A DNA stretch of 64,000 bases. Origin: Cyanobacterium stanieri PCC 7202 (GTDB lineage: Bacteria; Cyanobacteriota; Cyanobacteriia; Cyanobacteriales; Cyanobacteriaceae). The first letter of the stretch is position 1. Every line of letters starts with the position of its first letter. The notes beneath the pieces were generated by a model. It was not told where the DNA came from. It saw only the letters and a program-made list of their open reading frames with translations, and ran no database searches. The DNA lies in the NCBI GenBank assembly GCA_000317655.1, contig CP003940.1:2737547-2801546 (forward strand), in the 5' to 3' direction. Below are positions 1 through 64,000 of this stretch, piece by piece. Position numbers and translations under genes: made by a program.

Positions 1-109
1 TATAGTAGCCACAACGTCTTGCTCTTTCACGACGGGGAACATCAGATAATTCTTTTACTTTCTGTAACAGCTCTTTCCCTGATAAAGGTGTAGTTGCTAC
101 TTCTGTCAT
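1..109 (-). CDS. cyAbrB-family transcriptional regulator, N-terminus only
   Basis: Only the first 36 codons lie in the window; the gene runs off the left edge. The translation begins MTEVATTPLSGKELLQKVKE and continues through a basic PRRERARRCGYY stretch, which I recognise as the start of the cyanobacterial AbrB-like (cyAbrB) DNA-binding proteins. Known members bind promoters of carbon and nitrogen genes and are abundant in the cell. The start is the ATG whose complement is at 107-109. It faces away from sdhB, so the two genes share the upstream gap. Which paralogue this is cannot be told from the fragment. Confidence 0.8.
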   Translation of the reverse strand, partial: MTEVATTPLSGKELLQKVKELSDVPRRERARRCGYY

Positions 110-426
110 ATATTTTTTCCTCATTTGTTATTTGTTCTTTATAGTATTTATCATAACAAAAATATGTCATTAAATCACTATTTTTTACTTTTTTTTTAGT
201 GACTTATTAATATTTTCTCTAAGGAAGTTACCTTTTTCTCAAGATAACGTAAGGCTAAAATACTTATTAATTCTTATTTTTTGGCTTTTTGGGTTATCTC
301 AGATGCTAAAAAAGAAAAATATGGAGAATTATTGAACTTTTAACAAAAATTAAGATCATTACCCTTGTGAGTTCTAAAATAAAATCGGAGAATAGAAATA
401 GTAATAGTAATAATTATAGATAAAAG
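110..426. other. intergenic region between divergent cyAbrB and sdhB
   Basis: This 317-base gap is very AT-rich and must hold the promoters of both divergent genes. I see no open reading frame of note, no clear inverted repeat and no confident -35/-10 pair. Nothing further can be supported. Confidence 0.5.
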
Positions 427-1413
427 ATGAAAGTTACTTTTAAAATTCTCCGTCAAAATCATAATTTAGATCCTTATTTTCAGAGTTACACCCTAGAGGT
501 AAACCAAAAAAACACTATTCTTGAATGTCTAAACAGAATTAAGTGGGAAATCGATGGTAGCCTTACCTTTCGCAAAAACTGTCGCAACACAATTTGTGGC
601 AGTTGCGGGATGAAAATTAATGGTCGATCTGCTTTGGCTTGTAAAGAAAATGTAGGGCAAGAATTAAGCAAAATTTCCCCCACACAAGATGAAAAAAACC
701 CTCAAATAATCATTTCTCCGTTAAATAATATGCCCGTGATCAAGGATTTAGTAGTTAATATGAATGGCTTTTGGAATGATTTAGAAAAAATTGAACCCTA
801 CGTAAGTACAAAGGCAAGAAATATTCCTGAAAAAGAGTTTTTACAAAGTCCAGAAGAGAGAAAATTGTTGGAACAAACGGGCAATTGTATCCTCTGTGGT
901 GCTTGTTACTCTGAATGTAATGCAAAAGAGGTTAATGATCATTTTACAGGTCCCCATGCTTTGGCAAAAGCCTATCGAATGATCGATGATTCTCGGGATG
1001 ATTATCCAGCAGAAAGATTAACCAAATATAATGATATTGAATCGGGGGTGTGGGGTTGTACTCGTTGTTATTTGTGTAATGAGGTATGCCCCATGGATGT
1101 GGCACCTTTGGATCAGATTACTAAGATTAAGGGAAAAATTCTGGATAGGGAATCTCGTAATAGTAGTACCCCCGTACGTCATCGTAAGGTGTTGGTGGAT
1201 TTGGTGAAGGCTGGGGGTTGGGTAGATGAGCGTAAGTTTGCGGTGATGGTGGTGGGCAATTATTTACGAGATTTGAGGGGTTTATTGAGTTTGGCCCCGG
1301 TGGGTTTAAAGGTTTTGGCGGCAGGAAAGTTCCCTTTTTCTTTTGAGGCTTCTGAAGGGGTGGAGGAAGTGCGATCGCTCATAAACAGTATTCAATCTGT
1401 TACACAACGATAA
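427..1413 (+). CDS. sdhB: succinate dehydrogenase/fumarate reductase iron-sulfur subunit
   Basis: This is the electron-transfer subunit that passes electrons from the flavoprotein SdhA through iron-sulfur clusters to the quinone pool of the membrane. The 328-residue protein has the N-terminal ferredoxin-type [2Fe-2S] ligands (Cys52, 57, 60, 72) and two C-terminal cluster motifs, CILCGACYSEC (Cys154-164) and CTRCYLCNEVCP (Cys211-221). The C-terminus is longer than the roughly 240 residues of E. coli SdhB, as is usual in cyanobacteria. No sdhA or membrane anchor gene is next to it, which is also normal in this group, where sdh genes are scattered. Confidence 0.92.
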   Translation: MKVTFKILRQNHNLDPYFQSYTLEVNQKNTILECLNRIKWEIDGSLTFRKNCRNTICGSCGMKINGRSALACKENVGQELSKISPTQDEKNPQIIISPLNNMPVIKDLVVNMNGFWNDLEKIEPYVSTKARNIPEKEFLQSPEERKLLEQTGNCILCGACYSECNAKEVNDHFTGPHALAKAYRMIDDSRDDYPAERLTKYNDIESGVWGCTRCYLCNEVCPMDVAPLDQITKIKGKILDRESRNSSTPVRHRKVLVDLVKAGGWVDERKFAVMVVGNYLRDLRGLLSLAPVGLKVLAAGKFPFSFEASEGVEEVRSLINSIQSVTQR

Positions 1414-1481
1414 GATCAATCCTAACCCAAAATAAATGTTATAAAATTTGAGCAGACACAATCATAAAACCAAAATTACCT

Positions 1482-1937
1482 ATGACCACGATATTAAATC
1501 AAGCAGGAGTATCCGCCGATGACTATTGTATTCTTGGTTTAGCCACTTGTTTTGTTCGGGAAGATGGAGAGATTCAAGAAGTAGAAGTAATTGAACCCAT
1601 ACCCTCTGCCTATTGGGAAACCATGCTGAGGGGAGTTGAAACTTCCTATAAATTTGTCTGTGCCAAAACCGTGGGAGACATCCTTGTCAATGACTCATTA
1701 CAAAAGCCCGATGAATTTCCCCCCCAAAGTCAGTTTTGCCATAATTTCACAGAGATGATGTTGGCGGCAACCCGCACCTATAAGAAGAAAGAGGAGGCGC
1801 AGACACATCTACCCCTAGGAGAGAAAAAAGCTGACTTCAACTATTCTTTGAGCAGAAAAAGAATTTTAAATAATATAAAAACTGTCTCCGATGATGATAA
1901 TGTAAAACAACATCCCAATACCCACAAGATTTTATAA
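1482..1937 (+). CDS. conserved cyanobacterial protein of unknown function
   Basis: This 151-residue acidic protein is read from an ATG 68 bases after sdhB, on the same strand, and may be co-transcribed with it. The first 100 residues look like a compact folded domain (YCILGLATCFVREDGEIQEV, then SAYWETMLRGVETSYKF); the last 40 or so are polar, charged and probably disordered. There is no signal peptide or membrane segment. It resembles small conserved cyanobacterial hypothetical proteins, but I cannot name a family or a function. Confidence 0.7.
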   Translation: MTTILNQAGVSADDYCILGLATCFVREDGEIQEVEVIEPIPSAYWETMLRGVETSYKFVCAKTVGDILVNDSLQKPDEFPPQSQFCHNFTEMMLAATRTYKKKEEAQTHLPLGEKKADFNYSLSRKRILNNIKTVSDDDNVKQHPNTHKIL

Positions 1938-1980
1938 TTCTTTGCCATTAAAATTGTTTCTGAGACTGTATTGATTAGTA

Positions 1981-2001
1981 AGGGGGACATACATTCCCCC
2001 T
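1981..2001 (+). terminator. hairpin, possible terminator after the 1482-1937 gene
   Basis: AGGGGGA pairs with TCCCCCT (7 base pairs, loop of 7). A run of eight T lies at 2013-2020, about eleven bases after the stem, so this is not a textbook Rho-independent terminator. Its place 43 bases after a stop codon still favours a 3'-end role. Confidence 0.45.
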
Positions 2002-2385
2002 TTGAGCGAATGTTTTTTTTATGATAATTATTAAATTTTTATTAAATTGGGGCTTTTCATGATTTAGATTTCAGAAACAAAAATAGGAAAAATGATGTCA
2101 TTGAAGTATTGGGGAAATATTTTGAGGGTTGATATAGCTTCTTCAAGTCGTTAGTAAGATATTTATCTTTTGTAAATTCCCCATTATCGAAACCTGATTA
2201 TTTACTAATGATTAGTATAAGTAAGAAAAATAAACAGACTATTAAATAGTCAATTTTTACCCATAGTTCGGTAAATACTTACGTAGGAAACTATATAGTG
2301 GCGTTGGTCATAATTTTGTGTAAAATTGGTTTAAAAAAGTTGCTTCTTCGGAAAAAAGTAGAATTTATTTAATTCCATTACCAAG

Positions 2386-2459
2386 CCGTTGATCATAATA
2401 TTACTGGGTGATTAATACTCAATAATCAATCGAACCAAATCATCACCCATAGTCAACGG
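2386..2459. other. nested inverted repeat, candidate structured RNA
   Basis: Outer arms CCGTTGA (2386-2392) and TCAACGG (2453-2459) enclose inner arms TGGGTGAT (2405-2412) and ATCACCCA (2442-2449). The outer and inner stems are separated by 12 bases on the left and 3 on the right, and the end loop is 29 bases. All 15 pairs are Watson-Crick. The strand that would be transcribed is not clear. Confidence 0.4.
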
Positions 2460-2670
2460 TTAAAAAACAGTAAATTTGATCAATCGTTTATGATTGTATA
2501 GCAGTTTTTTTAGAAAAAGGGTGTTATGGAGTGTTTAGGTCAAAAACAAAATTTATTTTCCTTGCCTAGGTTAAGGTATCAGTAAAATATTACCAACTAA
2601 ATAAAACTATGTCCCTCCCTGTGAGATGGATCTATTAATTACAATAACTACAATAAATTAAATCACCATC

Positions 2671-2690
2671 CATTGTCTCTCGAGACAATG
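2671..2690 (+). other. hairpin in the leader of the amidase gene
   Basis: CATTGTCT and AGACAATG form a perfect 8-base-pair stem with a CTCG tetraloop. It ends 35 bases before the GAGGAG ribosome-binding site of the amidase gene, so it is probably in the mRNA leader or at the promoter. No T run follows, so it is not a standard terminator. Confidence 0.45.
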
Positions 2691-2725
2691 AGAATTTGTG
2701 ACTTTCAGCCTTTATAAAATGATTT

Positions 2726-2731
2726 GAGGAG
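2726..2731 (+). promoter_or_regulatory. ribosome-binding site that fixes the amidase start
   Basis: GAGGAG lies 10 bases before a GTG at 2742. The frame is open from a TTG at 2724, but that codon overlaps the site itself. The GTG start gives a clean signal peptide directly, so I choose it. Confidence 0.65.
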
Positions 2732-2741
2732 TAATACTACA

Positions 2742-4673
2742 GTGAAATTCTATTCTTTTATTCTCAGTTGTTTAACCTTTATATTTTTGACTACTCCTGC
2801 TTTTGCCGGGAGGTTAATTTCTTGGCGTTTTGAAGCAAATCAAAATCGATTGGTTTTTACAACAGATCAAAGTGTACAACCCACCGCTCAATTAATTTCT
2901 AACCCTACTCGACTGGTAATTGATTTACCCGGTACGAATTTAGGTAGGGGTACCGTTAATGAAAACTTGGGTGGTCTAATTACTAATCTCAGAATAGGTC
3001 AATTTGATACTAATACCACAAGGGTGGTGGTAGAAATTGCCCAAGGTTATACTATTGATCCTCAAAGAGTCAGAATTCAAGGAATTTCTCCTACCCAATG
3101 GAGTGTTGAGATTCCTCAACCAGAAAGAATACCCAATCCTCCTCCGACTCCTCCTAGTAATAATAATACTCCTTCTAGTTCTTCCTCCACTAACAACACT
3201 CCTACGGTTGCTAACAATAACAATAATAGTAGTAGCAGTAGTAGAAGATCTCCTTTACAAATTTCTTCTAGTGGTATTTTGATGGGCATTGATGGTGGTT
3301 CTAGTAACACTATTCGTTATAGTCGTAGTCGCGATCGCCGTCAAATCGAGTTTGAGTTACAGGGAGTGACCCTATCCAACGAACTAATTAACTCTTGGGA
3401 TGTCAACGAATATGGAGTCAGTACCATTGAGGTAAGCCAAAGAAACAATTCTGCACTGGTAAGAATGAATGTCAACCCTGATAGCCCTGACTGGCAAGCG
3501 AGTTTTAGTCGTATGGGAGGTTTGGTGTTGTGGCCTCAAGGGGGTATGGGTAGAGTTGAATCTTTATCCAGCAATTCGGGGGCGAAGTCGGTTAATGCTC
3601 CCATCACCGTAGCCCAGGCCAACACAGGAGGCTCTAGCCGAGTGACGGCAAATCAGGGAAGAACCCTCATTGAGTCTATAAATTTTAACGGTAATGATTT
3701 GGTTATTCGAGCCAATCAAAGTTTAAGGGGTACGGGTAGCTGGTCGCAACAGGATAATACTTATCAGATTCGGATTAATAATGCTGATTTATCCCCCAAT
3801 TTCCGTAACCCTGAATTATCTTCCAATAGCCCTTTATCTAGGCTACGCATTTGGCAGCCCGATAGTAATACGGTTATTTTATTGGTTCAGCCTTCCCCCG
3901 GCATGAGAATTGGTCGTTTAAATCAGCCTAATGATCGCTCCATAAGTCTTTCTTTATTGGGTGGTCGTACTGCCACTAATGTCCCTACGAACAACTCCAC
4001 AGCGAACAATAATGATCCGACCAACAATACCGCCGCTATTCCCGTTAATCCTCCTTCTTCTACCAATATTAATGTAACTCCTCCCCCTGCTAATACTACT
4101 CCTCCTAGTAATAATCGCCCTAATCAATCTCGTCCTTTGGTGATCATCGATCCCGGTCATGGAGGAAGAGATCCGGGGGCGATCGGTATTGGTGGTTTAC
4201 AGGAAAAAGACGTTATTTTGCCAATTTCCCAAGAAGTTGCCCGAATTTTGGAACAACAAGGCATCCAAGTACGTCTAACTCGTAATAATGATACTTTTGT
4301 CAGTTTGGAGGGTCGCACTAATATGGCGAATAGCCTCAATGCTGATTTATTTGTAAGTATCCATGCTAATGCCATTAGTATGAGTCGTCCTGATGTTAAT
4401 GGTTTGGAAACTTATTATTTCCAAACTGGTCGTAATTTGGCGGCGACGATTCACCGTAATATTTTACAACGGTTAAATATTCGAGATCGTAATGTTCGTC
4501 AGGCGAGGTTTTATGTACTTCGTAATGCCAGAATGCCCTCTGTTTTGGTGGAAACAGGATTTGTTACGGGTAGGGAAGATGCCCCTCGTCTCAGAGATCC
4601 TAATTTTCAAAGACAAATGGCACAGGCGATCGCCGCTGGAATTATAGAATATGTTAGGACAAATCGATTATAA
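2742..4673 (+). CDS. amiC: AMIN-domain N-acetylmuramoyl-L-alanine amidase
   Basis: This is a periplasmic zinc amidase that cuts the bond between N-acetylmuramic acid and the peptide stem, used in daughter-cell separation and wall turnover. Numbered from the GTG start (643 residues) it has a signal peptide ending in PAFA, an AMIN domain at about 23-110, a long Asn/Ser/Thr/Pro linker, a second AMIN-like region at about 320-405, another Asn/Pro-rich linker, and an Amidase_3 domain at about 464-643. The catalytic domain keeps the zinc ligands in DPGHGG, GLQEKD and SIHAN, and the catalytic Glu in LVETGF. AMIN domains target the enzyme to the septum or wall. The next gene, murI, is also a peptidoglycan gene; the same neighbourhood is known in Synechocystis. 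Confidence 0.93.
   Translation: MKFYSFILSCLTFIFLTTPAFAGRLISWRFEANQNRLVFTTDQSVQPTAQLISNPTRLVIDLPGTNLGRGTVNENLGGLITNLRIGQFDTNTTRVVVEIAQGYTIDPQRVRIQGISPTQWSVEIPQPERIPNPPPTPPSNNNTPSSSSSTNNTPTVANNNNNSSSSSRRSPLQISSSGILMGIDGGSSNTIRYSRSRDRRQIEFELQGVTLSNELINSWDVNEYGVSTIEVSQRNNSALVRMNVNPDSPDWQASFSRMGGLVLWPQGGMGRVESLSSNSGAKSVNAPITVAQANTGGSSRVTANQGRTLIESINFNGNDLVIRANQSLRGTGSWSQQDNTYQIRINNADLSPNFRNPELSSNSPLSRLRIWQPDSNTVILLVQPSPGMRIGRLNQPNDRSISLSLLGGRTATNVPTNNSTANNNDPTNNTAAIPVNPPSSTNINVTPPPANTTPPSNNRPNQSRPLVIIDPGHGGRDPGAIGIGGLQEKDVILPISQEVARILEQQGIQVRLTRNNDTFVSLEGRTNMANSLNADLFVSIHANAISMSRPDVNGLETYYFQTGRNLAATIHRNILQRLNIRDRNVRQARFYVLRNARMPSVLVETGFVTGREDAPRLRDPNFQRQMAQAIAAGIIEYVRTNRL
3213..3245 (+). repeat. 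coding trinucleotide tract in amiC linker
   Basis: Eleven codons alternate AAC/AAT and then AGT/AGC, giving an Asn run followed by a Ser run. The linkers of this protein are built from such low-complexity codons, so slippage could change linker length without a frameshift. Confidence 0.6.
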
Positions 4674-5130
4674 ATTAGTAACAATAATTTAATTTGTGAT
4701 CAGGAAAATGTAACTTTATTATAGTTTTGTATTATTTTTAATTTAATAACAAAAATTTAATTTACAATGGGTTTATGACGGATAAATTTTTTTATCCTGT
4801 TTTTTCCTGTTTGTAAATAATTCATGAAAAGATGACATATCACTGTTATCTGTGATCACAAAATTAAATCTTTTTTGCCCTTAACACGAATATGTAAATA
4901 ATTGTTTTAGGATACCAAAGATAAATTAAACTGAAGATGAACCATAGAAAATCTTATTTATTGTTAATAAATGGTTCTATGGGTTTATATTTATGACAAC
5001 TACTGAGAGTTTTTTTAGAACTATCAGATTTTACAAATATTTAATATATTTAATTCCTCACAAAATATTTACAAATTTGGGTAAATTTGCTTATATTATA
5101 TTAATTTCAACCGAAATAATAACTAGATTT
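4674..5130. other. intergenic region between amiC and murI
   Basis: This gap is AT-rich with no strong gene. The murI frame stays open back to 4993, but those 46 codons encode a hydrophobic, lysine- and isoleucine-rich stretch unlike MurI, so I leave them out. The only structure I see is the hairpin at 4940-4985. Confidence 0.5.
4940..4985 (+). other. two-part hairpin upstream of murI
   Basis: AACCATAGAA (4940-4949) pairs with TTCTATGGGTT (4975-4985) with one bulged G. Inside it ATTTATT (4956-4962) pairs with AATAAAT (4966-4972) across a GTT loop. It lies 146 bases before the chosen murI ATG. It could be a leader structure or the 3' end of a transcript from upstream; no T run follows. Confidence 0.4.
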
Positions 5131-6009
5131 ATGACAAATGCGTTTAACAACAGAATAGGTGTATTTGATAGCGGGGTGGGTGGGTTAACCGTATTACGAC
5201 AGATCTACCGTCAACTACCTCAAGAATCTATCTTATACTTTGGAGACACTAAACGTCTTCCCTATGGTACAAAATCCCCCCAAGAAATCTTGCAGTTTGT
5301 CAGGGAAATTCTCTCTTGGATGGAAAAAGAAGAGGTCAAAATGGTTATCATGGCCTGTAATACTAGCTCTGCCCTTGCCCTTGAAGAAGTTAGGGCGGAG
5401 TTTCCTTTTCCTATTTTGGGTCTAATTCATCCGGGGGCGAAAGCTGCCATCAAGCAAGGTAAAAGGATTGGAGTTATTTCCACCGTTGCCACGGCTTCTA
5501 GTAATGCTTATCGCAATGCTATTAATGAATTAGAACCCGATGCGAAGGTTTGGCAAATCGGCTGTCCCGAATTTGTGCCTTTAATTGAACAAAATAAAAT
5601 TCATGATCCCTACACCAAGAAAGTGGCTCAAGAATATCTCGAACCTTTATTGAGAAATAGGATTGATACCCTTGTGTATGGTTGTACTCACTATCCCCAT
5701 TTAGAGGGAGTTTTAAAGGAGATTTTGCCCTCCTATGTGAAGTTAGTTGATCCTGCTTATGCGGTGGTTAGATCAACTGCGAAGGAGCTAGAAATCAATG
5801 GTTTGCGCAATCGAGAGGATGCTTTGGCTACTCGTTTTTGTGTTAGTGGAGATCCTGAAGAGTTTGCCCAAGCCTCTAAGGGGTGGCTAGGATTTACTCC
5901 CCACGTGGAAAAAATCAAGTTACAACCTCATTTTGGAATTGTCGATACTCCCATGGAAATAAGAGATAATTCTGAGCAGGATATTTATGCAGAAAGTTTG
6001 ATTGCTTAG
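5131..6009 (+). CDS. murI: glutamate racemase
   Basis: The enzyme converts L-glutamate to D-glutamate in the cytoplasm for peptidoglycan peptide stems. From the ATG at 5131 the 292-residue protein starts MTNAFNNRIGVFDSGVGGLT, which is the standard MurI beginning. The two catalytic cysteines are visible in MACNTSSAL and YGCTHYPHL, and the length is normal. The frame extends 46 codons upstream to an ATG at 4993, but that extension has no counterpart in the family. It follows the wall amidase gene on the same strand, and a hairpin with a T run follows it. Confidence 0.93.
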   Translation: MTNAFNNRIGVFDSGVGGLTVLRQIYRQLPQESILYFGDTKRLPYGTKSPQEILQFVREILSWMEKEEVKMVIMACNTSSALALEEVRAEFPFPILGLIHPGAKAAIKQGKRIGVISTVATASSNAYRNAINELEPDAKVWQIGCPEFVPLIEQNKIHDPYTKKVAQEYLEPLLRNRIDTLVYGCTHYPHLEGVLKEILPSYVKLVDPAYAVVRSTAKELEINGLRNREDALATRFCVSGDPEEFAQASKGWLGFTPHVEKIKLQPHFGIVDTPMEIRDNSEQDIYAESLIA

Positions 6010-6065
6010 TTTTGCTAATTTTTTTCTCTCCTTGGGAGAGAATGGGGCTGATTCAAAGTAAGTAG

Positions 6066-6114
6066 AAAGTAAGTAGATAGGCTTTGTCGCAAAACTTAAT
6101 TACTTACTTTTTTT
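6066..6114 (+). terminator. Rho-independent terminator after murI
   Basis: AAAGTAAGTA (6066-6075) pairs with TACTTACTTT (6101-6110) and runs straight into a tract of seven T. The left arm is the second copy of a direct repeat (AAGTAAGTAGA twice). A second perfect 8-base-pair hairpin, TTCTCTCC with GGAGAGAA, lies at 6024-6042. Confidence 0.6.
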
Positions 6115-6121
6115 CGAAAGT

Positions 6122-7033
6122 CTACAGTAGTTTGCTACATTCCTGGGCGGCACGATGGAGTAGGGAGTGACGATATACTAATTCGTGAATGTCTTTACTG
6201 TAACCTCCGCCAATGACACAGGCAACGGGATAGCCTTGGGCTAGGCAGGTACTGAGAACTTGCATTTCTCGACGATAAATTCCTGTTTCTGTCAGGCAGA
6301 GTTTGCCGAGCCGATCGCCCCTATGGGTATCTACACCGCCATCATAAAGGACTATATCGGGTCGAACTTCTTGGAGGAGATGGGGTAGATGGGAGGCAAG
6401 GATTTGTAAATAACCATCATCATCCAAGCCTATGGGGAGGGGAATATCTAGGTCGCTGGTTTGTTTACGATAGGGAAAATTGGCTTCGCAGTGCATGGAA
6501 AAGGTAAACACCCTCGGTTCATGGGCGAAGGTGTAGGCGGTGCCATCCCCTTGATGGACATCTAAGTCCACGATCAAGATTTTTTCGACTAACTGATGTT
6601 CTAATAAATATTTAGAGGCGATCGCCAGATCATTAAAGATACAGAACCCAGATCCATATTCAGGAAAGGCATGGTGAGTACCCCCTGCGGTGTTGCAACA
6701 CAAACCGTATTTTAGGGCTAATTGTGCGGTTAAAATCGTTCCTGCTACCGCTGTGCAAGTTCTTTTTACCAATCCTTCACTCCAGGGTAATCCGATACGA
6801 CGCAGGGCTTTGGTATCTAAACTACCATTACAATATTGTTCTACATAGTGGGGGTGATGAACTAATTGTAATATCTCTGCACTGGCTATGAGGGGCTGAT
6901 GGGTGAGGGTAGGAGAAGTAATGCCATCTTTGAGTAAGAGTTCGTAGAGCAGTTTAAATTTGGGCATGGGAAAACGATGCTCTTGGGGTAGGGGGGTTAC
7001 ATAATCAGCGTGATAAACGACGGGTAAATTCAT
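6122..7033 (-). CDS. histone deacetylase family protein (deacetylase-like amidohydrolase)
   Basis: This 303-residue protein belongs to the zinc-dependent arginase/deacetylase fold family, whose bacterial members remove acetyl groups from small molecules such as acetylpolyamines, or from proteins. Visible active-site motifs are GGTHHAF (His120-His121), DLDVHQGDG (Asp158 and His160 as zinc ligands) and DGGVD (Asp235). The physiological substrate cannot be told. The gene is single, facing away from larB, with about 60 bases between them. Length is normal for the single-domain bacterial type. Confidence 0.88.
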   Translation of the reverse strand: MNLPVVYHADYVTPLPQEHRFPMPKFKLLYELLLKDGITSPTLTHQPLIASAEILQLVHHPHYVEQYCNGSLDTKALRRIGLPWSEGLVKRTCTAVAGTILTAQLALKYGLCCNTAGGTHHAFPEYGSGFCIFNDLAIASKYLLEHQLVEKILIVDLDVHQGDGTAYTFAHEPRVFTFSMHCEANFPYRKQTSDLDIPLPIGLDDDGYLQILASHLPHLLQEVRPDIVLYDGGVDTHRGDRLGKLCLTETGIYRREMQVLSTCLAQGYPVACVIGGGYSKDIHELVYRHSLLHRAAQECSKLL

Positions 7034-7040
7034 CGACTAA

Positions 7041-7061
7041 TGGATAATGGATAATAGATAA
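7041..7061 (+). repeat. heptamer array TGGATAA x2 plus variant
   Basis: Two exact TGGATAA units and one TAGATAA unit stand in tandem between the divergent deacetylase and larB genes. They share the 7-base period of the other arrays in this window and resemble the short tandem heptamers (STRR) known from cyanobacteria. Confidence 0.6.
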
Positions 7062-7092
7062 TAGGGCTAGTAAAGAATTTATCACTACAATA

Positions 7093-7887
7093 ATGAGCGA
7101 TCGCACTTCCTTGGAAAAACTATTAGAAGCCATTGCCCGAGGGGAAACTACCCCCCAACAAGGACTAGAAAAATTACAGCATCTTAGCTTTCAACCCCTA
7201 GAAGATTTTGCCAAAATTGATCATCATCGTCAATTGCGCACAGGTTTCCCCGAGGTCATTTGGAGTCAGGGAAAAACCCCTGAACAAATTATTCAAATTA
7301 TGAACGCCATGCGATCGCAAGGTACTCCGTTAATCATGACCACTCGCCTAGAATCAGACATTGCCGAAATTGTATCCCTCGGAGTGCCTGACCTCAGATA
7401 TTATCCCCTTGCCAAAATAGGGGCGATCGGCAAAATAGAACAAAAATACCAAGGAAAAATCTCCATCCTCACCGCAGGAACCGCCGATTTACCAGTAGCC
7501 CAAGAAGCCGCCATCACCGCCGAACTATGCGGCTTTGAAGTCGAAAGACTGTGGGATGTAGGGGTAGCAGGAATCCATCGACTTTTAAACCATCGCCATA
7601 TTATTGATAATGCCGATGTATTGATTGTCGTCGCAGGAATGGAGGGCGCTCTGCCCAGTGTCGTAGCAGGTATGGCACCCTGCCCCGTCATTGCCGTACC
7701 CACAAGCATCGGCTATGGTACTAGCTTTGGCGGAGTAGCCCCCCTGCTCACCATGCTTAACTCCTGTGCCACAGGCATGGGAGTAGTTAACATTGACAAC
7801 GGATTTGGGGCCGCCATGTTGGCAGGGCAGATTTTACGGTTAGCAAATCGCTTCACCAACCGAAAAAAAAATCCCCATGGGAGGTAA
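7093..7887 (+). CDS. larB: nickel pincer cofactor biosynthesis protein LarB
   Basis: LarB carboxylates and hydrolyses nicotinic acid adenine dinucleotide, the first step to the nickel pincer cofactor of lactate racemase-type enzymes. The 264-residue protein has the typical N-terminal helix region (LEKLLEAIARGETTPQQGLE) and a C-terminal domain related to PurE/AIR carboxylase, with TAGTADLPVAQEA and the glycine-rich VVAGMEGALPSVVAG. No larA, larC or larE is in the window. LarB is common in cyanobacteria without a lactate racemase locus, so its client enzyme is unknown. It ends 2 bases before the stop codon of the convergent gene. Confidence 0.9.
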   Translation: MSDRTSLEKLLEAIARGETTPQQGLEKLQHLSFQPLEDFAKIDHHRQLRTGFPEVIWSQGKTPEQIIQIMNAMRSQGTPLIMTTRLESDIAEIVSLGVPDLRYYPLAKIGAIGKIEQKYQGKISILTAGTADLPVAQEAAITAELCGFEVERLWDVGVAGIHRLLNHRHIIDNADVLIVVAGMEGALPSVVAGMAPCPVIAVPTSIGYGTSFGGVAPLLTMLNSCATGMGVVNIDNGFGAAMLAGQILRLANRFTNRKKNPHGR

Positions 7888-7889
7888 GG

Positions 7890-8180
7890 CTAATCATCCA
7901 TTATTTTTTCTACCCTCTCCAACTGCCACAAAATTTGATTACCTTCTCGCCTAACCCTAGAGACAATCCAATTGCGCCAAGCCCATTCCTCACCCCTACT
8001 GGTGACAGCACTAGCATTTATATCCATTAAATCCGCCAACTCAGAACTGGTGATTAAATAACCATTACTGGATATATCTTCAGCAATGTGTAAAGTGTCA
8101 ATCATATTTCTGAGTTGTTTTACTCTTTCATCACGATTTAAGGACTGTTCTTCAATGGCATTATTATAGGATTCATTCAT
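7890..8180 (-). CDS. small conserved protein, possibly winged-helix
   Basis: This is a 96-residue protein, acidic at the start and basic in the middle. The segment ITSSELADLMDINASAVTSR reads like a helix-turn-helix, and it is followed by WRNWIVSRVRREGNQILWQL, which could be the wing of a DNA-binding domain. Similar short proteins occur across cyanobacteria without an assigned function. It is convergent with larB with a 2-base gap. The DNA-binding idea is inference from sequence pattern only. Confidence 0.65.
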   Translation of the reverse strand: MNESYNNAIEEQSLNRDERVKQLRNMIDTLHIAEDISSNGYLITSSELADLMDINASAVTSRGEEWAWRNWIVSRVRREGNQILWQLERVEKIMDD

Positions 8181-8478
8181 AATTTAATAATAGTAAAAAT
8201 TGCTACAGTTTGTGGATGTCTTTATATATCTCTATTGTCATCATAAAACATTCTATTCAAATTGGAACAATTTTATTCTTTGATTTTCTCTATATTCGTC
8301 CATTTATACCTTGGTTAATCTTGATCTTTAACGATTCTATCGCTAATTCAAACCATTTGATAATTTGATTAATTTAAATTATGAACTAACAAACTTCGAT
8401 TTATAAGCACAAAAAAATTTATTTTTTACCATCTTTAGATAGCAAAAAATCAGATTCTGACCATCCCAGACAATAATA

Positions 8479-9048
8479 TTAAAGTAATTTTAAAGTTACA
8501 ATGCTATCCCGTACTACCTGACTATCTGTGGCACCATCAATTTTGACCAAAGATTGACCATCAGGACTCAAAAAATAGATCACGAAAAAATCTACATCAT
8601 AATGGGAATCATAAAAAGAAGCGATTAACATTTCACGTCCGTTATTATTAACCACTTGAGGATTATTAAAGGATAAATGGGATTCCATGGAGGTTACTAT
8701 TTGCCCTAAATTGTCTTCACTATCACTAAGACTAAAAGTATTGATTTCCAAAGCCCCCGTACGCCATTTTATGTTACCTATCTCTCCTGCTTCCGTGGCA
8801 CATTGAATTAAATCATAGGTTCCGGGGTTCAAAATCTCGATGGCATCATTGCTTTTTTTCATGGTGCGATAATTGTCAGGAATGGCGATCGCAAAGCCTA
8901 ACTGCTCATTTTCGTAGGTGCGAGTATCCAAAGAAGGTTCGACAAAATTATCTTCACAGGAAGCAAAAGCAGGGTTCATAAAAGTAGGAATGATCACCCC
9001 AAAAGTAGATAACATGAAGAATATAGACAAATAAAACTTAATTTTCAT
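8479..9048 (-). CDS. secreted protein of unknown function
   Basis: From the ATG at 9048 this gives 189 residues beginning MKIKFYLSIFFMLSTFG, a signal peptide that ends near NPAFASC. The Cys after AFAS could be a lipid-modified or disulfide cysteine; a second Cys follows at LIQCATE. The rest is a soluble domain with alternating beta segments (LGFAIAIPDNYRTMKK, FFVIYFLSPDGQSLVKIDGA), rather like PsbP-type or small lipid-carrier folds, but I cannot assign a family. The frame also opens from a TTG three codons upstream. The 298 bases upstream of the next gene show nothing else. Confidence 0.7.
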   Translation of the reverse strand: MKIKFYLSIFFMLSTFGVIIPTFMNPAFASCEDNFVEPSLDTRTYENEQLGFAIAIPDNYRTMKKSNDAIEILNPGTYDLIQCATEAGEIGNIKWRTGALEINTFSLSDSEDNLGQIVTSMESHLSFNNPQVVNNNGREMLIASFYDSHYDVDFFVIYFLSPDGQSLVKIDGATDSQVVRDSIVTLKLL

Positions 9049-9165
9049 AATTGCCAAGACATTCGAGCAAAAAATAAATAATTATTTCCACATCATAACA
9101 ATAAAAATAGAAAAATAATCAAGACTATAATAGTAAAGATAATTTTTACTTTTTTTAAGCATAAA

Positions 9166-9612
9166 ATGGACTTAAATTTACTATTCAACCTTGCAAATAT
9201 CTTTGTATTACCCTTTTGGCTTTTAATGATTGTTTTGCCAAAATGGTCAATTACCCAAAAGATAATGAAATCTTATCTAATATTTATTCCTCTTATATTG
9301 CTTTATATTTATCTATTTTTCACAAGCCTAGATCCAGAATCTGCTCAAACCCTGTCCAATCCACAATTACCAGCATTAGCAGAGGTTTTTAGTAATCCTG
9401 CCGTTACTTTTGCTGGTTGGACCCATTTTCTGGTCTTAGATTTATTTTTGGGGAGATATATTTATTGGCAAGGACAGGAAAAAAATATCTGGACAATTCA
9501 TTCTCTAATTTTATGTCTATTTGCTGGCCCCATGGGTTTTTTATCTCACATCGTCACCGAAGCAATTCAATCGAATCTCAACAAATCAGACATTGCCACC
9601 GAAAACCCCTAA
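9166..9612 (+). CDS. ABA4-like (DUF4281) membrane protein
   Basis: This 148-residue protein has four predicted membrane segments and the family signature of ABA4/DUF4281: LPFWLLMIVLPKW near the start, AGWTHFLVLDLFLGRYIYW in the middle and LCLFAGPMGFLSHI near the end. Plant ABA4 is needed for neoxanthin formation; cyanobacterial members are reported in xanthophyll-related contexts, but the reaction here is not proven. It stands alone, divergent from the secreted protein upstream. Confidence 0.85.
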   Translation: MDLNLLFNLANIFVLPFWLLMIVLPKWSITQKIMKSYLIFIPLILLYIYLFFTSLDPESAQTLSNPQLPALAEVFSNPAVTFAGWTHFLVLDLFLGRYIYWQGQEKNIWTIHSLILCLFAGPMGFLSHIVTEAIQSNLNKSDIATENP

Positions 9613-9617
9613 ATTAA

Positions 9618-9652
9618 CCTAACACCTAAAACCCGATACCTGACACCTTGAC
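9618..9652 (+). repeat. heptamer array CCTRACA-like
   Basis: Five seven-base units follow each other: CCTAACA, CCTAAAA, CCCGATA, CCTGACA, CCTTGAC. They begin six bases after the ABA4-like stop codon. The same unit type recurs at 10941-10975. Confidence 0.65.
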
Positions 9653-9678
9653 AAAAAAATTTTATTCTAAAATCAAGG

Positions 9679-10803
<1,125 letters not shown>

Positions 10804-10940
10804 TCAACAGTACAAATAATAGGATAACAGGGGATGGAAAGATGGGGAGTAGGGGGATGAGGGGTAGGGGAGATAAGGTGAAAAAATAACAATGCAGAAT
10901 TATCCTTTTTTCCTTAATTCTCCCATTGAAAGAAATTAAA

Positions 10941-10975
10941 CCTGTAACCTGACACCTGAAACCTGAAACCTAACT
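10941..10975 (+). repeat. heptamer array CCTGAAA-type overlapping the rimK stop
   Basis: Units CCTGTAA, CCTGACA, CCTGAAA, CCTGAAA and CCTAACT stand in tandem. The last unit overlaps the complement of the rimK stop codon, so the array may have supplied the end of that gene. Confidence 0.65.
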
Positions 10976-11876
10976 AAACCTGAATGCGATCGCGCGTTTT
11001 TATATCCACATTCTTCTCAATAAAATCAATAATCTTATCCGCCACATCAACCCCCGTCGCCTTCTCAATGCCCTCCAAACCAGGGGAAGAATTAACCTCC
11101 ATTACCACCGGGCCATGGTTAGAGCGCAACAAATCCACCCCCGCAACCCGTAAACCCATGGCTTTAGCAGAACGAATGGCAGTGCTTCTTTCCTCGGGAG
11201 TCAGCTTGATTTTTTCCGCCTTACCCCCTCGATGTAAATTGGAACGAAAATCCCCCTCTGGCCCTTGTCTCTTCATCGCCGCCACTACCTTATTACCCAC
11301 CACAAAACAGCGAATATCAGCGCCTTTTGCCTCCTTAATAAACTCCTGCACCAAAATATTAGCATTCAAACCCCGAAAAGCCTGAATTACCGACCTTGCA
11401 GCCTGATCCGTTTCCGCCAAAACTACCCCAATGCCTTGGGTACCTTCCAATAACTTAATCACCAACGGCGCACCCCCCACCGTCTCAATCAACCCATCAA
11501 TATCCTCCGTATCATGGGCAAAGCCCGTCACAGGTAAACCAATCCCCTCCCTAGCCAAAATTTGCACACAGCGCAACTTATCCCGAGAGCGAGAAATCGC
11601 CTGAGATTCATTGGCACTAAATACTCCCATCACCTCAAACTGCCTCACCACCGATAAACCATAAAAAGTTTTAGAAGCGCCAATGCGAGGAATAATGGCA
11701 TCAAAATTTTCCAAAGGTTTTCCCCCATAAACCACTGAAGGATTATGAGACGTAATATTCATATAACAGCGAAGGAAATTAACCACCCTCACCTGATGCC
11801 CTCTTTTTTCTCCTGCCTCCTTCAATCTTCTTGTGGAATAAAGGCTACTATCTTGGGATAGGATCGCAATTTTCAT
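10974..11876 (-). CDS. rimK: ribosomal protein S6--L-glutamate ligase (ATP-grasp)
   Basis: RimK adds glutamate residues to the C-terminus of ribosomal protein S6 in E. coli, and can make poly-glutamate. I start it at the ATG at 11876, giving [20 protein letters not shown], which aligns with E. coli RimK; the frame also opens 19 codons upstream. The 300-residue protein has the N-terminal fold ([16 protein letters not shown]) and ATP-grasp motifs [25 protein letters not shown] and [14 protein letters not shown]. The S6 gene is in the same window at 20.1-20.5 kb, and its product already ends in an acidic tail. Confidence 0.93.
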
Positions 11877-11953
11877 TTTTCTACTCTTAAGATGTCCTTG
11901 TCTATTTTTTCTGATCTCTTGCCCATTGTCCATGTGTGCTTAGATACAATTTA

Positions 11954-12006
11954 GGCGTTGCTGATTTTAGATATAATTTCTTGTTTAATTGGGGAATAGG
12001 CAATAG
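11954..12006 (+). mobile_element. GGCGTTGCTGATTTTAG element, copy 1
   Basis: This 53-base stretch matches, with about six differences, the reverse-strand copy at 46618-46670, and its first 21 bases are identical to those at 58966. The start GGCGTTGCTGA resembles terminal repeats of IS5/IS903-type elements, so it may be a transposon end or MITE remnant. It is read toward the 3' end of the gene at 12015-13283. No transposase is nearby. Confidence 0.5.
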
Positions 12007-12014
12007 TGATAAGA

Positions 12015-13283
12015 TTATGGTTGTTTCAAAGTGAAATTTAAGGGTAAAAAGATGGTACTTCCTTCCTCCATCATCACATTACCCGGATAATGCTGTTCAA
12101 AATTGAAAAATCCTTGACCATCACTCACACTATAATCCCAACTTTTTCCATCACATAATTCAGAATTTAACCCCTCCAAACTTTCAGGAAAACCTCCCTG
12201 TATTTGTCGTACATTTTCCGCCCTCAACACATTTTTAGTTAACTCTCCATCCAACATTACCCAATTAGCACGAAGCCACCAATCTATTAAATTCGGTGTT
12301 GCAATTTCACCCAAAACATTCCACCAAGGAATATTATCAGACGGTAACGATACATTATTTAAATCCACTGAGCAAATACTTTCTTGCTCAAAGAAGGAAA
12401 AAGTATCCAACATTCTACTACCTATATCATTAAACATCATTTGGGTGTATGGTTTTTGAATAAAGTTATGAATAAGATTAAAAGAAGATGTTTCACCTAC
12501 TAACAAAGGACTAAAATTTGAATACGCTTCTATATTAAGGGCGTTTAACACCCCTTGGGAATAATCATAATTGTAATTATCTAACTTTTCTAGCCACTCA
12601 GAGGTTAATGGAGTCATTTGTCTAATAATTCTCATTTGATGCTGAGTAGTAATTAGGGCAACTAATTGAGGGATGAGATAAGGTTGAGGTTGTAAAAATT
12701 GATTTAATCTAAAAGATGCTTCTAAAGTTCTATTTATTTCTGCTTGATTACCTGCTAAAGATTCTGACAATATATGTACCATAAATATTTTTTGTAGGGA
12801 AATTATATTGCCAAAATTAGGTATCTCATAGCTAAGAGGATCTTGTAAGATTTCATGTAAATCATATTGCCATGATAATGAATCTAATTGGAGAATATAA
12901 TTTATGATATTGTTAATATCTTGATTTTTTTCTTCTAAGAATAATGTTATCTCTTCGGGTATTGGTTCTATAAAGTTATTTTTTACTGGTAATTGTTTTT
13001 CTAAGTAAGCATTAATAAATACTAAGGCTTGATCTGTTTCTTCTTGAAAAGAATCTTCTTTTTGATTACTTACTTTTCCTAAACCTAAGTTAACTAAATA
13101 TTGATCAAATTGTTCATTATTATAATTAATGGCTTTTGAGTTTACACTTTTAAAAAAATCTTCTGCTTCATTTATGTATTGTTGTTGAATAGCATTGACT
13201 ATAAAATTCATGAATACCAGTAATATTACCCCAATTCCTAATATATCGAGAATAATATAGATTAACAAATTAGTTTTTTTCAT
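12015..13283 (-). CDS. membrane-anchored protein of unknown function
   Basis: This 422-residue protein has one N-terminal membrane segment (IYIILDILGIGVILLVFMNF) and a large, mainly helical, acidic periplasmic or lumenal part with many Leu, Ile, Asn and Gln residues. Four cysteines or fewer are visible, two of them near the end (LCDGKSWDYSV). The closing part GKSWDYSVSDGQGFFNFEQ looks like the end of a pilin-like or substrate-type fold seen in some planktonic bacterial secreted proteins, but I do not recognise a family. No neighbour suggests a job. The start ATG at 13283 gives a good membrane anchor. Confidence 0.7.
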   Translation of the reverse strand: MKKTNLLIYIILDILGIGVILLVFMNFIVNAIQQQYINEAEDFFKSVNSKAINYNNEQFDQYLVNLGLGKVSNQKEDSFQEETDQALVFINAYLEKQLPVKNNFIEPIPEEITLFLEEKNQDINNIINYILQLDSLSWQYDLHEILQDPLSYEIPNFGNIISLQKIFMVHILSESLAGNQAEINRTLEASFRLNQFLQPQPYLIPQLVALITTQHQMRIIRQMTPLTSEWLEKLDNYNYDYSQGVLNALNIEAYSNFSPLLVGETSSFNLIHNFIQKPYTQMMFNDIGSRMLDTFSFFEQESICSVDLNNVSLPSDNIPWWNVLGEIATPNLIDWWLRANWVMLDGELTKNVLRAENVRQIQGGFPESLEGLNSELCDGKSWDYSVSDGQGFFNFEQHYPGNVMMEEGSTIFLPLNFTLKQP

Positions 13284-13720
13284 ATTTATTAATTAATATA
13301 ATATTTATTTTATTATCAAATAGCCTCGATAGTCGAATTAATTAGACCAAATAACACTGCTTGTTTGTAAAATAGTAGTATTTTTGTATATTAAGATTTT
13401 ATTATATTTTTGTCTTCGTAAGCATAGAATGAGAATTATTTAGATATAAAGAATTTAAGCTCTTTGTAAATAGTGATAATTTTGTCCACAAGTTGCAATC
13501 TTTTTCATAAAATCAGTGTGCGATCGCCCTTAAAAGTCAAACAAGAAAATAGATTTATAAGTATATTTACTATCAAAAGATTAAACTATTTATGACTAAA
13601 ACTTTTGTGGTAAGATTTTTATAGAAAAAAAGTATTATCTACTATGCAATAGTAACATTATTGCCTCTACATTGATAAGAAAAAAATAGGGAATTTCATT
13701 ATATTTATTAGGGGGTTTTT
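13284..13720. other. intergenic region upstream of putA
   Basis: This 437-base AT-rich gap between divergent genes contains one HIP1-like GCGATCGC site near 13521 and a G-rich ribosome-binding site (GGGGG at 13711-13715) before putA. I see no frame longer than about a dozen codons from an ATG and no strong hairpin. Confidence 0.5.
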
Positions 13721-16700
13721 ATGGTAGCTATTAATAATACAATTACATCCTACGAAGAAGCTACACAGACGATCGCACGGGATTTAATTCAAGCAACGAG
13801 ACAAAAAGGAAATATTTTTAGTAAGTTAAAAGAGCAGGTACAATTTGACGATAAATTGATGGGTTGGACCATGAGTAACCCCGGTTTAAGGGTTCAACTA
13901 TTCCGCTTCATTGATGCGTTACCTGCATTGCAAAGTAAGCCAGAAATTGCCCGTCATTTTCAACAGTATTTAACCACTGAAGAAGTGGAATTGCCCGACG
14001 CGCTTAAGGGTATTCTTAATTTTAGTGATCCTAATTCACCCCCTGCCCAAATTGCCTCGGCAACCATTACTAAGGCGGTGGAAACCCTTGCTTATAAATA
14101 CATTTCGGGGGAAACCATCAAGGAAGTAATTAAAGCAGTGGAAAGGATGCGTAAGGAGAAAATGGGCTTTACCATCGACTTGTTAGGAGAGGCGGTAATA
14201 ACTGAAGCCGAGGCACAGTCTTATTTACAAAACTACCTCGATTTAATTACCCAGTTAAGTAACCAAGCCCAAAAATGGTCAACTATTCCCGAAATTGATA
14301 CCGCAGACGGGGAAAATTTGCCCAAGGTACAGGTATCAGTGAAATTGACGGCTTTTTATTCCCAGTTTGATGCCATTGATCCAGAAGGGAGTAAAATGAT
14401 GGTGTGCGATCGCATCAGGACGTTACTTCGTCACGCCAAGGAAAAGGGGGCAGCGGTACACTTTGATATGGAACAATATGCCTACAAGGATTTGACCATA
14501 TCTATCTTACAGGAATTATTGATGGAGGAGGAATTTCGCTCCCGTACCGATATTGGGGTGACGATTCAGGGTTATTTACGGGATTCGGAAGAGGATTTAA
14601 AAAACTGGATTGAGTGGGCAAAAAAACGAGGTAATCCCATTACCATCAGATTAGTAAAAGGGGCATACTGGGATCAAGAAACCATCAAATCCCGTCAAAA
14701 TCATTGGCAACAGCCCGTATTTAATCAAAAACCAGAAACTGATATTAACTACGAGAATCTTATTCGTCTTCTCCTCGAAAATCATCAATATGTGTACAGT
14801 GCGATCGCCTCTCACAATGTTAGAACTCAAGCAAGTGCGATCGCCATTGCCGAAACCCTACAAATTCCCAAACGCAGATTTGAATGTCAGATACTTTATG
14901 GCATGGGGGAAAACCTTGCCAAAGCCATTGTTAAAAGAGGACATCGAGTGAGGGTATATGCCCCCTACGGTAAACTTTTACCCGGTATGGCATACCTTAT
15001 CCGCCGTTTACTCGAAAATACCGCCAATAGCTCCTTTTTACGGCAAAATTCCGAAGAAAAACCCATCGAGGAATTAATCGCACCCCCCGCCCATCATCTT
15101 AAGGAAAATGAAAAAGTCCCCGTTACTGAGGCAGAAAAAGAGATCCCCCCAACCCCCCTTGATAAGGGGGGCTTCCATGCGGCGCCTGACACCGACTACG
15201 GTAGAGAAAGCAACCTCGTAAAAGCACGACAAGCCCTCACCATCGTTAACAACCAACTCGGTAAAACCTACCTACCCCTGATTAACGGTGAATATGTGCA
15301 AACCGACGAATATATCGATTCCGTCAACCCCTCCACCCCCTCCCAAATTGTCGGTAAAATCGGCTTAATTTCCCTTTCTCAGGCGGATCAAGCCATGGAA
15401 ACGGCAAAAGAAGCCTTTAAAACTTGGAGCAAAACCAGCGCCACCCAAAGGGCGGATATTTTACGTCGGGCGGCGGACATTATGGAACAAAAACGCCATG
15501 AATTAACCGCTTGGATGTGTTTTGAAGTGGGTAAAATCGTTAAAGAAGGTGATCCTGAAGTGTCAGAGGCGATCGATTTTTGTCGCTACTATGCCTCAGA
15601 AATGGAACGGTTAGAGCAGGGTTATAACTACGATGTGGCAGGGGAAAATGACCGTTATTTTTATCAACCCAAAGGCATCGCCCTGATTATTTCTCCTTGG
15701 AATTTCCCCTTTGCCATTGCTACGGGGATGACGGTGGCGGCATTGGTGGCGGGTAACTGTGCCTTACTCAAACCTGCGGCTACTAGTACAGTAATCGGGG
15801 CGAAAATTGCCGAAATTTTGACCGAGGCGGGGATTCCTAAAGGAGTGTTTCAATATATTCCCGGTAAGGGTTCGGTGGTAGGAGATTATCTGGTAAAACA
15901 TCCTGATATACATTTAATTGCCTTCACGGGTTCGAGGGAAGTGGGTTGTAAGATTTATGCCGATGCCGCCATATTGCAACCGAAACAAAAACACCTCAAA
16001 AAAGTGATTGCCGAGATGGGGGGTAAAAATGCCATTATCATCGATGAAAGTGCGGATTTAGATCAAGGGGTGGCGGGAGTTGTCCAGTCGGCTTTTGGTT
16101 TTAGTGGGCAAAAGTGTTCGGCTTGTAGTCGAGTAATTGTCTTAAACACTGTCTATGATGCCTTTGTGGAGCGTTTAATTGAGGCGGTAAAATCTCTTCA
16201 TGTGGGGGATGCGAAAAACCCTAGTACGAAGATTGGCCCTGTCATTGATGCGGCTGCCCAAACTCGTATTTTGGAATATATCGAGAAGGGAAAAGAGCAA
16301 GGCACTTTGGCTATACAGGTAGAAGCACCTGAGCAGGGTTATTTCGTCCCTCCCACTGTTTTCACTGATATTACAGAGGATGCAGTAATTGCTCAGGAGG
16401 AAATTTTTGGGCCTGTGTTGGCGGTGATAAAAGCTGATGGTTTTGATCATGCCCTAGCCATTGCCAATGGTACTGATTATGCCCTGACAGGGGGGTTATA
16501 TTCTCGTACTCCTGCCCACATTGATAGGGCTTATAAGGAGTTTGAGGTGGGTAATCTTTATATTAACAGGGGCATCACAGGGGCGATCGTTGCCCGTCAA
16601 CCCTTCGGCGGTTTTAAACTCTCGGGGGTAGGCTCAAAGGCAGGAGGCCCTGATTATCTACTGCAATTTTTAGAACCTCGGGTAGTCACTGAAAATATCC

Positions 16701-16741
16701 AAAGACAAGGTTTCGCACCCATCGAAGGAGCAGACAATTAA
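13721..16741 (+). CDS. putA: bifunctional proline dehydrogenase / 1-pyrroline-5-carboxylate dehydrogenase
   Basis: PutA oxidises proline to glutamate: a flavin-dependent first half and an NAD-dependent second half. The 1006-residue protein has the proline dehydrogenase barrel at about 150-455 (KVQVSVKLTAFYSQF, VRLVKGAYWDQE-like ITIRLVKGAYWD, RVYAPYGKLLPGMAYLIRR) and an aldehyde dehydrogenase domain at about 510-990 (ISPWNFPFAIATG, GFSGQKCSACSRV with the catalytic Cys, EEIFGPVLAV). It lacks the N-terminal ribbon-helix-helix repressor domain of E. coli PutA. The linker between the two halves contains a palindromic repeat read in frame (about residues 474-484). A bidirectional terminator follows. 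Confidence 0.95.
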   Translation: MVAINNTITSYEEATQTIARDLIQATRQKGNIFSKLKEQVQFDDKLMGWTMSNPGLRVQLFRFIDALPALQSKPEIARHFQQYLTTEEVELPDALKGILNFSDPNSPPAQIASATITKAVETLAYKYISGETIKEVIKAVERMRKEKMGFTIDLLGEAVITEAEAQSYLQNYLDLITQLSNQAQKWSTIPEIDTADGENLPKVQVSVKLTAFYSQFDAIDPEGSKMMVCDRIRTLLRHAKEKGAAVHFDMEQYAYKDLTISILQELLMEEEFRSRTDIGVTIQGYLRDSEEDLKNWIEWAKKRGNPITIRLVKGAYWDQETIKSRQNHWQQPVFNQKPETDINYENLIRLLLENHQYVYSAIASHNVRTQASAIAIAETLQIPKRRFECQILYGMGENLAKAIVKRGHRVRVYAPYGKLLPGMAYLIRRLLENTANSSFLRQNSEEKPIEELIAPPAHHLKENEKVPVTEAEKEIPPTPLDKGGFHAAPDTDYGRESNLVKARQALTIVNNQLGKTYLPLINGEYVQTDEYIDSVNPSTPSQIVGKIGLISLSQADQAMETAKEAFKTWSKTSATQRADILRRAADIMEQKRHELTAWMCFEVGKIVKEGDPEVSEAIDFCRYYASEMERLEQGYNYDVAGENDRYFYQPKGIALIISPWNFPFAIATGMTVAALVAGNCALLKPAATSTVIGAKIAEILTEAGIPKGVFQYIPGKGSVVGDYLVKHPDIHLIAFTGSREVGCKIYADAAILQPKQKHLKKVIAEMGGKNAIIIDESADLDQGVAGVVQSAFGFSGQKCSACSRVIVLNTVYDAFVERLIEAVKSLHVGDAKNPSTKIGPVIDAAAQTRILEYIEKGKEQGTLAIQVEAPEQGYFVPPTVFTDITEDAVIAQEEIFGPVLAVIKADGFDHALAIANGTDYALTGGLYSRTPAHIDRAYKEFEVGNLYINRGITGAIVARQPFGGFKLSGVGSKAGGPDYLLQFLEPRVVTENIQRQGFAPIEGADN
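15142..15171 (+). repeat. palindromic repeat embedded in the putA reading frame
   Basis: The run ends in a perfect palindrome, CCCCCCTT-GAT-AAGGGGGG (15153-15171), preceded by a C-rich arm. It encodes IPPTPLDKGG, a peptide I know as the translation of a common intergenic repeat of cyanobacterial genomes. It falls in the linker between the two enzymatic domains, where extra residues should be tolerated. Confidence 0.7.
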
Positions 16742-16751
16742 ATAACCTCTT

Positions 16752-16775
16752 AAATCCCCCAAGTCTGGGGGATTT
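16752..16775. terminator. bidirectional terminator between putA and pdhC
   Basis: AAATCCCCC and GGGGGATTT form a perfect 9-base-pair stem with a 6-base loop, between convergent genes, flanked by A on one side and T on the other. It can serve both strands. Confidence 0.75.
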
Positions 16776-16795
16776 TGCACTTTTAGGATACAACT

Positions 16796-18058
16796 TTACA
16801 GAGTCAAGGAATGGGTTTCGGACTCAATTAACTGAGCTAAATCCTTGAGGAAGGAAGCGGCATCAGCACCGTAGATATTACGATGGTCACAGGTGATATT
16901 AACGGTCATTTGATTTTTAACTCCAAAGAAGCCATTTCCATCAGATACTACCGTAGGACGAGCGCCCCCTACTGCTAAAATAGAACCTTGTCCGGGAGGT
17001 AAGATAGCATCAAAACCACTCACGCCAAACATTCCTAGGTTAGAAATAGTGAAGGTGCCTGTGCTATATTCATCAGGTTGTAATTGTTTTGCTCTGGCTC
17101 TGGCGACTAAATCTTTCCAGCTACGGGCAAGGGAGTAAATATCCACTTGATCAGCATTTTTCAATACAGGGGTAATCAAACCACCATCTGGCATAGCAAC
17201 GGCGATCGCAATGTTGATACTTTCATTGTACTTAATACCCGCATCAGTATAGCTAGAATTAACAATGGGGTGTTTTTGTAGAGTTAGAGCTACCGCCTTG
17301 GCGAGTAATGCAGTCATGGTTACACCCTTGGGCTTAATTTGACGATAAAGGGTATCAAGGGCATCGGTGGTAATATCATAACTAACATGGAAGGTAGGCA
17401 CCTGTAAACTCGCCATCATATTCCTTACCACTGCCTGTTGAAGAGTATTGAGGGGTACAGTTTCCCCAGCAAGGTTATTTACAGGAGCCTGAGCAGGAGT
17501 AGAGGGGGGAGCCGTGACCGCAGAAACAGGGGCAACAGTGGGCTGACTAGGAGCTTTTCCTGCCACTTTTTCCACATCCTCAGCGGTGATGCGTCCATTT
17601 AAACCAGTACCTGTAATGGTGGTTAAATCAACCTTCAACTCCTTCGCTAGTTTTTTGGCACGGGGAGAAGCGATTAATCTGCCACTGGGTTTATTAATGG
17701 GGGTGGGGGTAGGTTCAGGGGTTGCTACTTCGACTTTTTCCTCTACCTTGGGAGCCGATGCACCATTGGATTGACTAGGGGCGCTACTAGCTTTTTTCTG
17801 AGCTTCTTCAATTTCCGCCTCAGTTTCGGCAATATAAGCAATGGCAGCACCCACGGGTGCCTCTTGCCCTGCATCTACTAAAATAGTTGCCAAATAACCA
17901 GAATAAAAAGATTCTACATCCATATCCGCTTTGTCTGATTCCACAACAACGACGGTTTCTCCTTTTTCAATCTTATCTCCGGGAGCTTTTTCCCATGAAA
18001 CTATTTTCCCCTCGGTCATGGTAGAACTGAGGGCTGGCATAAATATATCGTGAATCAT
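16796..18058 (-). CDS. pdhC: pyruvate dehydrogenase complex E2, dihydrolipoamide acetyltransferase
   Basis: E2 takes the acetyl group from the pyruvate decarboxylase and passes it to coenzyme A. The 420-residue protein has one N-terminal lipoyl domain with the modified Lys in VVESDKADMDVES, a Pro/Ala-rich linker, a peripheral subunit-binding domain at about 127-165 (ASPRAKKLAKELKVDL), another flexible linker, and the catalytic domain from about 200 on, with the active-site motif DHRNIYGADAASFLKD that is typical of cyanobacteria and plastids. It is a single gene, as pdh genes are scattered in cyanobacteria, and convergent with putA. Confidence 0.93.
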   Translation of the reverse strand: MIHDIFMPALSSTMTEGKIVSWEKAPGDKIEKGETVVVVESDKADMDVESFYSGYLATILVDAGQEAPVGAAIAYIAETEAEIEEAQKKASSAPSQSNGASAPKVEEKVEVATPEPTPTPINKPSGRLIASPRAKKLAKELKVDLTTITGTGLNGRITAEDVEKVAGKAPSQPTVAPVSAVTAPPSTPAQAPVNNLAGETVPLNTLQQAVVRNMMASLQVPTFHVSYDITTDALDTLYRQIKPKGVTMTALLAKAVALTLQKHPIVNSSYTDAGIKYNESINIAIAVAMPDGGLITPVLKNADQVDIYSLARSWKDLVARARAKQLQPDEYSTGTFTISNLGMFGVSGFDAILPPGQGSILAVGGARPTVVSDGNGFFGVKNQMTVNITCDHRNIYGADAASFLKDLAQLIESETHSLTL

Positions 18059-18168
18059 TTAGTTTACAATTTAATCTTATTTAGTTCTCAAACTCCCTAT
18101 TATATAGGAATTTGACTACCACAAAAGCCAACAGGTTACTAAAAAAATTGTCTTGATTATGGGTAAGG

Positions 18169-19464
18169 TTATTTTTGCAGGATATTACCCAAAAAGTACC
18201 CTAGGAGATACAGGGAACCACACAAAACAATGTTATATTGCTCTTGATTGTTGATGGTGACTGCTCGATTGAGTCCTTGGAATAGGTCATTTTCTATTTC
18301 AATTTTACTTAAGTCGTTACGGGTTTGGTGGGCTATTTGGGCTAATTCTTGGGGATCAATACTACTATGATCAGGCACGGGTACGAGAATGAGTTGATCC
18401 CCAGATTTTAATAATGTTTTGAGGATTCCTTGATGATCTTTGGTGGATAACATTCCCATTACCCAGATAGTTTTTTTAGTGAGGGTATCAACATATTGTC
18501 GTAAAATTCTCGCTGAATCAACGTTGTGGGCGCCGTCAATTAATATATTATGGTCTTTCCACTGGATCCATTCTAGTCTGCCTTGCCATTGGGTTTTTTT
18601 CATGCCTTGGATGATGGCTTGGGGATCAATGTTCCATCCCTGTGCTTGTAGGGTTTGAATAGTGGCGATCGCCACGGCGGAGTTTTGCAGTTGAATATCA
18701 CCGTTTAAACTGAGGGGGTATTGGATACCTTGATAGGTTGCCCATGGTTGTTCATCCCGTACTATTTTTTGAGCAGGTTCGACGATGGTATAGGGACAGT
18801 GTAATTGTTCGATTTTATCCATGACCACCTGATGAGCCTCGGGGGGAAGTTGACCAACAATGACAGGACGCTCAGATTTGATTATCCCTGCCTTTTCGGT
18901 GGCGATTTTGGCGAGGGTATCCCCCAATCTTTGCCAATGTTCCCGACTGATAGATGTAATTATACTCGCTAAGGGGCGATCGCCCACATTGGTAGCATCT
19001 AACCTTCCCCCTAAACCAACCTCCATCACCGCCACATCTACCCCTGATTGAGCAAAATATAACCAAGCCGCCGCCGTAATTACTTCAAATTGGGTAGGGT
19101 GTTCCTCTGGAGGACTATTGGCAGGACGAAGGGCGATGGTCTTTTGCACAGTATCCAAAATTTCTAGTAAATCCTCATCCTTGATCTGCTCATTATTAAT
19201 GCAAATTCTTTCATTCCAGCGAACCAAATGGGGAGAAATAAAACGACCCGTTTTATACCCTGCCTCCGTCAACACAGAAGATAAATAAGCACATACCGAA
19301 CCCTTACCATTAGTTCCTGCGACGTGGATAAAAGGAACCTTCTGCTGAGGATTACCCAACTCAGCCAACAGTTTTTTGATTCTTACCAAACCCAAATTGA
19401 TCCCAAACCGTTGGAAAGGTTCGAGTAAAGCATTAATCTCCTTTTGTCCGTCAGCCATCATCAT
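18169..19464 (-). CDS. folC: bifunctional folylpolyglutamate synthase / dihydrofolate synthase
   Basis: FolC joins glutamate to dihydropteroate and then to reduced folates, using ATP. The protein has the Mur-ligase-type P-loop GTNGKGSVCAYLSS, the substrate motif TQFEVITAAAWLYFA, GGRLDATNV and the C-terminal domain mark DGAHNVDSARIL. I start it in the ATG triplet around 19458-19464, behind a GGGGG; the frame remains open back to a GTG at 19494, whose hydrophobic extra residues are not typical. Exact start is uncertain by a few codons. A tRNA-Pro gene lies upstream on the same strand. Confidence 0.9.
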   Translation of the reverse strand: MMMADGQKEINALLEPFQRFGINLGLVRIKKLLAELGNPQQKVPFIHVAGTNGKGSVCAYLSSVLTEAGYKTGRFISPHLVRWNERICINNEQIKDEDLLEILDTVQKTIALRPANSPPEEHPTQFEVITAAAWLYFAQSGVDVAVMEVGLGGRLDATNVGDRPLASIITSISREHWQRLGDTLAKIATEKAGIIKSERPVIVGQLPPEAHQVVMDKIEQLHCPYTIVEPAQKIVRDEQPWATYQGIQYPLSLNGDIQLQNSAVAIATIQTLQAQGWNIDPQAIIQGMKKTQWQGRLEWIQWKDHNILIDGAHNVDSARILRQYVDTLTKKTIWVMGMLSTKDHQGILKTLLKSGDQLILVPVPDHSSIDPQELAQIAHQTRNDLSKIEIENDLFQGLNRAVTINNQEQYNIVLCGSLYLLGYFLGNILQK

Positions 19465-19537
19465 AACCCCCATAAAAAAATAAAGTCCAAACACTTCCCC
19501 TAGGAAGAATCTGAACTATTTTAGTTTGTTTTGACTA

Positions 19538-19611
19538 TCGGAGCGGCGGGATTTGAACCCACGACCCCCACTACCCCAAAGTGGTGCGCTACCAAGCTGC
19601 GCTACGCCCCG
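19538..19611 (-). tRNA. tRNA-Pro (GGG)
   Basis: On the minus strand the acceptor arms CGGGGCG and CGCTCCG pair over seven positions with one G-U. The anticodon stem CCACT/AGTGG encloses the loop TTGGGGT, giving anticodon GGG. The T loop TTCAAAT follows a GTGGG stem. The 3' CCA is not encoded. Confidence 0.95.
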
Positions 19612-19663
19612 TTTTTCAATCAACAGTATATGATTATAGCGAATCTAAATTATCTTTGTCAAG

Positions 19664-20020
19664 TCAAAATGACTTTAAAGATTGAACCCCTTGAACCAAA
19701 CCCTGCACGGCATCACTTTCCCAAGCTCCCTCTACCCCACGACCTTGATTAAAGATAATACGTAAACGATAATTATCCACATAACCCTCCGCACCTAACC
19801 ACAATAAAGGGCTTTCTACCTCACAGGAAATGCTTTCCTCCTCCATCAAATGTTCTGCCATGGCTTTCATGGTATCGGTAATTTCCGCCAAAAGACGACA
19901 AAAATCTTCCATTTCTGAGGCAGAAACCTCAAAAGCCCAATCATCGGCACCAATTAAACCTTGATAGATTTCTGCTTTGTCTTGCCAACCGATGCGCCAT
20001 CCTTTTCCTTTTTTTAGCAT
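19664..20020 (-). CDS. DUF1818 family protein
   Basis: This protein begins MLKKGKGWRIGWQDKAEIYQ, which is the typical start of DUF1818, a small family nearly confined to cyanobacteria whose function is unknown to me. It has 118 residues, a central acidic helix region (MEDFCRLLAEITDTMKAMAE) and a beta-rich second half (LLWLGAEGYVDNYRLRIIF). GGAG lies eight bases before the ATG at 20020. The frame extends 16 codons upstream, but that stretch covers the terminator hairpin after rpsF. It follows rpsF by 57 bases on the same strand, so read-through past that hairpin would co-express them. Confidence 0.85.
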   Translation of the reverse strand: MLKKGKGWRIGWQDKAEIYQGLIGADDWAFEVSASEMEDFCRLLAEITDTMKAMAEHLMEEESISCEVESPLLWLGAEGYVDNYRLRIIFNQGRGVEGAWESDAVQGLVQGVQSLKSF

Positions 20021-20035
20021 TGCTTGTACTCCCAC

Positions 20036-20064
20036 AAAAAAAAGGTGGGCATTGCCCACCCTAA
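20036..20064 (-). terminator. GGTGGGC hairpin with T run after rpsF
   Basis: On the minus strand GGTGGGC and GCCCACC (stem at 20044-20060, 3-base loop) are followed by eight T. It begins 17 bases after the rpsF stop and ends 15 bases before the DUF1818 start, so it probably acts as a terminator or attenuator between them. The same palindrome recurs at three other gene ends in this window. Confidence 0.75.
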
Positions 20065-20077
20065 ACAAAGGAATTAT

Positions 20078-20515
20078 TTAAGCCTCGACGGGGGTTTCTT
20101 CTTCCTCGGTGGCTGTGGCTTCTTCTTGAGTTTCAGAAGATTCTTCATTGGTTACTACAGGAGCAGGAGGTGCAACGGTTTCCTCTACTTCGGGGATGTC
20201 ATTTTCTTCAAACTCGATATTTTTATCTTGTTTCATGGTTAAGTAACGAATTACTTCTTCACTCAAACGCATATTTTTTTCGAGGGGGGCAACTTGACTT
20301 CCATCACCAGTGAAGTAGCTTAAAATATAAACTCCTTCTTGGAATCTTTGAATTTCATAAGCAAGACGACGTTTGCCCCATACTTCCATGGATACTTTTT
20401 CTGCACCCAAATCTTTGAGTAGGTCACGATATTTACGCATTTGTTGGTTTACTTGCTCTTGACTGAGATCAGGACGCAAGATAAACATTAATTCATAGGT
20501 ATTAGTTGTAGTCAT
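20078..20515 (-). CDS. rpsF: 30S ribosomal protein S6 with an acidic C-terminal extension
   Basis: S6 sits on the platform of the small ribosomal subunit with S18. The first 105 or so of 145 residues form the normal S6 domain (YELMFILRPDLSQEQV, KRRLAYEIQRFQEGVYIL, LSEEVIRYLTMKQD). After it comes a tail of about 35 residues made mostly of Glu, Thr, Ala, Pro and Val, with runs such as ESSETQEEATATEEEETPVEA split by few other residues. In E. coli such acidity is added after translation by RimK; here it is largely encoded, and rimK is also present at 11-11.9 kb. Confidence 0.94.
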   Translation of the reverse strand: MTTTNTYELMFILRPDLSQEQVNQQMRKYRDLLKDLGAEKVSMEVWGKRRLAYEIQRFQEGVYILSYFTGDGSQVAPLEKNMRLSEEVIRYLTMKQDKNIEFEENDIPEVEETVAPPAPVVTNEESSETQEEATATEEEETPVEA

Positions 20516-20713
20516 TGTAAAAATTTCTCTCCTTATGGACTTTTATGGCTTCCTTCTTTTTGATTTTTTAAGAAGCAAGGTTGGTTGTTATTTATTCCCA
20601 AACATAAAATCATAACACTTTTTGTGACGATATTAATCAGCAAAGAGAAAAATAAATCCATTTATTTTTATGGACTTTTTTTTAGAATACGCTACAATTA
20701 TTTATTGTACCTT

Positions 20714-20795
20714 GCGGATGTGGCGGAATTGGTATACGCGCACGCTTGAGGGGCGTGTGGCCTTGGCCTTGCGAGTTCGAGTCTCGCCATCCGCA
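20714..20795 (+). tRNA. tRNA-Leu (GAG)
   Basis: Acceptor arms GCGGATG and CATCCGC pair perfectly. The anticodon stem CACGC/GCGTG encloses TTGAGGG, giving anticodon GAG. A long variable arm, as expected for Leu, and the T arm GCGAGTTCGAGTCTCGC follow. The 3' CCA is not encoded. The stop codon of hepT lies 2 bases downstream on the other strand. Confidence 0.95.
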
Positions 20796-20797
20796 TT

Positions 20798-21160
20798 TTA
20801 AAAGCGGTAAGGATCTTTATCCGAACTTTCCGATTTGTTTATAGACTCAATTTGAGCTAATAATTCAGGGATATTAGATTGGGTCACTTCCCATAAAATG
20901 TGGTCGTCAACTTCTTTATATTCATGAACAACACGATTACGCATTCCCCTAATAGCATTAAAGGGAATTTGAGGATGATTAGCGATGAAATCAGGGGTTA
21001 ATCGGTTAACAGCTTCACCTATAATTACTATTTGATATAGTACTGATGATTGAGTTTTTTCATCATTTAAAAAAGATGTTTGATCTAAATTTGCACAGAA
21101 TTCGATAATCAAATTACAGGCTTTGATTAAATCTAATATTGCTTCCTGATTTCTGTTCAT
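20798..21160 (-). CDS. hepT: HepT-like ribonuclease toxin (DUF86)
   Basis: HepT is the RNase partner of the HepT/MntA (type VII) toxin-antitoxin systems; it cuts RNA unless modified by the MntA nucleotidyltransferase. The 120-residue all-helical protein carries the family motif RX4HXY as Arg74-NRVV-His79-Glu-Tyr81, along with GEAVNRL and NHPQIPF. Its first 47 bases overlap the end of mntA, as is common for these pairs. The gene ends 2 bases from the 3' end of tRNA-Leu, which fits arrival at a tRNA integration site, though no repeat of the tRNA end is seen. Confidence 0.9.
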   Translation of the reverse strand: MNRNQEAILDLIKACNLIIEFCANLDQTSFLNDEKTQSSVLYQIVIIGEAVNRLTPDFIANHPQIPFNAIRGMRNRVVHEYKEVDDHILWEVTQSNIPELLAQIESINKSESSDKDPYRF

Positions 21161-21467
21161 AGATTACTTGGGAATTGTTTAAAATATTATTTTTTCTGAT
21201 CCAGTTGTGGCTATTGTTGATTGCTCTTTTTGTCACCACATCAACGGTGCGATTAAATAATGAACTGAATTGATGTTCAATGGTATCCAAATCAAAAAAA
21301 GTTATTTTTGCATCCTCCGCAAAAGTTACTAATAAATCAATATCACTATTTTGATTAAAGTCATCTCTCAAAACCGAACCAAATAGGGCTAGTTCGATAA
21401 TTTGCCATTGTTGACATATTTTGCTCACATAAGTGCGATTTGTGTTTAGGCGATCATATATGTCCAT
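21114..21467 (-). CDS. mntA: MntA-like minimal nucleotidyltransferase antitoxin
   Basis: MntA transfers AMP residues to HepT and so blocks it. The 117-residue protein has the nucleotidyltransferase signature GSX10DXD: Gly30-Ser31, then Asp42-Ile-Asp44 in NSDIDLLVTF, plus a likely third acidic residue in TVDVVTK. The antitoxin gene comes first and overlaps hepT by 47 bases, so they are translated together. The C-terminal 15 residues, in the overlap region, are less typical of the family. Confidence 0.88.
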   Translation of the reverse strand: MDIYDRLNTNRTYVSKICQQWQIIELALFGSVLRDDFNQNSDIDLLVTFAEDAKITFFDLDTIEHQFSSLFNRTVDVVTKRAINNSHNWIRKNNILNNSQVIYEQKSGSNIRFNQSL

Positions 21468-21787
21468 TGTTTTAGCTCAATATCAAGACTTTTTGCATAG
21501 AGAATACTCTCTAAGTTAGCATAAAAAATATACCTCAATTAATGGCATAATCATTTAAAGAACGACTGAAAAAAAGAGTTTACTTGAAAACAAGGAACAA
21601 ACGTCAACAAAAATTCATCTCAGGTTCACATGAAAGTCACAACTGATCTTTATACTGGGGTTAGTCAGCTTAAAAAGGTTTTCCTCTTTATCTCCTTCGC
21701 ACTTTAAGCTGACCACCCCAAACAATATTTTTTTAAATCTATAATTATTATTAAAAACACACATTAGTATAGATAAGAGGTTCATAT
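21468..21787. other. intergenic region upstream of the HhoA-type protease
   Basis: A 320-base gap between divergent mntA and the protease gene. It holds the strong imperfect palindrome at 21657-21719. I see no protein gene in it. Confidence 0.5.
21657..21719 (+). promoter_or_regulatory. long imperfect palindrome in the leader of the protease gene
   Basis: GGGGT and GTCAGCTTAAA on the left (21657-21674) pair with TTTAAGCTGAC and ACCCC on the right (21703-21719), 16 pairs in all, with a small 2:1 internal loop. The end loop is 28 bases. A run of seven T begins nine bases later. It lies 68 bases before the ATG, so it could be a leader attenuator, an operator for a dimeric regulator, or the end of a separate small RNA. 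Confidence 0.55.
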
Positions 21788-23002
21788 ATGAGTAAAAAGT
21801 CTTTATTTTCTAAATTAACGGCAGGTACATCTCTGCTGGTAATTGGCTTAGGTATTGGGGTGGGGATCAATTCCTTAACAAATATTGCTGAAATATCTGC
21901 TTTTAGTCCTTCTTTCACCTCCACAGAAGACGGTAATGGTAATAATGGTTCTTCGTCTGTGGCGAGAATTCCAGAGATGAACCGTAATGGTAATGTCAAC
22001 TTTGTGGCGGAGGTGGTACAAGAAGTTGGCCCTGCGGTGGTAAGAATTAATGCGTCCCGTACTGTTAGCACTAGGGTTCCCCCTATCTTTAATGATCCTT
22101 TTTTCCGTAGATTTTTTGGGGATCAGATTCCCAATATTCCCGAGGAGGAAACTAGAGAGGGAACTGGTTCTGGTTTTATTATTAGTGCTGATGGTAAGAT
22201 TTTGACTAATGCCCATGTGGTGGAAGGGGCATCGGAGGTTTCTGTTAACCTTATGGATGGTCGGGTTTTACAAGGTCGGGTTTTGGGTAGTGATGCCCTG
22301 ACAGATTTGGCTGTAATTCAGGTGGATGCTGATAATTTACCTGTGGCTAGGTTGGGTAATTCTGATGATTTAATTATTGGTGAATGGGCGATCGCCATCG
22401 GGAATCCTCTTGGATTGGATAATACTGTCACAACGGGTATTATTAGTGCTACAGGGCGATCGAGCGCCCAAATTGGTGTGGGGGATAAACGTCTTGATTT
22501 TATCCAAACCGATGCCGCCATCAACCCCGGTAACTCAGGAGGTCCTCTTTTGAATGCCCAAGGAGAAGTCGTAGCCATTAACACGGCAATTATTCGTAAT
22601 GCTCAAGGGTTAGGTTTTGCTATCCCTATTAATAGAGCGGCTGAGATTGCAGAACAGTTAATTGCTGATGGTAGGGTAGAACATCCATATATCGGTATTT
22701 CTATGGTTTCTATCACCCCTCAAAATCGCCAAAGAATCGAAAGTCAAGGATTTAGGTTATCTAGCGATGATCGAGGAGTCTTGGTGGTACAAGTAGCGCC
22801 GAACTCCCCTGCCGCTAGGGCTGGTTTACAACCGGGTGATATTATCACAGGTATTGGACAAAATAATAATGTCAGAGATGCAGAAGCCGTGCAACAAGCG
22901 GTTGCCTCTAGTCGTGTGGGTAATGATCTAGAACTCAGATTAAAACGTAACGCCGAAGAAGTTAGTTTAAACGTTACCCTCGGAGTTTTACCCACCCGAT
23001 AA
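21788..23002 (+). CDS. HhoA/DegQ-type serine protease with PDZ domain
   Basis: This is a periplasmic or lumenal trypsin-like protease for protein quality control and stress. The 404-residue protein begins with one membrane segment or uncleaved signal (SLLVIGLGIGVGINSL). The triad is His143 in TNAHVV, Asp173 in LTDLAV and Ser250 in NPGNSGGPL. One PDZ domain follows at about 290-390 (GVLVVQVAPNSPAARAGLQP). Cyanobacteria usually have three paralogues, HtrA, HhoA and HhoB; I cannot say with certainty which one this is. It lies behind a strong leader hairpin and is closed by a terminator. Confidence 0.93.
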   Translation: MSKKSLFSKLTAGTSLLVIGLGIGVGINSLTNIAEISAFSPSFTSTEDGNGNNGSSSVARIPEMNRNGNVNFVAEVVQEVGPAVVRINASRTVSTRVPPIFNDPFFRRFFGDQIPNIPEEETREGTGSGFIISADGKILTNAHVVEGASEVSVNLMDGRVLQGRVLGSDALTDLAVIQVDADNLPVARLGNSDDLIIGEWAIAIGNPLGLDNTVTTGIISATGRSSAQIGVGDKRLDFIQTDAAINPGNSGGPLLNAQGEVVAINTAIIRNAQGLGFAIPINRAAEIAEQLIADGRVEHPYIGISMVSITPQNRQRIESQGFRLSSDDRGVLVVQVAPNSPAARAGLQPGDIITGIGQNNNVRDAEAVQQAVASSRVGNDLELRLKRNAEEVSLNVTLGVLPTR

Positions 23003-23023
23003 AATTGATAAATTGATTGATGG

Positions 23024-23054
23024 GCAATCATCCCCTAGGGGTGATTGCTTTTTT
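23024..23054 (+). terminator. Rho-independent terminator after the protease gene
   Basis: GCAATCA-T-CCCC pairs with GGGGTGATTGC, an 11-base-pair stem with one bulged T and a two-base loop, followed directly by six T. It starts 21 bases after the stop codon. Confidence 0.85.
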
Positions 23055-23057
23055 GTG

Positions 23058-24377
23058 CTAATCGATAATAGGTTCAATTTTATCGACAACTTCAAGGCTA
23101 CCATCAGGATTTACCTGCCAAACATCATAAACACCAACCACATCGCCATTTTCATCAATATCGACATTACCACTGGCACCCTGATAATTAATAGTTTCTC
23201 CGTTACGAATTAATTCCATTGCCTCACAAGGATCAGTTACTTCTATACCATCACCTCCAGCAACTTCTCTGATATTATTTTTAATTCCTTCACCGCTATT
23301 TTGTCCTGCGGCCTCTGCCGCTAACATTAATAAAACAGTGGCATCCCAAGTATGGGGAACAAACGCTGTTAATTCTGTCCCTACACTTTGGCTCCATAGG
23401 GTTCTCAAATCATCTAAGGCATCTCCATCAGCCCCCGGGACAGTACCCAAAGCCCCTGCGATGATGGAAGTGCCATCGGCTCTTGTGCCTACCTGTTGGG
23501 TAAAGTCTTCGGAATAAACCCCATCGGTTAAAAGAATGGTGACACCGTCTGTTAAACCCTGCTGAAAGGCTGACTGTAATAATAAACTACCTGTTTCGGC
23601 ATATAAAATCGCTGCCACCGCATCAGGATTGTTGCCAAAAGCCCCTGCGGCTTCACTGTCAAGGGTTGTGGCTCGAGGATCATATCTCACAGGGCGATCT
23701 TGATTAATCACAGTTCCCCCCAAATCAGTAAAGGATTCATTGAATTGTCGTTCAAATCCTACCCCATAATCATTATTGATTACTACGGTAGAGACATTGT
23801 TAAATCCTCTCTGTCTGGCAAGGGCGGCAAGGGCTTGGGCTTGGTAGGTATCGGGGGGAGCGGTACGGGCCCAAAATCCGTTAAATTCTCCATTTTCAGC
23901 CCTTTCGGTAAATACAGGGCTGGTGCTACCGGGGGAAACCATCATTACTTCATTGCGCACTGCCACATCAAGGGCGGCAGTGGACACACTACTGGCAAAT
24001 GAACCAACCACTCCATGTACTTGATCTACTTCTGTCAGTTTTGTCATGGCGGCGCTTCCTGCGGCTGGATCGGTTTGATCGTCTTCATTGATAAGGGTTA
24101 CAGGTTCACCATTGACTCCTCCACAGGCGTTGATGGTATCCACGGCTAATCGAGCGGCAACGGGCATATTTTGACCAATGGAGGCTAAATCTCCAGTGGT
24201 AGGGAAGAGGGAACCTAGTCTTAAGCCTCCTTGTTGTTGGGATACGGGAGGTTGGGGGGCTGTTGTATCTCCATTCTCTACCGTGCCATCGGTGGTGCCA
24301 AAGATTCCACAACCAACGGTAAACCAATTTAAGCTAATGGCAAGGGTTAAAAATAGTTTTATTTTACTGTTTTTCAT
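23058..24377 (-). CDS. branched-chain amino acid-type ABC transporter substrate-binding protein
   Basis: This is a periplasmic binding protein of the leucine/isoleucine/valine-type family (Peripla_BP_6), 439 residues. A signal sequence ends in TVGC, a likely lipid-anchor site at Cys23, then a Pro/Gln linker. The binding lobes show LRLGSLFPTTGDLASIG, AARLAVDTINACGGVNG and VVINNDYGVGFERQFNESF. In cyanobacteria, relatives such as NatB bind neutral amino acids. No permease or ATPase gene is adjacent, which is usual for scattered nat genes. The ligand cannot be told from sequence alone. Confidence 0.88.
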   Translation of the reverse strand: MKNSKIKLFLTLAISLNWFTVGCGIFGTTDGTVENGDTTAPQPPVSQQQGGLRLGSLFPTTGDLASIGQNMPVAARLAVDTINACGGVNGEPVTLINEDDQTDPAAGSAAMTKLTEVDQVHGVVGSFASSVSTAALDVAVRNEVMMVSPGSTSPVFTERAENGEFNGFWARTAPPDTYQAQALAALARQRGFNNVSTVVINNDYGVGFERQFNESFTDLGGTVINQDRPVRYDPRATTLDSEAAGAFGNNPDAVAAILYAETGSLLLQSAFQQGLTDGVTILLTDGVYSEDFTQQVGTRADGTSIIAGALGTVPGADGDALDDLRTLWSQSVGTELTAFVPHTWDATVLLMLAAEAAGQNSGEGIKNNIREVAGGDGIEVTDPCEAMELIRNGETINYQGASGNVDIDENGDVVGVYDVWQVNPDGSLEVVDKIEPIID

Positions 24378-24439
24378 ATTGTTCTTAATAATAGTTAAGA
24401 TTTAGTTAAAATTTTATATCTAAATGTGATTTTTCAAAC

Positions 24440-26299
24440 TTAAAGATTATTATCGATAATATTAATTAGTTTTTCTTTTTCCTTGATTTTTGGGGCTTGA
24501 TGGGGAGCAAATTTTTGATAACGAACTTTTAAGTCACCGAGGTTAATAGTCATTTTTGCCTGTACTGATGGTTCTTTTTCGGTGTCAAATTTTGGCACGT
24601 TTAAGTAACCAATTTGAGGAATATTGAAATAAAATCTGATTAGATTAGCTTTTTCCATTCTGCCAATGGTGCGACTGGCACAACCTTCGTATAGTCTGAG
24701 GAGGGTAGGTAAGGTGTCTAGTTCGTTGATATGTACTAAAAAACTTTTTTCAAATACTTTGCCAACGGTACAATTTTTTTGACAAATTTCTTTGATTAGA
24801 TCTAAGTTTCTGAGACTAATTAACATTTCGTCGGCAAGGAAACAGGCGGCTTGATAGTTTCCGAATAGGGCTTTTATATCTGCTTTTAGGGGTGCTGATA
24901 GTTGTCTAATACTTGGTCTTTTTTCAAATCTACTTAGGGCTAAATATAATAAGATGTCTTGTCGGCGTTGATCGGCGATCGCCTCCCATTCTTGCTCTTG
25001 AGTCACTTGTAAAATCACTCTGAAAGCCCGTTTAAATGAGCTAAATTCGGCTTTTATGGCTTCTTCTTGAGAAATTTCTCCTTTTATGGGCAATCGACCT
25101 CTTTGGGCGTAAAATTCCATGAGAGGTTGCAATAATTCTTGATAATCAGCAAATTTTTTGAGGGGAGATAAAACCCGGGGCGATCGCACCCTAGAATGAA
25201 AACGAGATGCCCGAAAACTATTGGCTTTGGTGGCATCCCGAAAGACAAAATAAACCCCCAAACCAGCAGGAATTGCCTCAGTTTTTAAAATCTGTTCGAT
25301 ATAGGTTTTTAATTCTTCTTGTTCATAATATTTTTGAAAGGTATTACGTTCAGTAATAATACCATCACCATAAGCCATAAAACCTGATTGACGATCATCC
25401 ACTAATACTTGGGCTGAAACTATTAAAATCTCTTGGGTTAACTCCCATGCCTTCACCAAAGATTCTCGTCTTTCTTGTAAATTTTCAATCACATTAATGA
25501 TATAACCTAAGTTAACGACATCGGCAGATTTTAATTCATTTTCTGGTTGATAATAGGGATCCCATCCTGTACTTTGAAAGCCCTTTTCTTGCATAACTTC
25601 TACATCCTTACCATGACCACAACCATAGTCAAAAAAACTATACTCAGCTTCAAATAAACCCGCTTCAAGGGCTAAACGAACAGGACGAGAAAGTCGATTT
25701 CTGACCATTGCCGCTCGATGACGGTCAACTTTATATAAATCTTCCTCCGTTTTACCTAAAAAACAAACTAAATTGTGATCAACAAAACAGAGATGATGAT
25801 CTCTTAATAATTTTTGCCATTCTTTTTGAGTACCAATGTATTTTGAATTGTCTAATAATCCTAATTGTTCTTCGATATATGTTAGATAAGCAAAGGTTTG
25901 ATAGTTAGGATAATCAACATTAACAAAAGTCTCTTTTCTATGTAGAATAGGGGGATTTTCCGAGCAAGAATAGTCATACTTTTTACTGCTATTCTCTTGT
26001 AAATTAACCAAAATACTTTTATTGATAGCAGGATGGGGATTTGTGTCGAAATCTGGATAAAAAAGATAGGATATTTTTGGTTCCTGAAGATTAAATTTTA
26101 CCAAGGTAAAATTATCTCCATTATTAATGACTATTCGTGCCTTTTTTTCGTATTCTTGTAGGTTAGGATCGAGGTAGGGTAGGGCTGAAATATGGACATA
26201 AAGATGATTCGGTAAAAGTTTACCGATCGCACTTTGACGGGCTAATTGAGCAATTTTGACAAAATCATTAACCCAATCTAAAGACAGATTAATTGTCAT
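24440..26299 (-). CDS. DNA phosphorothioation-associated putative methyltransferase
   Basis: I recognise this 619-residue protein as the family named for its frequent place beside dnd (DNA phosphorothioation) genes. Its core has the marks AAMVRNRLSRPVRLALE, the SAM-binding FFDYGCGHG (222-230), GWDPYY, ADVVNLGYIINVIEN and GDGIITERNTFQKYYEQ. The N-terminal module (26-126: GKLLPNHLYVHISALP, then YLFYPDFDTNPHP, HRKETFV) is repeated in weaker form at the C-terminus (513-612: GKVFEKSFLVHINELD, then YLNVPKFDTEKEP). No dnd, restriction or transposon gene is in the window. What it methylates is unknown. Confidence 0.85.
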   Translation of the reverse strand: MTINLSLDWVNDFVKIAQLARQSAIGKLLPNHLYVHISALPYLDPNLQEYEKKARIVINNGDNFTLVKFNLQEPKISYLFYPDFDTNPHPAINKSILVNLQENSSKKYDYSCSENPPILHRKETFVNVDYPNYQTFAYLTYIEEQLGLLDNSKYIGTQKEWQKLLRDHHLCFVDHNLVCFLGKTEEDLYKVDRHRAAMVRNRLSRPVRLALEAGLFEAEYSFFDYGCGHGKDVEVMQEKGFQSTGWDPYYQPENELKSADVVNLGYIINVIENLQERRESLVKAWELTQEILIVSAQVLVDDRQSGFMAYGDGIITERNTFQKYYEQEELKTYIEQILKTEAIPAGLGVYFVFRDATKANSFRASRFHSRVRSPRVLSPLKKFADYQELLQPLMEFYAQRGRLPIKGEISQEEAIKAEFSSFKRAFRVILQVTQEQEWEAIADQRRQDILLYLALSRFEKRPSIRQLSAPLKADIKALFGNYQAACFLADEMLISLRNLDLIKEICQKNCTVGKVFEKSFLVHINELDTLPTLLRLYEGCASRTIGRMEKANLIRFYFNIPQIGYLNVPKFDTEKEPSVQAKMTINLGDLKVRYQKFAPHQAPKIKEKEKLINIIDNNL

Positions 26300-26389
26300 A
26301 ATACTTTAAGATGTGACCTGTTCTATTTTTTTTAGGCTAGAATAAAAGATTGATTCTCAAACATTAATTTTTATAAATTGTCTTTAAAA

Positions 26390-27292
26390 ATGCCCTACGC
26401 TAGAACTATTAGTACAATAATTGCGATCGCCCTTGCCCTTATCATGATTATTGTGGGTGGATGGTATTTTACCATCGCTTTTGGCGTACTGGTATTTTTA
26501 GCACAACTAGAATACTTTAAATTAGTAAGAGCAAAAGGCATAGAACCTGCCGTAAAAACAACCCTTGTGGTTTCCCAACTACTAATTATTACCGCCACAG
26601 TTGTTCCCAGTTTAACAGATGCCGTATTTGCCTTGGCTGGAGGATTAATTTGTTTTTATCTCCTCTTCCAACCCAAACTCGCCACCATTGCAGACATTTC
26701 CACCTCTATTTTAGGACTATTTTATGCAGGATACCTACCCAGTTATTGGATTCGGTTGCGAGTGAGTCTGGGGGAAAATTCCAACTATGCCCACACCATC
26801 CCCAACATCCACAACCTTCCCCTCGACGGTTATTTTCCCATTAATCCCTTTGATCTCGACAGCTTCCCCGATGCCCTCAAAATTACTTTTATTGCCATGG
26901 CTTGTATTTGGGCGGCGGACATCGGCGCCTATCTAATCGGTAAAAACTTTGGCAAAACCAAACTATCCCCCATCAGCCCCAAAAAAACCGTAGAAGGAAG
27001 CCTCTTCGGAGTCACAGGCAGTATTTTGGTAGGCATTTCTGGCGCATGGTTTCTACATTGGGCGCATTGGATTCTCACAGGAATTATTTTAGGGCTGCTC
27101 ATTGGTATAGTTAGTCTCTTGGGTGACTTAATGGAATCCATGATGAAAAGAGACGCAGGAGTAAAAGACTCAGGAGAACTAATCCCCGGCCATGGTGGTA
27201 TCCTAGATCGTACCGATAGTTACATTTTTACCGCCCCAGTGGTGTATTATTTCATAACCCTATTTTTACCCTTCTTTAGTAAATGGGGGTAA
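26390..27292 (+). CDS. cdsA: phosphatidate cytidylyltransferase
   Basis: CdsA makes CDP-diacylglycerol from phosphatidic acid and CTP at the inner membrane, the entry to phosphatidylglycerol. From the ATG at 26390 it has 300 residues with about seven or eight membrane segments and the family signature near the end: LLGDLMESMMKRDAGVKDSG followed by PGHGGILDRTDS. The frame also opens from a TTG four codons upstream, which I reject. It is divergent from the methyltransferase gene, 90 bases away. Confidence 0.93.
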   Translation: MPYARTISTIIAIALALIMIIVGGWYFTIAFGVLVFLAQLEYFKLVRAKGIEPAVKTTLVVSQLLIITATVVPSLTDAVFALAGGLICFYLLFQPKLATIADISTSILGLFYAGYLPSYWIRLRVSLGENSNYAHTIPNIHNLPLDGYFPINPFDLDSFPDALKITFIAMACIWAADIGAYLIGKNFGKTKLSPISPKKTVEGSLFGVTGSILVGISGAWFLHWAHWILTGIILGLLIGIVSLLGDLMESMMKRDAGVKDSGELIPGHGGILDRTDSYIFTAPVVYYFITLFLPFFSKWG

Positions 27293-27294
27293 AC

Positions 27295-27336
27295 TCTCCC
27301 CCTTCAAAGGGAGATGCCGAAGGCAGAGGGGTAGGG
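27295..27336 (+). repeat. palindromic interspersed repeat after cdsA
   Basis: TCTCCC (27295-27300) pairs with GGGAGA (27309-27314), followed by GCCGAAGGC, itself a small palindrome, and AGAGGGGTAGGG. I know this CTCCC/GGGAG plus GCCGAAGGC arrangement as a common intergenic repeat in cyanobacteria. It may also end the cdsA transcript. Confidence 0.55.
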
Positions 27337-27426
27337 ATTTACGAATACTCAATTCAGTAACCCTTTAATTTGGTAACATGGAGATAGGAATATTAACAAA
27401 AGTTAACACAATCAATTTTCATAATT

Positions 27427-27825
27427 ATGACTGCTAAAGTAAAAAAAACCGATGCCGAGTGGAAAAAAATTCTTACGCCCGAACAGTTTGAAGTAACCAG
27501 AAAACATGGCACAGAAAGAGCTTTTACAGGAAAATATCACGATAACAAAGAAAAAGGTATCTATAAATGTGTCTGTTGTGGTAGCGAATTATTTTCCTCC
27601 GAAACCAAATATGACTCTGGCACAGGTTGGCCTAGTTTTTGGCAACCCTCCACAGAGGAAAACATTGCCTATAAAAATGATTTCAGCTTTTTTATGAAGC
27701 GTACCGAGGTACTATGTGCCAATTGTGAAGCTCATTTAGGACACGTTTTTGATGATGGCCCGGCACCTACAGGCAAAAGATACTGTATGAATTCTGCCGC
27801 CTTAGACTTTGTGAAAGTAGACTAA
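27427..27825 (+). CDS. msrB: peptide-methionine (R)-S-oxide reductase
   Basis: MsrB repairs oxidised methionine (R form) in proteins, using thioredoxin. The 132-residue protein has zinc-binding pairs Cys48/Cys51 (CVCC) and Cys97/Cys100 (CANC), the pattern [21 protein letters not shown] and the catalytic Cys120 in [10 protein letters not shown]. The length is standard for a single-domain MsrB. A copy of the GGTGGGC-type hairpin follows it by 7 bases. Confidence 0.95.
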
Positions 27826-27832
27826 TAGAGTT

Positions 27833-27850
27833 GGTGGGCAATGCCCCACC
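27833..27850 (+). repeat. GGTGGGC-type hairpin, copy after msrB
   Basis: GGTGGG and CCCACC form a 6-base-pair stem with a 6-base loop. It is a variant of the palindrome at 20044, 52538 and 60679, and like them stands just after a stop codon. Confidence 0.6.
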
Positions 27851-27927
27851 TCAAACAGAGGGATAAATTTTATCCTTGCTTTTTTTTCTTGTATAAGTTA
27901 ACATAGTAAATCGATGTTAAATAATCA

Positions 27928-28001
27928 GGGTGCGTAGCTCAGCTGGATAGAGCAACTGCCTTCTAAGCAGTCGGCCACAGGTTCGAATCCTGTCGCACCC
28001 G
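27928..28001 (+). tRNA. tRNA-Arg (TCT)
   Basis: Acceptor arms GGGTGCG and CGCACCC pair perfectly. The anticodon stem ACTGC/GCAGT encloses CTTCTAA, giving anticodon TCT for AGA/AGG codons. The T arm CACAGGTTCGAATCCTGT is normal and the 3' CCA is not encoded. A convergent gene ends 1 base downstream. Confidence 0.96.
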
Positions 28002-28002
28002 T

Positions 28003-29217
28003 TTAATTGGTCGGTAAAGTAAGAGTAAAAATACTACCTTTACCTATCGCTGATTCAAAAGTAATATCTCCTCCGTGGAGTCGGGCTAATTCTTGGGAGA
28101 TAACTAAGCCTAATCCAGTACCTTTTTCTTTGTCGTGTAGAGGGGTTTTGATTTGGGAAAAGGGTTGGAAGAGTTTATGATAGTCTTCTTCTTTGATACC
28201 GATACCTGTATCAATGACAGAAAATTTTATCCAATTACTTTCTACGGATACTTTGAGGGTTACTGAACCTTTTTCTGTAAATTTAACGGCGTTGGAGAGT
28301 AGATTGATTAATATTTGTTTTATTTTTCTTTCATCGGCACAAATATATTTAATATCGTCTTCAATGATTAAATTGAGTTTTAAATCTCTATTGAAGGTTT
28401 TGATATAAACGAAGGATAAACAAGATTGACAGAGATTTTTTATAAAAACTTTTTCTAAATATAAGTCCTGTTTTTTTGCTTCTAATTTGGCAATGTCTAA
28501 CAAGTCAACTACTAAATCTAACAGGTAGTTTCCTGAGTCGTAGATGGCATTAACATATTGTAGTTGTTTGGGGTTTAATTCTCCATATAGTTGTTCTTTT
28601 AAAACCTTAGAAAAGCCTATTACTGAAGCGATAGGAGTTCTTATTTCGTGGTTAACTTTGGAAAAATATTGACTTTGATTTTCTTTTGCTTTTATTACTT
28701 CTTCTTTCTGTTGTGTAATATCAATTTGAACAAATAATAAAGCCAAACTTTGTAATACTATTTTGACTATTTGATCATCTTTAAATTTTTCTAATTCATG
28801 GGGGGATATTTCTAACCATAAGTTACCAATAATTTCCCGTTTATAGATAATAGGAAAAATATGGATTTTGTCAATGTGATTTTGGCTAAAAAAGATTAAC
28901 TGACTCAGGGATAATTCTTTATATGGTGCTTCTAAGTTAGGATTGGCAAAATAGTAGTCTAACTTTGGACAGTGATTAAATTGATTAATTACTTCTCGAC
29001 AAGTGTGTTTGTCGTAGCAAAAACTGCCACTATACACCAATTCATGGTGACAGTGATGACCTTGTTTGCTACTTTGGGTGATAATAAATGTCTTGAGATA
29101 GTATTTATCGGCAATTAGATTATGGACATAGTGATAAAACTCATCTGCTTTGTCATTTTCTAATGCTGAAAATAAATATTCTTGGATTTGGATATGATCA
29201 ATATGTTGTGTTCGCAA
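28003..29217 (-). CDS. sensor histidine kinase with GAF-like input domain
   Basis: This 404-residue soluble kinase would phosphorylate a response regulator in answer to an unknown signal. Residues 10-170 form a GAF-like domain rich in His and Cys (KQGHHCHHELVYSGSFCYDK), which could bind a cofactor or metal. The kinase core has the H-box with His190 (VNHEIRTPIAS), N-box LINLLSNAVKFTEKG, and G-boxes DTGIGIKEED and KGTGLGLVIS. The start is a TTG at 29217; there is no Met for over 100 codons, and GAAGAG lies eight bases before it. No response regulator gene is adjacent. Confidence 0.88.
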   Translation of the reverse strand: MRTQHIDHIQIQEYLFSALENDKADEFYHYVHNLIADKYYLKTFIITQSSKQGHHCHHELVYSGSFCYDKHTCREVINQFNHCPKLDYYFANPNLEAPYKELSLSQLIFFSQNHIDKIHIFPIIYKREIIGNLWLEISPHELEKFKDDQIVKIVLQSLALLFVQIDITQQKEEVIKAKENQSQYFSKVNHEIRTPIASVIGFSKVLKEQLYGELNPKQLQYVNAIYDSGNYLLDLVVDLLDIAKLEAKKQDLYLEKVFIKNLCQSCLSFVYIKTFNRDLKLNLIIEDDIKYICADERKIKQILINLLSNAVKFTEKGSVTLKVSVESNWIKFSVIDTGIGIKEEDYHKLFQPFSQIKTPLHDKEKGTGLGLVISQELARLHGGDITFESAIGKGSIFTLTLPTN

Positions 29218-29235
29218 TTAAGTAACTCTTCTTTG

Positions 29236-30009
29236 TCAAAATTGTCTACGGGAAAAAATTACAATGCTAATAGTTAGTAACAATACGATGTAAAGTATTG
29301 CATATATAAAACTATTGATTAATTCCCCTGTGGGAGGCAGTATGTTATAAACTGCTTCATTTTTGAGGTTTAATCTTTCTAGGTCGGGTAAGATTAAAAA
29401 TAAAGTTCGAGTTAGGGTTTCAATACTTTCATTTTCGGTAATTTTACCCAATTCTAGTAGATCTCGGCTTAAATGTCCCATTATATACACCCCAAAGCTG
29501 AGGAGGGTAGCTAAAATAGAGCTAGTAAAAACTCCAAAAACGATGGAAACTGCCGTTAGTAATGACAACTCCAGGATGATATAGGCTAGGGCGATAAGCA
29601 AACTTCCTAGGGGATATTCTATCCCTGACAGGGTCATTACACCTAAGTATAACATAGTCATGACTGCCACTAGAATAGTTAGCACAGCTACTAGACCGAT
29701 GTGTTTACCGATGATAAATTCGGCGGTGTTAATGGGTTTTGGCACTAAGATGAGGACAGTTTTTTTTTCGATTTCTTTGTTGATTAGTCCTGTACCAACA
29801 AAGATTGCTACTATTACTCCTAGGAGATTAATGGCACCGATGCCTAAATCTAGTAATATTTTGCCGTCGGCACTAATGGCGATAAATGGTAGGATGCGGG
29901 AGGCTAGTAATAGCAGAAGGGCGAAAAAACCGATAACGTATAATATACGATCTCTGATTACTTCTCGGAAACCATTATGGGCGATCGCACTTATTCTGGT
30001 AATATTCAT
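29236..30009 (-). CDS. ABC-2-type transporter permease
   Basis: A 257-residue inner-membrane protein with about six membrane segments and the general look of ABC-2 permeases: HNGFREVIRDRILYVIGFFA at the start, a cytosolic NKEIEKKTVLILVPKPIN followed by EFIIGKH, then hydrophobic hairpins. Such proteins pair with an ATPase for export of lipids, drugs or polysaccharide, or for NatAB-like functions. No ATPase gene is next to it. It precedes the histidine kinase gene by 18 bases on the same strand, so they may be co-transcribed. Confidence 0.82.
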   Translation of the reverse strand: MNITRISAIAHNGFREVIRDRILYVIGFFALLLLLASRILPFIAISADGKILLDLGIGAINLLGVIVAIFVGTGLINKEIEKKTVLILVPKPINTAEFIIGKHIGLVAVLTILVAVMTMLYLGVMTLSGIEYPLGSLLIALAYIILELSLLTAVSIVFGVFTSSILATLLSFGVYIMGHLSRDLLELGKITENESIETLTRTLFLILPDLERLNLKNEAVYNILPPTGELINSFIYAILYIVLLLTISIVIFSRRQF

Positions 30010-30411
30010 AGGGGATAAAACACTAAATTTTATGAATTAAGACGAAAAAAATATCTTAAGTCAAAAATAAATAAGTCATATCAAAATAATAATCAATTTT
30101 GGGAATAATTGAACTAAAAATTTAGAGAAATGATAAAAAGTATAAATCATCCCCTCAGAAAATAGGGATAAATAGAAAAAAAGAAGATAAATGATGATCA
30201 AGCTCAAGGATTCGAGGTAAGATCCTAGGGAAGAGATATATATTATTCCCGTCAATTTTTATAAGTAATACGGGGCTTAATGAACTACAAATAAACTATT
30301 TTTATGGTAAATCAAATATCACCATAAATTAATACAAGGGCATAACCTACAATTAACTATTAATAAATTAGTTGAGGTACAAAAGTAAACAAACTATAAA
30401 GACTATTTACC
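30010..30411. other. intergenic region between the ABC permease and GH13 genes
   Basis: A 402-base AT-rich gap between divergent genes. I see no frame of more than about 10 codons from an ATG and no strong inverted repeat. Confidence 0.5.
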
Positions 30412-31866
30412 ATGAATATTCAAACCCCTGACTGGGTAAAGGATGCTATTTTTTATCAAATATTTCCCGATCGATTTGCCATGGGTACCCCAGAAAAAAC
30501 CTATCCCAATTATTGGCAATCATCGAATCTTCAACCATGGGAAAATCCACCCACGCTACAAAAATATAAAGGGGGAAATTTTTGGGGAATTATTGACAAG
30601 TTAGATTATTTACAAGATTTAGGGATTAATGCTATTTATTTTACCCCCGTTTTTCAATCTACTTGTAACCATCGTTATCACACCCATGACTATTACCAAA
30701 TTGATCCACTTTTGGGAGGAAATTATGCTTTTGATGAGTTTTTAAAACAAGCCCATCAACGTAATATAAAAGTGGTATTAGATGGCGTTTTCAATCATGT
30801 GGGGAGGGGTTTTTTCTTCTTCAATGACATTTTAGAAAATGGCCCCCATTCCCCCTGGTTAGATTGGTTTAAAATCGAGAAATGGCCCATTTCTGCCTAT
30901 AATGGTGCTCTTCCTGCCAACTATGCCTCTTGGGTAAACAATAGAGCATTACCTCAATTTGATCATAGTAATCCTCAAGTCAAAGAATATATTATGCAGG
31001 TGGCAGAATATTGGTTACATAAAGGCATTGATGGATGGCGCTTGGATGTGCCTAATGAGATTGAGGAAGATGGTTTTTGGCAAGAGTTTCGAGATAGGGT
31101 AAAAGCTGTTAACCCCGATGCTTATATTGTGGGCGAAATTTGGACTGATGCCACTCAGTGGCTTGATGGTACTCAATTTGATGGGGTAATGAATTATTTA
31201 TTTACCGCGCCGACTATGGCTTTTTGTGGGGGCGATCGCATTGTACTAGAATATGTAGAACAACCTTGCTACGAACCCTATCCTGCCATCAAAGCAGAAG
31301 AATATCAACAAAAAATAGAAAAACTATTGGAAATGTATGACTGGGAAATTAACTTAACCCAACTTAACCTCCTAGCCAGTCATGATACCGCCCGACTACT
31401 CACCATTGCAGGAGATGACAAAAAAACCGTTGAATTATGTACCCTACTATTACTAACCTTCCCCGGGGCGCCTAGCATTTACTATGGTGACGAAGTAGGT
31501 TTACCCGGAGGATTTGATCCAGATTCCCGTAGAGGTTTCCCCGACGAACCATTATGGGACAAAAATCTTTTCAATTATCATCGAGAATTGATCCAATTAC
31601 GTCATCAATACTCCGCCCTCAGACGAGGAAAATATCAAGTATTATTTGCCAAAGACGATATTTATATTTTTACTCGTACCTTAGACCAGCAAAAAATCAT
31701 TGTCGCCATTAACAACGATACCCAAGCCCAAACCATCACCATCGAAATAGATCATCAAATTGAACAAATATTATTCGGGGATGGTACATTTTCCTGCCAA
31801 CAAGAAAACAATCAAAATCATCTCACCGTTGCCTTAAATGCCCGTAGTGGAATGATTTTGATTTAA
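30412..31866 (+). CDS. glycoside hydrolase family 13 alpha-amylase/neopullulanase-type enzyme
   Basis: This 484-residue cytoplasmic enzyme should cut alpha-1,4 (perhaps also alpha-1,6) bonds in glycogen-derived maltodextrins. The four GH13 regions are clear: DGVFNHVGRG (I), GWRLDVPNEI with the nucleophile Asp (II), VGEIWTDA with the acid Glu (III) and LLASHDTARLL (IV). The start WVKDAIFYQIFPDRFA is typical of neopullulanase and cyclomaltodextrinase-like members, but the extra N-terminal domain of classic cyclomaltodextrinases is absent. There is no signal peptide. It is convergent with the CBS-domain gene, 4 bases apart. Confidence 0.9.
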   Translation: MNIQTPDWVKDAIFYQIFPDRFAMGTPEKTYPNYWQSSNLQPWENPPTLQKYKGGNFWGIIDKLDYLQDLGINAIYFTPVFQSTCNHRYHTHDYYQIDPLLGGNYAFDEFLKQAHQRNIKVVLDGVFNHVGRGFFFFNDILENGPHSPWLDWFKIEKWPISAYNGALPANYASWVNNRALPQFDHSNPQVKEYIMQVAEYWLHKGIDGWRLDVPNEIEEDGFWQEFRDRVKAVNPDAYIVGEIWTDATQWLDGTQFDGVMNYLFTAPTMAFCGGDRIVLEYVEQPCYEPYPAIKAEEYQQKIEKLLEMYDWEINLTQLNLLASHDTARLLTIAGDDKKTVELCTLLLLTFPGAPSIYYGDEVGLPGGFDPDSRRGFPDEPLWDKNLFNYHRELIQLRHQYSALRRGKYQVLFAKDDIYIFTRTLDQQKIIVAINNDTQAQTITIEIDHQIEQILFGDGTFSCQQENNQNHLTVALNARSGMILI

Positions 31867-31870
31867 GAAG

Positions 31871-32914
31871 TTAACCATCAATTAACCCCTTAGAAACTAA
31901 TAATCGCTCCCTTTTCTTCCGAGCGATTTCCTGTAAAGTAATAGTTTTATCAGTTTCATCCACAATATCCCCCGTCAAAACCTCCAACACATCCTCAAGA
32001 GAAACCACCCCTGCCACTCCCCCATACTCATCAATGACCACCACTAAATGTTGCCGAATACTTTGAAACTTTTTAAGTAAATAATCAGCCCTCATAGTCT
32101 CAGGAACAAAATTGGCAGGGCGAGCTAATTGAGCGATGGTTTGGTCTTTTTTTCCTTCAATGATAGCGGTTAAAAGTTCCTGTTTAAGAGCCGTACCAAT
32201 GACATTATCAATGGTATCTTGAATGATTAAAATACGGGTATGTTCGGAATTAATAATAAAATCTTGGCATTCCTCTAATTTTAAATCTCCTTTTAAATAA
32301 GTAAGTAAAATGCGAGGGGTCATTAAATCTGAGGCAGATAAATCATTTAGATGAAAAACTCGGTGTATCATTTCCGCTTCATCAGGTTCGATTACTCCCT
32401 CTGTTTTGCCAATACGGGTTAAAAATCTAATTTCTGTTTCGTTGGTGGTGGGTAAAACTTGCCCTTTAGTAAGGGGTTGGGTAACTTTTTCTAGTAACCA
32501 AACAATGGGCGAGAGGATGATAGTGAGATATTTTACGGGTATTGCTAAAGATAGAGACAATTGATCTGCATATCTTTGTCCCAGAGTTTTAGGTAGTATT
32601 TCTGCAAAGATAATGATCAGAAAGGTTAAGATTCCCGAAAATAAACCTAACCAATGATCTCCTAATTCTTGGCTGACAGTACCACCAATGATAATGCTAC
32701 CAACAATATTGAAAACATTATTTAAAATAACAATGGTGGCAATAGGGCGATTTATTTTTTGTTTGATTTTCAGAAGTGCCAGGGCTGGGGCTTTTTTGGA
32801 TTGAGCCCATTGTTTGACCCTAATTTCCGATACTGATAGCAACACTGTTTCCGTAAGGGAACAAAACGCCGAACCTAACAAAACTATTAAAACGACCAAT
32901 AGAAGTGTCAGCAT
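31871..32914 (-). CDS. CNNM/HlyC-CorC family protein with DUF21 and CBS domains
   Basis: A 347-residue membrane protein of the CNNM transporter-related family, members of which are linked to magnesium or cobalt movement. The DUF21 part (1-165) has about four membrane segments, with SAFCSLTETVLLSVSEIRVK and FAEILPKTLGQRYA as family marks. Two CBS motifs follow (about 195-320: MTPRILLTYL and VVIDEYGGVAGVVSLEDVLE). The C-terminal CorC_HlyC domain found in longer members is missing, so this is a short type. It starts 3 bases after the ilvH stop and must be in the same transcript. Confidence 0.88.
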   Translation of the reverse strand: MLTLLLVVLIVLLGSAFCSLTETVLLSVSEIRVKQWAQSKKAPALALLKIKQKINRPIATIVILNNVFNIVGSIIIGGTVSQELGDHWLGLFSGILTFLIIIFAEILPKTLGQRYADQLSLSLAIPVKYLTIILSPIVWLLEKVTQPLTKGQVLPTTNETEIRFLTRIGKTEGVIEPDEAEMIHRVFHLNDLSASDLMTPRILLTYLKGDLKLEECQDFIINSEHTRILIIQDTIDNVIGTALKQELLTAIIEGKKDQTIAQLARPANFVPETMRADYLLKKFQSIRQHLVVVIDEYGGVAGVVSLEDVLEVLTGDIVDETDKTITLQEIARKKRERLLVSKGLIDG

Positions 32915-32917
32915 TCG

Positions 32918-33436
32918 TTACACTTTTGTTTCCAAAGATTTAAGATACTCAGTATTTACTCCTGATTCTCTCGTGAGGGCGATTTTTCCTGTGCGAGAAA
33001 TTTCTTTGATACCAAACTTACTGACCATGGAAATGATCGCAACCATTTTCCCAGGATCTCCTACTACCTCTAGGGTTAAGCTATCCTCTGCTATATCTAC
33101 CACCCTTGCCCTAAATACTTGGGCAACCTGTAACAATTCACCTCGGTTGGTGCTGTTGGTGCTAACTTTTACCAGCATCAATTCTCTTTCTACACAAGGA
33201 ATTTTCGTGATGTCACTTACTTTGATAACGTTGATTAATTTGTGGAGTTGTTTGGTTAGTTGTTCGATGGTGTCGTCATCTCCAGGTACTACCATTATAA
33301 TTCTCGATACTCCTACTTGTTCGGTAGGTCCTACTGCTAGACTTTCTATATTAAAACCACGTCTGGCAAATAAACCCGCAATTCTTGATAATACTCCTGC
33401 TTCATCTTCTACTAGGACAGAAATGGTATGCTTCAT
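32918..33436 (-). CDS. ilvH: acetolactate synthase small (regulatory) subunit
   Basis: IlvH binds valine and controls the catalytic subunit IlvB in branched-chain amino acid synthesis. The 172-residue protein has the N-terminal ACT domain ([20 protein letters not shown], then [12 protein letters not shown]) and the conserved C-terminal half ([20 protein letters not shown]). Length is standard. The catalytic subunit gene is not in the window. The CBS-domain gene follows 3 bases after its stop. Confidence 0.94.
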
Positions 33437-33568
33437 TATTGATGTTAATAATTCTTGACAATAAACGACACTTTAATAGTTTGGTTGACAGGCTGTTATT
33501 TTATATGTCCTGACATCCTTATTATTTTACCTTAAATGCTTTGTTAATGCCCCAAGATTGATCGGATT

Positions 33569-34912
33569 TTAATTAGGACATAGGGGTCCAGGGCAGATAC
33601 ATAAAACATTTGGCGGACAGTCAATATTTTGATTCTCGTGGGCTTGAGTCCAATCTTCCATTAAGATTGTTGCCTCTCTATGGTAAGGATTTTGAGGTGG
33701 AATTTTTTGGGCAATGGCGATCGCACCTTGATAATCTTCTAATTGGGCTTGTTGTTTGGCATATTCAAGACGACATTCACCAATGTATTGATCAAGGAGA
33801 AGGGGTGCAATATTTCTTGCCCGACGAGACTGGGTTAATTGGATACAACTAGCAAAATTTTGATTGATTTTTGAATTTTCTAATTGGGAGATAGTAGCCT
33901 CAACACGACGACTATCATAATAAAAAAAACCTCCCCCCATAATACCCATAAATAAAAACACTAAAAAACCAATACCCCAAGAGCGAGGATGAGATATGGT
34001 TTTGAGCATGGGGGGATTTTGAGTTAGGGTAAGGGGTTGATCATGATGATGAACATCGAGGGCATCCTTGAGAATAGGATTAGTATGGGTATTTTTTAAC
34101 CCTTCTTGCCAACGAATATATTTATATAAATCTTGTAACACCAAATCTGCAGAGTGGTAACGCTTGGCATAATCGGCTCTTACCATTTGGGTTAAAATAT
34201 CTCCCAAGTACGAATGAACATCAGCGTATGGTCGCCAGATAATTTCGCCGCTTTGTTCATCTTCCTTAAAACTGATGGGATTTCTTCCCGTGAGAGCCTG
34301 AATAGCTATAATCCCTAAACTGTAGATGTCGCTGTTTTTACGGGGTTTTCCCCTTGCTTGTTCGCTAGGCATATAGCCGTGGGTGCCAATGGCTACGGTG
34401 GGATTGATAATATGACTTTGTTCTACATTAAAATTTTTTACCGCCCCAAAGTCTATTAATACTATCTCCTCAGTATCTCGACGACGGATAAAATTATCAG
34501 GTTTTATGTCTCGGTGTATTATTCCCCGACGGTGGATATAATCAAGAATTTGTAACCCTTGTTCTAAAAAATTTATTACCCTTGCCTCATTCCAAAGGCA
34601 CCCGTCCTTCAACTCAAATTTAATAGTTTCCCCCTCAATGTATTCCTCCACCAAAAAACAATCATCACCATCATCATAAAAATCTATTAAGCTAGGAATT
34701 TGAGGATGCTCGAGCTTTTCTAAAATTTTTATTTCCTCATAAAACAACCGTTTTACAACATCAGCATTTTCTAGGGAAGAATGTAACTGCTTAACCACAC
34801 AGAGCTTTTTAGTTTGGGTATCCTTTGCCAAATAAACAACCCCAAAACCTCCCTCTCCTAACTTGTTGAGAAGTTGATAACGAGAATTAAGAACAACTAG
34901 ATCATTACTCAT
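33569..34912 (-). CDS. membrane-anchored serine/threonine protein kinase
   Basis: A eukaryotic-type (Hanks) kinase of 447 residues. The kinase domain (about 11-280) has the glycine loop GEGGFGVVY (19-27), Lys41 in VVKQL, the catalytic loop HRDIKPDN (133-140) and DFGAVK (Asp154), and an APE-like MPSEQARG. A single membrane segment lies at about 316-338 (IGFLVFLFMGIMGGGFFYYD), leaving a periplasmic tail of about 105 residues with several Cys near the end (CPPNVLCICPGPLCPN). Such kinases are numerous in cyanobacteria. The tail has no repeat domain I can name. Confidence 0.92.
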   Translation of the reverse strand: MSNDLVVLNSRYQLLNKLGEGGFGVVYLAKDTQTKKLCVVKQLHSSLENADVVKRLFYEEIKILEKLEHPQIPSLIDFYDDGDDCFLVEEYIEGETIKFELKDGCLWNEARVINFLEQGLQILDYIHRRGIIHRDIKPDNFIRRRDTEEIVLIDFGAVKNFNVEQSHIINPTVAIGTHGYMPSEQARGKPRKNSDIYSLGIIAIQALTGRNPISFKEDEQSGEIIWRPYADVHSYLGDILTQMVRADYAKRYHSADLVLQDLYKYIRWQEGLKNTHTNPILKDALDVHHHDQPLTLTQNPPMLKTISHPRSWGIGFLVFLFMGIMGGGFFYYDSRRVEATISQLENSKINQNFASCIQLTQSRRARNIAPLLLDQYIGECRLEYAKQQAQLEDYQGAIAIAQKIPPQNPYHREATILMEDWTQAHENQNIDCPPNVLCICPGPLCPN

Positions 34913-35065
34913 CGTCAGAAGCTAGAAAAATCTAAAATTTATTGTAGTATCAATGGGAGAGAAACAATATTGGAACTAATAATATTATAGCCAATTCTCT
35001 TATTTTTGATATTCAAAAACCACCATCAAATATACTTTTATTCCATTAATTTTACCTTAATTTAT

Positions 35066-35719
35066 ATGATTAATAATCGCCTAGTTGTAAAACAAAAACT
35101 ACTTTCCATCATTGAAAATACAGCCCAAACTCTTAACATTAATCCCAACTATCCCATCACCGACACTTTAATAAAACCATCAGAAGCAGAAAACATTGAA
35201 CAACTAACCCAAAATCTCGAATCCCTTAACCCCTTTCCAAACCCACTCCAGTTTACTCCCCAATTATTAGAAGGTATTTGGCGATTACAATATTCGAGTG
35301 CGAGGGAAATTCGTTCCTTAAATAAACTACCCCTAGGATTTGAACTCAGACAGGTATATCAAATTATTAATATTCAAGATGTATCCTTTTTTAACATCGC
35401 TTTTGTGGAACATAGCTCAAAACTAATTAATGGTTATGTAAAAGTTACCGCTAGTTTTGCCCCCAAAATTGAACCTAATCAGATATTACCCACCAACACC
35501 ATTAACGTTAACTTTGAAAAAAGATATGTTTCCATCAAAAAAATAGCAGGGGTAAAAACACCCATGCTAGATCCTGTCAGGGAATTTGATGCCCGTAATC
35601 CTCAAGGTAGAATCCCTAGTCTAACCATTACCTATATCGATGAAGATGTCAGAATTGGTAGAGGAGGAGATGGCAGTTTATTTATTTTGTCGAAGCAGGA
35701 AAAAATGACGGAATTATAA
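35066..35719 (+). CDS. PAP/fibrillin family protein
   Basis: Plastid-lipid-associated (PAP/fibrillin) proteins associate with thylakoids or lipid bodies and affect photoprotection. From the ATG at 35066 the 217-residue protein starts MINNRLVVKQKLLSIIENTA and has the family core PQLLEGIWRLQYSSAREIRS, FNIAFVEHSSKLINGYVKV and the late ITYIDEDVRIGRGGDGSLFI. The frame also opens 20 codons upstream, but with non-typical residues. It is convergent with the amidohydrolase gene, 2 bases apart. Confidence 0.9.
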   Translation: MINNRLVVKQKLLSIIENTAQTLNINPNYPITDTLIKPSEAENIEQLTQNLESLNPFPNPLQFTPQLLEGIWRLQYSSAREIRSLNKLPLGFELRQVYQIINIQDVSFFNIAFVEHSSKLINGYVKVTASFAPKIEPNQILPTNTINVNFEKRYVSIKKIAGVKTPMLDPVREFDARNPQGRIPSLTITYIDEDVRIGRGGDGSLFILSKQEKMTEL

Positions 35720-35721
35720 GA

Positions 35722-37107
35722 TTAAGTGAGAGTATTTTTATAAACCTTGCCATCTTTGACAATGACCTTAAAACGATTGGTATAATCTCCCATGATGGAA
35801 AGATCTTCCAAAGGATTACCATCCACTAAAATCACATCGGCATAGGCATCCTTTTCAATGACACCCAAGGCTCCTGATTTGTAAGGATTACGTTCCCCTG
35901 ACATTTTCAATAACTGGGCATTATCATGGGTGACAAGTTTTAGGGCTTCAAAGGGGGTAAACCACTCTGTTAGTTTAACAATATCTTGATTTTGTCTTTG
36001 ATTGCGTTCAGGATCAAATAAATAATCTGTTCCCCATGCCAACTTGACATTATATTTTTTTGCCCAATTAAAAGCATTAGTTACTCCCTGAACCACCAAA
36101 GCTCGTTTTGCTCTTTGTTCGTCGGTAAAACCGGGGGTTTCTCTTTCCTCAAAGGCTTGGGCGCTTAACCAGATGTCTTTTTCTGCCAAAATTTTCATGG
36201 TGTCTTCATCCAACAATTGACCATGTTCGATACACTTTACCCCTGCTTCAATGGCTCTTCTGACGGCTCTGGGGGTATAGGCATGGACCGTTACATAGGT
36301 TCCCCAATCTTCTGCCGCTTCTACCGCTGCTTTCATTTCATCGAGGGTATATTGGGTAACGTCTATGGGGTCATAAATAGATGATACTCCACCCCCTGCC
36401 ATTACTTTTATTTGGGTTGCTCCGTGGCGTAGATTCTCTCTGGTGGCGGTCAGTACGTCATCTCGTCCATCGGCGATGAAAGTAGCTCCCATCTCTTCCC
36501 CTCGGGAAATGGTGCCACCAAAGCGACGAGAGCGTTCGTTGAGGGTACGAAAATCACCATGTCCTGATGTTTGAGAAATCATGGCACCACTAGGGTAAAT
36601 ACGGGGGCCAGGGATTTGTCCTTGGTCAATTTTTCTTTTGATTTCAAAGGAGGGGCCTCCTAAGTCTCGGATGGTGGTAAATCCTCTTAAAAGCATTTGT
36701 TCTGCTTGGGTTTCTGCTCGGGAGAGGAGGGTTTCTTGGCTAAGGTTGGGGGATAAAAGTTCGGGTAGGGTGCTGGATGTCATGACGATATGGACGTGGT
36801 TGTCAATTAATCCGGGTATTAAAACTCTACCGTTACCATTGATTCTGGTGAGGTTGTTGGTGGATGGGGGGTTTATCCTGTTGGTGCTAATTTCGTTGAT
36901 TTTGTGGTCAATAATCAAAACGTTGGAGGGGGGAGAAAGTTGTTCTGATTGACCGTTAAATATACGCACATTTTCAAACAGAATACTACTATTTTGGGTT
37001 GGGTTTTGAGCGATACTCAATGGGCTTTGGGCAAAGGTTTTTTGGGCGGTGAAGGCCAATAATATTGTTAATAATAACCCTATGATTAGTTTATAAGGCG
37101 ATCGCAT
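35722..37107 (-). CDS. secreted metal-dependent amidohydrolase
   Basis: A 461-residue amidohydrolase-superfamily enzyme with a signal peptide (IIGLLLTILLAFTAQKTFA), so it acts in the periplasm or outside. Metal-ligand motifs are IDNHVHIVM, the Lys in QIKVMAGGG that is probably carboxylated, VHAYTPRAV, CIEHGQLLD and WGTDYLFDP. Relatives act as Xaa-Pro dipeptidases or aryldialkylphosphatase-like or imidazolonepropionase-like hydrolases; the substrate cannot be told here. A stretch of about 65 residues between the signal and the HxH motif forms the usual N-terminal beta sandwich. Confidence 0.88.
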   Translation of the reverse strand: MRSPYKLIIGLLLTILLAFTAQKTFAQSPLSIAQNPTQNSSILFENVRIFNGQSEQLSPPSNVLIIDHKINEISTNRINPPSTNNLTRINGNGRVLIPGLIDNHVHIVMTSSTLPELLSPNLSQETLLSRAETQAEQMLLRGFTTIRDLGGPSFEIKRKIDQGQIPGPRIYPSGAMISQTSGHGDFRTLNERSRRFGGTISRGEEMGATFIADGRDDVLTATRENLRHGATQIKVMAGGGVSSIYDPIDVTQYTLDEMKAAVEAAEDWGTYVTVHAYTPRAVRRAIEAGVKCIEHGQLLDEDTMKILAEKDIWLSAQAFEERETPGFTDEQRAKRALVVQGVTNAFNWAKKYNVKLAWGTDYLFDPERNQRQNQDIVKLTEWFTPFEALKLVTHDNAQLLKMSGERNPYKSGALGVIEKDAYADVILVDGNPLEDLSIMGDYTNRFKVIVKDGKVYKNTLT

Positions 37108-37295
37108 TTATGTTTTCTCCTTTCGTTATTCATTCTAATATTAAGGGTATTATTTTTTCCTAGGATGACTATTATTTTTAGGACAATCTTAATATTTCTT
37201 TTGGTAAACTTTTCTATAATTATTTTGACTTTTTTCTTTTAATTCTCTTACACTGAATATTATTTGTTTTAAATTTGGTGCTGAGGTTTGTTGTA

Positions 37296-38351
37296 ATGTT
37301 GAAAAAAAGTTGGTTTTTTTATCCAACAATTATTGTTGGTTTCGGAGTTTTTATTTATTCGGGCGCCCAAGCATCGGAGGAGAAAGAAGCTACTGTCGAT
37401 ATAGAAATAGGTAGTTTTCGAGCCTCTGACCTAAATTCTACTGAGTTCCAGAGTGACGATAAAAATGCCATTATTTCCCCATTTACGCTTCAGGAATCTA
37501 TGGAAATGGAATTATATCCAGATAATTTTCATCACTATGCTTCAGAGATTGCCATGGAACCAATTACCCCATCAAACTCTTGGCATTTTCTTTTTCAACC
37601 ATCTATTTATATACCTTTCACCATTTATGGTGATGCCAGGGCAGGAAGTTTAACGGGAGATTTTGCCCTTGATGCTAGTCAAATCAGAAAAAGTATCAAG
37701 GATGATCTCAATTTTGCTTTTTTTGGGAGAATGAAAGCCTGGACACCTGATTATCGTCTCGGACTTTTTGCGGATTTTGATTACTTATCTTTGGATAGTC
37801 GTGCCTCTGTAACTCGCACTTTACCTGTTTCGTTAGGTTCTATTCCTGTGACTTTAAATGCAGGGGTTGACAGTACATTATGGTCGTTATCTTTTGGGGG
37901 GGCATACCGTTTTTATAATTCCTCTCAGGTAAACCCAGAGGGAGTTAACACAGAGTTTGATCTAGGATCATCAGTATTTGATGTATTTGCTGGACTTAAT
38001 ATTACAGGCATTGATTTGGGCTTGGATTTTAATGCCCCAGGGTTGGGGAGCGCCAGGTTTGATGGTAGTAAAACTGTTGTATCTCCCATAGTGGGAGGGC
38101 GTTTTAGGTTTAATGTACATCCCCAATGGGCGATCGTCGGAGGGGGTTCTTTTTCTGGTTTTGGCATCAATGGCTTACGACAGTGGAATCTGAGTACGGG
38201 GGTTGATTGGCTATTTTCCGAAAAGACCTCTTTAGGACTAGGTTATCGCTTCGGTTATACTGGTTACAATTCAACCCTAAGAACTAATACGGATTTTGGG
38301 ATTGATGTCAATCAAAATGGCCCTTATCTGAATTTATCTTTTCGTTTTTAA
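37296..38351 (+). CDS. outer-membrane beta-barrel protein of unknown function
   Basis: From the ATG at 37296, with GAGG about nine bases upstream, this 351-residue protein starts MLKKSWFFYPTIIVGFGVF and has a signal peptide ending near GAQA. After an acidic segment of about 60 residues, the rest alternates polar and aromatic residues in beta strands (FLFQPSIYIPFTIYGDARAG, RLGLFADFDYLSLDSRA, LGLGYRFGYTGYN) and ends in Phe (LNLSFRF), the usual end of outer-membrane barrels. The frame opens seven codons earlier at a TTG. It is 26 bases ahead of the MlaE-type permease gene, so a lipid-transport link is possible but unproven. Confidence 0.78.
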   Translation: MLKKSWFFYPTIIVGFGVFIYSGAQASEEKEATVDIEIGSFRASDLNSTEFQSDDKNAIISPFTLQESMEMELYPDNFHHYASEIAMEPITPSNSWHFLFQPSIYIPFTIYGDARAGSLTGDFALDASQIRKSIKDDLNFAFFGRMKAWTPDYRLGLFADFDYLSLDSRASVTRTLPVSLGSIPVTLNAGVDSTLWSLSFGGAYRFYNSSQVNPEGVNTEFDLGSSVFDVFAGLNITGIDLGLDFNAPGLGSARFDGSKTVVSPIVGGRFRFNVHPQWAIVGGGSFSGFGINGLRQWNLSTGVDWLFSEKTSLGLGYRFGYTGYNSTLRTNTDFGIDVNQNGPYLNLSFRF

Positions 38352-38377
38352 TTTTTTTTTGCCCACAACAATAGCTA

Positions 38378-39142
38378 ATGAATAAACTTTTTCAGCGCAT
38401 ATCTTCGGGACTTTTTTTAACAGGACAGATTTTGGTTCATCTGATCCAATTAAAAATATATCGTCTTAATACCATCGAGCAGATGTCTTTTGTGGGGCCT
38501 GCATCTTTGCCCATTGCCCTGATTACGGCGGCTTTTGTGGGCATGGTGTTTACCATTCAGGTGGCGAGGGAGTTTATTTATTTTGGGGCAAGTAGTGCCG
38601 TGGGGGGGGTATTGGCGATCGCCCTTACCCGTGAATTAGCCCCCGTATTAACGGCGGTAGTATTAGCAGGAAGGGTGGGCAGTGCCTTTGCGGCGGAAAT
38701 AGGTACCATGAAAGTAACAGAACAAATTGACGCATTACAAATCCTCAAAACTGATCCTGTGGACTATCTTGTAACTCCTCGAGTTTTATCTTGTTTTCTA
38801 ATGCTTCCCATCCTTACCATCTGTTCCTTGATTGTGGGTATTACGGGGGGATTAATCATTGCCGACTCGTTTTATAACATTCCTAGCCGAGTATTCCTCG
38901 ACTCTATTCGCAATTTTTTAAGTACGTGGGATGTGGTCGCTTCCATGATAAAATCCGCCATTTTTGGAGCATCGGTTGCCATCATTGGCTGTAATTGGGG
39001 TTTAACTACCACAGGAGGAGCCAAGGGTGTCGGGCAATCTACCACCGCCGCCGTGGTCATTTCTTTGATTACCATTTTCATGTTTAATTTTATCCTCTCT
39101 TGGCTCATGTTTCAGGGTACAGGAAGCGCTGTTATTGGTTAA
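38378..39142 (+). CDS. MlaE-family ABC transporter permease
   Basis: A 254-residue membrane permease of the phospholipid-transport (Mla/TGD1) type. The signs are PASLPIALITAAFVGMVFTI, a run LTRELAPVLTAVVLAGRVGS, AAEIGTMKVTEQIDALQILK and a final five-segment pattern. In cyanobacteria and plastids this protein works with an ATPase and an MCE-domain protein to move lipids between membranes; in Synechocystis the parts are also at separate loci. It follows the barrel gene by 26 bases. Confidence 0.9.
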   Translation: MNKLFQRISSGLFLTGQILVHLIQLKIYRLNTIEQMSFVGPASLPIALITAAFVGMVFTIQVAREFIYFGASSAVGGVLAIALTRELAPVLTAVVLAGRVGSAFAAEIGTMKVTEQIDALQILKTDPVDYLVTPRVLSCFLMLPILTICSLIVGITGGLIIADSFYNIPSRVFLDSIRNFLSTWDVVASMIKSAIFGASVAIIGCNWGLTTTGGAKGVGQSTTAAVVISLITIFMFNFILSWLMFQGTGSAVIG

Positions 39143-39159
39143 TAAAGGCGGCTCAAAAT

Positions 39160-39846
39160 TCACGCAGACAAACAGTCAAGTAATAAATCTGCTACCCCAG
39201 CACTAGAAGCAGGATTTTGTCCTGTAATTACTCTATTATCTTCCACCACAAACACTCCCCAAGGCTCAGACGCTTTTTGATATATTCCGCCTTTTTCTAC
39301 CAGTGCATCCTCCGTTAAAAATGGCACAACCTTATCTAGTTCGATTTGTTTTTCCTCCTCATTAGAAAAACCCGTTACTTTTTTGCCACTAATCAGATAA
39401 TCACCATCCGATAAACGGGTATTCAACAAACCAACCGAGCCATGACACACAGCCGAGACATAACCGCCCTGCTCATAAATTTTTTTGCTAATAACCTGTA
39501 ATTCTTGATTATGGGGAAAATCCCACATTACCCCATGACCTCCTGCATAATAAATAGCCACATAATCATCAGGATTAATCTCACTGGGTTTTAAAGTATT
39601 TCCCAAACGATTCATAAATTCTTTATCTTGATACCATTGCCAGTCAATTTCCTCTGCCATTGCCAAACTATGGGGATCAATAGGAGTGTAACCTCCTTTA
39701 GGGCTAACATAATCCACCTCGTAACCCGCCTCTTCAACTTTTTTGACAAAATGAACCGCTTCCCCCAACCATAAACCAGTGGCACGATTTATACTGGGAT
39801 ATTTTTCAATGCTGGTTAAAACTACTAATATTTTTTGTTTGGACAT
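39160..39846 (-). CDS. DJ-1/PfpI family protein (type 1 glutamine amidotransferase-like)
   Basis: This 228-residue cytoplasmic protein resembles the Hsp31/DJ-1 branch. It has the nucleophile elbow AVCHGSVGLLN with its reactive Cys, the upstream YYAGGHGVMWDFP, and VDYVSPKGGYTPIDPHS near the start. Members act as glyoxalase III, deglycase-like or chaperone-like proteins; which activity applies is unknown. It is convergent with the permease gene, 17 bases apart. Confidence 0.88.
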   Translation of the reverse strand: MSKQKILVVLTSIEKYPSINRATGLWLGEAVHFVKKVEEAGYEVDYVSPKGGYTPIDPHSLAMAEEIDWQWYQDKEFMNRLGNTLKPSEINPDDYVAIYYAGGHGVMWDFPHNQELQVISKKIYEQGGYVSAVCHGSVGLLNTRLSDGDYLISGKKVTGFSNEEEKQIELDKVVPFLTEDALVEKGGIYQKASEPWGVFVVEDNRVITGQNPASSAGVADLLLDCLSA

Positions 39847-40119
39847 ACAGAGCAGAAAAATTGATTACTAAAAACTACAAATTATTACTATTATTTTACC
39901 CTAACAAATATTTTAGAAAATTTGAAGTAATTGAGAATACAGCCCTCTTTAAAATGACAAATATTAATTAGCCGTTATTACTTAGATACTTTGATTTTGG
40001 GAGAGCAAAATCTAAGCTAAATCAGAAAATATACGGATTACCGTAATTAAGTACCCTAGCGAAAAAAAAAATTATATCTATCATGAAAATGAAATTTATA
40101 TAAGAAATAATTTACGATT

Positions 40120-40407
40120 ATGGTAGATAGAGAAACAAAACAAGGACAAATGGAAGAAACCCTCAAAGAGTGGGGAGCAAAACTTGACTCTTTGAAGGCC
40201 GAAGCTGACAAAGCTGGTGAAGATGCCCAGGCAGATTTACAAAAAAGAATCGACTATTTAGAAGAGAAAAAAGCCGAAATGCAGAAAAACTTAGACCAAC
40301 TAAAAGAGTCTGGCGATGAGGCTTGGGAAAGTGTTGTAAAAGGTTTCCAAGGAGCATGGGAAGAGTTAGGAAAATCTTTTGAAGAGGCAGCTTCTAAATT
40401 TAAATAA
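40120..40407 (+). CDS. small charged coiled-coil protein
   Basis: A 95-residue protein almost wholly of heptad-like helical pattern, rich in Lys, Glu, Ala and Gln (LEEKKAEMQKNLDQLKESGD), with Trp-containing ends (LKEWGAKLDSLK, AWEELGKSFEEAASKFK). No signal or membrane segment. Similar small coiled-coil proteins are common in cyanobacteria and sometimes stress-induced. I cannot assign a function. It stands alone on the + strand with 270 bases of AT-rich DNA before it. Confidence 0.75.
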   Translation: MVDRETKQGQMEETLKEWGAKLDSLKAEADKAGEDAQADLQKRIDYLEEKKAEMQKNLDQLKESGDEAWESVVKGFQGAWEELGKSFEEAASKFK

Positions 40408-40471
40408 TTAATTAAATAGTAGTGTTTATTACTTTCTGGATAAAAACACGAAATAAGATAAAATAATTTTG

Positions 40472-41200
40472 TTACTGGACTACTAAGTTATAATTTTTGA
40501 AGGTATTAATTACCTTATTCATTAATTCTTGACTTGGGGGTTCAGTATTTTTTAGTTGATAGTCAAATCCTAATTGTTCCCATTTATATTCCCCCATTTT
40601 ATGAAATGGTAATACTTCAACTTTTTCTACATTTTTGAGTTGAGAAACAAATTTGGCTAATCCTAAAACATTATCTTCGGCATCGGTTAATCCCGGTACT
40701 AGGACAAAACGAATCCAAGTAGGTTTATTTATTTCGGCTAGGTATCGAGCAAACTTTAAGGTAGGTTCGAGGGAGACACTGGTAACGGTGCGATAGGTGT
40801 CAGGGTTAAAAGATTTTATATCTAATAATACTAAATCGGTATGTTCAAGGACGGGTTTAGCGGCATCGAGGGTGACATAACCAGAGGTATCTAATACAGT
40901 ATGGATGCCTATTTTGTGGCATTCTTCAAAGATTGCCTTGACAAATTCGGGTTGCATTAATGGCTCTCCCCCTGTGACGGTTACGCCTCCTCCTGAGTAT
41001 TGAAAATAGGAACGATATTTTTTGATTTCGGTGATTAGTTCTTCGCTAGTTACTTTTTTACCGTCTTCTGGGTGTCGGCAGTCGGGATTATGGCAGTAGA
41101 GGCAACGAAGGGGGCAACCTTGGGTGAAAATTACAAAGCGAATACCTGGCCCGTCCACGGTGCCACAACTTTCGAGGGAATGAATTAAGCCTTCTGTCAT
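40472..41200 (-). CDS. pflA: pyruvate formate-lyase activating enzyme (radical SAM)
   Basis: This enzyme creates the glycyl radical on pyruvate formate-lyase in anaerobic or dark fermentation. The 242-residue protein has the radical-SAM cysteines Cys29, Cys33 and Cys36 in QGCPLRCLYCHNPDC, the SAM motif GGGVTVTGGEPLMQ, and the PflA start LIHSLESCGTVDGPGIRFVI. Length matches PflA of E. coli. Its partner gene pflB, normally adjacent in enterobacteria, is not in the window. Confidence 0.93.
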   Translation of the reverse strand: MTEGLIHSLESCGTVDGPGIRFVIFTQGCPLRCLYCHNPDCRHPEDGKKVTSEELITEIKKYRSYFQYSGGGVTVTGGEPLMQPEFVKAIFEECHKIGIHTVLDTSGYVTLDAAKPVLEHTDLVLLDIKSFNPDTYRTVTSVSLEPTLKFARYLAEINKPTWIRFVLVPGLTDAEDNVLGLAKFVSQLKNVEKVEVLPFHKMGEYKWEQLGFDYQLKNTEPPSQELMNKVINTFKNYNLVVQ

Positions 41201-41283
41201 GATGGTTGGTGATTGACAATTATTAAGGTTGCCCCTAACAATTTAGTAAGGGTTTTCTGATTTCATTATAGAAATTTTTGGGA

Positions 41284-42264
41284 ATGGAATTAATTAAAGA
41301 TTTGGGAGAGCATGAATTATTAAGGCGATTGAAGGCTTACTGTCATCCCCATTTGGTGGGGGATGATGGGGCGGTTTTACAGGTGTCTGAGGGGATGGAA
41401 TTGGTGGTTAGCAGTGATATGTTGGTGGAAAATGTCCATTTTAGCGATCGCACCACTCCCCCTTATATGGTAGGTTGGCGTAGTGTAGCGGCGAATTTAT
41501 CGGATTTGGCTGCCATGGGGGCCTATCCTTTGGGCATCACCGTTGCCCTTTCTCTGTCTCCTCAAACCCCTTGGCATTGGGTAGAGTCTCTCTATCAGGG
41601 CATGAATGATTGTTTGAAATCTTTTCATACCTCCATTGTCGGCGGAGATTTAACTAGGGGAGAAGTAAGTGCGATCGCCATTACCGCCCTAGGAGAAGTA
41701 AAACCTGAGCAAAAAATTCTCAGAAGCACCGCCCAAATCGGTGACTCAATAGTCATTACAGGAAACCATGGACTATCAAGGGCAGGACTAGAAATTCTTT
41801 TATCTCCCCAAAAATATCAACATATAGACCAAAAAACCCAACAAAAATTAATCCTCGCCCACCAACAACCCCAACCACGGCTCGACTTATTACCCCTCCT
41901 TAATCCATATCACCCCATCACAGGCATGGATAGCAGTGATGGATTAGCCGATGCCATTATCCAAATTTGCCAACAAAGTAACCGAGGAGCAAAAATATAT
42001 CAAGACAAAATCCCCATTGCCCCCGAAATACTCCAGATTGCTGATCTCAACACAGCCCTAAAATGGACACTATTTGGAGGAGAAGACTTTGAATTAGTAT
42101 TATGTTTACCTCCAAAAAAAGCCCAGCAATTAATTAATCATCATCATTCCAAAACTAAAATAATCGGTGAAATTACCGAAGAAAAAAAAGTCGTTTTAAT
42201 AGATAATAATCAACCTTGCTCCGAACATTTATTAACCCAGAGCGAAATCTTTAGCCATTTTTAG
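41284..42264 (+). CDS. thiL: thiamine-monophosphate kinase
   Basis: ThiL phosphorylates thiamine monophosphate to the active cofactor thiamine pyrophosphate. From the ATG at 41284 (326 residues; a TTG two codons upstream is rejected) it shows GDDGAVL, VSSDMLVENVHF, SVAANLSDLAAMGAYPLG and GMDSSDGLADAI, all expected of the PurM-like fold. I see no thiamine riboswitch in the 77 bases before it. It is divergent from pflA and first in a same-strand run reaching to 46.5 kb. Confidence 0.93.
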   Translation: MELIKDLGEHELLRRLKAYCHPHLVGDDGAVLQVSEGMELVVSSDMLVENVHFSDRTTPPYMVGWRSVAANLSDLAAMGAYPLGITVALSLSPQTPWHWVESLYQGMNDCLKSFHTSIVGGDLTRGEVSAIAITALGEVKPEQKILRSTAQIGDSIVITGNHGLSRAGLEILLSPQKYQHIDQKTQQKLILAHQQPQPRLDLLPLLNPYHPITGMDSSDGLADAIIQICQQSNRGAKIYQDKIPIAPEILQIADLNTALKWTLFGGEDFELVLCLPPKKAQQLINHHHSKTKIIGEITEEKKVVLIDNNQPCSEHLLTQSEIFSHF

Positions 42265-42335
42265 GTATAATAAATAGCGAGGCTCAATTTCTTTAATTAA
42301 TCTACTCTTCTTAATTATTCATTATTAATCAAATC

Positions 42336-42716
42336 ATGATTAAAATATTAGTAGTTGATGACAGTCACGCTCCCAGAGAGATGATTTGTGATACACTCAA
42401 ACAATTTAATATTCAAGTAGCAGAGGCTATTAATGGGGTAGAGGCGATCAAAGTATTAGAAGCCGAAAAATTTAACCTTGTTATTACTGACGTAGTAATG
42501 CCCGAAATGAACGGGTATGAATTATGCCGCTGGATTAAGGAAAATCCCGGCACCAAAAAAGTTCCCGTCATCTTCTGCTCTACCAAAAATCAAGACTTCG
42601 ACATCCATTGGGCCCAAAAACAAGGAGGAGATGCCTACATCGTCAAAGAAGAATTTATGAAAGACAAAATGCAACTCCTCAAAACCATTAAATACTTACT
42701 CAAACAAGTAAAATAA
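42336..42716 (+). CDS. single-domain response regulator (PilH/PixH-like)
   Basis: A CheY-like receiver of 126 residues with no output domain. Asp8-Asp9 and Asp52 (ITDVVMPEMNG) form the acidic pocket; the late Lys sits in AYIVKEE. The pattern FCSTKNQDFDIHWAQKQGGD resembles PilH/PixH receivers that act in type IV pilus and phototaxis systems of cyanobacteria, but no such partners are near. Gene 71 bases after thiL. Confidence 0.87.
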   Translation: MIKILVVDDSHAPREMICDTLKQFNIQVAEAINGVEAIKVLEAEKFNLVITDVVMPEMNGYELCRWIKENPGTKKVPVIFCSTKNQDFDIHWAQKQGGDAYIVKEEFMKDKMQLLKTIKYLLKQVK

Positions 42717-42765
42717 ACATCCATAACCCCTACAAAATAAAATTAAAATATTACAATCAAGTCTA

Positions 42766-44103
42766 ATGAGCCAAAAAGGTATTATCGTAATTGGTGGTGG
42801 TTTAGCAGGAACAGAAGCAACTTGGCAAATTGCCCAGGCAGGGATTCCCGTTACCCTCTACGAAATGCGCCCTGTCAAGCATAGCCCCGCCCACCATAGC
42901 GAACACCTAGCCGAATTAGTCTGTAGTAACTCCTTTGGTGCCGATGCCACCGATAGAGCCGCAGGATTGCTTCATGAGGAATTACGCCGCCTTCAGTCCA
43001 TCATTATCCACACCGCCGATAAACATAAAGTACCCGCAGGAGGAGCTTTAGCAGTAGATAGAGGAGTTTTTAGTCAAGATTTGACCCAAACCCTCGACAA
43101 TCACCCTCTTATCACCCTTAAACGAGAAGAAATTAAATCAATTCCCTCCGATACCATCGTAGTTTTAGCCACAGGCCCCCTTACCACCGAAGATTTAGCT
43201 AGTGAATTACAAGGGTTGACGGGTATGGAATATATGAGCTTCTTTGATGCCGCTAGTCCTATCATTGTCGGTGAATCCATCAACCAAGACATCGCCTTTC
43301 TTGCCTCCCGTTACGACAAAGGAGAAGCCGCCTATCTCAACTGCCCCATGAATAAAGAGCAGTATATCAACTTTTGGCAAGAATTATGTAAAGCCGAACA
43401 AGCCGAACTAAAAGACTTTGACAGAGAAAGTTCTAACTTTTTTGAAGGTTGCTTACCCATCGAAGAATTAGCCCAAAGGGGAGAAGAAACCATGAGATAT
43501 GGGCCTCTCAAACCCATCGGCTTATTTGATGCCCGTCTCGGTGACTTCAGAGAAAACAAAGACAAACGCCCCTATGCTGTAGTACAACTGCGACAAGAAG
43601 ACAAAGCCGGGCAACTCTGGAATATGGTGGGTTTTCAAACAAACCTTCGTTGGGGCGAACAAAAAAGAGTATTTCGCCTCATCCCCGGATTGGAAAATGC
43701 CGAGTTTGTACGCATGGGAGTAATGCACAAAAATACTTTTCTCAACGCCCCTCAACTCCTCCATGCCAGTTTACAATTCAAAACCAGAGCCACCCTTTTC
43801 GCCGCTGGGCAACTCATTGGCACCGAAGGTTATACCGCCGCCTGTGCAGGGGGTTGGTTAGCAGGTACCAACGCCGCTAGGGTATATAAAAATCAAGAGC
43901 CTTTGGTGTTATCACCCTATACTATGATGGGAGCATTATTCGATTTTATTAGCTCTGCTGATGCCAAACATTTCCAACCTATGCCTCCCAATTTTGGAAT
44001 TTTACCTACTTTCGAGAAAAAGATCAAAAATAAACGAGAACGTTATCAAGCCTATGGAGAAAGGGCTTTGAATATGGTTGATAACTTGTTAACTCAGGTT
44101 TAA
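42766..44103 (+). CDS. trmFO: methylenetetrahydrofolate-tRNA-(uracil-54-C5)-methyltransferase
   Basis: TrmFO puts the methyl group on U54 of tRNA, using methylene-tetrahydrofolate and FADH2. The 445-residue protein starts with the FAD loop [19 protein letters not shown] and has [40 protein letters not shown] and the C-terminal [20 protein letters not shown]. All match the family and length. It is followed 33 bases later by a second, much less conventional flavoprotein gene. Confidence 0.95.
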
Positions 44104-44136
44104 ATTAGAAAATAATTACTCTTTTTCTTCTTAATA

Positions 44137-45516
44137 ATGATGAAGTTGAAATATGACTTAATTTTGCTTGGTGGTAGTTTAGAAGCTATGTGGGGAGCTA
44201 AATATGCCGCTAATCTTGGGGCTAGGGTTGCCCTGGTTATTGACATTGATTTTGATACGGTAGAAGGAGAAAAATATTTATTTCAACAGTTACAAAATGA
44301 GCTTTTATATCCTGATAATTTTCATAATCGGAAGGATATTTTAGAGCAAAAAAAATTATTAATTAAAGATCAACTTTTACCTGAGTTAGAAAGTTTAGAA
44401 GTTGATCTTATTTTTTCTGATTTTCAATTTATAGTAGAAAACAAGCAAACTGCTATCAAAACCCAAAAAGATATTTTAATCGCCAATGGTTATATTATTA
44501 CTACTCCTTTGTATGATTATCAGCCCCCTAGTTGGCAAGGGATGGAGGAGATTAATTATTTAACTGGTTATGATATTTTTGAGCAATGGGATATGGATTC
44601 ACTACCTGATAATGTGCTTGTCATTGGTGATGATGTCATGGCGGTTAATTTGGCAGGTTTACTCATTCGTCATCAAAAACAAGTTACTTTACTTACTTCT
44701 CAAAAGCATCTTTTACCGACAGAGGATGAGGATATAGCTTTTTTGATTCAATGCCATTTAGAGAGTTTGGGGGTTAGGGTATTGAATGATTATCCTGTTA
44801 GTGGAGTTAAAGGTAACTGGATTCAGGCAGGAAATAAGATTATTAAATGTGACCAAGTTATTATTAGTGATGGTTTTTTGAATAGAAAAGTTAGCTTTGA
44901 TTTTAATAATTTGAAAAGGAAAAAATCAGCTATTTTTAATCAACAGAAAAACAATATTATTGTTAATGAGAAGTTACAAACTGATAATAATACAATATAT
45001 TGCGTTGGTGATTTATTGGGGGGATATAGTAATTTAACAATTACGGAAAAGGAGTTAAGAACTGCGATTGATAATATTTTGTTTTTACCTCAAAATACTA
45101 TTAACTATGATTTAATTCCCTATAAAGTTAATATTAGTTCGGGAGTTTTTCGAGTTGGTTATAGTGAATCTCAAGTAAGAGATTTATATGGAGATAGTTG
45201 GCAAAGTTTTGTGGTTCAAGATAGTTTTTTATCTTCCTATGATGTGGGGTATAAAAATATTTTTCTGAAAGTATTATTAGGTAAGGAAGGAAATATTTTA
45301 GGGGTTCATGGTTGGGGATATGGAGCAGAGTTACTGGTGAATATTTTTGCGGTGATAATGGGGGAAAATAATCATATTAATAATTTATTGCGGCAGGTTA
45401 TTGCTGATGACTTTGTGAGGCAGGTAATTAATAATTTACAGGAAATGATTGTGAAAAAACGAAGTCGTTATATAATACAGTTTTTGGAAAGTTGGTTTAT
45501 CTGGAAAAGAGTGTAA
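44137..45516 (+). CDS. degenerate pyridine-nucleotide disulfide oxidoreductase-like flavoprotein
   Basis: The 459-residue protein has the overall order of the glutathione/mercuric reductase family: N-terminal Rossmann strand (YDLILLGGSLEAMWGAKYAA), central NAD-type region (NVLVIGDDVMAVNLAGLL), the second FAD motif YCVGDLLGGYSN and a dimerisation-like C-terminus. But the redox CxxxxC is missing, both GxGxxG loops lack glycines, and the C-terminal His-x4-Glu pair is absent. It is therefore unlikely to be a working disulfide reductase. The DNA is more AT-rich than trmFO before it. A TMK-like gene with altered P-loop follows by 24 bases. Function unknown. Confidence 0.75.
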   Translation: MMKLKYDLILLGGSLEAMWGAKYAANLGARVALVIDIDFDTVEGEKYLFQQLQNELLYPDNFHNRKDILEQKKLLIKDQLLPELESLEVDLIFSDFQFIVENKQTAIKTQKDILIANGYIITTPLYDYQPPSWQGMEEINYLTGYDIFEQWDMDSLPDNVLVIGDDVMAVNLAGLLIRHQKQVTLLTSQKHLLPTEDEDIAFLIQCHLESLGVRVLNDYPVSGVKGNWIQAGNKIIKCDQVIISDGFLNRKVSFDFNNLKRKKSAIFNQQKNNIIVNEKLQTDNNTIYCVGDLLGGYSNLTITEKELRTAIDNILFLPQNTINYDLIPYKVNISSGVFRVGYSESQVRDLYGDSWQSFVVQDSFLSSYDVGYKNIFLKVLLGKEGNILGVHGWGYGAELLVNIFAVIMGENNHINNLLRQVIADDFVRQVINNLQEMIVKKRSRYIIQFLESWFIWKRV

Positions 45517-45540
45517 ATTATTTTTTGATAATTGTTATTA

Positions 45541-46170
45541 ATGAAAATTCATAAGGGATTATTTATTGTTTTTGAAGGGGTAGATGGTGCTGGTAGTTCT
45601 ACTCAAGCTCAAATGTTGCAGGATTATTTTACGAAAGTTGGACAAAAATCGGTCATTAGTCCTGAACCCTCATCGGGCCCTATTGGCAAGTTATTAAGAA
45701 CTTTTTTAGGTGGTAAAAATGATTTTGATGATCAAGATTTATATGATCAACAAATGGCTTATTTATTTGCGGCCGATCGCCATTATCACTTGTACAATAA
45801 TTTAGATGGGGTATATGATTTAAATGCTAAAAATATCCATGTAATTAGTACGAGATATTATTTTTCATCCCTTGCTTATAATGGCAAAACAAAAAAAGAC
45901 TATGATTTTGTAAGTATTTTAAACCAAAAATTTCCCCCTCCAGATCTAGTTATTTACCTTGATATTCCTGTTAAATTAGCACTAGAAAGAATGGAAAATC
46001 GCCCCTCAAAAGAAATTTACGAAACCCAAGAAAAATTATTAAAAGTAAGGGAAAGATTTAGCGAAATATTTGCCAATTATCCCCATAAAATATTAAAAAT
46101 TGATGCCAAGGAAAATCAAAATACCATTCATCAAACCATTGTTAATTATTTGGAAACATGGAACAAATAG
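45541..46170 (+). CDS. tmk: thymidylate kinase-like protein lacking the P-loop lysine
   Basis: The fold is clearly dTMP kinase: IVFEGVDGAGSSTQAQMLQD at the start, SPEPSSGPIGKLLRTFL, a substrate region with LFAADRHYHL, and DLVIYLDIPVKLALERM. Length (209 residues from the ATG at 45541) is normal. The P-loop reads GVDGAGSST, with Ser where nearly all kinases have Lys, and the usual DRY of the family is TRY. Either it is a divergent subgroup that works another way, or it has lost dTMP kinase activity and a standard tmk exists elsewhere. It follows the degenerate flavoprotein by 24 bases and overlaps the next gene by 13. Confidence 0.75.
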   Translation: MKIHKGLFIVFEGVDGAGSSTQAQMLQDYFTKVGQKSVISPEPSSGPIGKLLRTFLGGKNDFDDQDLYDQQMAYLFAADRHYHLYNNLDGVYDLNAKNIHVISTRYYFSSLAYNGKTKKDYDFVSILNQKFPPPDLVIYLDIPVKLALERMENRPSKEIYETQEKLLKVRERFSEIFANYPHKILKIDAKENQNTIHQTIVNYLETWNK

Positions 46171-46535
46171 AATTACTTGAGGCAGGATTACTAATATTTG
46201 TTAATCTTTTTAAATTGATACTAGAGGCGATCGCCCTTTTATGTGTAGTATGGGGACTTATCAAAACCATACAATTAGCCATAAGAGTTAACCGTCACCA
46301 TCGTCGCCATAAATTCACCAAAATTCGCCTAGAATTTGGAATGTGGTTAGTGTTAGCCCTCGAATTTCAACTAGGCGCTGATATTGTCGCCACTACCCTT
46401 AACTCTGACTTTGCTTCCCTCGGAAAACTGGTCATAATTGCGATCGTCAGAACCGTATTAAACTACTTTCTCACCAAAGAATTAGATCACGACATACAAA
46501 AATCCAGACAGAATGAATTACCAAACATTAATTAA
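46158..46535 (+). CDS. DUF1622 family membrane protein
   Basis: A 125-residue protein with three membrane segments: LLIFVNLFKLILEAIALLCV, a central LVLALEFQLGADIVATTL and LVIIAIVRTVLNYFL. The motif RLEFGMWLVLALEFQLGADI is the mark of DUF1622, widespread in bacteria with no known function. Its start overlaps the TMK-like gene by 13 bases, so the two are translated together. Confidence 0.87.
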   Translation: MEQIELLEAGLLIFVNLFKLILEAIALLCVVWGLIKTIQLAIRVNRHHRRHKFTKIRLEFGMWLVLALEFQLGADIVATTLNSDFASLGKLVIIAIVRTVLNYFLTKELDHDIQKSRQNELPNIN

Positions 46536-46617
46536 ATATTGATTAATTATTGCATGAAATATAATTGAATCATACTAAAAATTCAGACTTCAAAATATTT
46601 TTACCGTTGCCTGTTCC

Positions 46618-46670
46618 CTGTTCCCTATTCCCCACCTAAATAAGAAATCATATCTAAAATCAGCAACGCC
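46618..46670 (-). mobile_element. GGCGTTGCTGATTTTAG element, copy 3
   Basis: On the minus strand this copy begins 7 bases after the dnaK stop codon and runs away from it. It matches copy 1 (11954-12006) over its whole length with about six differences. Its far end passes into heptamers of GGGAACA type (about 46609-46631). Possibly a transposon-end remnant; no transposase gene is near. Confidence 0.5.
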
Positions 46671-46677
46671 CCTCAAA

Positions 46678-48696
46678 TTAATCCACCGTTTCATAATCTC
46701 CCGTAATAGTCTCATCCTGATCATAATCAAAATCAAACTCCGCATCCCCCCCAGAAATCTGGCTCAAACCACTAAGAATTTCATCCTCAATACTCTTAAA
46801 CTCAGGATCAGCATCATCATCAGCATCCAAAGACTCGAACATCGTTTCTCCAGAAGGTTCCGCCCCCATTTCAGGAGACTGGGAAACACTTTCATAGGCT
46901 TTTGCCCCCAAGCCGATAATGGTCTCTCTCAAGTCAGCAATCATCGCCTCAATGCGCTTGACAGGCACATCAGGGGATTCAATGGCATCAGCAATATCAA
47001 CTTTTTTCTGGTTAATCTCATCCTGAACATTATCACCAACTAGAAAAGGATTTTTTTCCAAACTCAACTCATAACTGTAGAGTAAGCTGTCTAGTTGCTT
47101 TTTAATTTCCACCAATTCCACCCGACGACGATCCGCAGAAGCGAATTCTTGAGCTTCTCGACGCATAGCCTCGATTTCTTGGGCATCTAAAGAACCAGTA
47201 TTACTAATCACAATCCCCTGCTCAATGCCCGTACCTTTATCCCGCGCACTCACCTTGAGAATACCGTCGGCATCAATATCAAAAGATACCTCGATTTGAG
47301 GCACACCTCGAGGGGCAGGGGGAATACCTGTCAACAGAAATTTACCCAAACTCTTATTATCCTTGACCATGGAGCGTTCCCCCTGCAATACATGGACTTC
47401 CACAGAAGTTTGTCCATCCACGGCGGTGGAAAATACTTGGGTGCGACTGGTGGGAATAGTGGTATTACGTTCAATAATTTTGGTAAAAACTTCCCCCAAG
47501 GTTTCCAAACCGAGGGATAGGGGAGTAACATCCAATAATAATAGATTGCGCACTTCCCCACCTAATACACCCCCTTGTACAGCAGCTCCAAGGGCTACGG
47601 CTTCGTCAGGGTTGATGGAACGGTCTATGGGAATACCTGTACCAAAAAACTCCTCAATTTTGGCAGAGATGGCAGGGGTACGGGTAGAACCTCCCACCAA
47701 TACCACCCGATGGATCTGTTCTTTGCTTAGTTCTGAGTCTGCCAATGCCCTTTGCATAGGGGGAACTATCTCCTCTACCAAGGGGGCAATTAGTTCTTCT
47801 AAATGAGGACGGGATAGTTCTAGTTCTAAATGTTTGGGCCCGTTATCATCGGCGGTAATAAAGGGCAAATTAATGGAGGTTTCCATGAGGTTGGATAGCT
47901 CAATCTTAGCTTTTTCGGCGGCTTCTCTCAGCCTTTGCAATGCCATTTTATCGGTACTAAGATCAATGCCTTCTTGTTCTTTAAATTTTTCGATTAACCA
48001 ATCAACAATAATGCCATCAAAATCATCCCCTCCCAACTGGTTATTTCCCGAAGTGGAAACCACCTCAAAGATACCGTTACCTAGTTGCAAGACTGAAACA
48101 TCAAAGGTACCACCCCCAAGGTCAAACACCAACACATATTGATCTTGATCTTGTTTATCTAAACCATAGGCAAGGGCAGCGGCGGTAGGCTCGTTGATAA
48201 TCCGCATCACTTCCAATCCAGCAATGGTTCCTGCGTCTTTGGTCGCCTGTCTTTGGGCATCGGTGAAGTAGGCTGGTACGGTGATTACTGCTTGGCTGAC
48301 GGGTTCTCCTAAAAATGTTTCTGCGTCGGTTTTGAGTTTTTGCAGAATCATGGAGGAGATTTCTTGGGGAGTATAGCTTTTATCCTGTATTTGCACATCT
48401 ACGGTATCATCTTTACCTTTGACACACTTGTAGGTTACTCGGGTGCGATCGTGATCACTATCAGACCATCTGCGACCGATAAATCGCTTAATACTGTAAA
48501 CGGTATTTTCAGCGTTGGTGACGGCTTGACGTTTGGCAAGTTGCCCCACTAAGCGCTGGGTACCTTTGCCAAAGCCGACAATACTGGGGGTGGTTCTTGA
48601 ACCCTCTTGATTATTAATAATTAAGGGTTTTCCCCCTTCTAACACTGCGACACAACTATTTGTTGTTCCTAAGTCGATTCCGATTACTTTTCCCAT
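46678..48696 (-). CDS. dnaK: chaperone protein DnaK (Hsp70)
   Basis: Hsp70 binds unfolded segments of proteins in an ATP-driven cycle with DnaJ and GrpE. The 672-residue protein has [20 protein letters not shown], the ATPase loop [17 protein letters not shown] and the helix-end [18 protein letters not shown]. The C-terminal lid region ends in an acidic tail ([20 protein letters not shown]) without the EEVD end. Cyanobacteria have several DnaK copies; lying after grpE fits the DnaK1 position known from Synechocystis, but the tail alone does not prove which copy it is. Confidence 0.95.
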
Positions 48697-48919
48697 AACT
48701 GACAGCAGTTGCGATTTTTTTTTATTCTATGGTGGTCTTGATTTGGATGGCTTCTAACAGGATACCCTAGGATTATCAATTGTCATCAATGATTGTTTTC
48801 AAAACAATTATTTTTGATGTTTAATACTCTAATTTAAGTTTAATTGATTTTATTCTAATAGATTTATTTATATAGAGCCAAACTTGGCTCCTGTTTTAGT
48901 ATCCTGACAATAATTTGTT

Positions 48920-49708
48920 TTAATTATCTCCATTATCTGGAGTTGCTTCCTTTGGCTCGTCTTCTCCGGGGGCTGCCACTTTCACCATAGCGTAACGCAA
49001 TACTTCGTCATTGAGTAAATAACCTCTGACTAATTGTTCTATTACTGTGCCTTCGGGATATTCATTGGTGGGTTCCCTGAGCATGGCTTCTTGATAGTTG
49101 GGATCGAAAGGTTGTCCTTCTGGACGCATGGCGGAGACACCTAATTTTTTGAGGCTTTCTACAAAGGTTTTGTAAACTCCTTGATAGCTTTTATGGATTG
49201 CCATTTCTCCGTCACTATTGGGTTTAATTTGAGTTCTAGCTCTTTCAAAGTTATCTACGACGGCTAGTAGTTCGCCGATGGTTCTTTTTTTCACCAAGGT
49301 TTCTTGCTCTTCTTTTTCTTTGGCGGTGCGACGACGGAAGTTATCAAAGTCGGCAGTTAGCCTCATGAATTGACCTTGGATGCTCTTGGTTTGTTCTTTT
49401 TGGTATTCTAGTTGTTGATTGAGGTTGGCTATTTCTTCTTGTAAAAGGGCGATCGCCTTTAAACTCTCATCTTCTTGATCGTCAACATCTTCAGAAGATT
49501 CTTTTTCTTCTTGCTCTGGGGAGGTTTGAGCCTCAGAAGAGGTATTATCATCAACTTCCGCAGAGGAAACTTCGTTGGATTCTTCTGCCAAAACTTCAGA
49601 CTCATTCACAGAAGCACTATCAGCAGAGTCTGCGCCTTGATTTTCTTCTATACTTTCTTGTTCTTTAATTTCCTGATCCAATTCCATATAATTGTTTGTT
49701 TCAGTCAT
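48920..49708 (-). CDS. grpE: nucleotide exchange factor GrpE
   Basis: GrpE releases ADP from DnaK. The 262-residue protein has a long acidic, disordered start (about 1-80, Glu/Ser/Asp-rich), then the coiled-coil stalk ([20 protein letters not shown]) and the family core [35 protein letters not shown] and [11 protein letters not shown]-type [18 protein letters not shown], ending with [19 protein letters not shown]. It lies 223 bases upstream of dnaK on the same strand. No clear CIRCE operator is seen before it. Confidence 0.94.
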
Positions 49709-49955
49709 AGCTAACTGCGATAAAATTTATTTGATAGTTATTAATAATTGTAACTAATTATCGGTATTTCGTTAAGTTCGGGAACCCAGAAACCGATTAT
49801 TTTTAAATAAGGGGAGAGCAATCAATTTGAGTGCTCGAAAAAAGTGAATTACCCCCTCGAGTTTGAAACCTGAAGCCTAACCACACCGATGATTGTTAGC
49901 TAAGCTAAGGTTAAGATAAAATAAAACGAACAATACTGTTATCCATAGGCAAATT

Positions 49956-52529
49956 ATGACCCGTAGCTATTATTTTGATTCTGAAACCAAAAAAAGTTTT
50001 GAATTACCAGGAGCAAAACCCCATTATAATCCAGATCGCTACGGACAAGTACAACACATTTTTCTTGATTTAGCATTAGATATAACAGCCCAAAAATTTG
50101 CTGGTACTTGTAATATTACCCTTACTCCCATTCGTCAAAATATTCAGCAATTAACCCTTGATGCCGTTGATCTGGAAATAGAATCAATATTGATTGATAG
50201 TGTCAGTCAACCCTTTGATTATGACGGAGAAATTTTAACCATCAATTTACTACAGCCTACCACCACAAAAGACTTAGTAATTAGTATTAAATATAGTAAA
50301 GAAAAACCCCAAAGAGGATTATATTTTATCGCCCCTGACCAACACTATCCCCATAAACCCAGTCAAGTCTGGACTCAAGGAGAAGACGAGGATTCCCGTT
50401 ACTGGTTCCCTTGTTTTGACTACCCAGGGCAGTTGGCAACCTCAGAAATTAAAGTAAAAGTTCCTGCGGATTATACTGCTATTTCTAACGGAGAATTAGT
50501 GGCAGTTCAAGAAGTAGAAAATAGTAAAATATATCATTGGTTACAGCCTCAAGTTCACCCTACCTATTTAATGACTTTAGCAGTGGGTAAATTTGCCAAA
50601 ATTGAGGATAAATGGCAAGATATTCCTGTAGATTATTATGTAGAAAAAGGGCAAGAAAAAGAGGCTCAAATTAGTATGGGAAAAACTCCCAGAATGATTG
50701 AGTTTTTTAGTCATAAATATGGTTATAGCTATCCCTTTTCTAAGTATGCGCAAGTGTGCGTAGATGATTTCATTTTCGGAGGTATGGAGAACACTTCTAC
50801 TACCCTATTAACAGATCGTTGTTTGTTGGATGAAAGGGCGGCTTTGGATAACGATCGCACCGAAAGCCTTGTGGCTCATGAGTTAGCCCATCAATGGTTC
50901 GGGGATTTGGTGGTAATCAAACATTGGAGTCATGCCTGGATAAAGGAGGGGGCGGCTTCCTATGCGGAGGTATTATGGACAGAGCATGAATATGGGGATG
51001 ATGATGCCCGTTATTATCTTTTGGGGGAGGCAAGGAGTTATTTACAGGAAGATTCTTCCCGTTATCGTCGCCCTATTGTAACAAATGTGTACCGGGAGGC
51101 GATCGAATTATATGATCGTCATTTGTACGAGAAAGGTGCTTGTGTATATCACATGATACGCTCGATTTTGGGGGATGAATTGTTTGACAAGGCGATTCAT
51201 ACTTTTATCAATGATAATGCCCATAAAACGGTGGAAACCGTTGATCTTTTACGTGCCATTGAAAAGTCCACGGGCTATAATTTGGGTTCTCTTTTTGATC
51301 AATATGTTTTCAGGGGTGGACATCCTGATTTTAAGGTGAGTTACAGTTGGGATAATGATTCTAATTTGGCTTGTGTGACGGTGAAACAAACCCAAGCAAA
51401 GGAGGAAAGTGGTAAATATATCGATTTATTTGAGTTAAAAATTCCCCTTGCTTTTGGTTATTATTCCGCTCAAAATGGTGTTAGTTTAAAACAGTTTTCT
51501 CTTAAACTTAATCAACCTGAACAGTCTTTTTATTTTCCTGTAGCTGAAAAGCCTGATTTTATTAGCTTTGATGTTAATAATAACTACCTAAAAACTGTTA
51601 AATTAGATTATGGTTTTAGTGAATTAAAGGCACAGTTAAAATATGATCCAGACCCTATTTCTCGGATCTATAGTGCGATCGCCATTGGCAAAAAAGCAAA
51701 TTTAGAAGCGGTAAAAACCCTCAAAGAAGCCTTTTTAAGTGAATCTTTTTGGGGTGTAAAAGTAGAAATTGCCAAACAATTAGGCAAAATAAAATTAGAT
51801 CAAGCCGTTGATACCCTCGTAGAATTTTTGGGCGAAGAAAATCACCGTGTCAGAAGAGCAGTTGTTGAAGCCCTCGGTAAACATAAAACCGAAACCAGTT
51901 ATCAGGCCCTCAAACAAGTTGCGATCGCCTCTGACCCCAGTTATTATGTAGAAGCCTCCGCAATCAACGCTCTCGGCTCCTTGGTCACGGGTAGCCTAGC
52001 GGATAAAGAAAATGAGGTAATCGAGCTTTTCGGTCAAATACTCAAGGAAAGAGAAGGCTTAAACGAAATAATTAGATCAGGAGCCATCAACGGACTAAGT
52101 AAACTCAAAACTTCCCCCGCCGCCGCCGACTTAATAGCCCAATATACCGAACTCGGCACCCCCCAACCCCTGCGATTAACCGCCATTCGTTGTTTGGGTG
52201 CCGTTGCCAAAGGACAAAAAGCCGATAAACTCACCGCCATCCTCGAACAATTTGAAGACATCCTCAAAGACACCTTTTTCCTTACCCAAATGGCAATCAT
52301 TAGCGGATTATCACAGATAGAAGACAATCAAGCCATCAACCTCCTCTCCACCCTCGCCGAAAGTACCCCCGACGGCAGAGTAAAAAGAAGGGCAGAGGAA
52401 GCCATCAATCAAGTGAGAGAAAAATTAGGCAAAGACAAAAATATCGAAGACTTACGCCAAGCCGTCGATAAACTCAAAGAAGAAAATCAAGAGTTAAAAA
52501 GCCGTCTAGCCAAACTCGAAGCCAAATAA
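49956..52529 (+). CDS. pepN: M1 family aminopeptidase with C-terminal HEAT repeats
   Basis: A zinc aminopeptidase of 857 residues. The catalytic domain has FGGMENTSTTLL and the zinc site HELAHQWFGD: His308, His312 and Glu331 (in WIKEGAASYAE), with Glu309 as the base. From about residue 550 on come HEAT-like repeats (AIGKKANLEAVKTLKEAFLS, VKVEIAKQLGKIKLDQAVDT, HRVRRAVVEALGKHKTETSY) and a short final coiled coil. HEAT arms in place of the usual helical C-domain suggest a binding partner or large complex. It is followed by a GGTGGGC hairpin. Confidence 0.93.
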   Translation: MTRSYYFDSETKKSFELPGAKPHYNPDRYGQVQHIFLDLALDITAQKFAGTCNITLTPIRQNIQQLTLDAVDLEIESILIDSVSQPFDYDGEILTINLLQPTTTKDLVISIKYSKEKPQRGLYFIAPDQHYPHKPSQVWTQGEDEDSRYWFPCFDYPGQLATSEIKVKVPADYTAISNGELVAVQEVENSKIYHWLQPQVHPTYLMTLAVGKFAKIEDKWQDIPVDYYVEKGQEKEAQISMGKTPRMIEFFSHKYGYSYPFSKYAQVCVDDFIFGGMENTSTTLLTDRCLLDERAALDNDRTESLVAHELAHQWFGDLVVIKHWSHAWIKEGAASYAEVLWTEHEYGDDDARYYLLGEARSYLQEDSSRYRRPIVTNVYREAIELYDRHLYEKGACVYHMIRSILGDELFDKAIHTFINDNAHKTVETVDLLRAIEKSTGYNLGSLFDQYVFRGGHPDFKVSYSWDNDSNLACVTVKQTQAKEESGKYIDLFELKIPLAFGYYSAQNGVSLKQFSLKLNQPEQSFYFPVAEKPDFISFDVNNNYLKTVKLDYGFSELKAQLKYDPDPISRIYSAIAIGKKANLEAVKTLKEAFLSESFWGVKVEIAKQLGKIKLDQAVDTLVEFLGEENHRVRRAVVEALGKHKTETSYQALKQVAIASDPSYYVEASAINALGSLVTGSLADKENEVIELFGQILKEREGLNEIIRSGAINGLSKLKTSPAAADLIAQYTELGTPQPLRLTAIRCLGAVAKGQKADKLTAILEQFEDILKDTFFLTQMAIISGLSQIEDNQAINLLSTLAESTPDGRVKRRAEEAINQVREKLGKDKNIEDLRQAVDKLKEENQELKSRLAKLEAK

Positions 52530-52537
52530 ATCAGTAG

Positions 52538-52554
52538 GGTGGGCATTGCCCACC
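52538..52554 (+). repeat. GGTGGGC-type hairpin, copy after pepN
   Basis: GGTGGGC and GCCCACC form a perfect 7-base-pair stem with an ATT loop, nine bases after the aminopeptidase stop codon. The outer bases GTAGG are shared with the copy at 60679. Confidence 0.7.
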
Positions 52555-52650
52555 TAAAATATTTTCCTCCTTATTGTCTTTTCCCATTAAGAAAGGTTGT
52601 CTTACTTCCTTGATATACTATAAAAAGTAATTATTACTAATGGATAGAAA

Positions 52651-52887
52651 ATGTTAGCTAAATTAACCAGTAAAAATCAGTTAACTCTACCAAAACGCAT
52701 CACTAATCAGATTGGGGCAGTAGAATATTTTGATATAAAAGTAGAAAATGGGCAAATCATCTTAACCCCGGTAAAAATTCAACGAACAGATGAGGTAAGG
52801 GCAAAATTAGCACAGTTAGATATAACCGAGGAAGATATTGCCAATGCAATCTCTTGGGCAAGAAAAGGGAAAAATGAAGAAGCATAA
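52651..52887 (+). CDS. AbrB/MazE-type antitoxin
   Basis: A 78-residue protein whose first half is a SpoVT-AbrB fold (LAKLTSKNQLTLPKRITNQI, FDIKVENGQIILTPV) that would bind the promoter of the pair and whose second half (EVRAKLAQLDITEEDIANAI) would cover the toxin. It overlaps the PIN toxin gene by 14 bases. Type II toxin-antitoxin pair. Confidence 0.87.
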   Translation: MLAKLTSKNQLTLPKRITNQIGAVEYFDIKVENGQIILTPVKIQRTDEVRAKLAQLDITEEDIANAISWARKGKNEEA

Positions 52888-53296
52888 ACCACGAGTGGTT
52901 ATTGACACTAACTTAATACTTTCTGCCTTAGTATTTGGAGGAAAAGTCGCTCAATTACGCCTTGCTTGGCAAAACCAGCAGTTTATCCCCTTGATTTCTA
53001 AAACCACCATTACAGAATTAATTAGAGTTCTCCATTACCCTAAGTTTCAACTAACAAAATCGGAACAAGAAGATTTATTATTAGACTATCTCCCCTATAC
53101 CGAGACGGTGAAAATGCCTACTAAACTACCAACTATTCCCAAGTGTAGGGATGTTTTTGATGAACCGTTTTTACTTTTAGCCAAGGTAGCTAAAGCCGAC
53201 TATTTAATAACAGGGGATAAGGATTTATTATTTATTGATGATGAGTTTTTTTGTCCCATTATTACCTTGGAGCAGTTTTGGGATAAACTACAATAA
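52874..53296 (+). CDS. PIN-domain toxin (RNase)
   Basis: A VapC-type ribonuclease of 140 residues from the ATG at 52874, starting MKKHKPRVVIDTNLILSALV. Acidic residues Asp11 (VIDTN), Glu in TITELIRVL, Asp in DEPFLLLA and DYLITGDKDLL form the likely metal site. It belongs to the putative PIN toxin group seen with AbrB-type antitoxins. The frame extends 12 codons further upstream inside the antitoxin gene, but the chosen start gives the usual small overlap. Confidence 0.88.
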   Translation: MKKHKPRVVIDTNLILSALVFGGKVAQLRLAWQNQQFIPLISKTTITELIRVLHYPKFQLTKSEQEDLLLDYLPYTETVKMPTKLPTIPKCRDVFDEPFLLLAKVAKADYLITGDKDLLFIDDEFFCPIITLEQFWDKLQ

Positions 53297-53363
53297 ATAT
53301 AAAAAATCTGCAAAAAAATTAACTATAATTTAGCACACCCTCACATTAATTTAATGCTTATCA

Positions 53364-56300
53364 ATGGTATATGTTAAACGTGTAGAATTATCTCGCTTCA
53401 AGTCTTTTGGTGGCAGTAATGCTGTTCCTTTTTTACCCGGTTTTACCGTCATTTCTGGGCCTAATGGTTCAGGAAAATCAAATATCTTAGATGCCCTTTT
53501 ATTTTGCCTTGGTTTAGCTAGTTCAAAGGGTATGCGTGCTGACAGATTACCCGATTTAATTAATAACAGTCACAAGGGTAATAATAAAACTTTAGAAACC
53601 ATCGTTTCTGTTACTTTTGATGTGTCTGATTTTGAAGATTTAGATAATTTTGAGCAAGGAAACAGTGATAATAATGAAGAAGAAAACGATAATAATATTG
53701 ATCTAAAATCTTTAACGGAATTAAAGATAACTCGCCGTTTAAGGGTAACAAAAAAGGGCAGTTATGCCTCTACTTTTTATGTCAATGATCAACCTTGTAC
53801 CGCCACAGAATTACAAACTCAGTTAAACCGTTTACGCATCTATCCTGAAGGTTATAACGTAGTCTTGCAGGGGGATGTGACTCGCATTATTACCATGAAT
53901 GCCAAGGAGAGAAGGGAAATCATTGATGAATTGGCAGGGGTGGCAGAATTTGACCGCAAAATTAATCAAACTAAAGTTACCCTTGAGGCGGTAAAAGAAA
54001 GGGAAGAAAAATGTCATATTATTACTCAAGAATTGTCTGCCTATGGGGAAAAGTTACAACAGGATTCCCAAAAGGCGGCAAAATATCAGAAATTAAAAGC
54101 AAAAATTCAAGAAAAAAAAGAATGGGCTATTGTTATTAATTGGCGTTATCTTCAGGAGCAAGAAAAACAGTTTAATCAACAGATAATTAATATTGAAAAT
54201 GAGCAAGATAATAAACAAAAAGAATTAACTTTTATAAGAGAACAAAGTGCGATCGCCCTTAATCGTTTAGAAGAACTAAATCAAGAAGTAAAAGCATTAG
54301 GAGAAGAAGAACAAATTTCCATCGCCTCCAAACTTGCTACCCAAAAAGCCAAAAAACAACAATTAAATCAAAGACAACAAGAACTAGAAAAACAATCCCA
54401 AAACAATCTCAATAATCAAGAAAAAATAATTACTAATCAACAAGAATTAGAACAACAATTAGTTAATATAAATCAGCAAAAAGAAGACCTAGAAAAACAA
54501 GAAATACCCACCCAAGAAACCAAAAAAAACGAACTTAAAAAAGTTCTTGAAACATTAAAACAATCCGCCCAAGAAATCGCCGCCCAATCCCAAGCATGGG
54601 TAGAACAACAAACCGCCCTCAACCAAGAAATTAACCAAATTCAAAACCAACTAAACCCCCAACTAACCCAAAAAGCCCTATTACAAGCCCGTAGCCAACA
54701 ACTACAAACCACCATCAAAAACCAAAACCAACAACTAACCCACATAGAAAACCAACTCAATAACCAACCCCATCCCAACTTTGAGCAAGACATCCAAACC
54801 CTAGAAACCACTATCCAAAAACTAGCCCAACAACTCAGCAACCTTGAGCAAGAAATAACCCTCAACCAAGAAACAGTCAATCGTTTGTTAATCGAACAAC
54901 GAGACAAACAAAGACAACTAGATAAACTAGAAGCCACCAAACAAGCCCAACAAGAAGCCCAAGGCACCTACGCCAGTAAAATAATCTTAAACTCCGACTT
55001 ACCTGGGGTATGCGGTTTAGTAGCCCAACTTGGACAAGTGGAAACCGTTTATCAACTCGCCCTCGAAATCTGTGCAGGGGGAAGATTAGGCTTTATCGTT
55101 GTCGAAGACGATTCCATCGCCGCCGCAGGAATAAAATTGCTCAAAGAAAAAAAAGCAGGTAGGGCAACCTTTCTCCCCCTCAACAAAATAAAAGCCCCCC
55201 GTCTCCATCAACTAGGAGGCATCCAATACGCCCAAGGTTACATCGATTTAGCCGTTAACCTCATCACCTGTGAAGACAAATATCGACCTATTTTCGCCTA
55301 TGTTTTCGGTAATACCATGGTATTTTCTGACCTAGAATCTGCCCGTAATTTTATCGGTCAAGAAAGAATTGTTACCCTTGACGGCGAATTATTAGAAGCC
55401 AGTGGTGCCATGACTGGGGGGAGTATCAGTAAACGCAACGCCCTTCACTTTGGCAATGCCATTAACACCGATTCAGCGGAAGTGGATATATTGTACAAAC
55501 GTATTCAAGAAATTGAAGACATAGTTATCCAGCTTAACCTTAAAATAACGGAAAAAAGGCAACAAATCAAGACCCTTAGCGAAGAACTCAGTCAAGCCCA
55601 ACAAAATAGACAAAAAAAACAGCTTGATTTTGAACAATGGCAAAAAGAAAATAGCCGTTTAGAAACAGAAAAAGAAAAAATAATTACTGACAACGGACAA
55701 AATTATCAACAGTTAGTAGAAAGCACTCAAGAATTAACTAACCTTGAGAAAACTATTCCTATTTTAGAAGCTAAATTAAAAGAAAAACAGACACAATTAA
55801 AACAATTAGAATCGAGTTATGATAATCAAGAATGGCAAAATTTACAATCACAAATTCAAGCCCAAGAGCTAGAGTTAGAAGAGCAACAAAAAATAATTAA
55901 TCAAACTCAGAATAAATTACAATCTTTAGTGAATCAATCTTTAGATATAGCATTAAAATCTCAGCAAAATCAAGATAAATTAGACAATATTATTCAATCC
56001 CAAGAGAAATTAATTGTCGAACAAAAAGACAATCAAGAAAAATTAACTCAACTAGGTCAAGAAATTACTAATTATCAAAGCCAATTTCAAGAATTAGCCC
56101 AAAAATTAGCCGATATTAAAAAAGCTAGGGATGATCAAGAAAAAGCCCTGAAAAAATTAGAAAATCAACAGCAACAACTTAGCTGGAATTTAGAAAAACT
56201 TTTATTACAACATCAAGAAACCCAAACAAAATTAACAGAATTAAAAACTCAATTAGCAGAAATTACCCCAGATTTACCCAATCCTTTACCTGAAATTCCC

Positions 56301-56999
56301 TATTTAGTGAATAAAGAAGGAGAAGACAGTAAAATTGTTTTTGATAACTTACAAGAACAATTAGAACAAATTAACAAAGAAATTCGCAACGGAGAGAAAA
56401 GATTAGAAGCCCTTGAACCTGTTAATATGTTGGCATTAGAAGAATATGAAAAAAATCAAGAAAGACTAAAAGAATTATCCGATAAATTAGCAACTTTAGA
56501 AGGAGAAAGAACGGAATTACTATTACGGGTAGAAAATTTTACTACCCTCAGATTAAGGGCATTTCAAGAAGCCTTTACAGCAGTAAATGAAAACTTTAAG
56601 ACTATTTTTGCTACTCTTTCCGAAGGGGATGGTTATTTAAAATTGGAGGATGAAAATAACCCCTTTAATGGTGGTTTAACCCTCGTTGCCCATCCCAAAG
56701 GAAAACCCGTTACAAGGTTAAGTTCCATGTCTGGGGGTGAAAAATCTTTGACTGCTTTAAGTTTTATCTTCGCCTTACAAAGATACCGCCCTTCTCCTTT
56801 TTATGCCTTCGATGAAGTGGATATGTTTTTGGACGGTGCCAATGTGGAAAAACTCTCCAAAATGATTCAACAACAGGCAAAATTAGCTCAATTTATTGTG
56901 GTGAGTTTACGTCGTCCTATGATTGAAGCCTCCGAGCGCACCATCGGCGTAACCCAGGCGAGGGGGGCATACACCCAAGTATTAGGTATCAAATTATGA
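53364..56999 (+). CDS. smc: chromosome segregation protein SMC
   Basis: SMC organises and separates the chromosome with ScpA/B. The 1211-residue protein has the N-terminal ATP site GPNGSGKSNILDALLFCLG (32-50), a long Gln/Glu/Lys coiled coil, the hinge at about 540-680 (GVCGLVAQLGQVETVYQLAL, then TGGSISKRNALH), a second coil and the C-terminal SSMSGGEKSLTALSFIFALQ with the DEVDMFLD Walker B. Residues 95-118 carry an acidic Asp/Glu/Asn insert. Codons in the coiled coils are very CAA/GAA-rich. It follows the toxin gene by 67 bases. Confidence 0.95.
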   Translation: MVYVKRVELSRFKSFGGSNAVPFLPGFTVISGPNGSGKSNILDALLFCLGLASSKGMRADRLPDLINNSHKGNNKTLETIVSVTFDVSDFEDLDNFEQGNSDNNEEENDNNIDLKSLTELKITRRLRVTKKGSYASTFYVNDQPCTATELQTQLNRLRIYPEGYNVVLQGDVTRIITMNAKERREIIDELAGVAEFDRKINQTKVTLEAVKEREEKCHIITQELSAYGEKLQQDSQKAAKYQKLKAKIQEKKEWAIVINWRYLQEQEKQFNQQIINIENEQDNKQKELTFIREQSAIALNRLEELNQEVKALGEEEQISIASKLATQKAKKQQLNQRQQELEKQSQNNLNNQEKIITNQQELEQQLVNINQQKEDLEKQEIPTQETKKNELKKVLETLKQSAQEIAAQSQAWVEQQTALNQEINQIQNQLNPQLTQKALLQARSQQLQTTIKNQNQQLTHIENQLNNQPHPNFEQDIQTLETTIQKLAQQLSNLEQEITLNQETVNRLLIEQRDKQRQLDKLEATKQAQQEAQGTYASKIILNSDLPGVCGLVAQLGQVETVYQLALEICAGGRLGFIVVEDDSIAAAGIKLLKEKKAGRATFLPLNKIKAPRLHQLGGIQYAQGYIDLAVNLITCEDKYRPIFAYVFGNTMVFSDLESARNFIGQERIVTLDGELLEASGAMTGGSISKRNALHFGNAINTDSAEVDILYKRIQEIEDIVIQLNLKITEKRQQIKTLSEELSQAQQNRQKKQLDFEQWQKENSRLETEKEKIITDNGQNYQQLVESTQELTNLEKTIPILEAKLKEKQTQLKQLESSYDNQEWQNLQSQIQAQELELEEQQKIINQTQNKLQSLVNQSLDIALKSQQNQDKLDNIIQSQEKLIVEQKDNQEKLTQLGQEITNYQSQFQELAQKLADIKKARDDQEKALKKLENQQQQLSWNLEKLLLQHQETQTKLTELKTQLAEITPDLPNPLPEIPYLVNKEGEDSKIVFDNLQEQLEQINKEIRNGEKRLEALEPVNMLALEEYEKNQERLKELSDKLATLEGERTELLLRVENFTTLRLRAFQEAFTAVNENFKTIFATLSEGDGYLKLEDENNPFNGGLTLVAHPKGKPVTRLSSMSGGEKSLTALSFIFALQRYRPSPFYAFDEVDMFLDGANVEKLSKMIQQQAKLAQFIVVSLRRPMIEASERTIGVTQARGAYTQVLGIKL

Positions 57000-57013
57000 T
57001 ACTGAGATTAAAG

Positions 57014-57826
57014 TTAAATATTTCTTTGTCTGAGTCGATAATCACAGAATAATAGTGTACCTCCTGATACACAAAGGGGTACTACAATTAAGTTTAATAA
57101 GGGAATACTAATTAAACCTAAACACATTAAACCAAACCCTGCACTACTGGGAAATCGGGCTAAAACAAACTGTATTTTGTGTCTAAATTTTAATTTTCTT
57201 CTTTCTAAAGGTGCATCAAAAAAGTCAAGGCAAATAATGAATACAGTTAGACTTAATCCGCCGATACCTGAGATAAGATTGCCAAAAGCTGGAATGAAAT
57301 TAAGTAAAAATAAAGGGATTGCTACTAGGGCAATAAGTAATAGCTTTTTGAGTTCAAATAGTAATGCTCTAAGTATATCTTGAAGTGCATTTACTTCTAC
57401 CAATTCGAGATTTCCTAGTTTTATAATTTCTATTTCTTCTGATAATTTACCATACCAAGGAGAGCCTAAAACACTACCAAATTGAACAATTATAAAACCG
57501 ATGAGAACAAATAATATGATGGTTAATAAGGTTCTAATTACTATGGCAAAAATTGAGGTAATAGGGAGCAAGAACCCAAGAGCTTCTGGTAATCTATTGA
57601 CGTAACTAAGGGCGATCGCATTTAGATCATTTTGTAGAATATCAAACAATAATAAACTAGGTTGTAATAATAAAAAATAAACACCCACACCAACAGCAAT
57701 ATTGATTAAAATAGGAATAATTAAATATTGCCATAATTTTTGATATTTTAGAATCATTTGTAATGCTTTAAAAGGATAGATAGCTCCTTTTAAAAATCCG
57801 AATCCCGTAAAAATATTTTCAAACAT
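57014..57826 (-). CDS. EI24 domain (CysZ-like) membrane protein
   Basis: A 270-residue inner-membrane protein with about six hydrophobic segments. It has the EI24/CysZ pattern: GFLKGAIYPFKALQMILK at the start, LIIPILINIAVGVGVYFLLL, PLFLLNFIPAFGNLISGIGG and FDAPLERRKLKFRHK. CysZ of E. coli moves sulfate, but most family members have no assigned role. It is convergent with smc, 14 bases apart. Confidence 0.87.
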   Translation of the reverse strand: MFENIFTGFGFLKGAIYPFKALQMILKYQKLWQYLIIPILINIAVGVGVYFLLLQPSLLLFDILQNDLNAIALSYVNRLPEALGFLLPITSIFAIVIRTLLTIILFVLIGFIIVQFGSVLGSPWYGKLSEEIEIIKLGNLELVEVNALQDILRALLFELKKLLLIALVAIPLFLLNFIPAFGNLISGIGGLSLTVFIICLDFFDAPLERRKLKFRHKIQFVLARFPSSAGFGLMCLGLISIPLLNLIVVPLCVSGGTLLFCDYRLRQRNI

Positions 57827-57963
57827 AATAGTACAAAGTAGTTAGTTTACAAATAAAAATATTACTTTTGATTAGTCTAGCTTACAATACATACATAACC
57901 TATAAAATAAATAAGATAAGTAAATAAATCAAACAATATTATACTGACTTTATTTTTTAAATT

Positions 57964-58938
57964 ATGGATAATTCTTTATTTGTAGAACCAAATTTAACCA
58001 TTATAACCCCCACCAGAGAAGGATTTTCTTCTCATTGGCTCGATGCATTAATTAAAGTTGAGGGAAATATTGAATTTATTTTAGTTCATCCTCCCAATAT
58101 GAAAAAAATAGAAATACATGATTATCGATTCCAACAAATTAATGCACCTTTCCGAGGGGAAATTATACAGAGGATGACAGGTTTATTAAATGCAAGAGCT
58201 AAATATACATTAAGTATAAACTGTGACGAATATTTACATCCTGAGATTCTTGAAATAGTTGAACAGTATTTTCAACGTTTTCCTAATAGTTGGGTATTAA
58301 GACTCGCAACACAATCCTATGCCTATGGGAAAAAAAATGAATTATCTATTTCCTGGACATTTTCGCCTCCATCCATACCAGAGTTGCCTATTTGGGATGG
58401 TCAATTAGAAACAAAAAACGATTCTTGGAATAACTGTTATTTACGAGAAATGCCCATTGCTCCCTTAAAAAATAAGTTAAATTTAACAACTTTTTGGAAA
58501 GAAAGAAAAGATCATCATGGCAGACACACAGAAAATTTTGATAAAAAGGTTTGGAAAACTGATTTAGTAAAACAATCTTTATTGAAGATAAATCAGAATA
58601 TGATCTTACTGAAAGTGTTTAAATATTTACCATTTTGGTGTATGGATCGCTTATTAGGATTAGGAGTTCAAGCTAACTTTTTTACTAAAAACAATGAGAT
58701 AATAGGGCATATACTCCCCTCACCAGAACAACTTAGAAGTGAAGATAATCCCCCTGAATATCGCAGTAAAGTAAGATATTATGTGTTAGCGGAACTAATT
58801 TTATTAAAAACATTTCCTCAATATCCTTATATGTGGAATTTAGTTATTTCTAATACCAGAAAATATGGATTTTTGTATTTAAAAGAAATACTTAATAATA
58901 TTTTTAAAAGGAAGAATAACTCTGGTATTAATAGTTAA
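57964..58938 (+). CDS. glycosyltransferase-like protein (GT-A fold)
   Basis: A 324-residue soluble protein. The first part reads as a GT-A nucleotide-sugar transferase: LTIITPTREGFSSHWLDALI, IEFILVHPP, a region of RMTGLLNARAKYTLSINCDE with the Asp-x-Glu that could bind metal. The C-terminal part is basic and helical, without a membrane segment. The usual DxD is only roughly kept, so activity is uncertain. No polysaccharide genes surround it. The AT-rich base use and isolated place may hint at transfer. Confidence 0.65.
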   Translation: MDNSLFVEPNLTIITPTREGFSSHWLDALIKVEGNIEFILVHPPNMKKIEIHDYRFQQINAPFRGEIIQRMTGLLNARAKYTLSINCDEYLHPEILEIVEQYFQRFPNSWVLRLATQSYAYGKKNELSISWTFSPPSIPELPIWDGQLETKNDSWNNCYLREMPIAPLKNKLNLTTFWKERKDHHGRHTENFDKKVWKTDLVKQSLLKINQNMILLKVFKYLPFWCMDRLLGLGVQANFFTKNNEIIGHILPSPEQLRSEDNPPEYRSKVRYYVLAELILLKTFPQYPYMWNLVISNTRKYGFLYLKEILNNIFKRKNNSGINS

Positions 58939-59283
58939 TTAGCTTATTAAAATAGTTAAATTGTTGGCGTTGCTGATTTTAGATATTCTTTCTAAATTTC
59001 TAGTGTTATTCAATAATATTTCATACCATAATTAATTAAGCAATGCCCATTTTTTATTTATATTGCTTGACGAAATTTAATTAAAAAGTAACGTCATTAG
59101 CTCGGTTTCCAATCCAAATAAAATACTTTTCAATTTTATATTAACAAGACTTATAAGTTACTTTACAAAATCTTTAAGCAAAAATACTCACTACAGTGTA
59201 AAATGTATGCTTTAACACGGCTACAATTAGATATATCCGATAACCTGTAAATTAAGAAACACAATAGAAAGCCTAAAATCATC
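58939..59283. other. intergenic region after the glycosyltransferase-like gene
   Basis: A 345-base AT-rich gap. It holds copy 2 of the three-copy element at 58966-58993 and otherwise only ATG frames of about 15 codons. No tRNA, hairpin or other signal is visible. Confidence 0.5.
58966..58993 (+). mobile_element. GGCGTTGCTGATTTTAG element, copy 2
   Basis: The first 21 bases are identical to copies 1 and 3; after that the match falls away quickly within about eight bases. It begins 27 bases after a stop codon on the same strand. It fits one end of a transposon-derived element whose rest is lost. Confidence 0.5.
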
Positions 59284-60663
59284 ATGAATAACAACCCCTC
59301 AGCAAACAAAACTCCCCACATAGTAATCGTAGGTGGTGGCTTTGCTGGTTTATACGCCGCCAAAGAGTTGGGTAATGCACCCGTAAAAGTTACCCTTGTA
59401 GATAAGCGTAATTTCCATTTATTTCAGCCCTTATTATATCAAGTGGCGACGGGTAGTTTGTCTCCCGCAGAAATTTGCTCTCCTTTGCGCCTAGTGGTTG
59501 GTAGAAACGAAAATACTCGTGTTGTGTTGGATGAAGTGGTAGACGTTGATCCTGACAAAAAACAGGTCATCATGCAAGAAGGGGTATTAAACTATGATAA
59601 ATTAATTATCGGTACTGGAGTAAGTCATCACTATTTTGGCAATGATCAGTGGGAAGATGAAGCTCCCGGATTGAAAAGTATTGAAAATGCCCTCGATATT
59701 CGTCGTAAAATTTTCCTTGCCTTTGAGGAAGCCGAAAAAGTGTCTTCCCCCGAAGAAAAGCAAGAATGGCTGACCTTTGCCATTGTGGGAGGTGGCCCTA
59801 CTGGGGTGGAATTAGCAGGTGCGATCGCCGAAATTGCCCACAAAGTAATTAAAGATGATTTCCAGGAAATAGACACTACCAAAGCAAAAATCCTGTTGAT
59901 TGAAGGTATGGATAGGGTATTACCTCCCTACTCCCCCGACTTATCCAAAAAAGCACAAGAATCCCTAGAAGAATTGGGTGTAACCGTACTGACTCAACGT
60001 ATGGTAACTAATATCGAGAACAACACCCTCAGCATTCGTCATGGGGAAGAAAGCGAAGAAATTAAAGCCCGTACCATTCTTTGGGCCGCAGGAGTAAAAG
60101 CCTCTGGATTAGCCAAAGTTTTGGCGGAAAGAACTAACGCCGAAACCGACAGAGCCGGTAGAATTATCGTAGAGCCTAATCTCAGTTTATCGGAATGTCC
60201 TGATATATATGTAGTCGGTGACTTAGCCCATTTTGCTCACCAAGATAACAAGCCCCTGCCCGGTATTGCACCCGTTGCCATGGCACAGGGAAAATATATG
60301 GCAAAATCTATCAAAGACGAAATCAAAGGAAAACCTGTTGCTCCCTTCAAATACGTAGATAAAGGAAGTTTGGCGGTAATCGGTGATAATCATGCCGTGG
60401 TGGATTTGGGATTTGTAAAACTCTCTGGTTTGATAGCTTGGTTAGTGTGGGTATTTGCTCATATCTATTACCTCATCGAATTTGATAACAAATTAACCGT
60501 TATGCTTCAGTGGGGATGGAATTATCTTACCCGTGGTAGAGGTGCTAGATTGATTACTGGGGAAATTAGTGAGAAAGACTTGGTTACAAAATCTTTTAGT
60601 AACCCCCATTATCCAGTACCAGAAACTGCTCCAGATCCTGAAAAAGAGACTATTAAGGTATAG
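59284..60663 (+). CDS. ndh: type II NADH dehydrogenase (NDH-2)
   Basis: A single-subunit flavoenzyme that passes electrons from NAD(P)H to quinone without pumping protons. The 459-residue protein has the FAD motif VIVGGGFAGLYAAKEL (14-29), the second nucleotide motif FAIVGGGPTGVELAG (about 165), TILWAAGVKASGLAK and the FAD end DIYVVGDLAHF. A C-terminal hydrophobic part (LSGLIAWLVWVFAHIYYLIE) anchors it to the membrane. Cyanobacteria have several paralogues (NdbA, B, C); I cannot say which this is. Confidence 0.92.
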   Translation: MNNNPSANKTPHIVIVGGGFAGLYAAKELGNAPVKVTLVDKRNFHLFQPLLYQVATGSLSPAEICSPLRLVVGRNENTRVVLDEVVDVDPDKKQVIMQEGVLNYDKLIIGTGVSHHYFGNDQWEDEAPGLKSIENALDIRRKIFLAFEEAEKVSSPEEKQEWLTFAIVGGGPTGVELAGAIAEIAHKVIKDDFQEIDTTKAKILLIEGMDRVLPPYSPDLSKKAQESLEELGVTVLTQRMVTNIENNTLSIRHGEESEEIKARTILWAAGVKASGLAKVLAERTNAETDRAGRIIVEPNLSLSECPDIYVVGDLAHFAHQDNKPLPGIAPVAMAQGKYMAKSIKDEIKGKPVAPFKYVDKGSLAVIGDNHAVVDLGFVKLSGLIAWLVWVFAHIYYLIEFDNKLTVMLQWGWNYLTRGRGARLITGEISEKDLVTKSFSNPHYPVPETAPDPEKETIKV

Positions 60664-60678
60664 TCAAAAAAAACGTAG

Positions 60679-60695
60679 GGTGGGCATTGCCCACC
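60679..60695 (+). repeat. GGTGGGC-type hairpin, copy after ndh
   Basis: The same perfect palindrome as at 52538 (GGTGGGC-ATT-GCCCACC), 15 bases after the NDH-2 stop codon. No T run follows. Confidence 0.7.
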
Positions 60696-60721
60696 ATTTA
60701 ACACTTTGGGTTCAAAAAAAT

Positions 60722-62482
60722 TTAACCAAAGAAAGAGAAAAATGTTTGACCAATGCCCTTGTTAACAGGAACGATATTATTAGCTGTTTCGATGGGGGTA
60801 ACTATATTTTCTTCTGGCTGAACATTATCAGCACCAAATTCAAAACTACCAATATCGACATTGCCATTTACGATACGAGTTAAGCCCCTTTGGTCGGTTA
60901 ATGCCTCTTGAAATATGGATGCAATCTCTTCGATAAAGATATTATTCCCCGCATTAATAGCTGGACTGCCTTCTCGTAAGGGATAAAAACCTCTTTGATC
61001 GAATGCACCTAAAAGTGGATCAACGGGGTTATTTAAGCCTCCAGCGATATTGCCATTCACTCCATTTACAATTAAACCGTTACCATTACCCACAAGGTTG
61101 AAAGCACTACCAACACTGAAAAAACCTTCAATATCAGGACTGCCAGTATTTCGGGCGACAATGCTATTGCGAAGCAAAATCCCTTCTACATCACCATTGG
61201 AGAGGATACCAGAACCAAGTTCAGCGTCATTATCTACGATAGTAGAGTTTATGATAGTTACTTGACTAGGATCAGAGGGATTTACTAAATCTATTAAGAT
61301 ACCACCCCCTCCAGCAAAGGCGACATTTCTGGGATTACTAGGATTAATGGGTTGAGGCCCTGCAAGTAACGCTCTATTTTGAGCAATGGTACTATTGAGG
61401 ATGGTAAGGCTTCCCCCTTGGTGCCAAATACCTCCTCCTCCTTCTACTTGATCAACATAAAAGGTTCTAATATTGGCATCGTTACCAATGATGGCACTAT
61501 TGTTAATGGTCATTGCTCCATTATTAAAAATAGCCCCCGCATTGACATCTGATTGGTTATTTCTGATGATCGAGTTATTGATTTCTACGGTTCCCAAAAG
61601 GTTGGCGATCGCACCTCCGTTCACGTTAGCAGGGGAAGTAAAACCATCCCAAGCAGAAATATTTTCTTGGATAATAGTATTATTGAGGGTTAATTGACCA
61701 TTTTGTAATACCCGAATAGCACCACCGAGGAAGGAATCGGGATCTCTTGTTCCTACTGGTCCTCCTTCAGGAAATGTTCCTTGGGTAATACCATTTTGAA
61801 GGGTCACATTTTCTAAAATTAAGTTGCCCCCTTCTTTGATGTCAAAGATGCGATCGCCCAATGCACTAGCATCAATAATAGTATTGTTAGGATCTTCCCC
61901 AATAATAGTGACTCTGACGCTAATATCTAAATCTCCACTTCTAAGGACAGTATTATCAAAAAGACCTAAAACACTATCTGGTGCTTGTTCTGCTTCTTCT
62001 CCATTATCCCCATTATCTCCATTATTATTTTCTTCTCCATTCTCTTCACTATCTCCTGAGTCTCCCTGTCTTTCCCCTTCTAATCCCTGTTGATCGGCAG
62101 AAGAACCTACTTGTTCTTGAAAACGGAAATCCTCGTTACCCTCAATGGTTAGGTTATAAGTTCCTGCGGGTAATTGAATAATATAGGGTTGAGTAGGATT
62201 GCGATGGGCGATGATAATAGCATCCCTAAGAGATAGACCATTACTGGCGTTACCATCATTTTGATCTTGAAAAGTATTAACCACCAAAATAGTGGGTTCT
62301 AGTCCTTCCATTCCTCCATTATTCATGTCATTGAGAATGATGGAATTATTGTCTACAAAATCCCTAAAACCATCATCTCCGAAAGAATCATTTAGATTTG
62401 TAAAGCCATTATTTGCTCCAAAAGAATTAACGATGCGATCAAATTCTGCCACCGTTGCGTTAAAATCTATGCGCTCTACCAT
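60722..62482 (-). CDS. right-handed beta-helix protein with choice-of-anchor Q end
   Basis: A 586-residue protein. Near residue 65 it has the CSLREA-like start VVNTFQDQNDGNASNGLSLR with PYIIQLPAGTYNLTI. Then come parallel beta-helix turns, each ending in a motif of N-x-T/S-I-I (LNNTIIQENIS, INNSIIRNNQS, LNSTIAQNRALL, INSTIVDNDAELG). The end has the choice-of-anchor Q pattern PAINAGNN and LTDQRGLTRIVNGNVDIGSF. It is interrupted by an acidic Gly/Asp/Asn/Glu stretch at about 135-170. Such proteins are usually outside the cell, yet no signal peptide is visible at the ATG chosen. Function unknown. Confidence 0.8.
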   Translation of the reverse strand: MVERIDFNATVAEFDRIVNSFGANNGFTNLNDSFGDDGFRDFVDNNSIILNDMNNGGMEGLEPTILVVNTFQDQNDGNASNGLSLRDAIIIAHRNPTQPYIIQLPAGTYNLTIEGNEDFRFQEQVGSSADQQGLEGERQGDSGDSEENGEENNNGDNGDNGEEAEQAPDSVLGLFDNTVLRSGDLDISVRVTIIGEDPNNTIIDASALGDRIFDIKEGGNLILENVTLQNGITQGTFPEGGPVGTRDPDSFLGGAIRVLQNGQLTLNNTIIQENISAWDGFTSPANVNGGAIANLLGTVEINNSIIRNNQSDVNAGAIFNNGAMTINNSAIIGNDANIRTFYVDQVEGGGGIWHQGGSLTILNSTIAQNRALLAGPQPINPSNPRNVAFAGGGGILIDLVNPSDPSQVTIINSTIVDNDAELGSGILSNGDVEGILLRNSIVARNTGSPDIEGFFSVGSAFNLVGNGNGLIVNGVNGNIAGGLNNPVDPLLGAFDQRGFYPLREGSPAINAGNNIFIEEIASIFQEALTDQRGLTRIVNGNVDIGSFEFGADNVQPEENIVTPIETANNIVPVNKGIGQTFFSFFG

Positions 62483-62581
62483 ATTGATTAATCCTTTTTT
62501 ATATATTAATTTATTCTACTTCTATACTTTTAATCATACCCGTTTAACCCTAGGAGGATTACATTTTTCTTTAATTTGTGA

Positions 62582-63583
62582 CTAAGTGGTTTGGAATATA
62601 TTTTGAATCATTTTTTTATCCAAATTGAGGGCAATTTCCTCTAATTCTTGGACTTCTTGATCACTCAAACGCCACCCCAAAGCCCCAATATTTTCCTGGG
62701 CCTGTTTAAGGTTTTTTGCTCCAGGGATGGGAATTGTACCCTGACAAATACACCAATTTATGGCTACTTGTGCCATGGTTTTGCCGTTATTAAGGGCGAT
62801 CGCCCTTAGTCGTTCCAACAGAGGTTGAACACTGGGCAATAATTGCTTAAATAAGAAGCGACGGGAGCCTTTAGGTAGTGGGGTATCTAAACCATATTTC
62901 CCCGTCAATAAACCCAACGTTAGGGGGCTATAGGCGATAATTTTGATGTCCAACTCCCCACACAAATCCCTTAACCCTAACTCAGAAATGGCATAGGTAG
63001 AAAGTAAAGAATATTGTACCTGCAACGTACTAATTTTAACCCCTTGAGCTTGGAAAAACTGATGGGCTTTGAGTAAATTATCAGGGCCATAATTAGACAA
63101 ACCGATCGCCCTTATCTTACCCTGATGATATAACCTCGCCAAACCCTCTAAAAGGGGCTTTTCTTGCCATGGAAAATACTTGGTAGGGGGCCAGTGTAAC
63201 TGTACCAAATCCACGGGTTTTTGGAGCCTCTGGGCGGATTTCTCACAGGCTTTGACCATGGATTGAGGAGTTAAACGCCAAGGATATACCGCTAGTTTAG
63301 TGGCGATCGCAATATCCCCCCGATGTTCCCCCTCATACGCCGCCACAAACCGCCCCAAAAGAGACTCACTGCGCCCACTAAATTTGCCCGTGCCATAGGA
63401 ATCCCCAGTATCAAACCAAGTCACCCCCTGCGACACCATCAAATTAAAAACCCTTTGTAACTCCCCATCCATCTCGGGAGTATAACCCCACAAAAACTGA
63501 TTTCCCCACGCCCAAGTACCACAACCCATGGCAGACAAAGATAAATCATCCGCCACCTTAATCCTTGATTCCACAAAAGTCAA
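62582..63583 (-). CDS. aldo/keto reductase
   Basis: An NADPH-dependent oxidoreductase of the AKR family. I choose the TTG at 63583, with GGAGGT six bases before it, giving 334 residues; the frame also opens from a GTG 13 codons upstream. Catalytic tetrad residues are seen: Asp in TWFDTGDSYGTGKFSGRSE, Tyr in the same segment, Lys in IAIATKLAVYPW and His in LVQLHWPP. NADP-binding features follow (YSPLTLGLLTGKYG, IPIPGAKNLKQAQEN). The substrate is unknown. Related cyanobacterial members are often annotated only as aldo/keto reductase. Confidence 0.88.
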   Translation of the reverse strand: MTFVESRIKVADDLSLSAMGCGTWAWGNQFLWGYTPEMDGELQRVFNLMVSQGVTWFDTGDSYGTGKFSGRSESLLGRFVAAYEGEHRGDIAIATKLAVYPWRLTPQSMVKACEKSAQRLQKPVDLVQLHWPPTKYFPWQEKPLLEGLARLYHQGKIRAIGLSNYGPDNLLKAHQFFQAQGVKISTLQVQYSLLSTYAISELGLRDLCGELDIKIIAYSPLTLGLLTGKYGLDTPLPKGSRRFLFKQLLPSVQPLLERLRAIALNNGKTMAQVAINWCICQGTIPIPGAKNLKQAQENIGALGWRLSDQEVQELEEIALNLDKKMIQNIFQTT

Positions 63584-63740
63584 CCTAATACCTCCCTCAT
63601 CACAAATCAAAAATCGATACACTAGATCGAATCATACCGAAAAAGCCCATTAATTCCAAAAAAACTCCATGACACCAAATCCGATTAGTAAAGTTTAGTA
63701 TTATCCACCGTCTGACAATTGAGAATAAAAAATTATTATC

Positions 63741-63771
63741 TGTTCCCCGTTCTCCGTTCCCTGTTCCCCGC
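63741..63771 (-). repeat. heptamer array GGGAACA-type
   Basis: Read on the minus strand the units are GGGGAACA, GGGAACG, GAGAACG, GGGAACA: a 7-base period with small changes. It lies between the divergent aldo/keto reductase and menG genes. The same unit type occurs at about 46609-46631. Confidence 0.6.
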
Positions 63772-63804
63772 CCTAATTAGTATATTATTAAAATAGAATT
63801 TAGT

Positions 63805-64000
63805 ATGACATCATCCACCAAACCCACCGACAAAGAAATTCAAAACATCTTCAATAACATCGCCCCCATCTACGACCAAATGAATAACTGGCTTAGTTTT
63901 GGGGTTCACCATGTCTGGAAAAAAATGGCAGTAAAATGGAGTAACGCCCAACCCCACCATCAAGGGTTAGACCTCTGTTGTGGTACAGGTGATCTTACTT
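63805..64000 (+). CDS. menG: demethylphylloquinone/ubiquinone-type methyltransferase, N-terminus only
   Basis: The first 65 codons lie in the window and the gene runs off the right edge. The translation has IFNNIAPIYDQMNNWLSFG, HHVWKKMAVKW and the SAM-binding GLDLCCGTGDLT, the standard start of the UbiE/MenG family. In cyanobacteria MenG puts the methyl group on the naphthoquinone ring in the last step of phylloquinone synthesis for photosystem I. ATG at 63805. Confidence 0.92.
   Translation, partial: MTSSTKPTDKEIQNIFNNIAPIYDQMNNWLSFGVHHVWKKMAVKWSNAQPHHQGLDLCCGTGDLT

Follow-up and report, generated by a model that had tools for sequence, protein, structure and literature searches.

The 619-aa protein analysed here probably assists DNA phosphorothioation (PT) as an accessory SAM-dependent methyltransferase shared by the Dnd and the Ssp system, and it would act in trans in this organism, since its dnd partners lie at scattered chromosomal sites. 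The partnership with PT, extended to Ssp, is strongly supported. The two systems are regarded as distinct, overlapping in sulfur-transfer chemistry. An enzyme that resides beside both, is lost or decayed where both are absent and is missing from PADLOC thus points to an unrecognised step shared by the two. The enzyme family already carries a name that records its association with Dnd (NCBIfam TIGR04096, 'DNA phosphorothioation-associated putative methyltransferase'); the link to Ssp seems undescribed. In the portions of the literature available to our search, we found neither a study of a TIGR04096 enzyme nor a report naming it as a partner of Ssp. Jian et al. 2021 (PMC8569181), who describe cyanobacterial dnd gene sets as incomplete or disordered, do not mention it. 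DndI was rejected as a name for the enzyme, as it denotes, in the literature searched, a different protein that belongs to the PT-sensing defence system IscS-DndBCDE-DndI.

Gene, family and domain architecture

The window is a stretch of 64,000 nucleotides (C1:2737547-2801546) of a one-contig genome of 3.16 Mb. With 742.8 bits (E 1.6e-223) against a curated cut-off of 150, the product is a clear member of TIGR04096, as the first-pass annotation had proposed, and its neighbours are indeed a solute-binding protein and cdsA, the latter remaining adjacent throughout the clade. The 478 positions of the TIGR04096 model cover the core and the C-module only, that is, the short form of the enzyme. Residues 191-613 fill positions 2-425 of this model, from which the protein differs in an additional N-terminal copy of the module, in the truncation of its C-copy and in its location apart from dnd genes. 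In the AlphaFold2 model of the whole protein, built with 66 relatives (mean pLDDT 87, pTM 0.62), the N-terminal domain is followed by the class I methyltransferase core, then by a helical stretch and finally by the C-terminal domain (Table 1). PADLOC, which holds no model for the methyltransferase, did not match the protein.

Table 1 Features of the methyltransferase gene in positions of the window
Feature	Position	Strand	Evidence
TIGR04096 two-module 'long' form gene, 619 aa	24440..26299	-	TIGR04096 742.8 bits
N-terminal module, residues about 10-178	25766..26272	-	alone matches TIGR04096 308-476, 4.2e-44
NPPILHRKETFV signature of N-module, residues 115-126	25922..25957	-	NPP[IVL]LHRKE retention counts
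Class I SAM methyltransferase core, residues about 187-357	25229..25741	-	Methyltransf_23 5.4e-5; VIA-align Z 12.7 to 7bgg
SAM-binding motif I FDYGCGHGKD, residues 223-232	25604..25633	-	invariant residues in 66 sequences
Helical linker, residues about 358-500	24800..25228	-	predicted helices 356-365 to 499-508
C-terminal module copy, truncated, residues about 501-612	24464..24799	-	HHalign N vs C E 2.7e-88

The third TIGR04096 match in the genome was rejected as a second copy of the family, being a short methyltransferase matched in the core only, and no second copy next to dnd genes was found when the genome was searched for one. We note a 281-aa protein (L086:928-1773, C1:948913-949758) with a match to the methyltransferase core in its N-terminal half; its C-terminal half appears by eye to be HIT-domain-like.

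The methyltransferase core

Pfam yields a weak match to Methyltransf_23 at residues 208-266 that stays below the gathering score. F223, D224, Y225, G226, C227, G228 and G230 of motif I are invariant in 66 sequences, and the conserved DYGCGHG, a GxGxG-like motif I, together with fold matches of up to Z 12.7 identifies a class I SAM methyltransferase, which is expected to bind SAM through this motif. The best VIA match is 7bgg, and many others reach Z values near 10-11. TehB, UbiG, the bacillithiol methyltransferase NmbA and 7bgg resemble the core in fold (Z 10-12.7 over 130-150 residues), but identity is about 10-15% and the flanking domains differ. Overall, the core is as much like small-molecule and tRNA methyltransferases as any others. 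Among the matches listed for the structure search with the whole model, all concern the methyltransferase core, and a PDB sequence search with the whole protein and with the module gave no match. Signatures of DNA methyltransferases were sought in the core and are absent: N-L-G-Y at 263-266 takes the place of motif IV, [DNS]PP[YFW], after strand 4, there is no Pfam match to N6-adenine/N4-cytosine enzymes, and neither a match to Pfam DNA_methylase, the DNA C5-cytosine methyltransferase family, nor its PC catalytic motif was detected.

A homologous module at both ends

Residues 10-178 alone match TIGR04096 positions 308-476 with 151 bits, and this is the part of the model that is also filled by the C-terminal end. 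When profiles of the two modules were compared by HHalign, they aligned over 178 columns with a probability of 100, while neither profile aligned with the core. In the AlphaFold model, the elements 32-36, 37-42, 45-58, 66-70, 75-80, 94-99 and 104-109 recur at an offset of +487/488. The homology of the two ends noticed in the first-pass annotation is therefore real, with the same predicted elements at constant offset; the length of about 100 residues that it gave to the repeat is wrong and has to be corrected to about 170. Modelled alone, the N-module forms an independent domain (pLDDT 92.9, pTM 0.87).

Searches with the module returned chance matches in Pfam, without any family, and unrelated folds in the PDB, where the best Foldseek E was 0.38 and the best VIA Z 4.4, values on account of which we do not assign a fold. 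The absence of a PDB match does not prove that the fold is new. No DNA-binding, phosphorothioate-reading or docking domain was recognised among the Pfam, Foldseek and VIA matches. The conserved residues of the module are Y-P, H-P and NPP-H-K. A small domain is able to read the PT sulfur, as exemplified by the SBD of ScoMcrA (PMC6224610). It shares the PT context with the module and uses H-R/K and Y-P residues; the module likewise has conserved H-x-K and Y-P pairs, but their spacing differs and the SBD is not among the listed Foldseek and VIA matches, so that homology is not shown.

Because PT-DNA is what Dnd, SspBCD and SspFGH have in common, recognition of PT-DNA or of the complex producing it is the best explanation for a module kept with all of them. 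We would picture the module, i.e., the N-copy in long forms and the sole copy in short ones, as recognising something that the two PT systems share, in the simplest case PT-modified DNA or the modification complex bound to it. The module would hold the core at this target, where the enzyme may methylate the PT site, a position close to it or the PT machinery. The methyl group could serve to mark, protect or regulate PT sites. We consider recognition of PT-DNA or its making complex to be roughly in balance with the combined alternatives of docking to PT proteins and of an RNA or small-molecule substrate.

Spelled out, the alternative is that the enzyme belongs to PT biology but has a substrate other than DNA, be it a PT-machinery protein, an RNA or a small molecule, with the end modules docking onto DndC/D/E or SspB/C/D. 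This is a tentative but serious possibility. It is in line with a core that lacks the signatures of DNA amino- and C5-methyltransferases and has small-molecule, thiol/tellurite and tRNA methyltransferases as its nearest folds, and the Y-P, H-P and NPP-H-K residues could equally form a protein-docking surface. On the other hand, the module has no match to a known docking domain, and serving DndC/D/E and SspB/C/D alike would be easier via their shared product, PT-DNA.

Phosphorothioation genes are dispersed over the source genome

The gene had been called an orphan, which is wrong at the genome level, since dndC, dndD, dndE and SspBCD are all encoded in the same genome; the option raised in the first-pass annotation, that dnd genes reside elsewhere, was thereby supported. 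Genes for dndC (C1:2405057-2406390, TIGR03183; about 356 kb from the methyltransferase gene), dndD (C1:1518584-1520557, 608 bits) and dndE (C1:403595-403906) are singletons hundreds of kb apart; a search for dndB in the genome was negative. The ssp locus also lies separately from the methyltransferase gene, to which it is the nearest PT locus at a distance of about 88 kb (C1:about 2851600-2864600; L088:3603-16572, C1:2851603-2864572), and encodes two SspB/DUF4007-type proteins, SspC, SspD and a protein that is judged to be an HNH protein by similarity to its relatives. The adjacency to PT genes that the family name implies is thus absent here and present in relatives.

The reading frames of dndD and dndE are intact, and that of dndC is broken in the assembly. 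The split follows the SGGKDSS P-loop and is close to an A-rich run (L087:8919-10520, C1:2404919-2406520). In the sister species (G047) dndC is intact, and the part of the gene behind the break is under purifying selection. The break reflects either a recent loss or an assembly error. Two further observations concern the same genome: the ssp locus also encodes a 1566-aa protein without PADLOC or NCBIfam match, and C1:2303022-2304971 encodes a second DndD-related protein (124 bits, below cut-off) that has equivalents near dndC in several other cyanobacteria.

The methyltransferase co-occurs with Dnd and Ssp

In a sample of 291 genomes of the cyanobacterial phylum, each at least 95% complete, the methyltransferase is present in 85, dndC in 74, dndD in 75 and dndE in 75; co-occurrence was evaluated by Fisher tests, which ignore phylogeny. 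The methyltransferase is shared by 73 genomes with dndC and by 74 each with dndD and dndE, and a single genome (G224) possesses dndCDE without it. The methyltransferase is present in each of the 20 genomes whose SspD match is strong (>350 bits). Within the order of the source genome, dndC/D/E or a strong SspD was found in 76 of 77 methyltransferase-positive genomes versus one of seven negative ones. Members of the phylum with weaker SspD matches (260-293 bits) lack the methyltransferase; they and G224 therefore indicate that PT does not strictly require the enzyme. Where congeners differ (genera g8, g16 and g33), those without the methyltransferase also lack dndC. Three genomes (G174, G176, G206) contain nothing but degraded remnants of the module and have no dnd match above cut-off, and these remnants appear to be in keeping with a joint loss of methyltransferase and dnd. 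Four positive genomes fall outside the dndC/D/E and SspD counts (G013, G051, G084, G271), and three of these have a DndC-like, SspC or SspB gene near the methyltransferase; none was found in G013.

These data also bear on the possibility, which we rate as unlikely, that the protein is a PT-independent housekeeping enzyme in the clade of the source genome. Its neighbourhood, with a solute-binding protein and a clade-wide conserved cdsA, and the frame-broken dndC would fit such a role. It is, however, at variance with the phylum-wide co-occurrence with PT genes and with the situation in the source family, where all seven sampled genomes contain the methyltransferase, dndC, dndD and dndE, each at separate sites, and five also have a strong SspD. 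A job apart from phosphorothioation, as the first-pass annotation had considered, is unsupported when dndC/D/E are present in 73-74 of 85 methyltransferase genomes and ssp linkage is seen in many others.

Gene neighbourhoods link the enzyme to both systems

Genes for dndC, dndD, dndE and the methyltransferase are consecutive in three cyanobacterial loci (L063, L082, L098), and the long form precedes dndBCDE in Pseudoalteromonas; in the source genome the Dnd system is present as dispersed singletons without dndB. Cyanobacterial enzymes occur as short (core and C-module) and long (module-core-module) forms, and the short form adjoins dnd genes in 17 of 21 copies, the long form in five of 66.

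In many relatives the methyltransferase is linked to the Ssp system (SspBCD, SspFGH; PMC8092258), of which the source genome has sspBCD. Divergently oriented sspB and sspC lie upstream of the methyltransferase in 18 of 100 collected loci, with sspB at a median distance of 243 bp. Twelve methyltransferase-positive genomes lack dndC above cut-off. Adjoining sspB and sspC, or part of the latter, were found in G124, G161 (one of two copies), G271 and G287 and at the second methyltransferase copy of G188. G084 has an SspC fragment and an HNH gene within about 7 kb, G004 has sspBCD about 14 kb away, and G067 and G011 encode SspD elsewhere in the genome. A divergent DndC-like protein of about 400 aa is encoded next to the methyltransferase in G011, G051 and G161. 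Members of this DndC-like family, transcribed divergently to the methyltransferase, were noted at L066:451-1653, L079:993-2249, L102:8694-9926, L103:10245-11279 and L104:11301-12506, the last accompanied by dndD and dndE.

Linkage to Ssp extends beyond cyanobacteria: the long form follows sspD-sspF-sspG-sspH in Methylobacterium and, according to the annotated gene order, in Azospirillum and Sphingomonas, and lies beside SspBCD-type genes and a cysteine desulfurase on a Rhodobacteraceae plasmid. On two viral contigs (L132 and L138), sspB, sspC, sspD and the methyltransferase gene are consecutive. For plasmid copies in Massilia, Piscinibacter and Picosynechococcus PCC 7117, the flanking 8-10 kb contain no annotated PT gene. 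Plasmid A of Trichormus variabilis ATCC 29413 encodes the methyltransferase beside DUF4007/SspB-like and PAPS-reductase genes, and this plasmid and pSYSM of Synechocystis PCC 6803 are carried by tractable organisms. On pSYSM (NC_005229.1; L116:11992-14064, 21647-24280), the long form WP_011153563.1 has SspB, a cysteine desulfurase and an SspC shortened to 563 aa in its vicinity.

The two module copies are unequal

The C-terminal copy of the protein aligns to module positions 4-119 of 180. Loss of the last 60-65 residues of this copy is common to the clade of the source genome, and no remnant of the lost end was detected downstream of the gene, as was also the case in L004-L006 and L094. Of 101 N-copies in two-module forms, 97 retain the signature NPP[IVL]LHRKE, compared with five of 97 full-length C-copies; among seven short-form proteins, five have it in their only module. 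The restriction of HRKETFV to the N-copy, noticed for this protein in the first-pass annotation, is hence a general trait of two-module forms. Typically, the signature is retained once per protein, and for this reason we read the enzyme not as a symmetric clamp but as a protein in which one module putatively does the work and the other has diverged to a structural copy. The clamp that had been suggested thus stands in so far as two homologous modules surround the core, but the second copy has diverged, lacks the signature and is truncated here; it may represent a diverged structural half.

In a tree of modules in which several nodes are weakly supported, cyanobacterial and proteobacterial N-copies group together, apart from C-copies, and short-form modules lie with the C-copies. 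This grouping indicates, within the limits of the weak nodes, that the duplication is older than this lineage, and the union of N-copies across phyla led us to reject a recent duplication. The internal duplication seems not to have been described before.

Compared with the sister-species copy, pN/pS is 0.16 for the whole gene, 0.12 for the core and the truncated C-copy and 0.23 for the N-module. Judging from these ratios, the gene including its truncated C-copy is under purifying selection. It is most improbable that the gene is a decaying relic, as the lost C-copy end and the broken dndC might suggest, given the low pN/pS in core and truncated copy alike, a truncation common to the whole clade and an intact SAM motif.

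Modules outside the enzyme

In the sampled cyanobacterial phylum, modules outside the enzyme are confined to fragments or copies with stops. Modules without methyltransferase core were observed in large phages, namely a 485-kb uncultured phage and 250-kb Vibrio phages, and on viral contigs (L141:5917-6516, LR745208.1; L140:5929-6906, QZI87455.1; L134:4611-5126; L135:8019-8291). Such a stand-alone phage module is possibly a counter-defence protein or a decoy. As the module is well predicted, has no family or convincing structural match and occurs alone in phages, it is a candidate PT-recognition domain. Going further, the enzyme may provide a third activity common to both PT systems, in which the module, possibly of a new fold, would sense PT sites, a methyl mark would be placed at the sulfur or beside it, perhaps even on the sulfur atom, and the phage module would act as a counter-measure; this is a speculative and rather unlikely extension.

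Two other viral proteins deserve mention. A 1232-residue piece of a viral protein (BFVD A0A516LL04_1) contains a structure match to the module (Foldseek E 1.4e-7, rmsd 2.1), and a viral contig (L137:3296-5671) encodes a 791-aa protein in which an N-terminus resembling HNH by eye is joined to the module, to a core like that of methyltransferases and to one more region.
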